Assembly: GCF_032813545.1 (NCBI RefSeq)
Contig: NZ_CP136520.1
Span: 4,458,001 to 4,522,000, forward strand
Direction of reading: 5' to 3'
Length of the DNA stretch: 64,000 nucleotides
From: Nodosilinea sp. E11
GTDB taxonomy: Bacteria > Cyanobacteriota > Cyanobacteriia > Phormidesmidales > Phormidesmidaceae
In this document: piece after piece, positions 1 through 64,000 of the stretch
Numbering within the stretch: position 1 is the stretch's first letter
How the letters are laid out: every line of letters starts with the position of its first letter
Made by a program: the position numbers and the translations under genes
The notes under the pieces: model-generated
Databases searched by the model: none
What the model was told of the DNA's origin: nothing
The model's input: only the letters and a program-made list of their open reading frames with translations

Positions 1-489
1 TTGAGGTGCTTAAAGGACAGTTGCCATGGCCAACCTAGCCAAATAGATTTCTGCTCGAACCCCTGTCCTCCCCGTGATGTCATAATTTTTAACCTGACAA
101 GACTGCTGACCAAACATTAGCTTCTCTTCTGACGCTTTGCTGATTGATATATCTTTTCAAGAAAAACATGTGCAGACGTAGATTGCCTGAAGTTATCTTG
201 AGAATTTAAAATTTGGCGGGTGTGGCTGTAAAATGTACAAAGCATATAAGATTCTTCAACGAAATTTTCATGTAAATCAAACCGATGATATGGATGATCG
301 AAACGCCTAGGTAGCTGTAATTGGTGAGGTGAGCCTATTCCTGTTTTTATGGCGAATCTTCAAGTAAGGTTGTCTAGTATTCATCAAAGAACTTTTTGCT
401 GCTTGGAATGGGTGCTCTACTTGCTTTTTTAGGGCTTTAAGTAAATACGTATTTTTATTGTTTTTATTCATAATAGGTAAGAGGGCGGG
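1..489. other. AT-rich upstream region, no gene seen
   Basis: No open frame here looks like a protein and no RNA gene is recognisable. The stretch is AT-rich and leads into the polysaccharide kinase gene at 490, so it probably holds that gene's promoter, but no clear -35/-10 pair stands out. Confidence 0.5.
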
Positions 490-2733
490 ATGGAAATAGT
501 TCAAAGTTCTTATGAGTCGATGGCTAGCCACACGCCGGCTCAGTTGCAATCAACCCCATTAGAAAGTTCAAGTAGCGAAGCCAGCGAGCAGCAGGGTATC
601 AATTTTCGTCCCTTGCTACGTATTGTTCGTCGCAATGCTTTGCTAATACTTGGCGCTACAGCCCTGACAACAGGTTTAGCCTACTGGCTTAGCCTTGCAG
701 CAGCGCCACTCTATCAGGGTAACCTTAGGTTGCTAGTTGAACCTGTTACTCCTGAGAGAAGGCTTTCGGACCCTGGAGTTGTCGCTCGGGGAGATGATCG
801 AGCAAGACAACAGTCTAGCCCTCTAGACTATGCAACTCAGTTGGTCATTCTCCAAAGCTCGGGTCTGCTGTCTGACGTCGTAGAGCAGGTTCAGGCAAGT
901 TTTCCTGATTTTCGAGAGAGGGATCTCAGAAAAGGCCTAACTGTAGAAAGATGTTGCTCTGGGGATGGTGTTGGAGGAATAGGTGGGCAGGAAACGAGGA
1001 TTCTTGAAGTGACCTATGAAGACTCTGATCCTCAGCGAGCAGATCTGGTTTTGGAGCTGATTTCGAATCGGTTCCTTCGCTACAGCCTTGAAGAGCGCAA
1101 GAGCAGCATTAGTGAGGGGGTTAGGTTTATTGACGAACAACTGCCTGCCTTAGAGAATCGGGTTTCGTTGCTACAGTCCCAAATTCAATCGCTCCAGGAA
1201 CAGTATTTGCTGACTGATCCCCAAGCCCAGGGGGCACAACTTTCTACTCAGCTCGCGGATCTTTCAAATCAGAAAATGCAAACGGATTCGCTACTTCAAG
1301 AGCAAGTTACTCTCTACCGAAATTTGCAGACACAATTAGGCCTAAGCCCGAATCAAGCGCTCGCATCTTCTACTTTAAGCGAAGACCCTGGTTATCAAAA
1401 TCTTCTCAGGCAGCGAGAGGAAGTTGAAAGTCAAATTGCTGTTGAATCTGCTTTCTATAATGAAGCTAGCCCTGTGATACAGGCTTTGCGGGATCAGCAA
1501 AATGAGTTGTCTTCTTTACAAGAAAGACGAGCAAGAGAAGTTTTAGGATCTGCATTCGGTGAATTAAATGGGCCCCAGATGCTCGCCTATCAAAATTCTA
1601 TTCGCAGTGACCTAATTCAGCAAATGGTCAATTCAGCGAATGAGATTCAAGTGCTTCAGGCCCGTTCCAATGCCCTTGAGCAGGCTAACAGTTCGGCTGG
1701 CCAGAGGGTACAGCAGTTTCCGGCTATAGCACGGCGGTATGCTGAATTGCAGCGTGAGTTACTGCTGGCTACTCAGACTCTAGATCGCCTTTTAGCTCAA
1801 AGAGAAACACTTCAAGTTGAGGCTGCTCAGAATGAATTTCCTTGGGACTTAATTTCTAGTTCTCAGGTTCCTAGAGATGTAGATGGAAATCCAGTTCCTG
1901 AAGAGGGTAAGCTGCCTCGAAATATGGCTTTGGGTCTATTTGCAGGCCTGATGGCAGGAATTGGCGGGGCCGTTTTGACTGATAGGAGTAAAAATGCGTT
2001 TCTCGATCTAGCAGATCTTGAGGAAGAGACAGCTTTACCGATTCTGGCTACTATCCCCTACTGTGAAGAAGCTGTGCGCCTACAGCAAGCTTCTACTGCT
2101 GTTCTTCTTGATAAGGCAGATAGAAAAAATGGCGCTAATTTTTACTCCTTTACTAACTCGTTTAACTCTGCTTATGCAAAAATCCGTCTTTCACCTTCGG
2201 CGGAGTCGATTAAATCTATAGTAATTGCTTCAGCTTGTCCTCAGGATGGGAAGTCTACTCTAGCTTTAAACCTCGCTAAGGCTGCTCTCCTAGCTAATCA
2301 GCGTGTTTTGCTAGTGGATGCCAATCTCCAATCTCCTCAACTTCATCAGATTCTTTCTTTGACTAATTCGAGCGGGCTCAGTGAGGTTTTGCTTGGCGAA
2401 CTATCTATTGAGGATGCGATTGAGCCTGTGCCACATACAGAAAATCTCTTTGCTATACCAGCAGGGCAGTCTTTATCCCGATCGAGTAAGTTGCTAGCAT
2501 CCAATCAGATGAATCAACTTGTTCAGAAGCTGCATAATTCATTTGACCTAGTGATTTACGATACACCTAGTTTTCAAGAATCCTCAGATGTTAGCTTTTT
2601 AACATCCTATGCCTCTAGCTCATTAATAGTTGTGGGAATTCGGAAGACGGATAAGAGCGTTGTCAATCACATGATGCAGGAATTTAGAGAATTTAATCTA
2701 CCTTGTTTTGGGATTGTTGCTAATTATGTGTAG
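490..2733 (+). CDS. Exopolysaccharide chain-length / BY-kinase-type protein (Wzc/GumC-like)
   Basis: A 747-residue inner-membrane protein of the Wzc/GumC type, which controls polymerisation and export of surface polysaccharide. A first membrane segment lies near residues 42-70, a long Gln/Glu-rich coiled-coil periplasmic part follows (about 200-440), and a second membrane segment lies near 475-497. The cytoplasmic C-terminus has a Walker A variant, CPQDGKST, near 582-589 and a Walker A' motif, VLLVDAN, near 605. The tyrosine-rich tail of classical autokinases is not visible; the protein ends FGIVANYV. It may therefore be an ATPase of this fold without the autophosphorylated cluster. A purine-rich GAGGGCGGG precedes the ATG. 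The gene is visibly AT-richer than most neighbours, which hints at transfer or at membership of a capsule locus to the left. It stands alone in the window. Confidence 0.85.
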   Translation: MEIVQSSYESMASHTPAQLQSTPLESSSSEASEQQGINFRPLLRIVRRNALLILGATALTTGLAYWLSLAAAPLYQGNLRLLVEPVTPERRLSDPGVVARGDDRARQQSSPLDYATQLVILQSSGLLSDVVEQVQASFPDFRERDLRKGLTVERCCSGDGVGGIGGQETRILEVTYEDSDPQRADLVLELISNRFLRYSLEERKSSISEGVRFIDEQLPALENRVSLLQSQIQSLQEQYLLTDPQAQGAQLSTQLADLSNQKMQTDSLLQEQVTLYRNLQTQLGLSPNQALASSTLSEDPGYQNLLRQREEVESQIAVESAFYNEASPVIQALRDQQNELSSLQERRAREVLGSAFGELNGPQMLAYQNSIRSDLIQQMVNSANEIQVLQARSNALEQANSSAGQRVQQFPAIARRYAELQRELLLATQTLDRLLAQRETLQVEAAQNEFPWDLISSSQVPRDVDGNPVPEEGKLPRNMALGLFAGLMAGIGGAVLTDRSKNAFLDLADLEEETALPILATIPYCEEAVRLQQASTAVLLDKADRKNGANFYSFTNSFNSAYAKIRLSPSAESIKSIVIASACPQDGKSTLALNLAKAALLANQRVLLVDANLQSPQLHQILSLTNSSGLSEVLLGELSIEDAIEPVPHTENLFAIPAGQSLSRSSKLLASNQMNQLVQKLHNSFDLVIYDTPSFQESSDVSFLTSYASSSLIVVGIRKTDKSVVNHMMQEFREFNLPCFGIVANYV

Positions 2734-2780
2734 CTTTTGCAGGCATTTCCTATAGACCGAGAGGGGGCCATTCCCACGTT

Positions 2781-2936
2781 GGTACCTGATTGACTGACAA
2801 AAGTTTTAAGGTAGGTTGGCGTTGAGCGAAGTGAAACTCAACACCAGTAACGGTTTTGTTGGGTTTCCCTAGATCAACCTAACCTACGGTAGGACAAGGG
2901 TTTCAGGAGTTTTGTCAGTCGACCAGCTTTGGTACA
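2781..2936. repeat. Imperfect inverted-repeat element
   Basis: The outer arms read GGTACCTGATTGACTGACAA on the left and, in reverse complement, GGTGTACC followed by a short spacer and TCGACTGACAAAA on the right. Inside lies a second inverted pair, GTAGGTTGG against AACCTAACCTAC. It looks like a small non-autonomous element or a dispersed palindromic repeat, and may also end transcription of the upstream gene. Confidence 0.55.
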
Positions 2937-3060
2937 CCGAAACCCAGCTCTCACCCCAGTTTTACACTATCCAGACGAGTCTGTTGACAACCTTACCTAG
3001 TACCCCGCCAAGCACTAGTGCAAATTGGTCTGCAAGCCAGTCGGCTAAGCATCCACTGGG

Positions 3061-3552
3061 CTAGGGGCAGTACAGAGTATCGCGGGTGTTGCGTCCGGTT
3101 ACCGGATTGGTGCCCTGAGCAACCTCGCACAGCATGGTGTTGACTTTGGGGTCGAGCAGCACGTCGGTAAAATCGGCCCCGTCGATGATTGCCCCCCGAA
3201 AGTCAGTGCCAAAGGCGTAGGCCCCTTCCAGAATGGCGTTGGTGAGATTAGCCTGATAGAAGCGGGCTCCATCGAGAGTAGCCTCGGTCATATCGGCCCC
3301 TTCCATGTTGGCGCGGGCCAGGGTGGTATCAAATAGCCGCACGCCGCGCAGGTTGGTGTGACTCATGTCGGCTTCGGCCATATCGGCACGGGTATAGTCG
3401 TTGCCGCGCAGGTCTTGGTTTGACCAGTCGCTCATTCTTAGGTTTTGGCGATCGTAGCTGGTGGCTTGGGCGGGGCTGCCCCATCCCAGGCAAAGGGTGA
3501 GCACCATCAGCGTGGCTACAAACATCCGACACAGGCTGGATCGACTAACCAT
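3061..3552 (-). CDS. Exported pentapeptide-repeat protein
   Basis: A 163-residue protein with an N-terminal signal peptide (hydrophobic core to about residue 25, then SPAQA as cleavage site), so it is probably periplasmic or in the thylakoid lumen. The mature part is a run of A(D/N)LXX-type pentapeptides (for example ADMAEADMSHTNLRG) that folds as a right-handed beta helix. The C-terminus carries two Cys, MLC and LYCP, about 20 residues apart, which may form a disulfide. Plant and cyanobacterial lumenal pentapeptide proteins share this plan; the function is unknown. It lies alone, convergent with the gene to its left. Confidence 0.8.
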   Translation of the reverse strand: MVSRSSLCRMFVATLMVLTLCLGWGSPAQATSYDRQNLRMSDWSNQDLRGNDYTRADMAEADMSHTNLRGVRLFDTTLARANMEGADMTEATLDGARFYQANLTNAILEGAYAFGTDFRGAIIDGADFTDVLLDPKVNTMLCEVAQGTNPVTGRNTRDTLYCP

Positions 3553-3700
3553 GGCTCCTAGGGCATTTGACTACATCTCTGAGTCTACAGGTTGACCTGG
3601 GCCAAACCAATCCCCCAGTTAGCTGGTATCGTTTAGCCGGTATTATCTGTGCTGTCAGCAGTAGAGGGGCAGCGCTCACCAAGACAGTTGGCGATCGCCC

Positions 3701-4522
3701 CTAGTCTCTAAACAAGTGACTAAAATCTCGGTTTTTGGGCAGCTTTAGCTGAAAAATATCACTCAGCACGGTTTCTAGCTCACTCGCCGAGGCGATCGGG
3801 CGCTTTTCAGTCACTCCGGTCAGAAAATGGGTGGCTAGTTCGGTATTGCGCAGGCCGTAACGGCGATCGCGCTCAACCCGGGCCGCGATCAGGTGATTGA
3901 CAAAGATTGAGTTGGGGTGGGTAGAGACATGCCAGTTGCTCACTCCATAGTCGCAGGGGTACTGAGCTTGCAAATCGAACTGGTATAGAGATTTCCAGTC
4001 TGGGCCGATCTGCGCCTGGAGTGTAAATAGGCCATGGTTCTCAATCAGACGAAAGCGCTCGTGGGGGGTCTCCTGCACCAGATTTGGCACCAGCCGCAGC
4101 GGGGCGGTTAGCGTTAGCCCCCCAAACCCTACATCGGCGATATAGGGCTCCCCCTCTAGATCTACCAGCAGCACCATGTGGCTGCGAGGGGTCAGCGTAT
4201 CGGGAGGCAAGTTCCACAGCACTCGCGCCCCTAGGCCCGTAACCTGAAATCCCAGGCTGGTTAAGACCGATCGCAGCAGCCCATTGTGCTCAAAGCAGTA
4301 ACCGCCGCGATCGCCGTAAACCAGCTTTTGCACCAGCGAGGGCAGGTCTAGCTCTACCGGCTGACCCAGAAACGAGCTGAGATTTTCAAAGGCGATTGCC
4401 TGGGGATGGCGCTGGTGAATGCCTTGCAGAGTGGCCAGACTAGGATCGTGGGAACCCTCGTGGCCAATGCGTTGAAAATAGGCCTCAAGGTCAGCGACAG
4501 CAAGGGGAGTAGCCAGGGACAT
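3701..4522 (-). CDS. Arylamine N-acetyltransferase family protein
   Basis: A 273-residue cytosolic enzyme of the NAT family, which moves an acetyl group from acetyl-CoA to arylamines or hydrazines. The Cys-His-Asp triad is visible: Cys76 in GGYCFEHNG, His115 in RSHMVLL and Asp130 in YIADVGFGG. The length is normal for bacterial NATs. The gene is divergent from cysS, with about 140 bp between the two starts. The physiological substrate is not known from context; detoxification or a small-molecule acylation role are both possible. Confidence 0.88.
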   Translation of the reverse strand: MSLATPLAVADLEAYFQRIGHEGSHDPSLATLQGIHQRHPQAIAFENLSSFLGQPVELDLPSLVQKLVYGDRGGYCFEHNGLLRSVLTSLGFQVTGLGARVLWNLPPDTLTPRSHMVLLVDLEGEPYIADVGFGGLTLTAPLRLVPNLVQETPHERFRLIENHGLFTLQAQIGPDWKSLYQFDLQAQYPCDYGVSNWHVSTHPNSIFVNHLIAARVERDRRYGLRNTELATHFLTGVTEKRPIASASELETVLSDIFQLKLPKNRDFSHLFRD

Positions 4523-4661
4523 CGGTGATTTAGGCGGAAAGAATTAGGCATTTAGTCTACTTCACAGCGTTCTGCCGTTGCGCTGCACCCAGTTTCAGTG
4601 TTGAATCGTTCTGTTAGCGCCCTTGTATAATGGGCATTCTGCGCTGTTGCCCACTTTTATC

Positions 4662-6133
<1,472 letters not shown>

Positions 6134-6137
<4 letters not shown>

Positions 6138-7648
6138 GGCAGCCACTGGCGACCCAAGGCGACAAAGGTTTCGCGGTGCTGGCGAAAGAGGGTGTAGCCA
6201 TAGACGGCAATGATGGCAAATAGGCAAAGGTGAGCGATCGCACTGTAGGTGCCAATAATGTCTCCCGGTGTCCAGTTGTGGTAGTTGACCAGCTGATTCA
6301 TATCGCCATGGTCAACGTCGCCCCACATACTGCCAAAGGGAATAGAGGCCTTACCCTGGCGGATTTGGCCCCACAGCCACACTTGACCCCAAAAGCAAAA
6401 AGCCGCTCCTAGCACCACTGGAAACCGGTAAAAATCCCACCGAAAACAGTCGGGCAGCGGGAAGAAAAACCCGACCATCAGCAGGGCCGACAGATAAATT
6501 TCGCCGCCGATGCCACCGAAGGAAAACAGCATGTCAAAGGTATCGCGTGGAATCAGCCAGGTCATATAAAACTGCACCACGATCAGCACCAGGGCCAATA
6601 TCACCGGCCAGTGCTTGGCTTCGCGCCGCCCTACCCAAAACAATAAACCCAGCAGCGTGAGAATGCCAAAGTAGACAAACAGCGATCGCTGGAGGCTGAT
6701 GGTCGTCCAGCCAATGGGCAGCGGCAACGCCTGGCGGCCCGCTAGCCAGGCTATGGTGGCATGACCAAACTCGTGCATCCAGATCTTGATACCGTAGAGC
6801 AACCCATTCACAATTGGCATGGCGTTCATCAGCATACCCAGCACCATCAGTGCTGGGAAGATTAGCCCATTGCTATAGCGATTGCTAAAGGACAGCACAT
6901 CGGTGTCGTCTCGCGGGGCCGCCTGGGGGCGAGCTTGAGGTCGAGCTTGGTAGAGGGTGGGCTGCGATCGCCCCACCGTCCCTTGTTCAAGGGTAGGAAC
7001 ATTGATTGCCGAACCGTCCGAGAAAACTGCCGGGGCTGCCGCCTGCTCTAGGTGAGTTTTGAGGGTGGTAAAGGCCCACTTGAGCGGTTCTAGCGCCGCG
7101 CGATCGCCCCGTTTTAACAGCTCTGCCCGGCGCTTAAAGTACACTGCCTCAACCTGGGCCATGGGTTCACCGGGGGCAAGGCCAAGTTCTTGGTAAGCCC
7201 GGCTAACGACGGCGGGGTTGGCAGTGCAGGAGGGGATGAGGGGAGGGGGAAAAGACCCAGGGGTTTCTGGTCTAGGGGTTTCTGGTTCAGGGGCTTTAGC
7301 TGCAAGACCAGGGGGAGGGGAGAAACTATCGGTGGAACAGGAAGTAGTGTCTAAGGAGAGGAGGGCAATTTCTTCGTGCCAAGCGGGTTGGGCAAAGCCA
7401 GTCTGTTCACCGTAGAAGCTGAGAATGCCCAGGCTGGACACTTGCAACCGCTCAATAACGCGGCGGGCGTAGGCGACGGTGGGGGCCTGAGCCGGGGCAG
7501 GGCTAGCGGTAAACCACAGGTGTAGGGTGTAGCTCTCCCGCTCGGCCCGTACGGTAATGCCCTTGGACCTAAGCGAATTGCTGAGCAGGGCAGCGATCGC
7601 CCCTGCATCCCCATCCTTGGCCTGCTCCAGTAGCGAAGGTGATGTCAT
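6134..7648 (-). CDS. Membrane protein with J-like domain and HExxH motif (M50-like)
   Basis: A 504-residue protein in three parts. Residues 1-145 have a possible alpha/beta region then a Pro-rich linker. Residues 147-205 resemble a J domain (YQELGLAPGEPMAQVEAVYF) but lack HPD. From about 260 on there are several membrane segments. The first of these carries HEFGH near residue 289, the zinc motif of M50 site-2-type proteases; a convincing distal Asp ligand was not found. Proteins of this layout occur across cyanobacteria without known function. It could be an intramembrane protease or a catalytically dead relative. It stands alone, convergent with cysS. Confidence 0.65.
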
Positions 7649-8100
7649 TGATGGCTATCCCTAAGCTAGGACTGTACCTAGGGTACCCAGCAGAGTAAGT
7701 ACAAGAAAAGGTAGTTAAACAATCTTGCTCAATTAAGGCGCTAAAGCAGCAGGTTGGTAACAGAGAAGGTCTATCTATGGCCCAGCTGCCCAGCGCTCAT
7801 TTTGCCTTGGTTCGCCTTGCGATCGAGAACCAGGAATAGAACAGCAATGATCGCGGTGACGACAGATTGGGAACCATATTTAACTAGATAACCTTGCGAA
7901 GACCCGTCACTAAGGACAGGTAACTCCAGTCAACTGCCCTGGTAGCAGGTATTCTAGAGTGAAAAAAACGTTAGTGTTTTTGGTAGACACCCAGTTGTAA
8001 TGAATTTTTGCAAAAAATCTTCAGAGAGGATACGATTTTGAGCCTTAAGCATATACGTTCTAATCAAACACCTAGGCGTGCAGTACATTGATATAAAAGC
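7649..8100. other. Intergenic region, no gene seen
   Basis: A divergent spacer of about 450 bp between the HExxH protein and the diguanylate cyclase. It must hold both promoters. An A-tract/T-tract hairpin near 7962-7981 is the only structure noticed. No protein or RNA gene is supported. Confidence 0.5.
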
Positions 8101-9123
8101 ATGCACAACTTGAGCAATGCATCTTTAGTGAATCCTGACTCACCAGCAAAAGTCAACGTTTTACTGGTAGATGATCTGCCAGAAAATTTAAAGATACTGA
8201 CCGAACTCCTCTCTGAGCTCGGTTATACGGTGCGTAGCGCTATCAGCGGCAGAAGAGCGATTAAGACCGCAAAGTTGAAGCGTCCAGACATCATCTTGCT
8301 AGATATCAAAATGCCAGAAATGGATGGATACCAAGTTTGTCGATCCTTTAAATCTGACCCCGATCTTCGCAATATTCCTATTCTATTCATCAGTGCCTTA
8401 GACGATGCTTTTGATAAAGTGAAAGCTTTTCAGTCGGGTGGCGTAGACTATATCACCAAGCCTTTTCAGATTGAAGAAGTCGTAGCCCGGCTAGAAACTC
8501 ACTTGACCATTCAGAAGCAACAGAGAATTTTGCAAATTGAAATTGCCAAGCGTCAGCAAACTGAACTTGCTCTGCAAGAGAAAAATCAGCAATTACAGGA
8601 AGCAAACTATAAGTTGGAATTATTGGCAAACTTGGATGGCTTAACCCAGATTGCCAACCGCCGTCGTTTTGATGACTATTTAACCTTGGAATGGCAACGA
8701 CACCAGCGAGAACAAAATTCTCTCGCTTTATTGCTAATTGATATTGACTATTTTAAGCGCTACAACGACAGACATGGCCACCAAGTCGGCGATACCTGTT
8801 TGATTCAAGTGGCTCAGGCGATCGCTAAAGTTCCGCAACGACCAACCGATCTGGTTGCTCGTTATGGCGGTGAAGAGTTCGCTGTAGTTTTGAGCAATAC
8901 CTTTAGAGAAGGCGCGTTAAGAGTCGCAGTCGCGATCCAGCGGGCGATCGCAGCGCTCGAAATTCCCCATGGCGACTCCGATATAAGCGATGACATTACG
9001 CTGAGTATAGGGGTTGCGAGCCTAGTGCCAGCCTGGGGGCAAACTCCAGAAACAATTATTGCCAAAGCAGATACAGCTCTGTATACCGCTAAAAAACAAG
9101 GCCGCAACCAGGTGATCGCCTAG
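8101..9123 (+). CDS. Response regulator with diguanylate cyclase (REC-GGDEF)
   Basis: A 340-residue cytosolic signalling protein predicted to make cyclic di-GMP. The N-terminal receiver domain (about 18-135) has the acidic pair DD and phosphoacceptor Asp68 in LLDIKMPEMDGY. A Gln-rich coiled coil (about 138-170) links to the cyclase domain. The active-site loop is GGEEF near 257-261, which is a functional variant, and RPTD five residues before it matches the RxxD product-inhibition site. No sensor kinase is adjacent, so the partner is unknown. There is no obvious Shine-Dalgarno before the ATG at 8101. In cyanobacteria such proteins tune phototaxis, biofilm and cell aggregation. Confidence 0.93.
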   Translation: MHNLSNASLVNPDSPAKVNVLLVDDLPENLKILTELLSELGYTVRSAISGRRAIKTAKLKRPDIILLDIKMPEMDGYQVCRSFKSDPDLRNIPILFISALDDAFDKVKAFQSGGVDYITKPFQIEEVVARLETHLTIQKQQRILQIEIAKRQQTELALQEKNQQLQEANYKLELLANLDGLTQIANRRRFDDYLTLEWQRHQREQNSLALLLIDIDYFKRYNDRHGHQVGDTCLIQVAQAIAKVPQRPTDLVARYGGEEFAVVLSNTFREGALRVAVAIQRAIAALEIPHGDSDISDDITLSIGVASLVPAWGQTPETIIAKADTALYTAKKQGRNQVIA

Positions 9124-9216
9124 GCCATCGGTAGTCACAATATCCAATCTCCCTTGGAGCGCTCAAATCGGGTTTAGAATCAGCCCTGAGCTTGTATACA
9201 GCGGAGGGCTGCCCTG

Positions 9217-10647
9217 GTGACGACAACTATTTCCCCTGGCGGGCTGGTGATTGCAGGCGAACGCAGCGGCGTTGGCAAAACCACGGTTACCCTGTCTCTG
9301 CTGGCCGCCCTAGCCCAAAAATCTGCCCGTGTACAGTCGTTCAAGGTGGGGCCAGACTACATCGACCCGATGTTTCACCAACGGGCTACGGGCCGCCCCT
9401 GCTACAACCTCGATCCTGTTCTCACCTCTGAAGCCTACGTGCGGCATTGCTTTGCCCAGCGCTGTCACGATGCCGAGTTTGCCTTGGTGGAAGGGGTGAT
9501 GGGCCTATTTGACGGTGCATCGGGCCTATCTGACGTAGCCAGCACCGCCCACGTGGCTCGCCTTCTCAATCTGCCGATACTGCTGGTCGTCGATTGCAGT
9601 CGCCTATCGCGATCGGTGTTAGCTATTATTCATGGCTACCGCACGTTAGATCCTCACGTGCGTCTGGCGGGGGTAGTGCTCAACCGGGTGGGTAGCGATC
9701 GCCATCTAGACCTGCTTACCGACGCCCTCTCCACCATCGATCTGCCCATTCTGGGAGTATTGCGGCGACACCAGGCGATCGCTCTCCCCGATCGCCACCT
9801 GGGCCTCGTACCTACCGCTGAACTGCCCCAACTGCCCGCCATTCTTGATCGCTTAGCCGACCTCGGCCACAGCAGCTTCGACTGGGCGGCGCTAATGCCC
9901 CTGCTGTCTACCCCGTCTGTTTCTCCCCCTTCTCCCTCTCTCCCGTTACCCTTTCAACCACAGCCGCACTCACTCACCCGCCCCCGCCTGGCCGTCGCCC
10001 AAGATGCCGCCTTTAGTTTTTACTACCCCGACAACCTTGACCTGCTTACCACCCTGGGGGCCGATCTGATTCCCTGGAGCCCTTTGAAGGATGAAGCCCC
10101 ACCCGAAGGCATCGACGGTTTGTACTTTGGCGGCGGGTTTCCAGAAATGTTTGCCGCCGAGCTAGCCGCCAATCAGCCCCTGCGAACCCGACTCAAAACT
10201 TTGCTGCACCAGGGTTTGCCCACCTACGCCGAGTGCGGGGGGCTGATGTATTTGGCCACCACCCTAGTCGATCTCGACGCCACCGCCTGGCCGATGGTGG
10301 GGGTGCTGCCAACCACCGTGCGCATGACCAGCAAACTTACCCTGGGCTACCGTCAAGCTACGTCCCAACAGACCAGCTTCCTGATGTCGGCTAATCAACA
10401 GGTGTGGGGGCACGAGTTTCACCGTTCTCAGACTGAAACCAAGCCAGAGCAACCGGTTTTTCATCTCAGTCGCTACGGTGCCACCTCGTCCCACGCCCAA
10501 GACGGCTGGCACCTGCATCAGGTCCATGCCTCTTACCTGCACCTACATTGGGGCGGCTGCCCCGCCGTAGCCCGCGCCTTGGTTACGGCCTGCCGTCAGC
10601 ACCACCAGAGGCAAGACCAAAACAACAGTAAAACGCTCAAACAATAG
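9217..10647 (+). CDS. cobB: Cobyrinic acid a,c-diamide synthase
   Basis: A 476-residue enzyme of cobalamin biosynthesis that amidates the a and c side chains of cobyrinate with glutamine and ATP. The N-terminal dethiobiotin-synthetase-like domain has the P-loop GERSGVGKTT and the substrate loop KVGPDYIDP. A Pro/Ser-rich linker lies near 230-255. The C-terminal class I glutamine amidotransferase domain shows GGGFPE and the catalytic Cys in YAECGG. The start is a GTG at 9217. No other cob genes are in the window, as is usual for the scattered cyanobacterial pathway. Confidence 0.93.
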   Translation: MTTTISPGGLVIAGERSGVGKTTVTLSLLAALAQKSARVQSFKVGPDYIDPMFHQRATGRPCYNLDPVLTSEAYVRHCFAQRCHDAEFALVEGVMGLFDGASGLSDVASTAHVARLLNLPILLVVDCSRLSRSVLAIIHGYRTLDPHVRLAGVVLNRVGSDRHLDLLTDALSTIDLPILGVLRRHQAIALPDRHLGLVPTAELPQLPAILDRLADLGHSSFDWAALMPLLSTPSVSPPSPSLPLPFQPQPHSLTRPRLAVAQDAAFSFYYPDNLDLLTTLGADLIPWSPLKDEAPPEGIDGLYFGGGFPEMFAAELAANQPLRTRLKTLLHQGLPTYAECGGLMYLATTLVDLDATAWPMVGVLPTTVRMTSKLTLGYRQATSQQTSFLMSANQQVWGHEFHRSQTETKPEQPVFHLSRYGATSSHAQDGWHLHQVHASYLHLHWGGCPAVARALVTACRQHHQRQDQNNSKTLKQ

Positions 10648-10654
10648 CCATAAA

Positions 10655-10688
10655 AATTGCTGCTTCCCAGACTCAGGAAACAGCAATT
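10655..10688. terminator. Stem-loop between convergent genes
   Basis: AATTGCTG at 10655-10662 pairs with CAGCAATT at 10681-10688, with further partial pairing inside. It lies just after cobB and before the end of the convergent small gene, so a bidirectional terminator is likely. The following T-run is weak. Confidence 0.5.
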
Positions 10689-10744
10689 CACGCGAATACT
10701 TAGCGGCTGAGCGCTAGAGCAGCGCTCCAGCTAGATCGACCGAC

Positions 10745-10918
10745 CTAGAGGTAAGCCTGGGCGCGCATTGCAGAAGCTTGTAGGTGACGCTGGGTCGTCC
10801 AGCGATCGCGGTTAGGCTCATCGGCACCGTTCATACCGGGCACATAGCCGTTGCCTAGGGCATCGCTAAAGTTTTTCAGTTGATCAGCAGTCCAGGTTTT
10901 AGACGTTTGGTTTTTCAT
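10745..10918 (-). CDS. Small hypothetical protein (57 aa)
   Basis: A 57-residue soluble, charged protein starting MKNQTSKTWTADQ. I do not recognise it. The start at 10918 is fixed by a near-perfect ribosome site, AAAGGAGG, seven bases before the ATG; the longer reading from 10942 would bury that site inside the gene. The strong translation signal argues that it is real and well expressed. There are no Cys and no membrane segment. It is convergent with cobB. Confidence 0.65.
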   Translation of the reverse strand: MKNQTSKTWTADQLKNFSDALGNGYVPGMNGADEPNRDRWTTQRHLQASAMRAQAYL

Positions 10919-11085
10919 AAGTGCCTCCTTTCGAGAACACATTCATAGTAACAAAACTGTAAAACTGGATACCAAATACAACGCTTATGCCTTTCATGAC
11001 AAGGTTAGATACATAATCTCTCCTCTGGGAGAGGCCGTAGCCTAACCAGTCCACGGATTTGCCCAGGCACCATACCTAGCGTGAC

Positions 11086-11742
11086 CTACTCACCAAAGCT
11101 AGAAATCGTGGTCTTAGCCGACTCAATAGCTTCAGAAAGCAACGTCGCATGCTCAGTAAAGGCAGCTGTAGCCGCTGTCGGATCAGCATCTAGGGCGGCG
11201 GTATCAGCGGATAACTGGGCGATCGCCGCAGATACGGTGTCAAAGGCAGCTTGTAAGTCGTCGAACTGAGTACCCAACTGGGTATCAATGGCCTCTTTAA
11301 GCTGGGTCGGCGTTGCCCCTAGGGTTGATTTAAACGTGTCGGTGTCGGCTATTAAACTATCGAAGGCAGCAGCAGCAGTATCGAGAGCAGCTTTAGCCGT
11401 ATCAATTTTAGGGGTCAAGGTGGTAGCACTGATCGAGGCGGGGTCAGCGGTCGCTTTGCTTAACTGTTTACTCAAGTCTTTGGTGACCGACTTGAGCGGC
11501 TTGAGCGCTTCACTAAACGAGCCTTCTAGGGCGTCAGCATAGTCGTCTAGAACAGTTTCAACGAAGTCTTGAGCCGCTTTGGTCATGGTGAGATCCATGG
11601 TTTCGCTCAAAGTGCCTTTAGGGGCAGCTAACGCCGGGGTTGAAGCCCCCGGCAGACTCAGAAAAACTAAAGCTGCTACCAAAAGGCTCGCCGCTAGAGC
11701 CTTAACAGCCCGACCAGTGAGTTGATGAAGGTAAGTGAGCAT
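11086..11742 (-). CDS. Secreted alanine-rich helical protein
   Basis: A 218-residue protein with an N-terminal signal peptide (Arg/Lys then a hydrophobic stretch, likely cleavage near STPALA-AP). The rest is rich in Ala, Thr, Asp and Leu, with heptad-like spacing and no Cys, and should fold as long helices. I recognise no enzyme motif. It is probably periplasmic or secreted. It resembles in composition the small exported helical proteins common in cyanobacteria, none with a firm role. Confidence 0.6.
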   Translation of the reverse strand: MLTYLHQLTGRAVKALAASLLVAALVFLSLPGASTPALAAPKGTLSETMDLTMTKAAQDFVETVLDDYADALEGSFSEALKPLKSVTKDLSKQLSKATADPASISATTLTPKIDTAKAALDTAAAAFDSLIADTDTFKSTLGATPTQLKEAIDTQLGTQFDDLQAAFDTVSAAIAQLSADTAALDADPTAATAAFTEHATLLSEAIESAKTTISSFGE

Positions 11743-12428
11743 AAACCCTTTCCAAATTCTAAAGAATCACAAAACTGCAATCACTAATCAGTCTCTAAAC
11801 GCTCACTCCTCATACCAAATCCTGTCTGTATCCCCCCGATTCGTCGGGGCATTGCAGTGCAATAACCCGACGAGGTATCGGTTTCAAATCGGGGTTTGGT
11901 GGATCGGATTTGGTATCAGACAGCATTAGAGCCACCTAAACAACCCCATCCCTCAGCAAATCAGGGATATCGACTAGAGCGATCGCCCCAGTCAAGGCAA
12001 ATATTCTTAGGACTCAAAGCCAAATTTTGACTTCAATAATCGCCCCAGAAATGGCCAACAATCTTCTCTGTATACAGTCCACAAGCACTGTACACAATCA
12101 GCCGGTCTTTTTCAACAACTGCGCAAAAATTCAAAGACTCTCTAAAGAGTTGGGCTAATCTTTAGCATTTCGCTACCTAGAGGCCCAAGTAATTGACTCC
12201 AAAATACTTATCCTCAGTCAAGATAATTGCATTCAAGCCATCACCACCGCCCTTACCCAACGCTGCTTCCGTCCTCCTTTGAGAAAATGACGCTTGTGAA
12301 GGGCCAGATGCTCAAGGGGTCTATCAGCAGGGAAACCCCAGAGATGGGTGGGGGTTCAGCCTTCTTGCCCGACCGCGATTAATGCTATGGTTAGATCTAT
12401 AGATTTGTGCTGAGAAAGGAGTCTAACC
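11743..12428. other. Intergenic region with one repeat element and the petG promoter
   Basis: This 686-bp spacer holds the repeat at 11812-11916. Nothing else in its middle could be assigned: short frames around 12160-12290 lack a start codon and have no recognisable homology. The last 60 bp must hold the petG promoter. Confidence 0.5.
11812..11916. repeat. Short element with perfect 11-bp terminal inverted repeats
   Basis: ATACCAAATCC at 11812-11822 is the exact reverse complement of GGATTTGGTAT at 11906-11916. Between them are more inverted segments (CCCCGATT/AATCGGGG). The same right end, GGATTTGGTAT, recurs at 16842-16852. This looks like a small non-autonomous transposable element of 105 bp. 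Confidence 0.6.
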
Positions 12429-12542
12429 GTGGTTGAGCCGTTACTGAGTGGCATCGTTCTAGGGCTTATTCCTGTTACCCTGGCTGGGCTGTTTGTGGCC
12501 GCCTATATGCAATATCGTCGTGGCAACCAGTTTGACCTGTAG
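12429..12542 (+). CDS. petG: Cytochrome b6f complex subunit V (PetG)
   Basis: A 37-residue single-span thylakoid membrane protein, the small subunit PetG of the cytochrome b6f complex. The N-terminus [14 protein letters not shown] and the following TLAGLF are diagnostic, and the short charged tail [10 protein letters not shown] is typical. The start codon is GTG at 12429, supported by AAAGGAG seven bases upstream (12415-12421) and by the family length. It is transcribed alone; the next gene is convergent. Confidence 0.95.
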
Positions 12543-12636
12543 CGGCTAATGGAAGTTTACTAGGCTGGGGCTAGGGGGCGATCGCCCTGAGTTTTAAGCA
12601 GATTTCTAGAAAATAAGCTCCCTGCTACATTCAAAG

Positions 12637-12703
12637 ACTGTAGCCACCGTAGGGTGGGCACCGCCCACCGTTAGGGAGAAAGTTTTCCAGAAGTCGCCTC
12701 AGG
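12637..12703. repeat. Dispersed repeat, copy A (GTAGGGTGGGCA family)
   Basis: A 67-bp stretch starting ACTGTAGCC and ending AGAAGTCGCCTCAGG that contains the inverted GGTGGGCACCGCCCACC. It aligns along its length with 47148-47214; a shorter core recurs at 55485-55502. It is a common type of cyanobacterial intergenic palindrome. Confidence 0.6.
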
Positions 12704-12711
12704 CTAACTAG

Positions 12712-13968
12712 CTAAAGCAGCCCCAGTGCTAGGTAAGCACTACCCACCGCCGCCTCAACTGAGGCGGCGTTTTTAATGGGTACCGGCATCAGGCCAGCCC
12801 GAATCTGTCGCCAGGTTTCGTTGGCCGCACCACCGCCGGCGGTATAGATTTGCCGCAGCGGCGATGCCCCCCGCTGAGCCAGTAGGTCGTAGCCTCGCTG
12901 CTCTATACGGGAAATGCCCAGCAGCAGGCCGTGCAAAAAGGTCTCATCATTCGTAGGGCGGGGGCTGAGGCGAGGAGCTAGATCAGGATCGTTGACAGGA
13001 AAGCGCTCACCGGGCCGCACCAGGGGATAGTAATTCAGGTCGGGGGGCGTTGCCGGGTCGAGACGCTGGCTCAGGGTGACCAGGGCCGCTCGCTCAAAGA
13101 AAGCTTCAAGCACGGCACCGCCACTGTTAGAGGCCCCACCCACCAGCCAGTGCTCCCCGAAGCGGTGGCTATAAATGCCGTATTCTGCTGCATCGACGCG
13201 GTGGGTGCTCAGGAGCTTGATCACCAGGGTTGACCCCAGGGAGGTGACGCCATCACCTGGGGCACTGGCTCCGCTCGCTAGAAAGGCGGCAATGCTGTCG
13301 GTGGTGCCGGCCACGACTTGGCACTGGGGCGACAGCCCAAACTGCTGGGCGATCGCAGCCGTCACCCGACCCACTACCTCCCCTGGAGGAACCACCTGAG
13401 GCAGCAGCCGACTCCAGGGCTGATTCAGCATCCAGTCGGGATAGCGCAAGAGGCCCACGTCGTAACCCAGCTTGAGACTGTTGTGGTAGTCACTCAGCCC
13501 CCACTGGCCGTGGAGCTGAGCCCCTAGCCAATCGGCCTGATGCAGCAGGTAGGTGGCCTGCTGCCAGAGGTGGGGCGGCAGTGTCTGATGCCACCCTATC
13601 AGCTTGGCCAGGCTAGAGGTGGCGCTGGCGGCGGGGCTGTGAGCGGGGGCGAGGGCTTTGACCGTTGCTAGCGCGGCCTGACAGGCTTGATTGTAGAGCA
13701 GTGGAGGCGTTAGGGGGGCTCCGGCGCGATCGCACAGCAACACCGTAGCCGAGGTGCCATCGATGGCAATGCGGCCCAGCTGCTGAGCCACCGACTGAGG
13801 GATAGCCTCCATCAGCGCAAACAATGCCTGTCGCCAGTTGTCTGGAGCTGGTAAGTCAGGATAGCCCTGCCGATACTGCCAACAAAGATGCCGCTGCGGA
13901 GTGACCACAGCGGCACGCACCCCAGAGGTGCCAAAGTCGATACCCAATGCCAGGGGGAGGATGTTCAC
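12712..13968 (-). CDS. FGGY-family carbohydrate kinase (putative D-ribulose kinase)
   Basis: A 418-residue cytosolic sugar kinase. The N-terminal phosphate motif reads ALGIDFGTSGVRAAVV and the second domain has GTTDSIAAFLASG and GGGAANETW, all typical of the ASKHA/FGGY fold. It is shorter than xylulokinase (about 500). It matches the cyanobacterial and plant chloroplast group first annotated as xylulokinase-like, whose Synechococcus member has been reported to phosphorylate D-ribulose. That substrate is taken from the family, not shown here. It lies between petG and apcF with no operon partner. Confidence 0.85.
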   Translation of the reverse strand: MNILPLALGIDFGTSGVRAAVVTPQRHLCWQYRQGYPDLPAPDNWRQALFALMEAIPQSVAQQLGRIAIDGTSATVLLCDRAGAPLTPPLLYNQACQAALATVKALAPAHSPAASATSSLAKLIGWHQTLPPHLWQQATYLLHQADWLGAQLHGQWGLSDYHNSLKLGYDVGLLRYPDWMLNQPWSRLLPQVVPPGEVVGRVTAAIAQQFGLSPQCQVVAGTTDSIAAFLASGASAPGDGVTSLGSTLVIKLLSTHRVDAAEYGIYSHRFGEHWLVGGASNSGGAVLEAFFERAALVTLSQRLDPATPPDLNYYPLVRPGERFPVNDPDLAPRLSPRPTNDETFLHGLLLGISRIEQRGYDLLAQRGASPLRQIYTAGGGAANETWRQIRAGLMPVPIKNAASVEAAVGSAYLALGLL

Positions 13969-14055
13969 AGGGGCAAGGGCCGGGGCGAGACAGCGATTAT
14001 AGGAACGACCATCGCAATGGCTCAGCCCCCCTTAGCCTGACAGGTAGAGGACAAC

Positions 14056-14565
14056 CTAGATGCTGATTTCACTCAGCGATCGGGTCATATAGTCGAAGGG
14101 AAAATCGACGACAGCAGGGTCGGCAACCCCAGCCTCTTGCACCTTAGCCTTCACAATATCCTTCATCAGTTGAATGCCCATCACCGTCGGAGCAATGGGA
14201 ACACCCAGGGAGTTGTAGGTCTCCCGTAGCCCCGTCAGCACCCGCTCGTCGAGCACATCGGGGTTGCCCGCCACTAGCGCGTAGCTGCTGTAGCGCAGGT
14301 AGTAGTCCATATCGCGCAGGCAGGCGGCGTAGCGGCGGGTGGTGTAGGCGTTGCCGCCGGGGCGAATTAGCTCGGGCACTTGGGCAAACAGGGTGACCCC
14401 TGCTTCTTTAACAATGCCAGCGGCGTTAGCGCTAATGACCGCCGCTGCCTTAATGCGATCGAGGCCGCTATCAAAGTAGGACTTAATTGAGTCAAGGGCG
14501 TTGTTATCGAAGTAGCGCCCGGTGTTGTCGTAGGTTCTAATGAGCGTGGTGACAGCGTCCCGCAT
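14056..14565 (-). CDS. apcF: Allophycocyanin beta-18 subunit
   Basis: A 169-residue phycobiliprotein of the phycobilisome core, where it replaces one ApcB next to the ApcE linker domain. The N-terminus MRDAVTTLIRTYD, the length 169, and the chromophore segment RRYAACLRDMDYYLRY with its bilin-binding Cys identify ApcF rather than ApcB or ApcD. The ATG at 14565 has a GGGAG ribosome site upstream; the open frame runs 51 codons further but those do not match the family. It is divergent from glnA and stands apart from the apcEABC cluster, as in other cyanobacteria. Confidence 0.95.
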   Translation of the reverse strand: MRDAVTTLIRTYDNTGRYFDNNALDSIKSYFDSGLDRIKAAAVISANAAGIVKEAGVTLFAQVPELIRPGGNAYTTRRYAACLRDMDYYLRYSSYALVAGNPDVLDERVLTGLRETYNSLGVPIAPTVMGIQLMKDIVKAKVQEAGVADPAVVDFPFDYMTRSLSEISI

Positions 14566-15066
14566 AAATGGTTTCTCCCAACTCTCACTTGGCAAACAGC
14601 ATTTCATAAACGTTGGCAGTCCCAAGGGTCTGCCCCTGGCCTGGAGCTCTAACCCCTGCGAAAACCAGGTTTTATCCTCAGAGAAGGATACCACGGGGGT
14701 TAAACCCCTGGGTCCCACAGTCCCTCGACAGACGGGGCTTTATGAGCGAATTGTTACAAAACATCATGGGATGTGTCGGGGCTTTTGTTGGCTTTCCCTG
14801 ACAAAAAGTAGTAGATGATACAAAACCGGCTAACCCCTCTCCCTAGGATGATTCAGATGAGCTGATGCCCATATGAGGCAGCATAGTCGGTTAGCCTGTG
14901 GCGACAGAATGCTACTGGAAATCGAATGTTTGGCTGTGCCTTAACCCCCTGGCGGCATTCCCCTGGTTTAAGGAGTGGAGTCCGGCGCTAGAGACAGGGC
15001 ATCATCAGCAACTTGTCGAGTCGGTTTTCCGAAGTTTGAACGCTAAACGAGGCTAAGGAGTAGTTC
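14566..15066. other. Divergent apcF / glnA regulatory region
   Basis: A 501-bp spacer that must hold both promoters. On the apcF side there are several short hairpins: TATCC/GGATA (14673-14690), GGGGTT/AACCCC (14696-14708) and ACATC/GATGT (14763-14776). No canonical NtcA site (GTA-N8-TAC) for glnA was found by eye. GGCTAAGGAG lies shortly before the glnA ATG and is its ribosome site. Confidence 0.45.
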
Positions 15067-16485
15067 ATGGCAACCCCCGCAGACATCCTGAAATGGATTG
15101 AGGATGACGGCATTGAGTTAATCGATCTGAAATTTATTGACATGCCCGGTATCTGGCAGCACCTCACCCTGCACAAGAGCCAGATTGACGAGAGCAGCTT
15201 TACCGATGGGGTAGCCTTTGACGGCTCCAGCATTCGCGGCTGGAAGGCGATCAACGAGTCTGACATGATGATGGTGCCCGACCCCGACACCGCCTGGCTC
15301 GACCCCTTCATGGCAGAGCCAACTCTGAGCATGATCTGCACCATTAAAGAGCCTCGCACTGGCGAGCTGTACGCCCGCTGCCCTCGGGCGATCGCCACCA
15401 AGGCAATTGAGTACCTCAAATCCACTGGTCTGGGCGATACCGCCTTCTTTGGCCCTGAGGCAGAATTCTTCATCTTTGACGACGTGCGCTTCGACCAAAA
15501 CGAGCACTCGGCCTACTACTACGTCGATAGCGTTGAGGGGCGTTGGAACACCGGTCGCGAAGAAGTGGGCGGCAACCTGGGCTACAAACCCCGCTACAAA
15601 GAGGGCTACTTCCCCGTCGCCCCTACCGACACCTCCCAGGACATGCGCAGCGAAATGCTGCTGACCATGGCCAAGCTGGGCGTACCCATCGAGAAGCACC
15701 ACCACGAAGTGGCTACCGGTGGCCAGTGCGAACTGGGCATCCGCTTTGGGCGGCTGATCGAAGCTGCCGACTGGCTGATGATCTACAAGTACTGCATTAA
15801 GAACGTCGCCAAGAAGTGGGGCAAGACTGTCACCTTCATGCCCAAACCGCTGTTTAACGACAACGGCTCTGGCATGCACACCCACCAGTCGATCTGGAAC
15901 AATGGGGAGCCTCTGTTTGCAGGCGACCAGTACGCCGGTCTGAGCCAAATGGCCCTGTGGTACATCGGTGGCATTCTCAAGCACGCCCCTGCCCTGCTGG
16001 CGCTGACCAACCCCACCACCAACTCCTACAAGCGCCTGGTGCCCGGCTTTGAAGCGCCGGTGAACCTGGCCTACTCCCAGGGCAACCGCTCGGCTTCGGT
16101 GCGAATTCCTCTCTCCGGCGATAACCCCAAGGCTAAGCGCCTAGAGTTCCGCTGCCCCGATGCTACCTCCAACCCCTACCTGGCCTTTGCAGCGATGCTC
16201 TGCGCCGGTATCGACGGCATCAAAAACCAGATCGACCCCGGCGACCCGCTGGATGTAGACATCTATGATCTCAGCCCCGAAGAGCTGGCGAAGATTCCCT
16301 CTACCCCCGGATCGCTGCTCGATGCCCTCAAGGCCCTGGAAGCTGACCATAGCTTCTTGACCAGCACCGGCGTGTTCACCGAAGACTTCATCAGCAACTG
16401 GATCGAGTACAAGCTCGACAACGAAGTCAACCCCATGCGCCTGCGGCCCCACCCCTACGAGCTGGCGCTCTACTACGACTGCTAA
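15067..16485 (+). CDS. glnA: Glutamine synthetase, type I
   Basis: A 472-residue dodecameric GSI that joins ammonium and glutamate with ATP, the entry point of nitrogen. Signatures are visible in order: DGSSIRGW, the metal-binding [26 protein letters not shown], the ATP site [25 protein letters not shown] and the C-terminal YDLSPEE. The length is normal. In cyanobacteria the enzyme is controlled by NtcA and by small inactivating factors; no gif gene lies nearby. A strong terminator follows, so it is monocistronic. Confidence 0.98.
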
Positions 16486-16535
16486 GCGAATTGCTTGACG
16501 AGTCGGGTTGAGCCGCCTCGCAGGTGGCGTAACTG

Positions 16536-16570
16536 AAAAAGCGGTCTGGGGTCACCCCAGACCGCTTTTT
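16536..16570 (+). terminator. Rho-independent terminator of glnA
   Basis: An 11-bp perfect stem, GCGGTCTGGGG / CCCCAGACCGC, with a three-base loop, flanked by A5 and T5. It lies 50 bp after the glnA stop and is symmetric, so it could work in both directions. Confidence 0.92.
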
Positions 16571-16652
16571 CTATGGCCTTAGTCTAAACTCCAAAATGGT
16601 TCGTCAATGGTTCGTCTTCATCGGTCGAGATCCTGCGGAACGATGAAGGTTT

Positions 16653-16852
16653 ATACCAATCGTCTATGTCGCCAAGACGACACCCCCAACGATGAAAAAT
16701 GTAGGGTGCATCCGCGCAGCGATGCACCGTCTCAGGGTTATTTCTAGGGCAAATCCGACTTGGTTACCCCCGAAATAGTTTAGGGCGAATGCCATTCGCC
16801 CCTACGAATTGGTCTTTTTGTAATTGGGGTCTATATAACTCGGATTTGGTAT
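16653..16852. repeat. Repeat element with ATACCAA...GGATTTGGTAT ends
   Basis: The left end ATACCAATC and right end GGATTTGGTAT match the ends of the 105-bp element at 11812-11916. Inside are a GGTGCAT/ATGCACC palindrome and a GGGCGAATGCCATTCGCCC palindrome. It looks like a composite of dispersed cyanobacterial repeats; the rest of the 16486-16967 spacer shows no gene. Confidence 0.5.
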
Positions 16853-16967
16853 TACTTGATGGCAGAGCGATCGCTCAGCTCTAGACATCCATTTATACTA
16901 CAAAGCACTACATGCGCTTGACCCTGCGATCGCGGCTAGCACCAATCGCTAGGCGATCGGTGGCCAG

Positions 16968-17552
16968 TTACTGAGGCAGGCCTAGTACAGAACAGGGCGT
17001 GTGATCGGCCAATCGCCGCACTAGCTGGTGCTTAGCGGTGTGACAGCCCAGCATCAGCACCTCGGCATCCATTTCTCGGGCCACCGTGCTCAACTCAGTG
17101 GCCACTTCACCAATTCTCAGGTGGGCATCGAGGGACCCTCGCCACTCGCTGGCCAGACAGCGGGCTTGCCAAAGAATGCGATCGGCGTTAGCAATGGTTC
17201 TAGGGCGACTTTTATCGACCACATAAACCACATGCACCATAACCGGGTTGGGCTTGGCTAGGCGTGTCTGGTGGGCAACGCACAGGGCTAAATCTAGGGC
17301 CGCTTGGCTATGGGCAGAGCCGCTGTACCCCACCACAAAGCTGATGGTTTGCTCATCTGGGTTTGAGGTTAAATTAACCTTTTTAGGCCGAGCCAAGAGC
17401 ACCATACTTGAGGCCAAATCAGAGCGCCCGAGGGTAGCCTCAAGGCGCGTGATCATGGGTTTTAGCGAGGTATAGCCTGCCAAAGCCGGTAGGTTATGGT
17501 CAATCGAAAGAGACCGCCTTTGGGAGGCAGTACCATGGGATTTGAGCTGCAT
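16968..17552 (-). CDS. Universal stress protein (UspA family)
   Basis: A 194-residue cytosolic protein with one USP domain from about residue 68 (VVGYSGSAHSQAALDLAL) to the end. The typical C-terminal ATP-binding GxxGxxS is replaced by LGCHTAKHQLVRRLADHTPCSVLGL, so nucleotide binding is uncertain. The first 65 residues form a separate extension with a Lys/Arg-rich patch. GGAGGG lies seven bases before the ATG. It stands alone; the trigger is unknown. Confidence 0.8.
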   Translation of the reverse strand: MQLKSHGTASQRRSLSIDHNLPALAGYTSLKPMITRLEATLGRSDLASSMVLLARPKKVNLTSNPDEQTISFVVGYSGSAHSQAALDLALCVAHQTRLAKPNPVMVHVVYVVDKSRPRTIANADRILWQARCLASEWRGSLDAHLRIGEVATELSTVAREMDAEVLMLGCHTAKHQLVRRLADHTPCSVLGLPQ

Positions 17553-18032
17553 AAGACCCTCCTGGAGTCTATTTAGGGACAGCGAACAAGCCGCGTTTCC
17601 ACGACTTAGGACACTGAAACAATCAATGCATGGGGAATGCTGATGGTTCAGTCTCCCTCAATGCCGACGAGGTTAGCTGACGGGCTAGGGCTGAGAGACG
17701 CCCCTCTCCGATTACCCTCTGGTGGGTGTTAAGAACTCGGAAACACGCCCCTTATACTGGTTCCCCCGCTCTAGAAACATCAAATGAAACTAGATTAGGC
17801 TGACTTGTTTGACTCCTAAATTGTAGAAGCGAAAATCTAAAAGCGTCAACAAAATGCTTGCAATATGTGACTAATTGTTGCGCCCTATACTGACTGGCGA
17901 TCGCCAAGTTATTTTTATTTTCTCAGTGGATTTACCGACTTAAATACACCCATTCATAAGGATGAAGACTAAAGTTTTTGTGGTTTTTTAGGCTTAATTT
18001 AAGCATCCATCTAAAGAAGTATTTTTGCTTTT
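17553..18032. other. Intergenic region, no gene seen
   Basis: A spacer of 480 bp upstream of the stress protein and downstream of the aldo/keto reductase (both on the minus strand). No frame, RNA or clear repeat was recognised. The AT-rich part near 17940-18030 could contain a terminator for the reductase. Confidence 0.45.
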
Positions 18033-19010
18033 TTAGCTGTAGTCTTGGGTGAGTTCGGCCAGCTGGGCCTGGTCTTCGGGGCTGAGCGCCCAGCCTAGGG
18101 CACCGGCATTCTGTGCAGCCTGGCGAGCGGTTTTAGCGCCCGGAATGGGCATAACATTCCCCTGGCCCACTAACCAGTTCAGGGCTACCTGGGCTGGAGT
18201 GCGATCGTTTTTTTCTCCAATCGTTTTTAACGCCTCGATCACAGGCATTAGCTTGGTCAAACCACTCTGACTAAAGCGGGGATTTAGCCAACGAGCCCCG
18301 GTCGGTTTCAGATCGGCTGTGGGGGTATATTTGCCGGTGAGTAGCCCTTGAGCGAGGGGACTATAGGCCAAAATTGCGATTCCTAACTCCCGCGCAGTGG
18401 CCATGACGCCGTTGGTTTCGATCTGGCGATGGAGTAAAGAATATTGCACCTGGTTGACGGCCAACGGCACGCCCTGGTCAGCCAGGTAGCGATGGGCTGC
18501 GCGCATTTGCGTAGCCGAGTAATTACTTACCCCTACCGCGCCAATGCGACCCCGCTGCACCTCTGCCGCCAAGGCCGCCATCAAATCTTTTTGGCTGAGC
18601 AAAAAATCGAGTGGCCAGTGCACTTGGTACAGGGCTACCGAGGCCACCTGAAGGCGATCGAGGCTAGCCGTTAAGGCCTCCACCACCGATTGCTGGGAGA
18701 AGCGCCAGGGCAGCGGAAAATATTTGGTCGCGATCACGGCCTGCGAACCTGTCTGCTGGGGGCGCTGCTGCATAAAGCGCCCCAGCAGACGTTCCGACTG
18801 CCCAAATCCATAGATTTCAGCGGTGTCGAACAGGGTTAGCCCCGCGTCGAGGGCAGCCTCGAAGGCCGCTTGCAAGTCACTATCACCGTAGGCCTTGCCA
18901 TAGTCCCAAAACAGAGAGTCACCCCAGGCCCAGGTGCCGACTCCTAGAGCGGGCACGGTTGGCCCATTCGGTCCGAGCGTGATGGTTTGCAGGTCAGTAA
19001 TGGGGGGCAT
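18033..19010 (-). CDS. Aldo/keto reductase
   Basis: A 325-residue NADPH-dependent oxidoreductase with the (beta/alpha)8 barrel. The catalytic tetrad is visible: Asp62 and Tyr67 in FDTAEIYG, Lys96 in VIATKYF and His131 in YQVHWPLD. The cofactor segment near the C-terminus reads IPGAKTARQAAQNAGAL. The substrate is unknown; cyanobacterial and plastid relatives reduce reactive aldehydes such as methylglyoxal. It is divergent from a peroxiredoxin, so a joint stress role is possible but not shown. Confidence 0.92.
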   Translation of the reverse strand: MPPITDLQTITLGPNGPTVPALGVGTWAWGDSLFWDYGKAYGDSDLQAAFEAALDAGLTLFDTAEIYGFGQSERLLGRFMQQRPQQTGSQAVIATKYFPLPWRFSQQSVVEALTASLDRLQVASVALYQVHWPLDFLLSQKDLMAALAAEVQRGRIGAVGVSNYSATQMRAAHRYLADQGVPLAVNQVQYSLLHRQIETNGVMATARELGIAILAYSPLAQGLLTGKYTPTADLKPTGARWLNPRFSQSGLTKLMPVIEALKTIGEKNDRTPAQVALNWLVGQGNVMPIPGAKTARQAAQNAGALGWALSPEDQAQLAELTQDYS

Positions 19011-19232
19011 AGGTCAAAATTCCTGGGCGGCAACGGTAAGACGGGGGACAAATGATCCCTAAAGGTTTCCTCTAGGGCGATTCCTAACCATATTGTAAAC
19101 TTTAGTTAAAAGGCTTTCAGAATGCTCTCAGGTCAGATTTTTGCCAAGCTGAAGTCGCCCAGAGGCATAGTTTTGCCATGTTTTCCCTAGCCCCATGTCC
19201 AATCACCGCCCTCTAGCAGGATCAGAACATCC

Positions 19233-19784
19233 ATGAATCGCCGCTCTTTGCTCCGGGTCGCCCTAGGCCTTTGCCTGGCCTGGCTTAGCTGGTTTATCTA
19301 TCCGGCTTCGGCCTTGGCCTTAGGCGGTGCTCAAATTCCTTTAGGAGAGCCTGCCCCCGAGTTTACTCTGCCCACCAATGCGGGCGACGGCGAAATTGCC
19401 CTGGCCGATTTTCGCAACCAGTGGGTGGTGCTGTACTTTTACCCCCGCGACTTTACCTCCGGCTGCACCATTGAGGCTCAGCGGTTTCAGCGCGATATCG
19501 CTGAGTACCAGGCCCGCCATGCCCAAATTATTGGCATCAGCGCCGACAGTGTCGAGTCTCACGCCGAGTTTTGCGATGCCGAGGGGCTCGAATTCCCGCT
19601 GCTGTCTGATCCTAAGGGCAAGGTGAGCAAGGCCTATGGCTCTTGGTTAGGGGCGATGTCGCTGCGACACACCTACATCATTGGTCCCGATGGCACAATG
19701 CGATCGCGCTTTTTAGGGGTGCAGCCGGTGATTCACAGCCAGGAGGTGTTGGCCGAGTTAGATGCGTTGCAGCGAGGGGCCTAG
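19233..19784 (+). CDS. Exported peroxiredoxin Q (BCP type)
   Basis: A 183-residue thiol peroxidase with an N-terminal signal or anchor (hydrophobic to about 30, ending PASALA). The peroxidatic Cys78 sits in FTSGCTIEAQRF. The resolving Cys five residues later in typical BCP proteins is replaced (Arg at that position), and the next Cys is near 117 in AEFCDAEG. It may therefore be resolved by another Cys or by a partner thiol. The location would be periplasm or thylakoid lumen. It is divergent from the aldo/keto reductase. Confidence 0.88.
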   Translation: MNRRSLLRVALGLCLAWLSWFIYPASALALGGAQIPLGEPAPEFTLPTNAGDGEIALADFRNQWVVLYFYPRDFTSGCTIEAQRFQRDIAEYQARHAQIIGISADSVESHAEFCDAEGLEFPLLSDPKGKVSKAYGSWLGAMSLRHTYIIGPDGTMRSRFLGVQPVIHSQEVLAELDALQRGA

Positions 19785-19976
19785 GCGAGGGGACGCTTAG
19801 GGCGAGATAGGTAGGCTGACCTTAGCCCGTGGCTAGAAGTCCCGATTTGATCGCTGGCCGCAGCTTTATTACAAGATTCCAAAACGCCCCGCTGAATTTG
19901 TTCTAGGGAAATAGAATCTAAAACGGTGATACAGTATTCGATCTTTGACTTGGGACAACTTTAGGGGAATGGGCGC

Positions 19977-21260
19977 ATGAATTCGTTGGGACGACATATT
20001 TTAGTTGAGTTTTTTGGCTGTTCTGCCGATATTCTCAACGATGTGCCGCTGATTGAGAGCAGCATGGTGGGGGCTGCTGCCGATGCTGGGGCGACGGTAA
20101 TTAGTTCAGTGTTTCACCACTTCTCGCCCTTTGGCGTGTCGGGGGTGGTGGTCATTCAAGAGAGCCACTTGGCGATTCACACCTGGCCTGAGTATCGCTA
20201 CGCCGCCGTAGACCTGTTTACCTGCGGCGACACTGTTAACCCCTGGATTTCGTTTGACAAGCTCAAGGTGGCCTTTAAAGCCGACTACGGCTCGGCCCTA
20301 GAGATGAACCGAGGCCAGCTCGAACTGCTAGAGCGCATTGATGTCGACCTAGGCGAACTGCGAGACGAGATCACCAACAAGCTGATCACCCCTAAGCAGA
20401 GCCGCAGCGTTTGGTTTACCGACAAAAACGACGACATTGCGCTGTCGATTCGCCACAAGGGCGATCGCGTCTTCCGCGAAAAATCGCCCTACCAAACCGT
20501 CGAAATTTTTGACACCTTTGCCTACGGCAAAATGCTCACCATCGACAACATGGTGATGTGCAGCGAAAAGGATGAAAATGCTTACCACGAGATGATCATC
20601 CACGTGCCCATGCTGCTCAACCCCAGCTTCAAAGACGTGCTGGTGATCGGTGGCGGCGACGGCGGCAGCGTGCGCGAAATTTTGCGCCACCCCCAAGTCG
20701 AAAACGTCACCATGGTCGAAATTGACGAAGCGGTGGTGCGGGCTTCAAAGGAGTTTTTGCCCTCGCTATCCGGCGCGCTCGAAGACCCCAAGCTCGACCT
20801 GCGGATCGAAGACGGTATTGCCTTTGTGGCCAACGCTCCCGACGCTAGCTACGATCTAATTGTGATCGATTCGTCTGACCCGGTGGGGCCGTCGGAGGGG
20901 CTGTTTAGCACCGCCTTTTACGAGCAGGTGTATCGCTGCTTGAAGCCGGGCGGCGCGATCGCGGCCCAGAGCGAGTCACCCCGGTTTAACCAGCATGCCT
21001 TTGTGGATATTCACCACTGCCTCAAGGGTATCTTTGGTGACGATAATGTGTTCTGCTACCTGGCGTTTATTCCCACCTACCCCACGGGTATGTGGAGCTT
21101 TAACTACGCCACCAAGGGTGCGGCTCACCCACTGGAGGGGATGAATGCAGCGAAATCGGAAGCGTTTGCGGCTGAGCACGGTTTGCAGTACTACAACGTG
21201 GGCATGCACCAGGCGGCCTTTGCCCTGCCCACCTTTGTGCAGACTATGCTGAAAGGGTAG
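19977..21260 (+). CDS. speD/speE: Fused S-adenosylmethionine decarboxylase and spermidine synthase
   Basis: A 427-residue fusion that joins two consecutive steps of spermidine synthesis. Residues 1-125 are a class 1b AdoMet decarboxylase: the pyruvoyl-forming Ser63 in QESHL, His68 in HTWPE and Cys83 in FTCG sit at the same numbers as in the Thermotoga enzyme. A linker near 125-145 leads to an aminopropyltransferase domain with GGGDGG at 225-230 and the catalytic Asp298 in IDSSDP. Self-cleavage at Glu62-Ser63 would free a small beta chain and leave the synthase on the alpha chain. The downstream agmatinase-family gene could supply putrescine. Some SpeD relatives have changed substrate, so the first activity needs assay. 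Confidence 0.95.
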
Positions 21261-21273
21261 AGCAGCTTGTGGG

Positions 21274-21305
21274 AGATAGGAGAGGCCATGCTTCTCCTAT
21301 CTTTT
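21274..21305 (+). terminator. Rho-independent terminator of speDE
   Basis: AGATAGGAGA at 21274-21283 pairs perfectly with TCTCCTATCT at 21293-21302, followed by a short T-run. It lies 13 bp after the stop codon. Confidence 0.85.
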
Positions 21306-21334
21306 GGCTTCTGCGTTGCCCATGGCAGCTAACT

Positions 21335-21763
21335 TTAGCTAAATGGATTGGTGACTGTAAGGCGATTCTCGATCTTCAGTCCATTCTGCATATCTTCGCT
21401 ATAGAGAATAGTTGCCTCAGCATCTAGTGCAGCAGCGCAGATCAAGCTATCCCAAAAGGAAAGCTGGTATCGGACTCGTAAAGCCGAGGCCTGGAGCAAA
21501 GTTGCTTTAAATAGATGCGTTACCTGACAACGCTTGTAGAACGCTATAACGACCTTCGAAATTTGAGTTTCGCTAAAGCTGGCTTTTTGGAGCAAATTTT
21601 TACAGACTTCGTTGATTACCTGGGTGCTGACTAACAAGCCTGGATCCGCAACAATAGCTTTTGAAACTTGGTGCTTGGCTTCATCTTGCCGACGATTGAA
21701 AGCGTAGAGCCAGATGTTGGAATCGACAAAGCAGCTGTTTGGCTTTACTACATCACTGGTCAT
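21335..21763 (-). CDS. PIN-domain toxin (VapC-like)
   Basis: A 142-residue PIN-fold nuclease. The first acidic residue is in FVDSNIWLYA, the central one in the ELSFWDSLICAAA-like region, and further acids in YSEDMQNG; together they would bind Mg2+. The start at 21763 (MTSDVVK) overlaps the antitoxin end by 11 bp, the usual translational coupling. VapC toxins cut RNA, often tRNA, and are blocked by the partner. The pair sits between speDE and the agmatinase-family gene. Confidence 0.85.
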   Translation of the reverse strand: MTSDVVKPNSCFVDSNIWLYAFNRRQDEAKHQVSKAIVADPGLLVSTQVINEVCKNLLQKASFSETQISKVVIAFYKRCQVTHLFKATLLQASALRVRYQLSFWDSLICAAALDAEATILYSEDMQNGLKIENRLTVTNPFS

Positions 21764-21977
21764 AGAGGTCTTCACGGGTTTTGGGCATGAAGTTGTCGAT
21801 ATCGAGGGGATGATCGAGCAAGCTCGCAATCATGTCTTCTTCCCCGTCGGGGCCTAGGGGCTCTGGCATGAGCAGAATGACTTTTACCTGAGCGCTATTG
21901 CCAAAGGTCTGCTGGTATTGAGGAGGGATTGCGATCGCGCCATTTTCGATTTTGGTCTCAAATTCCACCGCCTGCAT
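21753..21977 (-). CDS. Antitoxin partner of the PIN-domain toxin
   Basis: A 74-residue protein. The N-terminal part, with IENGAIAIPPQYQQTF, looks like the swapped-hairpin AbrB/VapB type of DNA-binding domain. The C-terminal acidic tail, PLDIDNFMPKTREDLYDQ, would bind and block the toxin. The ATG at 21977 has GAGGG eight bases before it. It is upstream of and overlaps the toxin gene. It probably represses its own promoter, which lies in the 57-bp divergent gap to the agmatinase-family gene. Confidence 0.75.
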   Translation of the reverse strand: MQAVEFETKIENGAIAIPPQYQQTFGNSAQVKVILLMPEPLGPDGEEDMIASLLDHPLDIDNFMPKTREDLYDQ

Positions 21978-22034
21978 GCAATTCCCTCGCAAGTTCAATA
22001 CTGCTAACCCTACGCTATCGCTAGTATCTGCTCT

Positions 22035-23090
22035 ATGACCACCTCAACTGCCAATCTGCACAACTTTGACCCCAGCGGTGTGGGCCTCGACAACGGCAAC
22101 CTCTACGGCTTGCCCTGCGACTACGACACCGCAGGCATTATTGTCTTTGGGGTGCCCTGGGAAGTGACAGTGTCGTACCACCAGGGCACTGCCCAGGGGC
22201 CAAGGCGGGTGCTAGAGGCCTCGCCCCAACTCGACCTGTACGATCGCGACAATCCCGAGGGCTGGCGACAGGGCATCTATATGCCACCCCTACCCGAGCA
22301 CTTGCTTGAGCTCAACCAACAGGTGCGCGAGACGGCCAACCGGGTGATTCAGGCGACGGAGGAGGGAGTGGCGATCGCATCTCAGCCCCTCCTTCAAGCC
22401 GATTTAGACAACGTCAACCACGCCTGCGAGCAGATGACCGGCTGGCTCTACGCCCAAACCGCCGCCGCCCTCGACGCTGGCAAGCGGGTGGGGGTGATCG
22501 GTGGCGACCACAGCGTGCCGCTGGGCTACCTGCAAGCCCTGGCCGAGCGCCACGCCGACTTTGGCGTGCTGCACATCGATGCCCACGCCGACCTGCGCCA
22601 GGCCTACCAGGGCTTTCGCTACTCCCACGCCTCGATTATGTATAACCTGCTGGGGTTGCCCCAGATGAGCAAACTGGTGCAGGTGGGCATTCGCGACATT
22701 TGCCACGACGAGGTGGCGTTGATTAAGCATTCGGGTGGCCGCATTGTCACCCACTACGACGCAGTGGTCAAAGAAAACACCTACCGGGGCATTCCCTGGA
22801 TGCAGCAGTGCGAGGCGATGGTGGCAGCGCTACCGGAGAAGGTCTACATCAGCTTTGACGCCGATGGCCTCGACCCCAAACTCTGCCCCAGCACTGGCAC
22901 CCCGGTACCGGGCGGGCTGGAGCTAGAAGAGGTGTTTTGCCTGCTGCGCCAGGTCATCCGCAGCGGGCGGCAGATTATTGGCTTTGACCTCTGTGAGGTG
23001 GGCGATGGCGAGTGGGATGGCAACGTGGGGGCCAGGGCGGTCTACAAGCTGTGCTGTTTAATGGGGCTACTCAATTCGGCTGCTCTTTGA
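22035..23090 (+). CDS. speB: Agmatinase / ureohydrolase family enzyme
   Basis: A 351-residue Mn or Ni metallohydrolase of the arginase fold. Metal ligands are in place: His159 in GGDHS, Asp182-His184-Asp186 in DAHADLR, and Asp275/Asp277 in SFDADGLDP. Agmatinase, giving putrescine and urea, is the best guess because the fused speDE lies just upstream on the same strand. Alternatives in cyanobacteria are arginase, guanidinobutyrase and the nickel-dependent guanidine hydrolase; the hypA/hypB-like partners of the last are absent here. The substrate loop SHASIMYNL differs from that of E. coli SpeB. Confidence 0.85.
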   Translation: MTTSTANLHNFDPSGVGLDNGNLYGLPCDYDTAGIIVFGVPWEVTVSYHQGTAQGPRRVLEASPQLDLYDRDNPEGWRQGIYMPPLPEHLLELNQQVRETANRVIQATEEGVAIASQPLLQADLDNVNHACEQMTGWLYAQTAAALDAGKRVGVIGGDHSVPLGYLQALAERHADFGVLHIDAHADLRQAYQGFRYSHASIMYNLLGLPQMSKLVQVGIRDICHDEVALIKHSGGRIVTHYDAVVKENTYRGIPWMQQCEAMVAALPEKVYISFDADGLDPKLCPSTGTPVPGGLELEEVFCLLRQVIRSGRQIIGFDLCEVGDGEWDGNVGARAVYKLCCLMGLLNSAAL

Positions 23091-23263
23091 ACGGGCCGTT
23101 CAGCACCGGGGGAAGCTAGGTTCAGGCAAAGGGATTGAGGAGCCGGTAGGTTAGCCACGCCAGCCACCCTCAGCAACTTTGCCAAAGGAACCTCGCAAAA
23201 GGCGGAAACGCCGTGGCATTATGATAAAAATAGCTGTGTTGTTTAGAGCTTGAGAAAGCACCT

Positions 23264-23353
23264 ATGGATATTCTGTCCTTCGGCTGGGTTTCACTACTGG
23301 TCGTCTTCACCTTCTCTCTGTCGATGGTAGTTTGGGGTCGCAACGGGTTCTAA
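23264..23353 (+). CDS. petN: Cytochrome b6f complex subunit VIII (PetN)
   Basis: A 29-residue single-span thylakoid protein. It begins [12 protein letters not shown] and ends [10 protein letters not shown], the nearly invariant PetN sequence. The ATG is at 23264 and the TAA at 23351-23353. It is required for assembly and stability of the b6f complex. A 66-codon membrane-protein gene begins 19 bp downstream. Confidence 0.96.
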
Positions 23354-23372
23354 ACCCAGCGTCTAGGTAGTT

Positions 23373-23573
23373 ATGGAAGCCACTGTACAAGCTCAAGCCT
23401 TTAGCATTTTGGCCACTGTTGCTCTAGTGCTCATGGTGGTTGTGACCGGCGGTGTGGTGTATCTCACTGCCGCCGATTGGCGCGATCGCCGCCGCCGCAA
23501 AAACGACCAACAGACCGCCAAGCGCGATCCGCAGATCGCCAGGCGCTCCCCCAAGGGAATAGCAAAGAAGTAA
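23373..23573 (+). CDS. Small single-span membrane protein
   Basis: A 66-residue protein with one membrane segment (about 10-33, AFSILATVALVLMVVVTGGVV) and a strongly basic cytoplasmic tail rich in Arg and Lys. I do not recognise it. It follows petN by 19 bp and precedes rsmB by 21 bp, so the three are probably co-transcribed. The position beside a b6f subunit suggests a thylakoid protein, but nothing proves that. Confidence 0.65.
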   Translation: MEATVQAQAFSILATVALVLMVVVTGGVVYLTAADWRDRRRRKNDQQTAKRDPQIARRSPKGIAKK

Positions 23574-23594
23574 TCTCGTAGCCTGGCTAACATC

Positions 23595-24992
23595 ATGACC
23601 TCTCGGGCTGCTGCACCGTCTAGGGCTTCTTCTGGAGCTCGGCAACTGGCGCTGAATGTGCTGCTTCAGGTGCAGGCGGGGGCCTATGCCGATGTGGCTC
23701 TACACCGCACTCTCGCCCAGGGTGCCCTGGGCGAGAGTGATTCTAGCCGAGAACGCTTCGCGGAGAGTGCCCTGGCCACCGAGTTGGTCTACGGCACCGT
23801 TCGTCGTCAGCGCACCCTAGATGCTCTGATCGATCAGCTGGGCACCCGCCCCGCCGACAAACAGCCCCCGGTGCTGCGTCTTGTGCTGCACCTGGGGCTG
23901 TATCAGTTGCGCTACCTTACCGCTGTGCCCGCTTCGGCGGCGGTGAATACCAGCGTTGACCTAGCTAAGGCCAATGGCTTAGGTAAGCTGTCTGGGGTGG
24001 TGAATGGCCTGCTGCGCCAGTACATCCGTCAATCTGAGCAGGGCATCGATCCCCTTCAACTGCCGGAGCGTCCTGTGGCGGCCTTGGGGCTACGCCACAG
24101 CTACCCCGACTGGCTGGTAGCCCTCTGGCTTGACCAGCTGAGCTTTGAAGAAACTGATCAGCTTTGCCAGTGGTTCAACCAAGTCCCCACGATCGATCTT
24201 AGGGTGAACCGCCAGGCCGCTACGGTGGAGTCGGTAACTATGGCCTTTGAGGCCGCTGGTATTGCCGTAGAGCCGTTGCCTGGCCTGCCTTTTGGGCTGC
24301 GTCTAGTACGTCACCAGGGGGCGATCGCCGATCTGCCGGGCTACAGCAATGGCTGGTGGAGCGTGCAGGATGCCAGCGCCCAGCTAGCGGGGCAACTCCT
24401 CGACCCTCAGCCGGGGGAGACGGTACTGGACGTATGCGCGGCACCGGGAGGCAAGGCCACCCAAATGGCGGAAATGGTAGGACATGAGGGTAAGGTTTGG
24501 GCCTGCGATCGCGCCCCCTCCCGCCTGAAAAAAACCACGGCCAACGCCCGCCGACTCGGCCTCACCAACCTTCAGACCCACGCGGGCGACAGCACCAATC
24601 TGGCGCAGTTTCACCGCCAGGCCGACCGGGTACTGGTGGATGCCCCTTGTTCAGGTCTAGGCACCCTCCATCGCCATGCCGACGCTCGCTGGCGGCAAAC
24701 TCCAGACAGCATCGCGACTCTGGCCAACCTGCAAAGGGCTTTGCTGGCCGAAGCTGCTCGCTGCGTAAAACCCGGCGGCACCCTAGTCTATGCCACCTGC
24801 ACTCTGCACCCTGCCGAGAATGAGGCGGTGATCGAATCGTTTTGCCAAGCCAACCCTGCCTGGCAGGTGCAGCCGCCACCCTCCGGCTTTGGGGACGGAT
24901 TGGAGGTTGCTGACTCAGGCTGGGTGCGCGTCTGGCCCCACCGCCAAAATATGGATGGGTTTTTTATGGTAAGGCTTCAAGAAGCCCCCTAG
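23595..24992 (+). CDS. rsmB: 16S rRNA (cytosine-967 C5)-methyltransferase
   Basis: A 465-residue ribosomal RNA methyltransferase. The N-terminal NusB-like RNA-binding domain covers about 15-150. The SAM-binding domain shows DVCAAPGGKATQMAE. The two catalytic cysteines of m5C enzymes are seen in DAPCSGLGTLHRHAD and YATCTLHPAENE. The length and order match RsmB (Sun/Fmu). It is likely the last gene of the petN unit. Confidence 0.95.
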   Translation: MTSRAAAPSRASSGARQLALNVLLQVQAGAYADVALHRTLAQGALGESDSSRERFAESALATELVYGTVRRQRTLDALIDQLGTRPADKQPPVLRLVLHLGLYQLRYLTAVPASAAVNTSVDLAKANGLGKLSGVVNGLLRQYIRQSEQGIDPLQLPERPVAALGLRHSYPDWLVALWLDQLSFEETDQLCQWFNQVPTIDLRVNRQAATVESVTMAFEAAGIAVEPLPGLPFGLRLVRHQGAIADLPGYSNGWWSVQDASAQLAGQLLDPQPGETVLDVCAAPGGKATQMAEMVGHEGKVWACDRAPSRLKKTTANARRLGLTNLQTHAGDSTNLAQFHRQADRVLVDAPCSGLGTLHRHADARWRQTPDSIATLANLQRALLAEAARCVKPGGTLVYATCTLHPAENEAVIESFCQANPAWQVQPPPSGFGDGLEVADSGWVRVWPHRQNMDGFFMVRLQEAP

Positions 24993-25007
24993 GATCCGCA
25001 GAGACCG

Positions 25008-25253
25008 TTATTCTGATGCCTCAAGGTTTTCGCGAGACTCGCCCCAGTAGGCGCTGACGGTGATCACTTCCTGGGTGCCCTTAATCTCTGACCGCCAACG
25101 GTAGACGGTGTTTTTGGGGTTTACACCCACCTCTAACAGCTTGGCCCCCATGTAGTACTCCATCGAGTCGCGGGTGCGCTTTTTGAAAAACTCAGACTGA
25201 TCTTTGGGCACCGTGCGCGACAAATGGGCCTGGGTGTGTTTGGGCTGGGGCAT
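25008..25253 (-). CDS. Small hypothetical protein (81 aa)
   Basis: An 81-residue soluble basic protein starting MPQPKHTQAHLSRTVPKDQ. It contains the stretch RWRSEIKGTQEVITVSAYWGESREN. I do not recognise it; no Cys, no signal peptide, no membrane segment. It is convergent with rsmB, with 15 bp between the stops. Orderly codon use and HIP1 sites around it suggest a real gene. Confidence 0.6.
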   Translation of the reverse strand: MPQPKHTQAHLSRTVPKDQSEFFKKRTRDSMEYYMGAKLLEVGVNPKNTVYRWRSEIKGTQEVITVSAYWGESRENLEASE

Positions 25254-25402
25254 GGCGATCTAGCAAAAATCGATTGAATCGTTTTTTATCATACCTAGCG
25301 ATCGCAACCCGTTGCAGTGTAGACCGTTGGACAACCCTCTTCAGCCCTGGGCAATATAGGACAACAGATCAGGCGTTTCAACTCGATACCCTGGAAGTAG
25401 CT

Positions 25403-25780
25403 ATGCCCCATCAGATTACCTGTAAGCACTGCGGTAAGCCAATTCTCTCTCGCCAGACGCTGGCCGTTGTCGGTCGCAGCCTCCAGCCTATCCACCGGCA
25501 TTGCTACGCGGCCTATGCCGCCCAGCAGCCCTGGTATAGGCAGCCGGGTTGGCCGGTCAACCGCTGGCGATCGCTCCTGGCCTTTAACGCAATTGTGCTG
25601 CTGGGCGTGCTGCTGCTGCATCTGTTCATCAGACCGCTGTCGATATCTGCGGGGTTAGGGCTGAGGCCCCTGCTGCTGGCCATCAACGGTTGGCTGCTGG
25701 TGGCTCGGCTGATCAGCTATTGCAGTCTTGAGCGGCACCTCCCCTGGCAAGAGCGCAGCAGCGGCATCCGCTCGCGCTGA
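25403..25780 (+). CDS. Zinc-ribbon membrane protein
   Basis: A 125-residue protein. The N-terminus holds a possible zinc site, CKHCGKPI followed by HRHCY about 28 residues on. Two membrane segments follow, near 60-82 and 92-110, then a short tail. I set the start at the ATG 25403 (MPHQITCKHCG) because the 43 codons upstream have no domain character. Function unknown. It is convergent with the M15 peptidase gene, 7 bp apart. Confidence 0.6.
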   Translation: MPHQITCKHCGKPILSRQTLAVVGRSLQPIHRHCYAAYAAQQPWYRQPGWPVNRWRSLLAFNAIVLLGVLLLHLFIRPLSISAGLGLRPLLLAINGWLLVARLISYCSLERHLPWQERSSGIRSR

Positions 25781-25787
25781 CCCGGCG

Positions 25788-27140
25788 CTAAAAGCCCCAG
25801 GTGCGTTTGGGGCCAGTATCAAGGTGAATAATGTTGGGGATATTGCTGTAGATGCCCATGCCCCCCGGCCAGCTCAGCATCAGCGCGTTAGCCACCTGGC
25901 GACCGCTGAGCCCTTGCACCTGAATGTCGGCGGCGCGACCAAACAAGTGCTGACTCTGGGATGCGCCCCCTACCGCCGCATTGATTGCGGGCGGGCGATA
26001 CCAGGAGGTAATTACAAAGGGGCGGTTGAGCCGATTTCGGGCTGTTTGCAGCGCCCGGGCTAGGCCAATGATGTTGTTGACGATGGCTTGGGTTTCTGGA
26101 ATGCGGGTGGCGTCGCGGGTGGCTTCACCCCAGGTGAAATTGCCGCCGGGAATAATGGGTTGATCGGTATAAAAGGTTGAGGTGTTGCCCGGGAGGCGAA
26201 AGGGCCGGCCCACATACTGGGGCGGCAGCGGCGGGGTTGGCGGTGGCGGTGGCGGGGTTGGTGGTCCTGGCTGCGGATATACGACTACCCCGGCCCGTTC
26301 GACGCGGGCATGCCCTTGAAATACGTACCAGGTGTTCAACCCATTGATGTCATCTTTGACATACTTAATCGTAAAGCGGATATGCCCGTTGAATGAGCCC
26401 TGGGCATTGGCAAAGGCGTAGGCGCTGATCACCAGCAGGGTGCCGGGCGGTGCGGCGACTCGCTCGTTGGCGGCTAGCTGGCTACTATCAACCGGGCGAC
26501 GCTTGAACAGGGTGTTGGCGGTTACCCGCAGCATAAAGGCATTGGGGTCGGGGCGGGGAAACACCACCTCGTTGTCGAGGGTGACAAAGGCGTGGGGGGT
26601 AAATACAAACCAGGTGCTGAGGCCGTTGACAAAATCTTCAGTGTCGCGAATGGCAAACTTAATGTGGTTGTTAAAGTTGCCCTGGCTATCGGCAAAGGCG
26701 TAGGAGTGCAGGCGGTAGGTTTGTCCTCGGGGCACCGCTACCGTTTCACCAGGGTTGAGCAGGGTGGAGTCGAGGGGGCGGCGCTTCAGCAGCGTGCCAA
26801 TATTGATCCAGAGGACGGGCATGCTCGCCTGGTCTTCGTGGGGATAGACCACAACGCCATCGGCCTCGACCTGGGCATCTCGACTGGGAACGAACCAGGT
26901 GTTGAGGCCTGGCCCTAGGGTGCGATCGCGCAGGGCTACTCTGATATGACCGTTGAAGCCGCCGTCAATATCGGCGTAGGCGTAGGATTGCAGCGGGTAG
27001 GTGCTGCCTGCGGCGATCGCCACCTGTTCGTTGGCGGCTAGTTGAGACGGCGGCTCTGGTCTAAGTACAAATACTGTGGCCTGGTTAACGCGCAAAACTT
27101 GATTCACCCTATGCTCCCCAATTTCGCCACGGCCTATCAT
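25788..27140 (-). CDS. M15-family D-Ala-D-Ala carboxypeptidase-like protein with three repeats
   Basis: A 450-residue protein. The first 300 residues are three tandem copies of a module of about 90 residues, each with a YAYAD/YAFA motif, GxFNxHI(R/K) and LNTW(F/Y)V. A linker of prolines and glycines follows (about 300-315). The last 120 residues are an M15A peptidase: SQSQHLFGRAADIQ holds the zinc His and Asp, and IIHLDTG the second His. It would trim or bind peptidoglycan, yet no signal peptide is evident, so export is unclear. The repeats may bind carbohydrate. No ribosome site supports the ATG at 27140. Confidence 0.82.
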   Translation of the reverse strand: MIGRGEIGEHRVNQVLRVNQATVFVLRPEPPSQLAANEQVAIAAGSTYPLQSYAYADIDGGFNGHIRVALRDRTLGPGLNTWFVPSRDAQVEADGVVVYPHEDQASMPVLWINIGTLLKRRPLDSTLLNPGETVAVPRGQTYRLHSYAFADSQGNFNNHIKFAIRDTEDFVNGLSTWFVFTPHAFVTLDNEVVFPRPDPNAFMLRVTANTLFKRRPVDSSQLAANERVAAPPGTLLVISAYAFANAQGSFNGHIRFTIKYVKDDINGLNTWYVFQGHARVERAGVVVYPQPGPPTPPPPPPTPPLPPQYVGRPFRLPGNTSTFYTDQPIIPGGNFTWGEATRDATRIPETQAIVNNIIGLARALQTARNRLNRPFVITSWYRPPAINAAVGGASQSQHLFGRAADIQVQGLSGRQVANALMLSWPGGMGIYSNIPNIIHLDTGPKRTWGF

Positions 27141-27382
27141 ATAGCACCATTTTTTGGCTCGAAGTCATCCCTCCTAGGGGATGTACAGCCCCACTCTCTT
27201 TCCGACTAAGCGCGTTACGCTTGGGTTCCGGCCTGGGAGCGGGCGGGCTTGCTAGAGATAGTTCAGAACCATGCGGACTAATCCCTGTTCAAACTAATTT
27301 AAGTAATTTATAGATAGGCTTCTCCCCTATGCTGGGAAAGAAGCCCGATTTTAGCTCTGGCTGGCCGTTCCTCACCGTGCCT

Positions 27383-29599
27383 ATGACTTCTGTACTGCGC
27401 CTCAAGGCAAAACTTCCGACCCCTCTGACGGCCCTGGCCGACTTGGCCTACAACTACTGGTGGATTTGGACAGAGGAACGGGTGTCGTTATTTAGCGTGC
27501 TGGACCCGGTGCGGTGGCAGGCCTGTAACTATAATCCCGTTGCGCTGCTTGAGGCAGTCTCCGACGAGCGGCTATGGCAGGTGGCCGAAGATCCCCACTA
27601 CTTAAATCGGCTGCGCCAGCTCACCCACGAGTTTGAGACCTACTGCCGCGACGGATCGAAAGGCGTGGCTCTAGACCCCGGCAAACCCTGGGCTAGCCCA
27701 GGGGCTTCCCAACTCAGCCTTGATCGCCCGGTGGCCTACTTTTGCATTGAGTTTGGCCTGCACGAGTCGCTACCGGTCTACGCTGGTGGGCTGGGGGTGC
27801 TAGCGGGCGACAGCCTGAAGTCGGCCTCTGATCTGGGAGTCCCGATGGTGGGAGTGGGGCTGCTCTACCGCCAGGGCTATTTTCATCAACACCTCAACCG
27901 CAGCGGCTGGCAAGAAGAGCACTACACCCACTGCGAGGTCAACCACCTGCCTATGGAGCTGGTGCGGGACGAGTTTGGTCAGCCGGTGACGGTTAAGCTT
28001 GACATTCGCCAGCGCACGGTGAGGGTGCAGGTGTGGCGAGTGCAGGTGGGGCGATCGCAGCTCTACCTACTCGACACCGACCGCAGCGACAACGACTCCC
28101 TCGATCGCCGCATCACCAGCCACCTCTATGGCGGCAATGCCGAAACTCGATTGGCCCAGGCCCTGGTGCTGGGTATTGGGGGGGTGCGCATGCTCCACGC
28201 CCTCGACATTGAGCCGATGGTGTACCACCTCAACGCCAGCCACGGGGCCTTTGCCCTGCTGGAGGTGACCCACCGCGAAATGCGCCACAGCGATGGCGAC
28301 TTTGATGCGATCGCCGACCGGGTGCGCCAGCACAGCGTGTTTACGACCCATTCTCCCGTGTCGGCGGCCAGCAACGTGTTCTCGGCTGACCTGATCGAGT
28401 CATTTTTGGGCGGCTACTGGCCCCAGCTCGGCCTCTCGCGGGAAGATTTTTTGGCCCTGGGCAACCGCCGCCCCGATGACCCGTGGGATCTGTTTTCGAT
28501 GACGGTGTTGGCCCTGCGTCTGAGCGGCAAGGCCAACGGGGTCAGCCAGCGCCACGGCGAACTTTGCCGCGAGATGTGGCAGGCCCTCTACCCCGACTGC
28601 GCCCTATCGGAGGTGCCCATTGGCTCGATTACCAACGGAGTTCACGCCCGCACCTGGACTGCGCCGCTGATGATGGATCTCTACCGTCAGCACCTGGGCG
28701 AAGACTGGTCCACCAAAATTGCCGACCCCGACCTCTGGGCCGGGGTGGAGCAGATCCCTGACGAGCAACTCTGGCAGCGCCATCGGCTGCTCAAAGAACG
28801 GCTGATCGCCTATACCCGCTCACGGGTGCGGGCCGCCCGTCATAGCCGGGGCGAAGCGACCGACGAAATTGCTGCCGTCGATCGCCTGCTCGACCCGGCG
28901 GTGCTCACGTTAGGCTTTGGTCGGCGCTTTAGCCCCTACAAACGGGGCGAGCTGCTCTTTAGCGACCTCCACCGGGCGATTCGAATTTTGGCCCACTCCC
29001 GCCGACCGATTCAGATTATTTTTGCGGGCAAAGCCAACCCGGCTGACGAGGAGGGCAAGCGCATCATTCAGCGGCTGATGGAATGGTGCCGCCACCCGGC
29101 CCTGCGCGATCGCGTCGCCTTTATCGAAGACTACGATATGGCCGTGGCCAAGCTGCTGGTGGCCGGCGTCGATCTGTGGCTCAACCATCCCCGTCGTCCC
29201 GAGGCCTCGGGCACCAGCGGTCAGAAGGTGGCCCTCAACGGCGGGCTCAACTGCGGCACCCTCGACGGTTGGTGGACCGAGGGCTACCAACCAGGGGGGG
29301 CAGGCCGGGCCGCCAACGGCTGGGTGATTGGCAAGGCCAACCCGACAGAAGACCCCGACAGCCAAAACCACCAAGATGCCGACTCCCTCTACGACCTACT
29401 GGAACATCAGATTGCGCCGCTGTATTACCAGCGCGATGGCGAGGGTGCCGGTGGTCTACCTCGCCAGTGGATTGCCATGATGAAGGCCTCTATCCGCTCC
29501 TGCGCGCCCTACTACAATAGCGATCGCATGGTGGCTGAATACTTCACCCAGATGTATGCGCCCAGTGCTGCACCCGCCGCGTTCAGTGCGACGCTATGA
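27383..29599 (+). CDS. glgP: Alpha-glucan (glycogen) phosphorylase, DUF3417-bearing type
   Basis: A GT35 enzyme of about 738 residues that releases glucose-1-phosphate from glycogen. The N-terminus has the DUF3417 segment (LADLAYNYWWIWTEERV) of the short-form phosphorylases. The sugar-phosphate site shows FGRRFSPYKRGELL and the PLP-lysine region is EASGTSGQKVALNGG. I take the ATG at 27383 (MTSVLRLKAKL), where the conserved region begins; an in-frame ATG at 27329 is possible and neither has a clear ribosome site. Its stop overlaps the next gene by 4 bp (ATGA). Confidence 0.93.
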   Translation: MTSVLRLKAKLPTPLTALADLAYNYWWIWTEERVSLFSVLDPVRWQACNYNPVALLEAVSDERLWQVAEDPHYLNRLRQLTHEFETYCRDGSKGVALDPGKPWASPGASQLSLDRPVAYFCIEFGLHESLPVYAGGLGVLAGDSLKSASDLGVPMVGVGLLYRQGYFHQHLNRSGWQEEHYTHCEVNHLPMELVRDEFGQPVTVKLDIRQRTVRVQVWRVQVGRSQLYLLDTDRSDNDSLDRRITSHLYGGNAETRLAQALVLGIGGVRMLHALDIEPMVYHLNASHGAFALLEVTHREMRHSDGDFDAIADRVRQHSVFTTHSPVSAASNVFSADLIESFLGGYWPQLGLSREDFLALGNRRPDDPWDLFSMTVLALRLSGKANGVSQRHGELCREMWQALYPDCALSEVPIGSITNGVHARTWTAPLMMDLYRQHLGEDWSTKIADPDLWAGVEQIPDEQLWQRHRLLKERLIAYTRSRVRAARHSRGEATDEIAAVDRLLDPAVLTLGFGRRFSPYKRGELLFSDLHRAIRILAHSRRPIQIIFAGKANPADEEGKRIIQRLMEWCRHPALRDRVAFIEDYDMAVAKLLVAGVDLWLNHPRRPEASGTSGQKVALNGGLNCGTLDGWWTEGYQPGGAGRAANGWVIGKANPTEDPDSQNHQDADSLYDLLEHQIAPLYYQRDGEGAGGLPRQWIAMMKASIRSCAPYYNSDRMVAEYFTQMYAPSAAPAAFSATL

Positions 29600-30444
29600 C
29601 CATTTGGCAGGCCGATTTGCACCGTCCACCCCTGGTCAGCGACAGCGGCGAACCGCTGTGGGAAATTTTGCTGTGCAGCGAGGATTTTAGCTTTAGCTAC
29701 GGGGCCACCGCCCCCCAGGCGGCGGTCAACAAAGTCTGGGTGAGGGAGCAGGTGAGCATTGCCTTGGCCAAGGCTCCAGCTCCCCCAGAGAAAATTCAGG
29801 TGTTTCGACCCCAGGCGCTGTCGCTGCTCACCATCGCCTGTGAACCCCTGGCGATCGCCGTCGAACCCACCCGCCATACCCCGACCCTGCACCAGTGGCT
29901 GCAGCAGCGCGCCCGGTGGTATCCGAGCCAGCCTAACGCCATTTCCATTCCCTACAACCCCTTGCACATTGAGTCGCCGCCGCCGGTGCCCCTGCCAGAA
30001 AATTTGTGGGGGGATCGTTGGGGGTTTACGGCGATCGCAGCCTACGACTTTGAGCAAACCCTGCCCCACGAACCAATTCCCCTGCGCCATCTGCCCACCG
30101 CCCTGATGCCTTCCCGCCTCGGTCTGGCCAGCACCACTCCCATTCCGGGCATCGTAGTCGATGCTGGGCGGCAGGCCATGGCCCTAGCCCAGTGGGTGCA
30201 GGCCAACCATCCGGCCTGGCTGACCTATGAACGGGGAGCCCCGGACGGGCTGATTTTGGCGGCTAGCCTGTGCGATCGCTGGGTCTTCACCACCTTCAGC
30301 GACCCGGATGTGGCCAGCGCTGGCCAGCGTTTCGAGCAGCGCCAGCGCCAGAGCCAGGGCCTCCACTTTCTGCTGGTGCGCCCCGATGACTCGGGGATGA
30401 CCACCACAGGCCTCTGGCTCTTGCAGCAGCCGTTGCCCGGCTAG
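29596..30444 (+). CDS. Tab2/Atab2-family RNA-binding protein
   Basis: A 282-residue protein that resembles the Tab2/Atab2 family: it opens with WQADLHRPPL and PLWEILLC and carries repeated W/F-rich segments such as LPENLWGDRWGF and CDRWVFTTFS. Plant and algal members bind the psaB leader RNA and help photosystem I translation; the cyanobacterial role is not settled. The start overlaps the glgP stop (ATGA), so the two are translationally coupled. The stop overlaps the end of agrE on the other strand by 4 bp. Confidence 0.75.
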   Translation: MTIWQADLHRPPLVSDSGEPLWEILLCSEDFSFSYGATAPQAAVNKVWVREQVSIALAKAPAPPEKIQVFRPQALSLLTIACEPLAIAVEPTRHTPTLHQWLQQRARWYPSQPNAISIPYNPLHIESPPPVPLPENLWGDRWGFTAIAAYDFEQTLPHEPIPLRHLPTALMPSRLGLASTTPIPGIVVDAGRQAMALAQWVQANHPAWLTYERGAPDGLILAASLCDRWVFTTFSDPDVASAGQRFEQRQRQSQGLHFLLVRPDDSGMTTTGLWLLQQPLPG

Positions 30445-32552
30445 GACTGGGCAATGGCGGGCCGTTGGGTCAGCTTGTCGAGCTGCTTCACCAACAGGCT
30501 GAGGAACAGACCCACGTCGGTAACCACACCGGTAGACTCTAGCGACCCGCGATCGGCCAGTTTAGTGACCACAGCGGGGTTGATGTCAACGCACACCATT
30601 TTCACGCCAGCCGGGGTCATGTTGCCGACGCCGATCGCATGGAGCATGGTCGAGAGCATCAGAATTAGATCGCAGCCTTCGATCAGGCGGGCGTAGTCGG
30701 CCTGGGCTTCGAGCAGATCCATTTTGGTGTCGGGCAGGGGGCCGTCGTCGCGAATCGAACCGGCCAGAGAAAAGGGCACGTTGTTCTTTACGCACTCGTA
30801 GAGCACGCCGCGAGTCAGCACCTTTTGGTCAACAGCGTTGGCGATGCTGCCGCAGCGGCGAATGCTGTTGATTGCCCGCAGGTGGTGGCGGTGGCCGCCG
30901 CGCACCGAGGTGCCCTGCTTCATATCGACGCCTAGAGAAGTGCCGAGCATAGCCTGCTCGATATCGTGAACGGCGATCGCATTGCCCCCCAGCAGCGCCT
31001 GCACATAGCCCTCGCGAATCAGCCGACCCAGGTGGTCGCCGCCGCCCGTGTGAATTACCACCGGACCAGCGACTACGGCCACCTTGCCGCCCTGGTCCCT
31101 CAGTCGGCGCAGATCCCACGCCACCTGCTCGACAATCAGCTCGACCCGACGCTCACTAGAGACGCCCGAACCCATGAAGCTAAACTCTTCAGTGGTGGCG
31201 GCTGCGCGGCTGCGGTCTTTGGGGCTGCGCACACTGCGAATGCCGTCGTAGCCGACGATCACCTGATCGCCCACCGCCAGATCGCGCAGCAGCTTGCAGG
31301 TCGCTACCGGCTCAGTCTCCGAGACCACAATCACACCATCCATGCGCTGGCCCTGCACCCGCACCCACTGGCCTCGCACCCGCACCTCGGTGGGGTAAAT
31401 CGTCGAGCTATAGAAATCGTCGGGGGCGACCCCAGCCTGGGTAATGGTCACCAAGTGGGCATCCTGCTGGTCTTCGGGCAGAGCCACCGCGCCCAGGTCG
31501 ATCAGCTGGGCCATGATCTCATCCATCACCTCGCGGTCGGGGGCCGAAACTCGAATTTCTGCCGAAGAGGTGCTCTGGCGCTGCTCGCCCAGGTCAAAGT
31601 TCATCACCTGGAAGCTGCCGCCGCCTTCCATAATCAAATCTAGCGCCCGGCTGACTAGGCCCGAGTCGAGCAGGTGGCCGGTTATGGTAACGGTGCGGGC
31701 AATAAGGCCTGGCTCTCGGGCCGGCTCCGGATGCAGGGGCTCGGTGACGCGCAGGGTGAGGCATTTGGCGGCTCCCCCGGCCTTGAGAAACTCAGTCAGG
31801 GGCGTTTCAACCACCTCAAAGCCTGCCTCGACCAATCGCGCCTTCAGGCCGTCGCTGGCCTGGTTCATGATCACGGTGCGATCGACATTGACCGAGTTGC
31901 AGGCAAAGTTGACGGCGTCGGGTTCGTCAATGGCGATCCGCTTTTCGGGGGGAACCCGCATTTCGATCAAGCGGTTCGAGTAGGCGTCGAAGGCAGGAGG
32001 ATAGTAGAGCAGATAGCCGCCGGTCAACGGACAAAAGCAGGTATCGAGGTGGTAAAAGCGCTCATCCATGAGATGCAGCGACAGCACTTCAATGTTGAGC
32101 CACTGGGCCACTAGACCGTGGGAGTCAAGCTCGGTGCGAAAGCCGTAGCCCGCCCAGAGCCAGCGCCCCTCGCGATCGAGCAGGGCGTCGCCCGCGCCCT
32201 CGAAGGGGAGGTCGGGGGGCAGAGTAAACACCTGGTGGCCCTGGGCCTCGAACCACTCCTTAAAGAACGGTTCTTCGCCCTGACGCTCGGGGTGCAAAAA
32301 GCGACTCAGTACCACTTGATTGCCCAAAATCAGGCCCGCATTGGCAGTAAACACCATATCGGGCCAGCCCTGCTGGGGTTTGACCAGATCGACATCGGCG
32401 CGATCGGCAATGATTTGGTAGAGGTTTTGCCACTGCTCCTGGGCCGCCTCTAGGGACGAGCGGTGAATGTTGCCCTCCATCCAGGGGTTAATGACGTAGT
32501 CCACCTCGTAGTGGTGGGGGGCGCACATAAGAAAACGAATGGAGGAGGTCAT
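30441..32552 (-). CDS. agrE: Bifunctional arginine dihydrolase / ornithine cyclodeaminase
   Basis: A 703-residue enzyme that turns arginine into ornithine, CO2 and ammonia and, through its C-terminal domain, ornithine into proline. Residues 1-285 are a guanidine-modifying enzyme fold: Asn71 in FTANAGL, Glu118 in PFEGAGD, His168 and catalytic Cys264 in AAKCLTL sit at the numbers reported for AgrE/ArgZ. This also fixes the start at 32552 rather than 32630. The C-terminal half has the LOR/SDH-like region with an NAD-binding segment. It feeds the cyanobacterial arginine/cyanophycin breakdown route and fits with glnA and the polyamine genes in this window. Confidence 0.94.
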   Translation of the reverse strand: MTSSIRFLMCAPHHYEVDYVINPWMEGNIHRSSLEAAQEQWQNLYQIIADRADVDLVKPQQGWPDMVFTANAGLILGNQVVLSRFLHPERQGEEPFFKEWFEAQGHQVFTLPPDLPFEGAGDALLDREGRWLWAGYGFRTELDSHGLVAQWLNIEVLSLHLMDERFYHLDTCFCPLTGGYLLYYPPAFDAYSNRLIEMRVPPEKRIAIDEPDAVNFACNSVNVDRTVIMNQASDGLKARLVEAGFEVVETPLTEFLKAGGAAKCLTLRVTEPLHPEPAREPGLIARTVTITGHLLDSGLVSRALDLIMEGGGSFQVMNFDLGEQRQSTSSAEIRVSAPDREVMDEIMAQLIDLGAVALPEDQQDAHLVTITQAGVAPDDFYSSTIYPTEVRVRGQWVRVQGQRMDGVIVVSETEPVATCKLLRDLAVGDQVIVGYDGIRSVRSPKDRSRAAATTEEFSFMGSGVSSERRVELIVEQVAWDLRRLRDQGGKVAVVAGPVVIHTGGGDHLGRLIREGYVQALLGGNAIAVHDIEQAMLGTSLGVDMKQGTSVRGGHRHHLRAINSIRRCGSIANAVDQKVLTRGVLYECVKNNVPFSLAGSIRDDGPLPDTKMDLLEAQADYARLIEGCDLILMLSTMLHAIGVGNMTPAGVKMVCVDINPAVVTKLADRGSLESTGVVTDVGLFLSLLVKQLDKLTQRPAIAQS

Positions 32553-32728
32553 AGTGAAGATGCCGACGTGAAGGAAATCAGAGCAATCGAACGAGCCAGG
32601 CTGGGGCCTTTCCCCAAGACGCTTCAACAAAAAGCGCTGGGAGCCAACATACTATTTTAAGCCCTCAACGCCGTCAGGATATTCAGTTGTCATGAGTTCT
32701 GGAGATTGCGATCGCAGAGCCACCCCCA

Positions 32729-33115
32729 CTACTGCCCTAAGGGCAAATCGGTAAAGAAGTGGGCCTCGGTGAGCCGGTTGTTGGTCATGATGGCGCTGGT
32801 CAGGTGACCGTGGCGCAGGCGACGGGCGGTGGCCAATTGGGCTTCGCCAATCAACGGCTCGGGCCTAAAAGACGCATTGGGTGACGAGTTAGCCACGTTC
32901 CCAGAGACCTTGACCGGCAGTAACGATGCGCGAGTTACCAAATCAGCCGCCTCCGCCTGGTTGCCCGCCGAGTCAACCCCTACGGCCAGCATAAAGACCG
33001 CAAACCCGATCACCAAGGCCAGGCGAATATCGATAATTTGCAGCGCTTGAAAGACGGCCTCCTGCACCGAGGCCCAAAAGGCAGTGGATGATTCAGTATC
33101 GTTATGGTTAAACAA
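32729..33115 (-). CDS. Hypothetical membrane-anchored protein
   Basis: A 128-residue protein with one membrane segment near 32-50 (LALVIGFAVFMLAVGV) and a C-terminal soluble part without recognised motifs. The last third, with ARRLRHGHLTSAIMTNNRLTEAHFF, is basic. GGAGAG lies a few bases before the start at 33115. I do not recognise the family. It is upstream of agrE on the same strand. Confidence 0.55.
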   Translation of the reverse strand: MFNHNDTESSTAFWASVQEAVFQALQIIDIRLALVIGFAVFMLAVGVDSAGNQAEAADLVTRASLLPVKVSGNVANSSPNASFRPEPLIGEAQLATARRLRHGHLTSAIMTNNRLTEAHFFTDLPLGQ

Positions 33116-33630
33116 AGCAACTCTCCTTAAATCTACTCACCCTGCTGACCGATTCCGACACCGAGATGTATAGCTGTAGCCAGTTTGGTTAGGACATTTC
33201 CCCTAAGAACGTTCGAACGTTTCTAAGGTTTCTGGATGTCCTAACCCAGGTGACTATGGCTATACCACGGTCAGACCAGGTGACAATCAGGACAATCTTC
33301 TCCAGCAGCTCTAATTCAGCGGCTTCAAAGCAACCTGATCCCAACGACCCTTGCATCGCAACCACTAAGGCATCCTATAGAACACCCAGAGGCATCTCAA
33401 TAGTCCTGCTTAAGTCTTGTTATACACATAACAACATGAAGTTACAAGTTGTTAAGGCTTTCTCAGGACCATTGCCGACTGTCGCCAAGCAGTCAAACCC
33501 AGATGAAATAAGGACTTGAGCCTGCCTACGGTGGCTTTGATGAATTTTTGTAAATGATAGAGAATTATCTATGACTGTTTTGTCTAGCCCAGGATATGAG
33601 CCGTCAGCATGCTGGGGTTATTGCATTTGC
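33116..33630. other. Intergenic region with one MITE copy
   Basis: A 515-bp spacer. It contains the palindromic element at 33169-33264. A frame of 89 codons starting inside that element has no coding character and is not accepted. No other structure was recognised. Confidence 0.5.
33169..33264. mobile_element. Palindromic MITE, copy 1 (96 bp)
   Basis: The element opens TATAGCTGTAGCCAGT and closes GTGACTATGGCTATA; arms pair through GGTTAGGACAT / ATGTCCTAACC. The centre is GAACGTTCGAACGTT. It matches copies at 56884-56986 and 60075-60178, with a shorter centre here. Ends begin with TA, which fits insertion at TA as for IS630/mariner-type elements. No transposase is encoded. Confidence 0.8.
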
Positions 33631-34755
33631 CTAGATAGGCTCTAGCCAGAGCGAGAAGATCCAGCCGCCTTCAACTAGCTCGGACCAGTTGCCCGACGTG
33701 CGCCCCGTGATCGTCACAATCGACCCGTTAGGCACGCTTCTGACAAAGCCAAACTCGGTGCCAGGCCCATCAAACACGGAGGTGGCTTCGCCGTCGGTCA
33801 CCACTCGCCGCTGGCGACCATCGGGTTCTGGCTGCGGATCGGGATTGGGGTTTGGCCGAGACGTGGCCTGGTAAAGCGCCTGCCAGGTGGCCGCATTGAC
33901 TATGCCGGTGACCGGCAAACCATTGACCCGTTGAAACTCGCGCACCGCCGCCTGGGTGGTTTGGTCGTAGATGCCGTTGACAATGAAGTTGGCGGGCAAA
34001 AAACCAGCCTGACGGAGCAGACGCTGCAACTCCATGACATCGGCGCTGGGCACCGGTCCAGGATCGGGGGTCGGATCGGGTTGGTTGCCCCCGTGAATGG
34101 GGCCGCTGTACTGAATGTGGCCACTGTCTACCCAGTTGCCATTGGTCAGCTGGGCCCAACCATTGCTAAAGCGCCCCGTCACCGGAATGCGGCTGCCGTT
34201 GAGATACTGCCCCACAATTTGATAGTTGAAGCCGGGGCCATTGCGAATGTTAAGGGCCAAATTTTGCGGGGTGACCACCGTGGCCAAATTGCGGTTGTCG
34301 CCAGGGGGGGGCGTAGTCGGATCTGTACCCACGGGGTAGGTGCTAACCAGGTTGCCCGCCACCCAGGTGGCATCGACGAGTTGCACCCAACCGCTGCGAC
34401 GCACCCCAGACACTTGCAGGGCGCTGCCCCGGCGCACTCGTCGGTACACACCAGTGCCAGTGCTAGGCCCCCAACGCACGTTAAGAGCGTACCCCTGGGG
34501 CGTGTTGACGTAGACCGTGCTGCCAAAGCGATGACTGTTAGCCTCGGCAGGCGCTCCTAAGCTGCTGCCGAAGACAATCACCCCGGCAGCGATCCCGGCG
34601 GCAATGGGCAACGACCGGTTCCAAATCGTCTGCGACCCTGCCGCCGCTAGCCAGGAGTGGCACGGCGCTGCATCAGTGGGCACCGCTAAAAAAGCATCAG
34701 GGGCTGGGCTAGTTTCCCAGGTCAGCCACAGATGGCATTGGGCCAGGCTATCCAT
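33631..34755 (-). CDS. SH3-domain and peptidoglycan-binding protein
   Basis: A 374-residue envelope protein. A hydrophobic segment (about 50-70, AAGIAAGVIVFGSSLGAPAEA) acts as signal or anchor. Two bacterial SH3 domains follow (about 80-120 and 155-200; ALNVRWGPSTGTGVYRRV and ALNIRNGPGFNYQIV). A peptidoglycan-binding domain of the PG_binding_1 type lies at about 235-295 (ELQRLLRQAGFLPANF...GIVNAATWQALY), and a third SH3 domain ends the protein. It has no enzymatic domain and probably binds the cell wall. The 48-residue N-terminal leader before the hydrophobic segment is unusual; a later start is possible. Confidence 0.85.
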   Translation of the reverse strand: MDSLAQCHLWLTWETSPAPDAFLAVPTDAAPCHSWLAAAGSQTIWNRSLPIAAGIAAGVIVFGSSLGAPAEANSHRFGSTVYVNTPQGYALNVRWGPSTGTGVYRRVRRGSALQVSGVRRSGWVQLVDATWVAGNLVSTYPVGTDPTTPPPGDNRNLATVVTPQNLALNIRNGPGFNYQIVGQYLNGSRIPVTGRFSNGWAQLTNGNWVDSGHIQYSGPIHGGNQPDPTPDPGPVPSADVMELQRLLRQAGFLPANFIVNGIYDQTTQAAVREFQRVNGLPVTGIVNAATWQALYQATSRPNPNPDPQPEPDGRQRRVVTDGEATSVFDGPGTEFGFVRSVPNGSIVTITGRTSGNWSELVEGGWIFSLWLEPI

Positions 34756-34883
34756 AGGTCAACGGTGGTCAAGGAAGGATTCGCTAATACTCCTTTAATC
34801 ATAGAGGTTTTCGCTAAATCCCTCGGGATTTTTACAGAAAATGAGGGTTTGTTGGGAATTGCTAATCTGGCTAGGGGGGCATC

Positions 34884-35123
34884 CTAGGCACAAATGGTCA
34901 CGCCCGGTGGCGAAACGAGCAGCGTTAGCCCCTGGCGGCCAACGACGGTAACCCAGCTTGACACCGCCAAGGCAGAGCTGGCATCGGCGGCGGCTTCATA
35001 AAGCCGGGCTGGCCAGTAGGTGCCCTCATAAAAGACTCGGCCTTTGAGCTGAGCGGTAATCGGGCATTCAACCCGCGCCGGTTTAGGGGTGTCAAAGAGT
35101 TCCAACGTATGGGTCAGATTCAT
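34884..35123 (-). CDS. NfeD-like OB-fold protein
   Basis: A 79-residue protein consisting only of the OB-like C-terminal domain of NfeD proteins: AQLKGRVFYEGTYWPARLYE followed by SWVTVVGRQGLTLLVSPP. NfeD proteins normally add membrane segments and work with stomatin-like partners; neither is here. It could be an adaptor for a membrane protease elsewhere. It is divergent from pncB. Confidence 0.7.
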   Translation of the reverse strand: MNLTHTLELFDTPKPARVECPITAQLKGRVFYEGTYWPARLYEAAADASSALAVSSWVTVVGRQGLTLLVSPPGVTICA

Positions 35124-35546
35124 CGCTATCCTCCCAGTAATATCTCGGTTTTAGTGTGAGCTTACTTATCAAGTGGTGTAGCAGGGCCATCTGTGACAGC
35201 CCTGCTCTGCAGGTAGCGGTGCTCCAGGGCCGGGGCGGTGGCTAAACATTGGCCTGGTTGCGCCCCGTGGGCTGGGGCAGGGGAACTGCCTCCAACCGGT
35301 AATGAAGGACGATAGAGGGTTCGACGGGGGCTCAACGCCAGTCCTGTGACAGATATTGAAGCGTTAGCACGAGGGAGATCACCCCAGGCCAGAGCGGCTA
35401 TCCTCCTCTGCCCCGAGCACCTGATACAGTAACTTTCACCAAATGTTCACAGCATTCCAGACGGAAAAATAGGGCGAGCCCCCCTGGGATATGGAAGACC
35501 CGTCAAAGAGTTATGGTATAAATAACTAAAATTGGTTTGCACCTCA
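35124..35546. other. Structured GC-rich spacer between the NfeD-like gene and pncB
   Basis: A 423-bp divergent spacer with no frame of note. Several GC-rich hairpins cluster at 35180-35320: AGCAGGGC/GCCCTGCT (35180-35206), CCAGG...CCTGG, and GCCCC/GGGGC. The part nearest pncB holds the inverted repeat at 35510-35528. It may encode a small RNA or a long leader; no known RNA family is recognised. Confidence 0.4.
35510..35528 (+). promoter_or_regulatory. Inverted repeat over a likely -10 box before pncB
   Basis: AGTTAT and ATAACT face each other across seven bases (GGTATAA), 19 bp before the pncB ATG. The centre resembles a -10 box (TATAAA). The position suits a repressor site; the NrtR-type regulator encoded two genes downstream is the obvious candidate. 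Confidence 0.4.
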
Positions 35547-36908
35547 ATGACTCACTCGGCACTGTTGGCCGCGCCCGAAGACTACAGCCTGCTCACTGAC
35601 CTGTATCAGCTCACTATGGCGAGTTGCTACCTGGGGGAGGGCATCGGCGATCGCCGCGCTAGTTTTGAGTTATTTACCCGGCGCTTGCCCCAGGGCTATG
35701 GCTACCTGGTATCGATGGGTCTGGCCCAGGCCATCGACTATTTGACTAACCTGCGGTTTTCGGATCGTCACGTAGAGGCCCTGCGCCAGACGGGGCTGTT
35801 TGATCGAGCTCCCGACAGTTTTTGGCAGCGGCTGAGGTCAGCAGGGTTTAGCGGCGATGTCTGGGCAGTGCCCGAAGGGACGGTGGTGTTTGCCAACGAG
35901 CCGCTGCTGCGGGTAGAGGCCCCCCTGTGGCAGGCCCAGCTAGCCGAAACCTACCTGCTGAACGCCCTCAACTACCAGACGCTGATTGCCACCCGTGCGG
36001 CGCGGGTGCGCGATGTGGCAGGGCCAGCGGCAACGCTGTTAGAGTTTGGCACTCGGCGAGCTTTTAGCCCCCAGGCGGCGCTGTGGGCGGCACGGGCTGC
36101 CCTGGCGGCGGGGCTAGATGAAACCTCTAACGTGCTGGCAGCGGTGCAGTTGGGCCGTCGGCCCGCCGGCACTATGGCCCATGCCTTGGTGATGGCGTTC
36201 ACTGCCCTAGAGGGCAGCGAAGATCAGGCCTTTGAGGCCTTTCAACGCTATTTTCCAGGGGCGGCACTGTTGATCGACACCTACGACACCGTGGCGGCTG
36301 CCGATCGCCTGGCGGCCCGGGTCGCCCAAGGCCACCCCCCCGTCACAGCAGTACGGCTCGACTCGGGCGATTTGGTGGCGTTGTCGCAGGCGGTGCGATC
36401 GCGCCTGCCCCAGGCCACCATCTTTGCCAGCGGCGATTTGGACGAATTTGAAATTGCTCGACTCCAGCAAGCGGGGGCCGCGATCGACGGCTACGGCCTG
36501 GGCACCAAGCTGGTCACGGGCGCACCGGTCAATGGTGTCTACAAACTGGTCGATCTAGACGGCTGTGCGGTGATGAAAGAGTCGGTGCAAAAAGCGACGC
36601 TGCCTGGCCGTAAGCAGATCTTTCGCCGCTACCAGCAGGGGGTGGCCGTGGGCGATCGCCTGGGACTCACCACCGAACCCGCCGCCCCAGATGAGTGCGC
36701 TCTGCTCACCCAGGTGATGCATCAGGGTGAGCTAACTCAGCCTTTAGATACCCTGGAGACCATCCGCGATCGCGCCACCACTGCCGTCGCCAGCCTACCC
36801 ACCGCCGTGCGCCAAATCACCCATCCCGCCGACTATCCTGTAGACCTATCTGGGGCGCTGGTCGAACTGGCGGCCCAGACCCGGCAACGCCCGGTGCCCC
36901 AGCGCTAG
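35547..36908 (+). CDS. pncB: Nicotinate phosphoribosyltransferase
   Basis: A 453-residue enzyme of the Preiss-Handler pathway that makes nicotinate mononucleotide from nicotinate and PRPP. The N-terminus LLTDLYQLTMASCYL is diagnostic, and further motifs such as FELFTRRLPQGYGYLV, EFGTRRAFSPQAA and VRLDSGDL are in place. The ATG at 35547 is chosen; an upstream TTG at 35532 would add five residues. It starts the NAD operon pncB-nadD-nrtR: the gap to nadD is 13 bp. Confidence 0.96.
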   Translation: MTHSALLAAPEDYSLLTDLYQLTMASCYLGEGIGDRRASFELFTRRLPQGYGYLVSMGLAQAIDYLTNLRFSDRHVEALRQTGLFDRAPDSFWQRLRSAGFSGDVWAVPEGTVVFANEPLLRVEAPLWQAQLAETYLLNALNYQTLIATRAARVRDVAGPAATLLEFGTRRAFSPQAALWAARAALAAGLDETSNVLAAVQLGRRPAGTMAHALVMAFTALEGSEDQAFEAFQRYFPGAALLIDTYDTVAAADRLAARVAQGHPPVTAVRLDSGDLVALSQAVRSRLPQATIFASGDLDEFEIARLQQAGAAIDGYGLGTKLVTGAPVNGVYKLVDLDGCAVMKESVQKATLPGRKQIFRRYQQGVAVGDRLGLTTEPAAPDECALLTQVMHQGELTQPLDTLETIRDRATTAVASLPTAVRQITHPADYPVDLSGALVELAAQTRQRPVPQR

Positions 36909-36921
36909 CTCCAAGGACACT

Positions 36922-37599
36922 ATGACCTCAATGGCAACCTCCCTAGAGGCTTCCCACACCAATCACATCGCCCTATTTGGCACCAGTGCCGACCCACCTC
37001 ACCAGGGGCACGGGGCCATTCTCACCTGGCTAGCCACCCAGTTTGACCATGTGGCGGTATGGACCGCCGACAACCCCTTTAAGGCTCACCAGACCGCCCT
37101 GGGCGATCGCTTTCGCATGCTAGAGCTGCTCATCGACGAGCTAGAAGTTCCCCCAGGGCGCGTGCAGGTGCATGGTGAACTCAGCCACAGGCGCACCGTT
37201 GTCACCCTAGAGCGGGCGCGGCAGCTCTGGCCCCAGGCTCAATTTTCGCTGGTGGTGGGGGCCGATCTGGTCGAGCAACTGCCGACCTGGCACCGGGCTG
37301 AAGATATCTTGACGGCGGTTAACCTGCTGGTCATTCCTCGCCCCGGCTACCCCCTCAACGAGGCGAAGCTGGCTCCTCTGCGGCAATACACCACAGTCAC
37401 CGTAGCCGCCATGCCTGCGATCGATGTCTCCTCCTCCCGCTATCGCCAGGGTGAAGGGCCGCCCGCCCCCGCCGACACGACTACCCCCGCCCCCGGCCTT
37501 ACTCCAGCAGTCCAGTCTTACATTGACCAACACCACCTCTACCCATGGCCACAAACCTCCACCGCACCCCTGACCACCCCCTCAGCCCCGTGCCCCTAG
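36922..37599 (+). CDS. nadD: Nicotinate-nucleotide adenylyltransferase
   Basis: A 225-residue enzyme that turns nicotinate mononucleotide and ATP into deamido-NAD. The nucleotidyltransferase motif reads ALFGTSADPPHQGHGAIL (the HxGH is HQGH). The C-terminal ISSTxxR motif appears as VSSSRYRQG. AAGGAC precedes the ATG. A Pro/Thr-rich tail (about 175-190 and the last 15 residues) is read through the start of nrtR: the two genes overlap by 55 bp in different frames. It acts directly after pncB. Confidence 0.93.
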   Translation: MTSMATSLEASHTNHIALFGTSADPPHQGHGAILTWLATQFDHVAVWTADNPFKAHQTALGDRFRMLELLIDELEVPPGRVQVHGELSHRRTVVTLERARQLWPQAQFSLVVGADLVEQLPTWHRAEDILTAVNLLVIPRPGYPLNEAKLAPLRQYTTVTVAAMPAIDVSSSRYRQGEGPPAPADTTTPAPGLTPAVQSYIDQHHLYPWPQTSTAPLTTPSAPCP

Positions 37600-38291
37600 C
37601 CGACTTCAAGGTGGGGGTAGACAACGTAATTTTTTCGGTCGATACCCAGCAAAACCGGCTGCTGGTGCTAGTCGTGATGCGCCCCGACGACCCCTTTGCT
37701 GGCTACTGGAGCCTGCCGGGCACGCTAGTGCGCCAGGGTGAATCGATCGAAGCCGCTGCCTACCGAGTGCTGGCCGAAAAGATCCGGGTCAACACGCTAT
37801 ATCTAGAGCAGCTCTACACCTTTGGTGGCCCCGATCGCGACCCTCGCGAAGCACCCCAAGCCTTTGATGTGCGCTATTTGTCGGTCAGCCACTTTGCCCT
37901 GGTGCGGTTTGAAGATGCCGAACTAATCGCCGACGGTGTCAGCGGTATCGCCTGGTATCCCCTGGCACAGGTGCCCCAGTTAGCCTTCGACCACAACGAA
38001 ATTCTTGCCTACGGCTACCGCCGTCTACGTAACAAACTCGAATACAGCCCGATCGCCTTCGATGTGCTGCCCGAGGTGTTTACCCTAGGCGATCTCTACC
38101 AACTCTACGTCACGGTTTTGGGAGAGGGGTTTTCGGACTATTCCAACTTTCGTGCCCGGCTGCTCAAGCTGGGTTTTTTGCAGGATACGGGCCACAAAAC
38201 CTCTCGCGGAGCCGGGCGACCCGCCAGTCTATATCGGTTTGATGCAGCGGCCTTTGAGCCACTAAAAGAAAAGCCTATGGTGTTTATCTAA
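37545..38291 (+). CDS. nrtR: NrtR-type Nudix-related regulator of NAD metabolism
   Basis: A 248-residue predicted repressor. Residues about 18-150 are a Nudix-like domain (VDNVIFSV, YWSLPGTLVRQGESIEAAAYRVLAEKI); the Nudix box GX5EX7REUXEEXGU is degenerate (VLAEKI in place of REUXEE), as in regulators that bind ADP-ribose without hydrolysis. The C-terminus is a winged helix with DYSNFRARLLKLGFLQDTG and RGAGRPASLYRF. Members repress NAD genes until a NAD-derived nucleotide binds. The context, after pncB-nadD and before nadE, fits well. A pure hydrolase role is a lesser possibility. Confidence 0.85.
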   Translation: MATNLHRTPDHPLSPVPLADFKVGVDNVIFSVDTQQNRLLVLVVMRPDDPFAGYWSLPGTLVRQGESIEAAAYRVLAEKIRVNTLYLEQLYTFGGPDRDPREAPQAFDVRYLSVSHFALVRFEDAELIADGVSGIAWYPLAQVPQLAFDHNEILAYGYRRLRNKLEYSPIAFDVLPEVFTLGDLYQLYVTVLGEGFSDYSNFRARLLKLGFLQDTGHKTSRGAGRPASLYRFDAAAFEPLKEKPMVFI

Positions 38292-38405
38292 ACTTTTAAA
38301 AGTATCGGGTAGAGGCTAAAGCGAATTCCTAACGATAACGACCCGATGCTACTACGCCAACGCCATCAGACCAGCGGATTTTTTTGAGCATGGGCAGGTT
38401 ACTCG

Positions 38406-39374
38406 ATGAAAGCCAAGGCACCTAACAATCGCACCCTTGAACTTACCGCTGACGAGCGGTCTAGCTTATTACAGCGACTGGTTAATTTGAATAGCCCCTG
38501 CGCTCTGGCCGATATTCTCAATAAAACCATTTGCCAAGATATGTTTGAGGTACTGCCCTACCTGCCTCTTAAATGGGTCGATTTGTTGATTGTTGACCCG
38601 CCGTACAATCTCACTAAAGCTTTCAATGGCAAACGGTTTAACCACCGTGACAACAATCACTATGCCACCTGGCTTGATAGCTGGATTACGCAGTTAAAAC
38701 CTCTACTAAAACCCCAAGCCTCTGCCTATTTTTGTGCTGACTGGGCTACGTCCACTGCCATGTATCCTGTGCTAGAAAAACACTTCATTGTCAGAAATAG
38801 AATTACCTGGGAGCGCGAAAAAGGGCGCGGTGCTCAAGCCAATTGGAAAAATGCTAGCGAAGACATTTGGTTTTGCACCGTTTCTGATGACTACTACTTT
38901 GATGTCAATGCCGTTAAGCTCAAGCGTCAGGTGATGGCTCCCTACAAAACCGCTGCTGGGCAGCCCAAAGATTGGGATGATAGCGGAGCAGAAAAGTACC
39001 GGCTGACCCATCCGTCTAACCTGTGGACGGACATTACAGTTCCCTTTTGGTCAATGCCCGAAAATACCGATCATCCCACCCAAAAACCCGAGAAGCTGGT
39101 GACCAAACTTCTGCTAGCCAGCTCAAAGCCTGGCGCTGTGGTGCTCGATCCGTTCTTGGGGAGTGGTACCACCGCTGTTGTTGCCCACAAACTAGGGCGG
39201 CAGTATGTGGGCATTGAGCAAGACCCTGACTACTGTTGTCTGGCCGAAAAACGCCTGGCGCTAGCGGCGTTAGACCCCACCATTCAAGGCTACGCCGACG
39301 GGGTATTTTGGGAGCGCAATACCCTGGCGGCCCAGCGCAGCCGCCCCAAAAAATCGCTCTCCTCGGGAGCCTAA
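38406..39374 (+). CDS. Orphan DNA methyltransferase (beta class)
   Basis: A 322-residue DNA amino-methyltransferase. Motif IV is DPPYN near residue 62 and the SAM motif I is LDPFLGSGTT near 246; this order is the beta class. DPPY suggests N6-adenine but N4-cytosine is not excluded: a conserved cyanobacterial enzyme of similar build modifies GGCC. The central part (WEREKGRGAQANWKNASEDIWF) is the likely recognition region. No restriction gene is nearby, so it is an orphan or housekeeping enzyme. It sits between nrtR and nadE on the same strand, with 114- and 100-bp gaps. Confidence 0.88.
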   Translation: MKAKAPNNRTLELTADERSSLLQRLVNLNSPCALADILNKTICQDMFEVLPYLPLKWVDLLIVDPPYNLTKAFNGKRFNHRDNNHYATWLDSWITQLKPLLKPQASAYFCADWATSTAMYPVLEKHFIVRNRITWEREKGRGAQANWKNASEDIWFCTVSDDYYFDVNAVKLKRQVMAPYKTAAGQPKDWDDSGAEKYRLTHPSNLWTDITVPFWSMPENTDHPTQKPEKLVTKLLLASSKPGAVVLDPFLGSGTTAVVAHKLGRQYVGIEQDPDYCCLAEKRLALAALDPTIQGYADGVFWERNTLAAQRSRPKKSLSSGA

Positions 39375-39474
39375 GCTTTTACCGTTGATATCAGCTCGGC
39401 TCAGCCTGCGGTGAGCGGAGTTAACATCAGCCGGTGTTTTGGTCGAATACGTTTTCTAAGTCCTAATAACTCCT

Positions 39475-41271
39475 ATGAAATTTGCGATCGCCCAGCTTAA
39501 CCCCACCATTGGCGACCTGGCCCACAACGCCCAGCAGGTGCTCGATGCCGCCCGCCAGGCCGACCAGCTAGGTGCCCAGGTGCTGGTCACCACTGAGCTG
39601 GTGCTGTGCGGCTACCCACCCCGCGACCTGCTGCTGCGGCCTGGGTTCATTCAGGCTATGGCCCAAACCCTAGATCGTCTGGCCGCCGACCTGCCCCACC
39701 ACCTGGCGGTGCTGGTGGGGTTTGCCGCCGCCAACCCCAAGGCCCGCTACGATGGTGAAAAACCACTGTTTAATAGCACCGCCCTGCTTCAGGGGGGCCA
39801 GGTGCAGCAGGTGTTCCACAAGCAGCTCTTACCCACCTACGACGTGTTTGACGAGCACCGCTACTTTGCTGCCGGTCAGGGGCCAAGCAGCTTTACCGTA
39901 CCCCTGGGCGACTGGGGCCTGCGCGTCGGCGTTACCATCTGCGAAGACCTGTGGAACGACGAAGAATTTTGGGGCGGGCGCAGCTACACCCGCAACCCGA
40001 TCGCCGACCTGGTGGCCGAGGGGGTAGATGTGGTGGTCAACCTCTCGGCTTCGCCCTACTCGGTCAACAAAGCACAGCTGCGGGCCTCAATGTTGGCCCA
40101 CAGCGCCACCCGATTTCGCTGCCCCATTCTCTACGTCAACCAGGTGGGGGCGAATGACGATCTAATCTTCGACGGCACCAGTATGGCCTTTAACCGCCAG
40201 GGAGATCTGGTGGCCCGCCTGCCTGCCTACCAAGCGGGGCTCACGGTCGTAGACTATGACCCCATTGCGCGTGACCTGCACAGCGGCGAGATTGCCCCCC
40301 TGCCCACCGACGAAAATGAGGCAATCTGGTCAGCCCTGGTGCTGGGGGTACGCGACTACACCCACAAGTGCGGCTTTAAACGAGCAGTGATTGGCCTCAG
40401 CGGCGGCATTGACTCGGCGCTGGTGGCGGCGATCGCGGCGGCGGCTCTTGGCCCAACCAACGTGCTGGGCATTCTCATGCCCTCTCCCTACAGCTCTGAC
40501 CACTCCGTCACCGATGCCCTAGCCCTGGCTAAGGCCCTGGGCATTGCCCACCAGACCCTGGCGATTGGCCCACTGATGGCCGACTACGACCAGGTCTTAG
40601 ATCCTCTCTTTGCGGGCACCAGCCCTGGGGTGGCCGAAGAAAATATTCAATCGCGGATTCGCGGCAATTTGCTGATGGCGGTGTCGAACAAGTTTGGCCA
40701 CCTGCTGCTCTCAACCGGCAACAAGTCGGAGATGGCGGTGGGCTACTGCACCCTCTACGGCGACATGAATGGTGGCCTGGCCGTGATCGCCGACCTGCCC
40801 AAAACGCGGGTCTACGCCCTCTGCCAGTGGTTAAATCAGCAGGTGGGTCTAGGCAGAAATAGTGCTGGAACGCTGGCGCTAGGGGCCTTGGCCAAGGGTT
40901 CTGAGGGGCCAGTTGCCGGCCATGGCACCAGCCCTCCGACCCTGATTCCCGCCAACATTCTCACCAAGCCCCCCAGTGCCGAACTCAAACTGGGCCAGGT
41001 CGATCAAGATTCTTTGCCCCCCTACGACGTGCTCGACGACATTCTCGATCGCCTGGTGCAGCGCCACGAGTCGGTGGCTGATATTGTCGCCGCTGGCCAC
41101 GATGCGGCGATCGTCGATCGGGTGATTGGCCTGGTATCTCGCGCTGAGTTTAAGCGGCGGCAGGCCCCGCCGGTGCTCAAGGTGACCGATCGCGCCTTTG
41201 GCATGGGCTGGCGCATGCCGATCGCCAACCGCTGGACCAGCGAGGCTAAGCTGTTACCGTTAGCTAAATAA
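39475..41271 (+). CDS. nadE: Glutamine-dependent NAD+ synthetase
   Basis: A 598-residue two-domain enzyme, the last step of NAD synthesis. The N-terminal nitrilase-like amidase (1-260) has Glu in [14 protein letters not shown], Lys in [12 protein letters not shown] and Cys in TICEDLWND. The C-terminal synthetase has the ATP loop [10 protein letters not shown] and SSTGNKSE-like [24 protein letters not shown]. No Shine-Dalgarno is clear before the ATG. It completes the cluster pncB-nadD-nrtR-nadE. The stop overlaps the end of the convergent ABC permease gene by 12 bp. Confidence 0.96.
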
Positions 41272-42039
41272 CCGGGGGTAAATCCGCAGGGCCGCCAACC
41301 GGGCCATCACCACCATCCACACCGTTAACCACAGCAGCAGCAACGGCCACCAGGGGGGCAGCCCCAAGGGCCAGCGCAGCAGATCGACAAGCGAAGCCAA
41401 GGGCAACAACCCGGCAAACCGCGCCAGCAGCGGCGGCAGGGTATCGCGGGGGAAGTAGGTGCCGCAGAGGGTAAACATGGGGATGATGAACAGAAAAATC
41501 GGCACATTCACCTGGTCAACTTTGTTCACAGCCCCCGCGATCAACAGACCAAAGGCCCCAAACAGCAGACTGCCCAACAGTATCAACGGCATCGACAGCA
41601 CCAGGCTAGAGAAGTCGTAGAGGCCAGCCAGCACCGCCACTAGGCCAGTGAGCGTACCGGCGATCGCCCCCTTAGTGGCCGCCCAAAACCAGTCGCCCAA
41701 AAACACATCGGTATAGCTCAGCGGGGCCGTCAGCAGCGCCTGCCAGGTCTTCTGAAAATTGAGCCGAATGAAACTGCTGTAGGCCCCCTCAAAGAACGAC
41801 TGAAACAGCACCCCGATCGCAATCATGCCCGGAGCCAAAAACTGTGGGTAGGGCACCATTTGCCCCAGATATTCCACATCGCCCACCAGAGGGGTAAGGC
41901 CGTAGCCAAAGGCCAGCAGGTAGACAATCGGCTCTGAAATCGGCGGCAAAAAATTGACCAGCCAGGTGCTGCGGTACACCTGAAAGTGCCGCCACCAAAC
42001 CGAATACACGCCCCAAGGAGTAGCGGTGATCCACTTCAT
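41260..42039 (-). CDS. ABC-2 type transporter permease
   Basis: A 259-residue integral membrane protein of the NodJ/DrrB type with about six membrane segments (for example GMIAIGVLFQSFFEGAYSSF and LVLSMPLILLGSLLFGAFGLLIAG). It would pair with the ATPase just upstream, with which it overlaps by 4 bp, to export a lipid, polysaccharide or drug-like molecule. The substrate cannot be told from the sequence. Confidence 0.9.
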   Translation of the reverse strand: MKWITATPWGVYSVWWRHFQVYRSTWLVNFLPPISEPIVYLLAFGYGLTPLVGDVEYLGQMVPYPQFLAPGMIAIGVLFQSFFEGAYSSFIRLNFQKTWQALLTAPLSYTDVFLGDWFWAATKGAIAGTLTGLVAVLAGLYDFSSLVLSMPLILLGSLLFGAFGLLIAGAVNKVDQVNVPIFLFIIPMFTLCGTYFPRDTLPPLLARFAGLLPLASLVDLLRWPLGLPPWWPLLLLWLTVWMVVMARLAALRIYPRLFS

Positions 42040-42956
42040 TCGAGCACGCTCCCGGTGAGGCGAAGGAATACATCTTCTAAATTAGCGGGCCGCCGCAGGA
42101 GACGGCTGGGGTGGTGGGCCTCGATCTGAGCCCAGAGGGTGTCGGGGTCGGCATCGGGCAGGGTGACCAGGTGGCCACTGCCAAAGGCCCGGTACCAAGT
42201 GCTGTGGCGGGCAGCCAGATCTTGAAGAATGGGGGCCTCAACCCCCTCAATTTCGGCGACTTCGCGGCCAATCACGCGGGCCACCAGGTCGGAGGGGGTG
42301 CCCTCATCGATCACTTTGCCCTGCTGGAGGAGTAAGAGGCGATCGCACAACCGCTGGGCCTCATCCATATAGTGGGTGGTGAGCAAAATGCCGCAGCCGT
42401 TGGCCTTGAGGTGCTGCACCAGCCGCCAAAAGTCTTGCCGGGCATCGGGGTCGAGGCCGGTGGTGGGCTCGTCCAAAAACACAATTTTGGGCTGATTCAG
42501 CAGGGCGCGGGCCAGCACTAGCCGCCGCTTCATGCCGCCCGAGAGGTCATCCACCTGGGCCTCGGCCCGGTGCTCCAGGTTGACCAAAGCCAGCAGTTCC
42601 CCTGCCCGCTGCCGTGCTGCCGCCCCAGTAATCCGGTAGTGGTGGGCAAAGTGGGTGAGGTTGTTGAACACCGTAAAGTCGGGGTCGAGATTGTCTTCTT
42701 GGGTGACAATGCCCATCTGGGCGCGGGCTAGCTGCCCCTGCCCCGGCAGCTGCCAGGGGCCAAACTGCACAAACCCCTTGGTAGGAATCACCGTGCCAAA
42801 CAGCATGCCCACGGTGGTGGTTTTGCCCGCCCCGTTTGGCCCCAGCAGCCCAACAATTTCGCCCGGTGCCAGGGTAAAGCTAATGCCCTGCACCACGGCC
42901 TCGTCACCGTAGGTTTTCCAAAGGTCGTAGGCCGTTAAGCTCAGCTCGTCTGACAC
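42036..42956 (-). CDS. ABC transporter ATP-binding protein (DrrA/NodI type)
   Basis: A 306-residue ATPase. Walker A is GPNGAGKTTT, the signature LSGGMKRRL, Walker B IVFLDEPTTGLDP and the switch His is in LLTTHYMDEA. The C-terminal 80 residues form the extra domain seen in DrrA/NodI proteins (ending ANLEDVFLRLTG). It is translationally coupled to the permease gene through a 4-bp overlap. Confidence 0.93.
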   Translation of the reverse strand: MSDELSLTAYDLWKTYGDEAVVQGISFTLAPGEIVGLLGPNGAGKTTTVGMLFGTVIPTKGFVQFGPWQLPGQGQLARAQMGIVTQEDNLDPDFTVFNNLTHFAHHYRITGAAARQRAGELLALVNLEHRAEAQVDDLSGGMKRRLVLARALLNQPKIVFLDEPTTGLDPDARQDFWRLVQHLKANGCGILLTTHYMDEAQRLCDRLLLLQQGKVIDEGTPSDLVARVIGREVAEIEGVEAPILQDLAARHSTWYRAFGSGHLVTLPDADPDTLWAQIEAHHPSRLLRRPANLEDVFLRLTGSVLE

Positions 42957-43325
42957 AGCGCAGGCTCCCTGTGATGTCCCTGAACAGTTTGTAAGTAGGG
43001 TTGGTGGGGTAAGTCATCCCTCCGGTGAATGTCAAACAGATGGCTATATAAATCCACATTCCTAAGGGCAATGCCAACCCTGCTTACCCACTCACCCATC
43101 CACTCCCCGCTCTTCCAGGCACTCTAGCAAAATCCCTTCCAAACCATCCTGATTCCCTCGCCTGAGCGAGAAATAAGAAGTGGTAGATGCACCCTGATCA
43201 TTCCCTGGCCCTCGGGCTGGGGAATTTTTTTTAGCCCAGCAACGACTTCCTCAGAACCCCAAAAGTTCTGGAAAATTCAGGTTAAACTGGGGCCTAGATT
43301 GGGGGTCGCTGCATCGGTTTGGTCC
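42957..43325. other. Intergenic region, no gene seen
   Basis: A divergent spacer of 369 bp between the ABC operon and the STAND/WD40 gene. No frame, RNA or clear repeat was recognised; the promoters of both units must lie here. Confidence 0.45.
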
Positions 43326-46300
43326 ATGGAATTTGAGGAAATTGCTGTACTCGTTAACCAGGCAGCGGTAGAACGCAAGGGCCGCCCCCTGAAAGATGTA
43401 GAGCGGCTGGTGCTGAAGGGCTCTTGGGAGAATAAAACCTATGCGGCCATGGCCACCCCTACCGTAGGGTATACCGAAGACTATCTTAAAAAAGACGTTG
43501 GGCCTAAGCTCTGGCATCTGCTCACCGAGTTGGTGAATACCGATCGCCAGGGTATTCGGGTTACTAAGCGCAACATCCAAAACGTCTTGCAAACCTGGGC
43601 GGCTCAGGGGGCAGCGTCGCCTTCAATCGCGAGGGCGCAGCCAGTCGCGGTAGGTCTTCCCCCGCGTCCGCCCGCTCTAGTGGTACGCGACTCACCGCGC
43701 CTCGATCTGGCGGACTGTAGCGGGCGTGAGAATGAATTGGCGACTCTGACCCGCTGGGTCGTGGCCGATCGCTGTCGCACGGTCGTGCTGTGGGGCCTAC
43801 CAGGGGTGGGCAAGACGGCGCTAGCCGCCGCGATCGCCGATGTCTTAGCCTCTCAGTACGACCAGTGTGGCTACCTGGCTATTCCCCCCGATGGGGCAAT
43901 GGCAGATGGTCTAGAGGCGATCGCCCAATGGTTAGCTCCAGCGCCGTTAACGGTGATCCAAGGAGCCACAATTGACGAGGTGCTAGAGCAGCTCGAACAG
44001 CGCCGCATCTTGCTAATTATTGACGGCATGGAGCACCTGTTTGCCCCCCAGCAGTTGGCGGGCTACTACCGGGAGGGCACCGAGGCCATGCAGCAGCTGT
44101 TTCATGGCGGAGCCGAGCGTCAGCACCAGAGCTGTCTAATCTGGGTCAGCCGCGAAAAACCCGCCGATCTAGCCCAGGTCACCGGCCTGCGGGTGCGCGA
44201 ATATGCGGTGGGCGATCTGGCTAACACTGCCGCCCAAGGACTGCTGAAGGCCCTCGGTACCCCCACGGCCAACCCAGACGACTGGGCCGCTCTAGTCGAA
44301 CGCTACGGCAGCCATCCGCTGGTGCTGCGGGGGTTGGGCTCCACCCTGCGGGAGGTCTACCAGGGACAGCCGATCGCGCTCTTGCAATCTCCCGAACTGA
44401 CGGTGCCCACGGTAGTGCAGCGTTACTTTACCGCCGCTCTAGAGCGGCTGCTAGCCGAAGAATGGGCGCTACTCTACTGGCTGGCCCTGGCCCAAGAGCC
44501 CGTTTCCCTAGAACATCTCAATGGGGCTATGCACCCTCCGCCCGACGATGGAGTAGTGCAGTCTGTGATCGGGCGCGGCTGGGTCCTTGGTACCCCTGCC
44601 GATGGCTTGGTGCTCAGCCTCAGTGCTGTGGTGCAAAGCCTGGTGTTAGCCCGTCTGCACGAGGCGTTAGTCGCTGAGCTAGAGTCTGAGTCGTTACAGT
44701 GGCTTCACCGGCTACCGTTAATTACCATGACGGCGCGGGAGGTGGTGCAAGAGCGCCAGCGGGCAGCGGTCCTCATGCCGTTGGTAGATGCCCTCAAACA
44801 GCGCTATGCCACCGACGAGGCGTTAGCGACCAAGGGCGATCGCCTGCTCACGGCCCTAGGAGCGCTTACGGGTCAGCCTGGCTACGGGGCCAGCAACCTG
44901 ATTCATCTCTTTCAGTATTTGGGATTGGCGATTAGCGGCGCTAACTTCTCTAATCTGGCTATCTATCAGGGCGACCTACGCCGGGTAAGCCTCCAGGGAG
45001 CCAATTTTAGCCAGGCTCAGTTTAGGGATACCGCCTTTGCCACGGCTCTGGGCCGCAACCCAGTAGCTGCCTTTAGCCCCGATGGGCAGCACCTGGCCAC
45101 TGGCGACCATGAAGGTCGGCTGCTGCTGTGGAATCTACAGCGAGGCAAGCTGGTGTGGATGTTTGACGAGGGTCAAGGACAGGGGCAGGGCATTGGTGCC
45201 CTAGCCTTTAGCCCAACCAGCGATCTGCTGGCAGTAGGCACTGAAACCGGCAAAATTTGGCTGTGGCCCGTGGGTGCCACCTATCAAACCGATGTCCTAG
45301 ACGAACACCAGGCGGCCGTGAAAGCCCTGGCCTTTAGTCCCGATGGTAGCCAGCTAGCCTCGGGCGATGACCAGGGACGACTGTGTCTGTGGGAGGTAGC
45401 CTCCGGGATGAGTCAAGGGCAGCTAGATGGCCACCAGGGGGCTATCCACAGTCTGGCCTATAGTCCTAACGCCGACCATTCTGCCGATCGCCTGGTGAGC
45501 GGTGGCGACGACCAGCGGGCCTGTCTGTGGCATGTTGGCGATCGCACAGTCATCAACAGCTTCCAGGCGCGATCGACCGCTACCCTGTGCACCGCCGGTT
45601 TTTTACTCGACCCCCACGACCCCACCTGCCCACCCATGGCCTTTGCGGCGGGCTACGACGAACACTGTCTCACCCTGTGGAGCCTAGAAACCGGTCTCCC
45701 CTGCTGGATTTTGCCCACCGACATTCAGGCCCTGTTGGCGATGGCAATTAGCCCCAACGGGCGCTACCTATTGTGCAGTCGCCAAGATCTTGCCGTCGCC
45801 CTGTGGGATATTCCGGCCCGACGCCTCTGCTACACCCTGCCGGCATTGAGGGCACCGGTCTGGGCCTTGGCCTTTAGCGCCGATAGTCGCTACTTTGTCA
45901 CCGGCAGCAACTACACCATTCAACTGTGGAACACCCAGCGGGGCCAGTGCTGGCGCAGCTTTCTCAGTCAGGCCCACCCGGTGCGGTGTTTGGCCTTTAG
46001 CGCTAGCTCCACTAGCGGCAGCATTCTCACCGGTCACGACGATACCCGCCTGCGCCTGTGGCAGGTAAATGCCGGTAGCCCCTACGCCGATGGTCCCCGC
46101 ACCCTGTCGGGGCACGGCGGAGTAATTCGTACCGTAGCGCTAAGCGCCGACGGTCAGTGGTTGGCCAGCAGCGCCGACGACCACTGTATTCGGCTATGGT
46201 CTGCCGTTACTGGTCACAGTCAGGGGGTATGGGCCACCGCAACCCCAGCCACCCTCCTAGCCTTTAGCCCGGACGGGCAATGGTTGGCCAGTGCTGGGGC

Positions 46301-47051
46301 CGATCGATCGATCCAGCTCTGGGATGTTGCTACCGGGACAGCCGTAGGCGATCTAGGCGATGCCCCAGAGAACCCGTCGGCCCTGGGGTTTAGCCCTGAC
46401 GGACGATGGCTGGCCGTGGGTACCCGAGACGGCACCATTGGGCTGTGGCATTGGCACCAGCCGCGCCCCGATCGCGCCCCCGATCGCGCTTTAGGGCCAG
46501 TCTTGAGCCACCACACCCTCGACGCTCATCAAAGCCAGGTGCACAGCCTGGCCATCTACCAGCACACCCTGGCCAGCGCCAGCCACGATGGTACTGTGCG
46601 CTGGTGGCAGTTTGAGCCCAGCGATCGCAGCCCTGGGCAGAACTCACCCTCCCCTCAGCCGACCGCCGCCAGGTCCCCCCAGGGCCAGTGGCAGCATCCC
46701 GATGAACAGTGGCTTCAAGGGGTGATCTATAGCCCCACTGGCGATCTGCTGGCGATCACCAGCCAAGATGCCCAGGTCGAGGTGTGGGAGGTGAAAACCA
46801 ACCAGCGCCGCCACCGGCTGCGCGGCCATAGCCAAGACATTTGGCAAGTCTCTGTTTGCTCTAGCTGCACCCACCTGATTACCGCCAGCCAAGACGACGA
46901 AATTCGCGTCTGGGCATTGGAGTCTGGCATCTGCCAGCAGACCCTACGCCCCGATCGCCCCTACGAAGGCGTTAACATCCGTGGAGCCACTGGCTTGTCC
47001 GACACCGAAGAACGAATGCTGAGGTCCTTGGGTGCGATCGTCAGCTACTAA
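43326..47051 (+). CDS. STAND (NB-ARC-type) ATPase with pentapeptide linker and 14 WD40 repeats
   Basis: A 1241-residue signalling protein. The N-terminal 100 residues, starting MEFEEIAVLVNQAAVERKG, form a helical, HTH-like domain typical of cyanobacterial STAND proteins. The NTPase has Walker A GLPGVGKT near 156-163 and Walker B RILLIIDGME near 225; a winged-helix part follows. A short pentapeptide-like stretch (about 536-568, ISGANFSNLAIYQGDL, LQGANFSQAQF) leads to 14 WD40 repeats counted by eye, enough for two seven-bladed propellers. Such proteins sense a ligand through the propeller and oligomerise with ATP. An effector domain is not obvious, so the output may be a partner. I start at ATG 43326; a TTG at 43299 is possible. 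Confidence 0.92.
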   Translation: MEFEEIAVLVNQAAVERKGRPLKDVERLVLKGSWENKTYAAMATPTVGYTEDYLKKDVGPKLWHLLTELVNTDRQGIRVTKRNIQNVLQTWAAQGAASPSIARAQPVAVGLPPRPPALVVRDSPRLDLADCSGRENELATLTRWVVADRCRTVVLWGLPGVGKTALAAAIADVLASQYDQCGYLAIPPDGAMADGLEAIAQWLAPAPLTVIQGATIDEVLEQLEQRRILLIIDGMEHLFAPQQLAGYYREGTEAMQQLFHGGAERQHQSCLIWVSREKPADLAQVTGLRVREYAVGDLANTAAQGLLKALGTPTANPDDWAALVERYGSHPLVLRGLGSTLREVYQGQPIALLQSPELTVPTVVQRYFTAALERLLAEEWALLYWLALAQEPVSLEHLNGAMHPPPDDGVVQSVIGRGWVLGTPADGLVLSLSAVVQSLVLARLHEALVAELESESLQWLHRLPLITMTAREVVQERQRAAVLMPLVDALKQRYATDEALATKGDRLLTALGALTGQPGYGASNLIHLFQYLGLAISGANFSNLAIYQGDLRRVSLQGANFSQAQFRDTAFATALGRNPVAAFSPDGQHLATGDHEGRLLLWNLQRGKLVWMFDEGQGQGQGIGALAFSPTSDLLAVGTETGKIWLWPVGATYQTDVLDEHQAAVKALAFSPDGSQLASGDDQGRLCLWEVASGMSQGQLDGHQGAIHSLAYSPNADHSADRLVSGGDDQRACLWHVGDRTVINSFQARSTATLCTAGFLLDPHDPTCPPMAFAAGYDEHCLTLWSLETGLPCWILPTDIQALLAMAISPNGRYLLCSRQDLAVALWDIPARRLCYTLPALRAPVWALAFSADSRYFVTGSNYTIQLWNTQRGQCWRSFLSQAHPVRCLAFSASSTSGSILTGHDDTRLRLWQVNAGSPYADGPRTLSGHGGVIRTVALSADGQWLASSADDHCIRLWSAVTGHSQGVWATATPATLLAFSPDGQWLASAGADRSIQLWDVATGTAVGDLGDAPENPSALGFSPDGRWLAVGTRDGTIGLWHWHQPRPDRAPDRALGPVLSHHTLDAHQSQVHSLAIYQHTLASASHDGTVRWWQFEPSDRSPGQNSPSPQPTAARSPQGQWQHPDEQWLQGVIYSPTGDLLAITSQDAQVEVWEVKTNQRRHRLRGHSQDIWQVSVCSSCTHLITASQDDEIRVWALESGICQQTLRPDRPYEGVNIRGATGLSDTEERMLRSLGAIVSY

Positions 47052-47319
47052 TTGCTCTCCAAACACGGCATCAACTTGCCCCTAGCGCACAAACCCAAGC
47101 AGTCTTAGGAGATTGCCAGGCAAGAAGATACCAGCTTTAGCCGATCAACTGTAGCCGCTGTAGGGTTGGCAGTGCCCACCATTGGGGCAACTGTTTTTCA
47201 GAAGTCGCCTTAGGAGTCTTTCTCTTATTTGTGCAGGGATATGGTGATTAGACCTCAGTAGTATGGTGAAGCTAGGCTAAATGGCCAGCCGCTGACCAGA
47301 CAATACTTTGCGTGTTTGT
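47052..47319. other. Intergenic region with one repeat copy
   Basis: A spacer of 268 bp holding repeat copy B at 47148-47214 and, presumably, the tex promoter. Nothing else is supported. Confidence 0.4.
47148..47214. repeat. Dispersed repeat, copy B (GTAGGGTTGGCA family)
   Basis: Aligns over 67 bp with copy A at 12637-12703: both start ACTGTAGCC and end CAGAAGTCGCCT(T/C)AGG, with the core GTAGGGTTGGCAGTGCCCACC here. The two lie in different contexts, after unrelated genes. Confidence 0.6.
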
Positions 47320-49470
47320 ATGACGACCATCGCCAAGACCATTGCCACCGAGCTAGACATTCGCCCCGCTCAGGTAGAGGCTACGTTAGAACTGTTTGCC
47401 GAGGGGGCGACGGTGCCCTTTGTGGCTCGCTACCGCAAAGAGCGCACTGGCGATCTAGACGAAGTGCAGCTGCGGCAAATTGCCGAGCGCCACCAGTACC
47501 TGACGGAGCTAGAAGACCGACGGCAGACGGTGCTCAGCGAGATTCAATCCCAGGGCAAGCTCACCGAGGCGCTAAAAGCCGCCATTCTCGCCTGTCAGCA
47601 AAAGACGGAGCTAGAAGACCTTTACCTGCCCTACCGACCCAAGCGCCGCACCCGCGCCACCATGGCCAAAGAAAAGGGGCTAGAGCCTCTGGCTCAGAGA
47701 ATTGAGGAGCTGAATCAAACCGGGAAAAAGGCGGTGCTGCTTCAGGAGGCCCAGGCGTTTGTAAATCCTGACCAAGGCGTTCAGACCCCGGACGAGGCTC
47801 TCCAGGGGGCAGCGGATATTTTGGCGGAGCAGGTGGCAGAACAGGCTGTTCTGCGGCGCTATGTCCGCGATCAGCTACTGAAGCAGGGGCAGTTCACCGC
47901 TAGCATCAAAAAAGGCCACCCCGAGGGCAGCACCAAGTTTGAGATGTATCGGGCTTACCAGGCCCCGGTGCGCTCCATTGCCTCCCACAATCTGCTGGCG
48001 ATTTTGCGGGGCGATCGCGAAGGCATTCTCAAGCTGGGGCTAGAGGTCGATCAAGACGCGATTCTGCAAACCCTAGAGAAACGGGTGGTTAAGACTCCGG
48101 TTGCTGACATTCGCCAGTTCTACCGAGGAGTTGTTCAAGATGCCTACAGCCGGTTGATGAAGCCGTCGCTGACCAGCGAGGTAATGGCTGAGAAAAAGGC
48201 CTGGGCCGATGAGGTCTCGATTCAAAATTTTGAGGCCAATCTCAAGAACCTCTTGCTGTCGCCCCCGGCGGGGATGAAGCCTACCCTAGGCGTAGACCCT
48301 GGCTTTCGCACCGGCTGCAAGGTGGCGGCGGTGGATGGCACCGGCAAGTTTTTGGAGTACCAGGCGGTGTTTCCCCACCAGTCCCAAAACCAGCGACAGC
48401 AGGCGGCCCAGACCCTGGCGGGTATGATTCGCAAGCACCAGATCGAGCTGATTGCGATCGGCAACGGCACCGCCAGCCGCGAGACCGATGTCTTTGTGGG
48501 GGAAGTGCTCAAGACCTTGACCAATCCTCCGGTGAAAGTTCTGGTGAATGAGTCTGGCGCGTCGATTTATTCTGCCAGTGAGGTAGCGGCGGCAGAATTC
48601 CCCGACCTGGATGTGACGGTGCGGGGGGCGATCAGCATTGCCCGACGGCTGCAAGACCCCCTGGCGGAGCTGGTCAAGATCGACCCCAAATCGATCGGCG
48701 TGGGCCAGTACCAGCACGATGTCGATCAAAAGCGGCTCAAGCAAAAGCTAGATGAGACCATTGAGAGCTGCGTCAACTACGTGGGGGTAGATCTAAATAT
48801 GGCCTCCCGCGAACTGCTGACCTACGTGTCGGGGCTATCCCCGGCGGTGGCCAACAACATTGTCGAGTTTCGCGATGCCAACGGCGCGTTTCAGTCGCGC
48901 AAAGAATTGCTCAAGGTGAAGAAGCTGGGGCCGAAAGCCTTTGAGCAGGCGGCGGGGTTTCTGCGCATTCGCAACGGCAAAAACCCGCTCGACAACACGG
49001 CGGTGCACCCAGAGAGCTATGGGATTGTGGATGCGATCGCCGCCGATCTCTCCCTCCCCCCAGGACAAATTTCTAAAGCTGCTGACCGCCTGAAGCGCCT
49101 CGACATCAAAAAATACACCACCGCTGAGGCCGGAGAACTCACCCTGCGCGACATTCTGCAAGAGCTAGAGAAGCCCGGTCGCGACCCCCGCGAGCAGTTT
49201 ACCTACGCCCGATTTCAAGACGGTATTAACGAGATCACCGACCTGAAGCCGGGCATGACCCTGGAGGGCAGCGTCACCAACGTCACCAACTTTGGCGCGT
49301 TTGTCGATGTGGGCGTGCACCAGGACGGGCTGGTGCACATTTCGCAGCTGGCCGATCGCTTTGTCAGCGACCCCAATGAGATTGTGAAAGTCGGCCAGGT
49401 GGTCAAGGTACGGGTAATGGAGGTGGATGTGAAGCTCAAGCGCATCGGCCTGTCGATGCGCCAGGCGTAA
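47320..49470 (+). CDS. tex: Tex-family RNA-binding protein
   Basis: A 716-residue cytosolic protein of the Tex/YhgF family, linked to transcription and RNA handling. In order: the N-terminal helical domain (TIAKTIATELDIRPAQVEATLELFAEGATVPFVARYRKE is the hallmark opening), a YqgF-like nuclease fold near LGVDPGFRTGCKVA, helix-hairpin-helix repeats (LSPAVANNIVEFRD, VKKLGPKAFEQAAGF) and a C-terminal S1 domain (GSVTNVTNFGAFVDVGVHQDGLVHIS). The ATG at 47320 is preferred to the TTG at 47308. It stands alone. Confidence 0.96.
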   Translation: MTTIAKTIATELDIRPAQVEATLELFAEGATVPFVARYRKERTGDLDEVQLRQIAERHQYLTELEDRRQTVLSEIQSQGKLTEALKAAILACQQKTELEDLYLPYRPKRRTRATMAKEKGLEPLAQRIEELNQTGKKAVLLQEAQAFVNPDQGVQTPDEALQGAADILAEQVAEQAVLRRYVRDQLLKQGQFTASIKKGHPEGSTKFEMYRAYQAPVRSIASHNLLAILRGDREGILKLGLEVDQDAILQTLEKRVVKTPVADIRQFYRGVVQDAYSRLMKPSLTSEVMAEKKAWADEVSIQNFEANLKNLLLSPPAGMKPTLGVDPGFRTGCKVAAVDGTGKFLEYQAVFPHQSQNQRQQAAQTLAGMIRKHQIELIAIGNGTASRETDVFVGEVLKTLTNPPVKVLVNESGASIYSASEVAAAEFPDLDVTVRGAISIARRLQDPLAELVKIDPKSIGVGQYQHDVDQKRLKQKLDETIESCVNYVGVDLNMASRELLTYVSGLSPAVANNIVEFRDANGAFQSRKELLKVKKLGPKAFEQAAGFLRIRNGKNPLDNTAVHPESYGIVDAIAADLSLPPGQISKAADRLKRLDIKKYTTAEAGELTLRDILQELEKPGRDPREQFTYARFQDGINEITDLKPGMTLEGSVTNVTNFGAFVDVGVHQDGLVHISQLADRFVSDPNEIVKVGQVVKVRVMEVDVKLKRIGLSMRQA

Positions 49471-49488
49471 AGCTAATTTTGCCTGGCT

Positions 49489-49550
49489 ACCCCCGATTCA
49501 GCCAAGCGAATGCAATAGAGCCTCTGGCTTGGCTACGCCAACGCACCTAC
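49489..49550. repeat. Dispersed repeat, GCCTCTGGC family, copy 1
   Basis: CCCCCGATTC, then GCCTCTGGCTTGGCTACGCC and AACGC(A)CCTAC. The same order of blocks returns at 59874-59937. A 28-bp palindrome follows immediately downstream. Confidence 0.5.
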
Positions 49551-49580
49551 GATTTGGCATTTTAGAGGCGCAATCCTCTG

Positions 49581-49608
49581 GTAGGGGCATTGCATGCAAT
49601 GCCCCTAC
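49581..49608. repeat. Perfect 28-bp palindrome
   Basis: GTAGGGGCATTGCA is followed directly by its exact reverse complement. It lies between the convergent tex and ABC-class ATPase genes and could form a cruciform or end transcription from both sides. Confidence 0.75.
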
Positions 49609-49655
49609 GTCAAACCTGTCCTAACCCAACAGACGTTTGCAATAGACCAATCTCC

Positions 49656-51359
49656 CTACCCAGTCCGCAGGGTTCTTAGCCGATTGATCGCGGCGGCTAA
49701 CTCTAGGCCGCGAAAGCTGACCAGATCGCCCATGGGCCAGTCGGTGAGGCAGTCTAGCCCGTACTGCTCCACATCGGCCATCACGGCGGCGATCGCTTCA
49801 GGCAGTGGGGTGGTGGCCGTTATGTGGTAGCGCTGGGCGTAGACGATCGCCTCGGCGATCGCCCGCACCTGGCCTGGCTCTACCAGCTGCTCCACCGCTG
49901 ACAGGTCAATGGATTCTGTACCAATCTGAAGCTGGTCTATATCTCGCGCCCTGAGCTTGACGCTGTGCTTGCCTTTGCTGGGGTCGATGCTGCCGGGCTG
50001 AATGGTGCGGGGGGTGAGGCGGCCAAAGCGGGGGCCGCCCTCAGGGTCGCGCTCGGTTTTATATTCTGCCGCGATCGCCTTTGCCTGCGCGGTCACATTC
50101 TGGGGACAAAATTCGTCCATGGCGATCACGGTGTCGGCTACATCAAAATAGTCGCCGCTGCCCCCCATCACCAGCACCGTCGAGATGCCGTGGTCGGTGT
50201 AGAGCTGCCGCACCTTATCGATGAAGGGGGTGATTGGCTCGCGGTCTTTGGCAATGAGCGCCTGCATGCGGCGATCGCGAATCATGAAATTGGTCGCCGA
50301 GGTGTCTTCATCCACCAGCAGCGCCGTCGCCCCGGCTTCAATCGCCTCGATAATGTTGGCGGCTTGAGACGTGCTGCCGCTGGCGTTGGGCGTCGAGAAG
50401 TGCTGGGTCGATTTACCCTGGGGCAGACTGCCAATAAACGGCGAAATATCCACCCCCGCGATGCTGCGGCCATCTTCGGCCCGCACCTTAACGGCGGCCC
50501 GATCCGTCACCACCTGCTCCCGCCCGTCGCCGGGGATGTGGTTGTAGACCCCCGCCTCGATCGCCCGCAACAGGGTCGATTTGCCGTGGTAGCCGCCCCC
50601 CACAATCAGGGTGATGCCCTGGGGAATGCCCATGCCCGTTACCGCCCCGGCGTGGGGACAATGCAGGGTCACCCGCAGCGAGTCAGGGGATTTGAAAGGA
50701 ATCGCCTGTTCTGCCAGGGGCCGCTCGTCGACACCGCTACGTCGGGGCAACATTGCGCCGTCGGCGACAAAGGCGACCAGGTTGTGGGTGGGGAGCTGCG
50801 ATCGCAGCACCTCTGCATCCTCCGCCCCATCCACCTGGCGCTGAATCGCCGTGCCATCCAGTGCCCCATAGAACAGAGTAGTTTCCACCAGCTCCGGCAC
50901 CGCTCGGCACAGCAGCTCCGCCGCCTGCCGCCCCGCAATCCGCCGCCCAAAGGCCGGTAGGCCCACAGTGAACCGCAATTCCACCGCGTCCGCCGTCACC
51001 CGCGCTGCACTGCGGTTCAAAACCGCCTGACTGGGCCGCACAATACCCACTAGCCCGCTCTTGCCCGACCCCGACCCCCGCTCCCGCCGCTGGGTGGCCC
51101 GATAAAACTCGCGGGTGAGGTAGTCAGCCAGTGCGATCGCCCGGCAGGGCAGCTCCCACAGACCTTTGGGAAACCCCGCCACGCTTTGCGGCACCACCAC
51201 CCGTACCCGACTCGGAGCCGCAAACGGGTCGCCCTGCACATGGTCGATGTGCAGCACAAACTCCCCAAAGTCGTACTCCCCCTTCAGCGATTTATAGGCC
51301 CCATAGCTTTGGCCATCCAGGCGCTGAAGCTGGTCGTAGAGGTCGTTTTTGGCAATCAT
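49656..51359 (-). CDS. Predicted ATPase of the ABC class (COG3044 type)
   Basis: A 567-residue soluble protein. The N-terminal part opens MIAKNDLYDQLQRLDGQSYGAYKSL, the hallmark of this family. A P-loop GGGYHGKSTLLRAIEAGVY lies near 265 and a Walker B-like LLVDEDTSATNFMIRD near 360. Members occur in many bacteria and some plants; the function is unknown, perhaps nucleic-acid related. It has no membrane partner, so it is not a transporter subunit. It is upstream of, but well separated from, tex. Confidence 0.88.
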   Translation of the reverse strand: MIAKNDLYDQLQRLDGQSYGAYKSLKGEYDFGEFVLHIDHVQGDPFAAPSRVRVVVPQSVAGFPKGLWELPCRAIALADYLTREFYRATQRRERGSGSGKSGLVGIVRPSQAVLNRSAARVTADAVELRFTVGLPAFGRRIAGRQAAELLCRAVPELVETTLFYGALDGTAIQRQVDGAEDAEVLRSQLPTHNLVAFVADGAMLPRRSGVDERPLAEQAIPFKSPDSLRVTLHCPHAGAVTGMGIPQGITLIVGGGYHGKSTLLRAIEAGVYNHIPGDGREQVVTDRAAVKVRAEDGRSIAGVDISPFIGSLPQGKSTQHFSTPNASGSTSQAANIIEAIEAGATALLVDEDTSATNFMIRDRRMQALIAKDREPITPFIDKVRQLYTDHGISTVLVMGGSGDYFDVADTVIAMDEFCPQNVTAQAKAIAAEYKTERDPEGGPRFGRLTPRTIQPGSIDPSKGKHSVKLRARDIDQLQIGTESIDLSAVEQLVEPGQVRAIAEAIVYAQRYHITATTPLPEAIAAVMADVEQYGLDCLTDWPMGDLVSFRGLELAAAINRLRTLRTG

Positions 51360-51541
51360 TCTGCACTATAGAGAGAGTCGTCCACTACTCTATCGCACCC
51401 CCCAACTCCGCCCAGGGCAAGCTCCCATCCCTTCGACTTCGCGCCCCCTAGGCAACGGAAACACCCCAGAATTTTGCTCCTTGCAAGGGCGCAGGCCCTG
51501 CGCCCCTACCCATCCACTCTCCTACTCATCCACCCATCCAC

Positions 51542-52612
51542 TCACCCACCTCTCCCCACCGCCACTGCCACCGCCACATCCATCGCCGCCACCATGCTGT
51601 TGGCATCAGCGATCCCCTGCCCAGCAATATCAAAAGCCGTGCCGTGGTCAGGGGAGGTACGCACAAAGGGCAATCCCACTGTCGTATTTACCGCCCGATC
51701 GAAGGCCATTAGCTTCACCGGAATCAACCCCTGGTCGTGGTAGAGAGCCAGGTAGGCATCGTGGGCTGTCTCCACTGCGCCCTCACCCGTGCCAAACCAG
51801 GCTTGCCCAGGCCGTACCCACATCGTGTCGGGAGGAATTGGGCCATCAAGCTGGACTTGGGGGTGGCGCTGGCGCTGCTGCTCTAGCCAGGGCATCAGCC
51901 AGTCGACTTCTTCTCGACCTAGCTGCCCACCTTCGCCGCTGTGGGGGTTGAGCCCTGCCACGGCAATTCGGGGCTGACTGAGGCCAAAGTCTTGCTTCAG
52001 GCTGTCAATTAATAAATCGAGCTTTTGAGTGAGCAGATCGGGCGATAGGGCCTCGGGCACCTGGCTCAGGGGAATGTGGGTGGTGGCCAGCAATGCCCGC
52101 AGCCACCAGCCGGTGTGGGGCGATCGCGCTACAAAGGCCATCCCAAAGCGATCGCAGCCTGCTCCCTCCGCCAGCAGTTCGGTCTGGCCAGGGTAGTGGT
52201 GCCCGGCGGCTTTCCAGACCGACTTGGCGATTGGCCCAGTGACGATCGCATCATAGTTTCCTGCTACGGCTCCCTGAATGGCAGCTTGCAGATAGGCAAA
52301 GCTGGCGGCCCCAGTCGCCGGACTGGGTTGGCCAAAGTCTACTGTCTCCAAGGGCAACGGCGGCAGAATTTCGACAAAATTCAAGACGTCTAGCGGTGGG
52401 ATTGACCCAGCCTCAGCCTTGAGGACAGCAGCGGTTTGGTGCAGCAGCGATCGCGTGCCGAAGAGCGTAATGTCTGCGATCGCTGTCCAATCTCGCATTG
52501 CTAGCGCCTTGAGCACCACCTCTGGGCCAATGCCCGCCGGGTCGCCTAGGGTGACGGCCAGCCGAGGCCGGAGAGCAGATCGGTCGAAAGCTGAGTCTGT
52601 AAGGGTTGCCAT
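51542..52612 (-). CDS. pdxA: 4-hydroxythreonine-4-phosphate dehydrogenase
   Basis: A 356-residue NAD-dependent enzyme of pyridoxal phosphate synthesis. Motifs: [20 protein letters not shown] at the start, the metal His in [11 protein letters not shown], and [41 protein letters not shown] near the end. I choose the ATG at 52612 (MATLTDSAF); an ATG-less upstream extension to 52633 is not needed. Cyanobacteria of this pathway also need pdxJ, not in the window. It is divergent from petM. Confidence 0.95.
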
Positions 52613-52726
52613 AGGCGCAGGGGGTGATACCAAACTGGTCTAAAATGGGGGCGGCCAGGGGTTGAGCCAATCTCTGGCGGGCTGGGTGACCAGCCTCATT
52701 ACTATAGTGCTGTGACAGGAGAGCGT

Positions 52727-52831
52727 ATGGGCGGCGAAATTTTCAATACGGCGATCATCATCTTTACCCTGACCCTGGTGGGCCTGGGCATTGGGTTTCT
52801 ATTGCTGCGGGTACAGGGCGGCGAAGAGTAG
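52727..52831 (+). CDS. petM: Cytochrome b6f complex subunit VII (PetM)
   Basis: A 34-residue single-span thylakoid protein, MGGEIFNTAIIIFTLTLVGL... ending in FLLLRVQGGEE, which is the typical PetM C-terminus. GAGAG lies a few bases before the ATG. It precedes ycf39 by 77 bp, a neighbourhood known from other cyanobacteria. With petG and petN it makes the third small b6f subunit in the window. Confidence 0.85.
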   Translation: MGGEIFNTAIIIFTLTLVGLGIGFLLLRVQGGEE

Positions 52832-52908
52832 TTTTCTCCTCAGGGGGTGTATCCGGTGGAGCCATCTGATATTCTTAGAGGAAGTTAAACTTTTGTATCA
52901 TTTCCCTC

Positions 52909-53865
52909 ATGAAAGTATTGGTTGTTGGCGCTACTGGCACCCTTGGCAGGCAAATCGCCCGCCGTGCCCTGGATGAGGGGCACGAGGTTCGGTGCATGGT
53001 GAGGAGCGCTCAGCGAGCCGCCTTTTTACGAGAGTGGGGGGTAGAACTGGTGCGGGGCAACCTGTGCAAGCCAGACACTCTACCCCCTGCCCTTGAGGGA
53101 ATTGATGCCGTCATTGACGCGTCTACCGCTCGGCCCTCGGAGTCGGTGATGGAGGTTGACTGGAAGGGTAAGATCAATTTGATCAAAGCCACCCGCGACG
53201 CTGGCATCCAGCGATTCATCTTTTTCTCAATTCTCAATTCTGAAAAATTTCCCCATGTGCCGCTGATGAACGTCAAGCGTTGCACCGAGAAATTTTTGGC
53301 TGAGTCGGGGTTAAACTACACCATCCTTCAGCCCTGTGGCTTTCTGCAGGGGCTGATTGGCCAATACGCCATTCCGATCCTAGAGCGGCAGCCGATCTGG
53401 GTGATGGGCGAAGCCGCCCCGATCGCCTACATGGATACTCAAGATATTGCCCGCTTTGCCGTCAAGGCCCTATCGGTACCCGAAACCGAGCAGCGCAGCT
53501 TTCCGCTGGCCGGTACCCGCGCCTGGGGGGCCTACGAAATCATGCGCCTGTGCGAACGCAAATGTGGCCAAGAAGCCAGGGTTTCGCGCATCTCCCTCGA
53601 CCTGCTGCGGGCCATTCGTAAAGTGGCCCAGTTCTTTCAGTGGGGGTGGAACTTTGCCGATCGCCTGGCCTTTGTCGAGGTGGTCGCTGGCAGTCAGCCC
53701 CTCGATGCTCCCATGGATGAAGTCTACGAGGTGTTTGGCATCCCTAAAGAGGAGATCACCACGCTCGAAGACTACATGCAAGAGTACTTCAGCCGCATCA
53801 TGAAGAAGCTGAAAGAACTCGACTACGACAGCGAAAAAGCCAGCAAGAAAAAGCTGCCCTTCTAG
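52909..53865 (+). CDS. ycf39: Photosystem II assembly factor Ycf39
   Basis: A 318-residue atypical short-chain dehydrogenase. The N-terminal dinucleotide motif is VVGATGTLGRQI; the Tyr-x3-Lys pair of active dehydrogenases is not evident, as in other Ycf39 proteins. The sequence RFIFFSILNSEKFPHVPLMNVKRCTEKFL and the long C-terminal part match Ycf39/HCF244, which bind early D1 intermediates together with Hlip chlorophyll proteins during photosystem II assembly. It follows petM and ends 3 bp before a convergent gene. Confidence 0.93.
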   Translation: MKVLVVGATGTLGRQIARRALDEGHEVRCMVRSAQRAAFLREWGVELVRGNLCKPDTLPPALEGIDAVIDASTARPSESVMEVDWKGKINLIKATRDAGIQRFIFFSILNSEKFPHVPLMNVKRCTEKFLAESGLNYTILQPCGFLQGLIGQYAIPILERQPIWVMGEAAPIAYMDTQDIARFAVKALSVPETEQRSFPLAGTRAWGAYEIMRLCERKCGQEARVSRISLDLLRAIRKVAQFFQWGWNFADRLAFVEVVAGSQPLDAPMDEVYEVFGIPKEEITTLEDYMQEYFSRIMKKLKELDYDSEKASKKKLPF

Positions 53866-53867
53866 GC

Positions 53868-54113
53868 TCAACTCAGGTCAGGCCCATTTTCTGGGTCTAG
53901 ATAGCCCGCTTCGCGCATCAGCCGGGGCCACACCAGCAAGAAAAAGCCCATCCACACGCCGATGGGCAGCGCCACCAGGCCGGTGAGCCACAGGCGATGG
54001 AGCAGCAGCCAGCTGCCCCCGACGATCGCAACTCCGGTCAGCACAATGCTCCAGGGCTGGCACCACCAGGGTTTTAATTGCCAAGCACTAGTCAGGGGCG
54101 TTGGTTCAGTCAT
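53868..54113 (-). CDS. Small membrane protein (DUF6737-like)
   Basis: An 81-residue protein with two membrane segments (about 25-42 and 45-65) and the conserved opening WQLKPWWCQPWSIVLTG. I believe it belongs to a cyanobacterial family of unknown function, DUF6737, but cannot verify that. The ATG at 54113 overlaps the perR stop (ATGA), so translation is coupled to perR. The upstream in-frame ATG at 54143 would lie inside perR. Confidence 0.7.
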   Translation of the reverse strand: MTEPTPLTSAWQLKPWWCQPWSIVLTGVAIVGGSWLLLHRLWLTGLVALPIGVWMGFFLLVWPRLMREAGYLDPENGPDLS

Positions 54114-54541
54114 TGGGGCTCTTTGGGTTGGCAGCGATCGCACATGCCCCGCACTGTTACCTCGTAGCTCTCGATCTGCCAGCGGGGGCTGAGGGTTTGT
54201 AGGTTGAGGCTAGATAGGGTTTCCCAGGGAATATCGGCGATCGCGCCACAACATTGACAGCGAAAGTGGTGGTGAGGGCCCACATTGGCATCGTAGCGGC
54301 AGACCCCCTCTTCGAGCAGCACCTCGCGGACTAGGTTGACCTCGCGCAGGGCCTGAAGCGAGCTGTAAACCGTCGCCTGAGAAGAGGTAGGCGCGCTCTG
54401 GTTGAGGTCGCTGAGAATGTCTTCGGCAGTGGGGTGGTCGTAGCGGCCTAATAGATTGGCATAGACAGCATAACGCTGGGGGGTAACGCGTAACCCCCGC
54501 GACTTCAGCACAGCGACGATTTGATCGGCTTGGGACGACAT
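54110..54541 (-). CDS. perR: Fur-family repressor, PerR type
   Basis: A 143-residue metal-dependent repressor. The winged helix includes RVTPQRYAVYANLL and SQATVYSSLQALREVNLV. The regulatory site has CRYDANVGPHHHFRC with Asp84 and three His; the structural zinc site is Cys95/Cys98 and Cys134/Cys137. The Asp and the divergent peroxiredoxin gene point to PerR, a peroxide sensor, rather than Fur. In Synechocystis the perR and type II peroxiredoxin genes are also divergent. It overlaps the downstream small gene by 4 bp. Confidence 0.9.
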   Translation of the reverse strand: MSSQADQIVAVLKSRGLRVTPQRYAVYANLLGRYDHPTAEDILSDLNQSAPTSSQATVYSSLQALREVNLVREVLLEEGVCRYDANVGPHHHFRCQCCGAIADIPWETLSSLNLQTLSPRWQIESYEVTVRGMCDRCQPKEPQ

Positions 54542-54673
54542 ATTCCCTGGCTCCGGAACTTTAGCACAGTAGCAGCCCTGCTCGACCTAGACGGCAGTCC
54601 AGACGATAGCTTGACATACCACAATAACCTACCCTTAACAGATTAGCATTCCTATCTAAGAATCAATCTGACT

Positions 54674-54703
54674 TTGCAATAATTCTAGATTTTAGGCTAG
54701 TAT
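54674..54703 (+). promoter_or_regulatory. Candidate promoter of the type II peroxiredoxin
   Basis: TTGCAA (54674-54679) and TAGTAT (54698-54703) are 18 bp apart, a plausible -35/-10 pair about 100 bp before the ATG. The palindrome just downstream would block it if bound by PerR. Confidence 0.4.
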
Positions 54704-54719
54704 ACCTATTGAAGATTTC

Positions 54720-54744
54720 TTAACTCGGAATTATTCTGAGTTAA
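54720..54744. promoter_or_regulatory. 25-bp palindrome, candidate PerR operator
   Basis: Two 12-base arms, TTAACTCGGAAT and ATTCTGAGTTAA, meet at one central T and differ at one pair only. The site lies between perR and the divergent peroxiredoxin gene, just downstream of the candidate -10. A Fur-family dimer site is likely. Confidence 0.6.
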
Positions 54745-54800
54745 GCAGCAATGACTGAGATCGCAGTTAAGTTGTTGTAAGACCAAACAAAGAGGTAATT

Positions 54801-55382
54801 ATGGTTGCGTTTGTTGCTACTGGACAGGTGCCTGAAGTCACGTTTAAGACTCGTGTGCGAGATGAGTCAATCGGTGGGTCTAACCCTTACCGTTGGCAAG
54901 ACCTGACCACCCAAGATATCTTCGCTGGCAAGAAAGTTGTGGTGTTCTCTCTGCCCGGTGCCTTCACCCCCACCTGCTCCTCTAACCACCTGCCCCGCTA
55001 CGAAGAGCTGTACGAAGAGTTTAAGGCCCACGGCGTTGACGCCATCGTCTGTGTCTCCGTGAACGATGCCTTTGTGATGTTCCAGTGGGGCCAAAAGGTC
55101 GGCGCTAAGAACGTCTTCTTGCTGCCCGACGGCAATGGTGAATTTACCCGCAAGATGGGCATGCTGGTGGACAAGTCTAACCTGGGCTTTGGCATGCGCT
55201 CCTGGCGTTACTCCATGCTGGCTAACGACGGCAACATCGAGAAAATCTTTGTGGAGCCCGATTTCGGCGACAACTGCCCTATCGACCCCTTTGAAGTCTC
55301 TGACGCCGACACCATGCTGGCTTACCTGAAGGGTACTGAGTCTGCTGGGGTTTCTGAGCCTCGTCTGGCCTTCGTGGGCTAA
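54801..55382 (+). CDS. Type II peroxiredoxin
   Basis: A 193-residue cytosolic thiol peroxidase of the Prx5 type. The peroxidatic Cys59 sits in [16 protein letters not shown], and the family motif [24 protein letters not shown] is present. It would be reduced by glutathione/glutaredoxin or thioredoxin. AGAGG lies before the ATG. It is divergent from perR and probably under its control; a strong terminator follows. Confidence 0.95.
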
Positions 55383-55758
55383 TTGCCCTCTGCCTCACCT
55401 TCGGTGAGTGTTAGGCAAAGGGGGTTCTGGCAATCCCCTTTGCCTTTTTAGATCGGGGGTCGGGCTAGGCAACCGTAGTAGGGTGGGCATTGCCCACCTA
55501 GTCTTAGGGACATGCGTCTAAATAAAGTACATAAAGTACCGAAAGCATTGATCGCTGCAGGGTGCATAACGCTAAGGCGAGGCTCCGCCAACGCGCAGCA
55601 ATGCACCATTAGGAAAGCTGAGGGATGCGATGCGGCTTGATCCATAAAGTCTCTGACAATTCTCATCTCGATCTTCAAAAACCTTCTAGCCTAGAGGTAT
55701 GGCTTTAGCTCTCCCTGTTGCCTAGGCTCCATCGCAGTTCTATCCATCCATCGCCGCC
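55383..55758. other. Intergenic region with terminator and repeats
   Basis: The terminator lies at the left. Then come the core GTAGGGTGGGCATTGCCCACC at 55482-55502 (shared with copies A and B) and a GGTGCAT/ATGCACC pair near 55560-55604. A 76-codon frame on the minus strand has no coding character. The flavoprotein promoter must lie near the right end. Confidence 0.5.
55413..55449 (+). terminator. Rho-independent terminator of the peroxiredoxin gene
   Basis: AGGCAAAGGGG pairs with CCCCTTTGCCT across an 11-base loop and is followed by TTTTT. It lies 30 bp after the stop codon. Confidence 0.9.
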
Positions 55759-56766
55759 ATGAAACTCTCCAGCAAGAATCTTCACGAACGCACCGACCAG
55801 ATCTACGACGCCATTGTTGTTGGTGGCGGCATGGGGGGGTTGTCGGCGGCTATCTATTTAGCCCGCTATGGCCTCAAATGCCTGGTGGTAGAGAAAGGTA
55901 AGGGGCGATCGCTGTGGATGCAGGAAGTCCGCAATGTTGTGGGCGTAGACCCCGATACCCCCGGTCGCGACATGCTTGTCCACGGCGCTAAGCAGGCGGT
56001 GGAGTGGGGGGCCGACTACCTGCGCGGCTTTGTTGAAGACGTGGTTGACGAGGGCGACCATCTGGCGGTGCAGGTCAAGGTGGGTAAAACCAACAGTATT
56101 TACCCCGTGTTTCGCACCAAGTATTTAATTGCGGCCTCCGGCGTGATTGACGTGCTGCCCCAACTCGACGACATGCAAAACGTCTACGATTATGCGGGCT
56201 ATACCCTGCATGTCTGCATGATCTGCGACGGCTTCGACATGTGGGATCAAAAAGCGGTGCTGATCGCGGGCAAAGAGTCACAGATCAACGCGGCCTTTGT
56301 GCTCGACTGGTTCACCCCCTACATTTCAGTGCTCACCCACGGTCTCTGCACCGTCGGCGACGAAATGCGGGCCAAACTGGCCGACTACGGCTATCCCCTC
56401 TACGAAGCGCCGATCGCCAAGCTTTTGGGCGCAAACCACAAACTGAGTGGGGTACAACTGACCGATGGCACCGTGGTCGAAGCCACCACCGGCCTGATCA
56501 ACATGGGCTCGATCTATCACAACCAGTACCTCAAAGGCATCCCCAACCTAGAGTGGGATGGCGAAAACCTGATCACGAATAATATGTGCCAGACCACCCA
56601 CGATCGCATCTTTGCGATCGGCGACCTCAAGCAGGGCATCAACCAGGTGTCGGTGGCTGTGGCCGACGGTACCCTGGCTGCCACCCAAATCTGGCGCACC
56701 ATTCGCCGTGCTAGCCCCCCTCGCAAGTGGGAAGAAAACCGAGTCAAAGAAGCGATCGCCTTCTAA
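55759..56766 (+). CDS. Thioredoxin-reductase-like flavoprotein without NADPH motif (DDOR-like)
   Basis: A 335-residue FAD protein. The FAD-binding GGGMGGLSAA is at 22-31 and the redox pair CMIC at 153-156, the place of CATC in thioredoxin reductase. Where a true reductase has GGGDSAxE for NADPH, this one reads AGKESQINAA (170-179), so pyridine-nucleotide binding looks lost. The C-terminal FAD motif is FAIGDLKQGINQVSVAVADG. This matches cyanobacterial disulfide oxidoreductases that do not use NADPH, described as DDOR. The electron partner is unknown. It follows the peroxiredoxin but has its own spacer. Confidence 0.82.
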   Translation: MKLSSKNLHERTDQIYDAIVVGGGMGGLSAAIYLARYGLKCLVVEKGKGRSLWMQEVRNVVGVDPDTPGRDMLVHGAKQAVEWGADYLRGFVEDVVDEGDHLAVQVKVGKTNSIYPVFRTKYLIAASGVIDVLPQLDDMQNVYDYAGYTLHVCMICDGFDMWDQKAVLIAGKESQINAAFVLDWFTPYISVLTHGLCTVGDEMRAKLADYGYPLYEAPIAKLLGANHKLSGVQLTDGTVVEATTGLINMGSIYHNQYLKGIPNLEWDGENLITNNMCQTTHDRIFAIGDLKQGINQVSVAVADGTLAATQIWRTIRRASPPRKWEENRVKEAIAF

Positions 56767-56802
56767 GCCCTGTTGGGGTCAATTGGCTCAATGTCAGCTC
56801 TG

Positions 56803-56840
56803 GCAAAAGCCCATCGGTAGTTGAACTGATGGGCTTTTGC
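56803..56840. terminator. Bidirectional-looking terminator after the flavoprotein
   Basis: GCAAAAGCCCATC pairs perfectly with GATGGGCTTTTGC across a 12-base loop. A and T tracts within the stem ends fit a Rho-independent terminator; it lies 36 bp after the stop. Confidence 0.85.
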
Positions 56841-56883
56841 TATGCGATCGCGGCTGCAAACAGCCCAAACTACCAGCTATAGC

Positions 56884-56986
56884 TATAGCTGTAGCCAGTC
56901 TGGTTGAGACATTTTCTCAAGAACGTTTGAATGTTCAAACGTTCTTGAGGTTTTTGAATGTCCTAACCCAGGTGGCTATGGCTATA
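56884..56986. mobile_element. Palindromic MITE, copy 2 (103 bp)
   Basis: Same ends as copies 1 and 3: TATAGCTGTAGCCAGTC on the left, GGTGGCTATGGCTATA on the right. The centre is a perfect palindrome, CTCAAGAACGTTTGAA and its complement around TG. It lies between the flavoprotein terminator and nrtS. Confidence 0.8.
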
Positions 56987-57060
56987 TAAATGGTTGCAGA
57001 ATCTTAATCAGCCAATGGTATAACGATCTTGACTGCACGATAAAGGTTAAGGACTAAAGT

Positions 57061-57285
57061 ATGGACGCAGTAAACGGCTACCTAAAAGCATTGGTAACGC
57101 CGCATTTAGCCAGTCGTGCCCTACGAGTTGCCGGTGTTATTGGTACGCTACTTTTTGCCATTAATCACGGCCCGGCCTTGCGTTCTGGCACCATGACCCC
57201 GTCTCGCTGGATCTCTGCCGGGCTGACTTATTTGGTGCCCTATGCTGTCAGCATTCATGGGCAGTTTGTGGGGCGATCGGATTAG
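57061..57285 (+). CDS. nrtS: Nitrate/nitrite transporter NrtS family protein
   Basis: A 74-residue protein with two membrane segments (about 20-38 and 50-68). The stretch ALRVAGVIGTLLFAINHGPAL...WISAGLTYLVPYAVS is the NrtS signature. NrtS proteins, first described in cyanobacteria, move nitrate and nitrite, in some species as a pair NrtS1/NrtS2; only one copy is here. The ATG at 57061 follows AAGGACTAAAGT. It lies between MITE copies 2 and 3. Confidence 0.88.
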   Translation: MDAVNGYLKALVTPHLASRALRVAGVIGTLLFAINHGPALRSGTMTPSRWISAGLTYLVPYAVSIHGQFVGRSD

Positions 57286-57362
57286 AGCATCCTAAGCTTG
57301 CGTCAGATCAGGTTCGCTGAAGAGACTGCGCACAAACTACATAAATTGGGAAAAGAAATCGT

Positions 57363-57965
57363 ATGTACAAAGTTTTTGGAGATATGCTGTCAGGCAATTG
57401 CTACAAAATCAAACTGTTAATGCAGTTTCTTGGTATTGAGCATGAATGGGTTCACATCGACATTCTTGCTGGTGAAACTCACACTGAAGAATTCAAACAA
57501 ATAAATCCCAATGCGAGAATACCCGTCATTCAACTAGCTGACGGCAAATATCTTTGGGAATCTAATGCAATTTTGAATTACTTGGCAGAAGACACTCTAT
57601 TTCTGCCCCAAGAAAACTATAGAAAATCTCAGGTCTTGCAGTGGCAGTTTTTTGAACAATACAGCCATGAGCCTTACATTGCAACGGCCAGATACATCAA
57701 TAAATACCTAGGATTACCCAAAGAGCGAGCAGCAGAATACCATGCCAAGCAGGCCGGTGGCCATAAAGCACTGTCCGTCATGGAGCAACACCTGGCTGAA
57801 AATAAATTTTTTGTTGGTGATACGGTAACTATCGCTGATATCAGCTTATACGCCTATACCCATGTAGCCGATGAGGGTGGATTTGATCTGTCTGAATACG
57901 TGAATATTCAGCGATGGTTTAGAGACTTTGAGCATATTTCTGGTTACATAAAAATGGCAAGGTAA
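57363..57965 (+). CDS. Glutathione S-transferase family protein
   Basis: A 200-residue protein with an N-terminal thioredoxin-like domain (YKVFGDMLSGNCYKIKLLMQFL; the glutathione contacts NARIPVIQL and WESNAIL) and an all-helical C-terminal domain with the N-capping VTIADISLYAY. A Ser/Asn-Cys near residue 10-13 may be catalytic. The substrate is unknown. The gene is clearly AT-richer than its neighbours, a sign of recent transfer. The IS element starts 37 bp after the stop. Confidence 0.9.
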   Translation: MYKVFGDMLSGNCYKIKLLMQFLGIEHEWVHIDILAGETHTEEFKQINPNARIPVIQLADGKYLWESNAILNYLAEDTLFLPQENYRKSQVLQWQFFEQYSHEPYIATARYINKYLGLPKERAAEYHAKQAGGHKALSVMEQHLAENKFFVGDTVTIADISLYAYTHVADEGGFDLSEYVNIQRWFRDFEHISGYIKMAR

Positions 57966-58069
57966 AGCAAAAAAACTTGACTTGCTCTATGGTTGCCTAC
58001 TTAGGGCTTCCTGAAAAAGGCTAAGAGGCTTGTAGGTTGGAGTGTTCAGAGTGGATCCGAGGTGATAAA

Positions 58070-58109
58070 GTGCAAGGAAAATCGCCCGATAGGGCCAAAA
58101 CCCTTGCAC
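58070..58109 (+). promoter_or_regulatory. Hairpin upstream of the transposase start
   Basis: GTGCAAGG (58070-58077) pairs with CCTTGCAC (58102-58109), ten bases before the transposase ATG. Such a hairpin could hold the start region closed when the IS is read through from outside. Confidence 0.45.
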
Positions 58110-58119
58110 CTGATTGCCG

Positions 58120-59733
58120 ATGTACCGCCGTCTTAGCCCAGGCCAACTGAGTTTTGAAGACTTCTATTTGCCGTTTGGGGGCAAACTCTCCGGTGAGAAC
58201 CGCTGGGTGAAACTGGCGGAACTTATCCCCTGGGAGGCCTTTGAATCGAGTTATGCCGAGCAGTTCAGCGAGAGCCAAGGAGCCCCAGCCAAATCGTTTC
58301 GCATAGCATTGGGCGCACTGATTATCAAAGAACGGCTGGGCACGACTGACGCCGAGACGGTAGAGCAGATCCGCGAGAACCCGTATTTGCAATACTTTCT
58401 GGGATTCCATGAGTACAGCGACCAGGCCCCGTTTGAGGCCTCAATGCTGAGCCACTTTCGGCAGCGATTGAGTCTGGAGTTGGTCAATCAAGTGAATGCT
58501 CGAATCGTCGAGGACGCGTTGGCGGCTGAGCGGGCTACGCCTGCGGTCCAGCCCGGCGAGACGGCCGCCGAAAGCCGTGCCTCGCAGACCCCAGTTAAGG
58601 CGTCATCAGCCTCTGAGCCGTCCTCATCAAACGAGTCAGATGATGAGGATGAGCCACCACCACCGAATCAGGGCCAACTGATACTTGATGCCAGTGTGGC
58701 TCCGGCTGATATTCACTATCCCACTGACCTGCATCTGCTCAATGCGGCCCGAGCCAGCAGTGAACGCATTCTCGACTATCTCTATGACGCGATAGCACAA
58801 CCGAGGATGCGCAAACCCCGGACCTACCGGCAGCAGGCGCGTCGCGCCTATCTCAAGGTGGCGAAACAACGCCGCGCCACTCGACGACACATCCGGAAGG
58901 CTATCGGTCAACAACTGCGCTACCTACGCCGCAACTTGGGCCATATCCGACGGTTGGTGTCAGGTGGGGCACCCTTAAGTGTCTTGCCTCGCTTTTGGTA
59001 CCGACGTCTGCTGGTGATTCAGGAGGTCTATCGGCAACAGTGGCATCTCTATCAACACCGGCAACGGCGTATTGAGCACCGCATTGTCAGTTTGGCTCAG
59101 CCCCATGTGCGCCCTATTGTCCGGGGTAAAGCCGGAACTCCGGTCGAATTTGGGGCCAAAATTTCGATAAGCTGCGTATCGGGCTACTGTTCCCTTGACC
59201 GCCTCGATTGGGAGGCGTATCACGAAGCCGCTGACTTACCCCGCCAGGTGGAGCAGTACAAGGCTCGCCACGGCTATTATCCTGAATCAGTCCATGCCGA
59301 CGCGATCTATCGCACTCGTGTCAATCGCAGTTGGTGCAAGGCCCACGGCATTCGCCTCAGTGGTCCACCCTTAGGACGACCGAAGGCAGGGGCGAGAGCT
59401 GAGGTGGACCGGCAAGCTCAAGCCGATGCCAAGATTCGCAATGCCGTCGAAGGCAAGTTTGGCCAGGGCAAGCGGCGGTTCAGTTTGGCTCGGGTCATGG
59501 CTAAGTTGGCCCCTAGCGCTGAAACCGCTATTGCCATTACCTTTCTGGTGATGAACCTGGAGCGCCGTCTCCAGGCGTTGAGACTCCTTTTTATCGCTAT
59601 CTTGGCGGCCGTTGTCTCGCCAAGGGGACGTCGAAACCGGGGGCGATCTCGTTGGATTGACTCAGCTACCAGGGGGTGGCTGAGTCTTCTCGCTCAGGCA
59701 ACCCCATCGCAGCTCTGTTACCCAAATTGCTGA
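58120..59733 (+). CDS. IS1182/IS5-like DDE transposase
   Basis: A 537-residue transposase. The N-terminal InsH-type domain reads LSFEDFYLPFGGKLSGENRWVKLAELIPW and LRQRLSLELVNQVN-like. An acidic linker (about 165-185, SNESDDEDEPPPP) precedes the catalytic part, which opens LILDASVAPADIHYPTDLHLL with the first Asp; later blocks are YPESVHADAIY and the Glu/Arg-rich C-terminus with EGKFGQGKRRFSL. I choose ATG 58120 (MYRRLSPGQL) over the TTG at 58114. The frame is intact. Confidence 0.93.
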   Translation: MYRRLSPGQLSFEDFYLPFGGKLSGENRWVKLAELIPWEAFESSYAEQFSESQGAPAKSFRIALGALIIKERLGTTDAETVEQIRENPYLQYFLGFHEYSDQAPFEASMLSHFRQRLSLELVNQVNARIVEDALAAERATPAVQPGETAAESRASQTPVKASSASEPSSSNESDDEDEPPPPNQGQLILDASVAPADIHYPTDLHLLNAARASSERILDYLYDAIAQPRMRKPRTYRQQARRAYLKVAKQRRATRRHIRKAIGQQLRYLRRNLGHIRRLVSGGAPLSVLPRFWYRRLLVIQEVYRQQWHLYQHRQRRIEHRIVSLAQPHVRPIVRGKAGTPVEFGAKISISCVSGYCSLDRLDWEAYHEAADLPRQVEQYKARHGYYPESVHADAIYRTRVNRSWCKAHGIRLSGPPLGRPKAGARAEVDRQAQADAKIRNAVEGKFGQGKRRFSLARVMAKLAPSAETAIAITFLVMNLERRLQALRLLFIAILAAVVSPRGRRNRGRSRWIDSATRGWLSLLAQATPSQLCYPNC

Positions 59734-59782
59734 TTTTTTCAGCAAGCCCTACTTAACAAGTTTGGCATCAAGGCCAAACGCC

Positions 59783-59820
59783 GAGAGCGACGTTTTAAGC
59801 TTAGATAAAACGCCGCTCTC
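59783..59820. terminator. Hairpin, possible displaced terminator
   Basis: GAGAGCG...CGTTTT pairs with AAAACG...CGCTCTC. It lies just outside the right end of the IS, so before the insertion it would have followed the glutathione transferase gene by about 70 bp and may have been its terminator. Confidence 0.5.
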
Positions 59821-59873
59821 ATGTTTATGTCAAGTCCGATTCATTAACCACCGGAAAACGCATTTCCTGTCAA

Positions 59874-59937
59874 CCCCCGATTCCACTGGGCGAACGGCGG
59901 TAAGGCCTCTGGCCAGGCTATGCCAACGCCCCTACAG
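59874..59937. repeat. Dispersed repeat, GCCTCTGGC family, copy 2
   Basis: Same order of blocks as 49489-49550: CCCCCGATTC, GCCTCTGGCCAGGCTATGCC, AACGCCCCTAC. The two copies are about 10 kb apart. Confidence 0.5.
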
Positions 59938-60074
59938 GTTGATCGGTGGGATATCGGGGGTATGAAACGCGGATTCGGTATTAGGAGCACTTAAGCGCAT
60001 TTGATATTAATCCTGACGTTTAGCAGGCTTCAGATTTTCCGCAGATTAACCTAATTTCGACCTGTGGCCATTGG

Positions 60075-60178
60075 TATAGCTGTAGTCAGTCCAGTTAAGA
60101 CATGCCTCCTAAGAACGTTTGAACGTTCGAACGTTTCTAGGGTTTCTGGATGTCCTAACCCAAGTGACTATGGCTATA
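60075..60178. mobile_element. Palindromic MITE, copy 3 (104 bp)
   Basis: Begins TATAGCTGTAGTCAGTCC, ends AGTGACTATGGCTATA, same orientation as copies 1 and 2. The centre is AAGAACGTTTGAACGTTCGA. It lies 18 bp after the katG stop on the other strand and could act as its terminator. Confidence 0.8.
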
Positions 60179-60196
60179 ACTCAGTTGACGTTGTGC

Positions 60197-62587
<2,391 letters not shown>

Positions 62588-62616
62588 TTATTTCTTCTCG
62601 GAGTGACGGATTTTTC

Positions 62617-63177
62617 TTAGGCAGAAAGTATCGTCTGCCACATCTGCATGAGTACAGTAGTCTGCTTGGGTTGCTGGGCTGCTGGGTTGATATAGTTCAA
62701 CATGGTTTGGGCGTTAGAAACGACGGGGATCGCCTCAAAAATCTCGGGTTCTACAAACATTTTTTCAACCACGCCGTCTTTGACCAGCATGGAGTAGCGC
62801 CGCGAGCGGTATCCCATGCCTTTGTCAGCCAGGTTCACTAGCATCCCCAGGTTGCGGGTAAACTCACCTGTCACATCAGGGATAAAACGCACCTGATCGG
62901 CTCCTTCGTCTTGAGCCCAAGTTGCCAGCGAAAACGGATCGTTGACCGAAATGCACAAAATATCATCGATACCGTTGGCTCGAAATGCTTCGGCATACTC
63001 GTTGTAGCCTAACAGTTGAATGGGAGAGTAGGGGCAGGTAAATGCTCCCGGCACTGCAAACGCTACCACAGTTTTATGATCAAAGAGATCGGTGGTAGAC
63101 AGGTCATACCCACCCACCTTTCCCACCATTCGAAAGATCACTTGAGGGACACGCTGGCCCTCTTGATTAAACAACAT
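62617..63177 (-). CDS. Type II peroxiredoxin-like protein with displaced cysteine
   Basis: A 186-residue protein of the Prx5 fold: AFAVPGAF, then a conserved FTRNLGMLVNLADKGMGYRSRRYSML block that aligns with the peroxiredoxin at 54801. Where that one has PGAFTPTC, this one reads PGAFTCPY (43-50): Cys48 lies two residues early and Tyr50 takes the peroxidatic place. The reading frame around it is clean. Another Cys is near 75. It could be a peroxidase with altered geometry, or a non-peroxidase relative. AAGGAG is eight bases before the ATG. It is upstream of katG on the same strand, so a peroxide response is likely. Confidence 0.88.
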   Translation of the reverse strand: MLFNQEGQRVPQVIFRMVGKVGGYDLSTTDLFDHKTVVAFAVPGAFTCPYSPIQLLGYNEYAEAFRANGIDDILCISVNDPFSLATWAQDEGADQVRFIPDVTGEFTRNLGMLVNLADKGMGYRSRRYSMLVKDGVVEKMFVEPEIFEAIPVVSNAQTMLNYINPAAQQPKQTTVLMQMWQTILSA

Positions 63178-63669
63178 TGGCTCAGCTCCTTACTCGCATT
63201 CAACATCAGTTAGTTCTCGGCTTATTTATAGCGTTGCACCCAGGGACAACCCGACTCGATTTGCCCCAATAAATCGGGGGTTACAAAGCGTTGTCAAAGC
63301 TCAGGAACTCAAGCAGATATTAAGTTGTATTCACTACGAGTTGATATGTTGAAAGCTTAATCAATCAAACCCGCTGCTGTGCGCCAGCCATAAAAGTGTT
63401 TTGCAACATGTAATATCTCTACAAAATGAAATCTGTCGCTAGATGCAGGCTTAAAACAGTATTTTCTGCATTCTTAGCCACCGATCGCATGGGATGCCCG
63501 GCTGAATCCACCGCCGATCGCACCTTGACTTTGCTAGAGGGCCATAGTTCTTTAGGTGTCAGTCTTCTTTAACTAAGGTTAAAACGTATCTTGCGATACA
63601 CTTTTCGATCGCTCAATTTGATCTGATCAGTAGGACACTTGCCCTACCCTGCCCCAGGAGCGATTACCG
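63178..63669. other. Intergenic region, no gene seen
   Basis: A divergent spacer of 492 bp between the peroxiredoxin-katG unit and the second glgP. Both promoters must lie here. No frame, RNA or clear operator was recognised. Confidence 0.45.
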
Positions 63670-64000
63670 ATGGATACTCCTTCCCCCGTAGACGTGGCCG
63701 TATCCACTGCCCTGGCCAAAGAGCGCACTGCCACCGACATCGAGAGCATTAAGCGGACGTTTCTCAACAATCTGTTTTATGTGCAGGGCAAGCCGGTGTC
63801 GCTGGCCACCCAGCACGACTATTACATGGCCCTGGCCTACCTGGTGCGCGATCGCATGCTGCACCGCTGGAATGGCACCGCCGAGAGCTATACCCAGCAC
63901 CGCGCCCGCACGGTCTGCTACCTGTCGGCGGAGTTTTTGATGGGGCCACACCTGGGCAACAACTTGATCAACATGGGCATCTACGAGCCGGTGAAGCAGG
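63670..64000 (+). CDS. glgP: Glycogen/starch phosphorylase, N-terminal part (cut by window end)
   Basis: The first 110 residues of a long-form GT35 phosphorylase. After a leader starting MDTPSPVDVAVSTAL the sequence DYYMALAYLVRDRMLHRW and RTVCYLSAEFLMGPHLGNNLIN is the family's N-terminal signature. The gene continues beyond position 64000. Cyanobacteria often have two glgP genes; the other here is at 27383-29599 and belongs to a different subfamily. Confidence 0.93.
   Translation, partial: MDTPSPVDVAVSTALAKERTATDIESIKRTFLNNLFYVQGKPVSLATQHDYYMALAYLVRDRMLHRWNGTAESYTQHRARTVCYLSAEFLMGPHLGNNLINMGIYEPVKQ

Follow-up and report, generated by a model that had tools for sequence, protein, structure and literature searches.

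A predicted self-processing SpeD-SpeE fusion beside an agmatinase-type ureohydrolase in the cyanobacterium Nodosilinea sp. E11

Results

A speD-speE fusion gene

We analyzed a 64,000-nucleotide stretch of the Nodosilinea sp. E11 genome (contig NZ_CP136520.1, positions 4,458,001 to 4,522,000; hereafter the window). A gene on its forward strand (19977..21260, +) encodes a 427-aa protein in an open reading frame that begins with ATG at 19977, contains no internal stop and has a stop codon that ends at 21260. Pfam identified AdoMet_dc at residues 7-113 (E 4.5e-39), followed by Spermine_synt_N at 145-197 (E 3.4e-12) and Spermine_synth at 200-381 (E 2.5e-59). NCBIfam scores exceeded the cut-offs for both halves: 138.1 vs 75.65 for SAM_DCase_Bsu, 304.4 vs 249.55 for speE, and 331.4 vs 260 for polyamine aminopropyltransferase. 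Based on these profiles and on full-length relatives, the product is assigned as a class 1b AdoMet decarboxylase (AdoMetDC; residues 1-113) joined to a spermidine-synthase-type aminopropyltransferase (residues 145-426), with SpeD first, in one uninterrupted frame. A preliminary description of this DNA had proposed a SpeD-SpeE fusion at exactly these coordinates, and the profile scores confirm it.

Residues 63, 68, 83 and 298 are Ser, His, Cys and Asp, respectively, as the preliminary description had read them. In an alignment of 20 fusions, S63, H68, C83, D228, D298 and D301 are all invariant (20/20); the alignment takes in five non-cyanobacterial rows (L080-L084, 53-60% identical), whereas a 21st row (L089) was left out owing to stop codons inside its stretch. 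At the level of the enzyme itself, we are highly confident in predicting a bifunctional, self-processing AdoMetDC-aminopropyltransferase.

Predicted self-cleavage and substrate of the SpeD half

The SpeD half aligns with the AdoMetDC of Thermotoga maritima (1tlu) from residues 1-114 to residues 1-114 without a gap; residue numbering is therefore identical in the two proteins. The same Ser63, His68 and Cys83 occur in the T. maritima enzyme (1tlu, 3iwb), which is a stand-alone protein, whereas the SpeD half is the N-terminal domain of a fusion. In 3iwb, a solved structure of the processed enzyme, the 62-residue chain B corresponds to query residues 1-62 and the chain A match begins at query residue 64, as expected if cleavage occurs before Ser63. 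By homology, the proenzyme would self-cleave between Glu62 and Ser63, releasing a predicted beta chain (residues 1-62; 19977..20162, +) and turning Ser63 into the pyruvoyl group at the end of a predicted alpha chain (residues 63-427; 20163..21257, +) that carries His68, Cys83 and the whole aminopropyltransferase. The preliminary description had likewise called for a 62-residue fragment and a synthase that stays on the alpha chain, and the comparison with 3iwb points to the same processing. The beta chain and the N-terminal part of the alpha chain would together decarboxylate AdoMet; roles of Ser63, His68 and Cys83 in SpeD processing and catalysis are described in the available text of PMC10407285.

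The preliminary description had added that some SpeD relatives use arginine or ornithine instead. The available text of PMC10407285 does document such switches among SpeD homologs, and the catalytic triad alone cannot distinguish AdoMet from arginine/ornithine SpeD. According to the same source, one proline that true AdoMetDCs keep is not conserved in the arginine type (SpeDA), although the available text does not say which one. The conserved central region of the fusion retains its two prolines, Pro51 and Pro71, each invariant in 20/20 fusions, and closely tracks T. maritima AdoMetDC. For SpeDC, four diagnostic residues (Gln, Thr, Phe, Tyr) are given (PMC10407285), and anomalous SpeDs are placed there in genomes lacking SpeA/SpeC, where they occur either without SpeE or alongside another SpeD. 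The host, unlike these genomes, has SpeA and a single SpeD that is fused to SpeE: PF02675 had one match in the host genome, the fusion itself, and a search of that genome with the fusion protein returned, besides itself, just a weak stretch of 31% identity. The genomic context of SpeDA and SpeDC was thus not found in the host. With SpeA present, one SpeD and the AdoMetDC prolines kept, the switch, although real in the literature, is very improbable for this SpeD half. A SpeD tree (32 rows) was hardly resolved and had long branches.

The synthase half, its product and the linker

The aminopropyltransferase (SpeE) domain (residues 145-426; 20409..21254, +), recognized by Pfam, NCBIfam, alignment and Foldseek, contains GGGDGG at 225-230 (invariant, 20/20), Glu248, and the DxxD pair D298/D301. 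Remaining on the alpha chain, it would move the aminopropyl group to an amine acceptor to give spermidine, with Asp298 as the base.

AlphaFold2 predicted the fusion (20 sequences, single chain) with a mean pLDDT of 72.5 and a pTM of 0.64. All 50 PDB matches listed by Foldseek for this model are spermidine synthases, and the best is Synechococcus spermidine synthase 6qmm (6qmm_B, E 5e-27). This protein shares the fold and the GGGDGG...VEID region at 43% identity in the Foldseek alignment; unlike the fusion, it is a stand-alone enzyme that has no SpeD domain. Between the two halves of the model, residues 114-161 (20316..20459, +) have pLDDT <50; the linker spans residues ~114-144, and the end of the segment enters the SpeE N-terminal domain. 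The linker is predicted to be disordered, and the proposal in the preliminary description that a fusion may channel the intermediate finds no support here.

The synthase half might go on to spermine, which would make the fusion a spermidine/spermine synthase. Its Asp228, Gly230 and Glu248 follow the pattern given for bacterial spermine synthases in the available text of PMC11107197, and four other AdoMetDC-aminopropyltransferase fusions (two Pelagibacter, one deltaproteobacterium and one Krumholzibacteria) are reported there and in PMC12803844 to have made spermine or spermine/thermospermine in E. coli. However, 6qmm, a spermidine synthase solved with putrescine and spermidine, carries the same D/G/E pattern, so the pattern is not diagnostic of spermine synthase, and NCBIfam places the synthase half in spermidine synthase. 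Bacterial AdoMetDC-aminopropyltransferase fusions, some of them producing spermidine, were reportedly also described by Green et al. in 2011. Judging from the sequence, spermine is a possible product of the fusion, but a spermidine/spermine synthase seems unlikely. For thermospermine synthases, the motif given in the available part of PMC11107197 is GGGEGA, with two known exceptions that have Asp; the fusion has GGGDGG.

Distribution and ancestry of the fusion

The closest named loci to the fusion belong to Nodosilinea strains (97% identical). Within the host's family, 46 of 57 genomes contain the fusion, 41 at full length and five as fragments or broken pieces. In a sample of 292 genomes from the phylum, the full-length matches listed came from three genomes, all of this family, and none from outside it; a strongly diverged fusion may lie beyond the matches listed. 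PF02675 was found in 229 of the 292 genomes, indicating that SpeD itself, unlike the fusion, is common in the phylum. The fusion is typical for its cyanobacterial family, and this kind of fusion is already described and active elsewhere; in the literature searched, chiefly open-access, we found no earlier mention of it in cyanobacteria. Phage records yielded no closely related full-length fusion among the matches listed; the best of these, from Microcystis phage MaAM05 (88% covered, 35% identity), is annotated as two genes.

We built a SpeE tree of 52 rows with a midpoint root, in which L085 was left out, solo rows were thinned to every third and long branches were flagged; six rows (L087, L088, L153, L156, L159 and L162) are labeled solo merely because their loci are cut. 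Family fusions and two solo Nostocaceae SpeE formed one group (94/91), which stands beside fusions from Bacteroidota, Calditrichota and KSB1 (98/92), with one more cyanobacterial solo SpeE among them. Transfer of the fusion, in one direction or the other, appears likely from this tree.

Solo SpeE that group with the fusions occur in genomes G117 (C3:5274444-5275313; L036), G199 (C1:5807989-5808840; L035) and G156 (C10:9395-10240; L037). The stretches examined (20, 19 and 10.5 kb, respectively) showed no SpeD near them, and each genome has one SpeD match; these genes may be split products of the fusion, or unfused relatives. Acetoanaerobium noterae has speD and speE as separate frames and, behind them, the apparent beginning of a ureohydrolase frame, a gene order that makes the fusion look like two adjacent operon genes joined in place.

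A neighboring ureohydrolase and an insert between the two genes

A gene predicted to encode a 351-aa ureohydrolase (22035..23090, +; PF00491, E 1.2e-52) lies downstream of the fusion and, given the conserved neighborhood, is likely its functional partner. The NCBIfam agmatinase model TIGR01230 scored 159.6 bits, under its cut-off of 174.3; hence we file the protein only as an agmatinase-type ureohydrolase. A match to this protein with at least 46% identity occurs in each of the family's 46 fusion genomes (partial in G332, G339 and G350). In 39 of the 46, ureohydrolase and fusion share contig and strand, and the matched stretches lie 7-1847 bp apart (in 20 genomes, 7-99 bp); in the other seven, the ureohydrolase is on another contig, and two of these are fusion fragments. 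A second host ureohydrolase (C7:3180771) has ~30% identity. A promoter/terminator scan of 19700-23300 returned nothing above chance.

In three metagenome-assembled genomes (MAGs), a ureohydrolase with 46-50% identity follows 26-70 bp behind the SpeE part: L080 (bacterium MAG), L081 (Bacteroidetes MAG) and L088 (MAG labeled Chitinophaga pinensis, in which the N-terminal part of the fusion is missing where the contig starts). None was found within the stretch read at L082, L083 and L084. In Persicobacter, speD overlaps a 52%-identical agmatinase-family gene, and an arginine decarboxylase is close by. On Persicobacter psychrovividus plasmid pPP3 (L271), this overlap is 4 bp, the arginine decarboxylase lies 3.9 kb downstream, and the 13-kb stretch has no annotated speE.

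Between the fusion and the ureohydrolase, a PIN-domain toxin-like gene and a small upstream ORF run antisense to the polyamine genes (21335..21998, -; PIN E 3.6e-11 for 21335-21829). No family was found for the 81-aa product of the small ORF. This segment is absent or replaced in other strains, and it is an insert that lies outside the polyamine pathway. Across 18 Nodosilinea-clade loci with both genes, the gap holds alternative toxin-antitoxin-like modules at one site (compare L064:7389-8040). An antisense PIN pair like that of the window is present at four loci (L063, L065, L066, L073), a sense nucleotidyltransferase/HepT-like pair or homologous gap at nine (L062, L064, L067, L068, L069, L071, L074, L079, L086), and a short gap matching neither module at five (L070, L075, L076, L077, and L085, which has a small-ORF remnant); for these assignments, the Pfam search covered only the window, L064 and L068. 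Elsewhere in the window, a c-di-AMP riboswitch (RF00379, 67.8 bits, gathering 38; 17648-17811, -) lies upstream of a gene (16968-17552, -) with a weak universal-stress-protein match (Usp, 26.8 bits vs a cut-off of 24).

The host pathway and the order of steps

The host encodes a SpeA arginine decarboxylase (TIGR01273, 775.5 bits vs a cut-off of 624.1), and we found no match to agmatine deiminase in its genome. PF02784 matched three host proteins: SpeA, a protein with typical LysA length and score, and a LysA-like relative (C7:136158). We rejected the third protein as an ornithine decarboxylase (ODC) or NspC, as its best family is LysA (247.3 bits, under the cut-off of 297.9) and its nspC score is 43.2. 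With SpeA present, no deiminase match and no ODC-like PF02784 protein, agmatine is the likely entry point, and both orders of steps require a ureohydrolase. Cyanobacterial decarboxylases of the aspartate-aminotransferase fold are held in the available text of PMC8503589 to be probably unrelated to polyamines. The fusion would work in the arginine pathway, in which SpeA makes agmatine and the neighboring ureohydrolase removes urea.

The gene for the third PF02784 protein adjoins an ORF that reads like asparagine synthetase (G000 C7:134000-139000, L117). None of 16 same-genus genomes compared has a third PF02784 match above 24 bits, and this locus is possibly a specialized-metabolite cluster.

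If putrescine is made first, the ureohydrolase would act as an agmatinase and aminopropyl transfer would come next, so that arginine is converted to agmatine, then putrescine and then spermidine. We consider this order slightly likelier than agmatine-first on sequence grounds, because the ureohydrolase is of the same class as Alr2310, a proven Anabaena agmatinase (by mutant and extract assay; PMC4234267, available text). The likeness to Alr2310 is drawn from length class and Nostoc orthologs. In three genomes (G094, G150, G192), the sole ureohydrolase match is a full-length ortholog with 59-60% identity; we took these genomes as Nostoc based on 15 kb of small contigs that match named Nostoc plasmids at 100%. 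In the available part of PMC2242806, the sole ureohydrolase listed for Nostoc/Anabaena PCC 7120 is Alr2310 (346 aa), and Synechocystis Sll0228 is 306 aa long. These orthologs, together with the proven activity of Alr2310, count for putrescine-first, as does a report that Anabaena homospermidine needs a deoxyhypusine synthase homolog. The settings differ in that the ureohydrolase in the window adjoins a speDE fusion, whereas Alr2310 is not known to do so.

Alternatively, the aminopropyltransferase half could act on agmatine to make N1-aminopropylagmatine, from which the neighboring ureohydrolase would then remove urea to give spermidine, bypassing putrescine. According to the available text of PMC11107197, 17 of 18 bacterial spermidine synthases tested, including the Microcystis enzyme, also aminopropylated agmatine to N1-aminopropylagmatine, but no sequence motif tells agmatine users from putrescine users. 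The gene content of the host (SpeA, no agmatine deiminase match, and a third PF02784 protein that is LysA-like, not ODC) would suit this order, as would the adjoining ureohydrolase in the host, at two Bacteroidota MAG loci and in one MAG of an unnamed phylum. Ten fusion genomes with an agmatine deiminase match (whole or fragment) still keep the ureohydrolase, although the deiminase could supply putrescine. We also count for agmatine-first that the carboxyaminopropylagmatine route is cited for Synechocystis, and that homospermidine synthesis from an agmatine dimer is reported to be finished by a ureohydrolase in Thermus (PMC10981699, available text). On the other hand, the length of the ureohydrolase puts it with agmatinase Alr2310 (~350-aa class) and apart from Synechocystis Sll0228 (306-aa class), and Nostoc genomes in which no fusion was found have retained this ureohydrolase clade. 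The Alr2310 length class and the Nostoc orthologs, together with a deoxyhypusine-synthase-like gene in one relative (G353, below), lowered agmatine-first from the leading reading; it retains a substantial probability, though it is not the order we favor.

Triamine modules in relatives that lack the fusion

Among the 57 family genomes, three (G002, G014 and G317) encode NspC-like proteins (219-231 bits, under the cut-off of 409.05), and all other nspC matches are ≤48 bits. The same three genomes, and no others, have PF16653 matches of 145-149 bits, the rest of the matches to this family being ≤71 bits; in G317, the NspC-like and PF16653 genes lie tail to tail on one small contig. All three genomes lack the fusion and have kept the ureohydrolase (73-79% identity), and no carboxyspermidine/CAPA-type pair of comparable score matched in the host genome. 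The carboxy-type pair is thus present in 3 of 11 fusion-less genomes vs 0 of 46 fusion genomes (Fisher p = 0.0056, kinship ignored); because the ureohydrolase tree places G002 and G014 as sisters, these represent at most two independent events. The carboxyspermidine/carboxyaminopropylagmatine dehydrogenase-decarboxylase pair likewise adds an aminopropyl unit, but its enzymes are unrelated and use aspartate semialdehyde (PMC11999265, available text).

Another relative, G353, has neither the fusion nor the pair; it has a PF01916 match of 124.6 bits (deoxyhypusine-synthase-like) and has kept the ureohydrolase (69%). This gene set equals the set-up reported for Anabaena homospermidine synthesis. 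The ureohydrolases of G353, G002 and G014 cluster in their gene tree with those of the remaining four Nodosilinea rows (96/95), suggesting that the ureohydrolase was inherited while the triamine module changed.

A strict rule of one module per genome is contradicted by G315, in which PF01916 occurs together with the fusion. None of the three modules is present in seven of the 11 family genomes without the fusion. Within these seven, a ureohydrolase ortholog is missing as well from G341 (95% complete) and G344 (97% complete) and from the incomplete G335, G340 and G348, whereas G319 (partial copies) and G329 have kept the ureohydrolase. The complementarity of fusion and carboxy route around a shared ureohydrolase fits both orders of steps and, on its own, cannot separate them.

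Discussion

Viewed purely as an enzyme, the fusion is unremarkable, its type being known and its host group new. It resembles the bacterial AdoMetDC-aminopropyltransferase fusions in the available text of PMC11107197 and PMC12803844 in having SpeD followed by SpeE on one ORF, a class 1b SpeD and intact catalytic residues, and homologous fusions described there were active in E. coli. It differs from them in its cyanobacterial host and its conserved adjoining ureohydrolase; some of those fusions make spermine, whereas the activities of the present one are predicted. Animal spermine synthase (3c6k), said in the available text of PMC12803844 to derive from a bacterial fusion, also has a SpeD-like domain followed by an aminopropyltransferase domain; however, its SpeD domain has lost decarboxylase function, whereas the SpeD residues of the fusion are intact. 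Taken as a whole, the explanation that we favor with good confidence is that of a predicted bifunctional, self-processing polyamine enzyme that would operate within the arginine pathway, with putrescine-first the slightly likelier order.

A broader and more tentative reading, which we regard as doubtful, is that agmatine, not putrescine, may be the node of triamine synthesis in the Nodosilineaceae. Three interchangeable modules (the AdoMetDC-aminopropyltransferase fusion, a CAPADH/CAPADC-type pair, and a deoxyhypusine-synthase-like homocoupling enzyme) would each use agmatine as substrate, with the guanidino group stripped afterwards by a single, vertically inherited ureohydrolase. If this is true, the fusion would be an AdoMetDC-N1-aminopropylagmatine synthase, run as a two-gene unit with the ureohydrolase.

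The value of the locus is as a test case, in which close relatives swap triamine-forming modules and keep one ureohydrolase. This module swapping lets one ask whether putrescine or agmatine is the source of cyanobacterial spermidine; most bacterial spermidine synthases tested accept agmatine, which has reopened this question (PMC11107197, available text).
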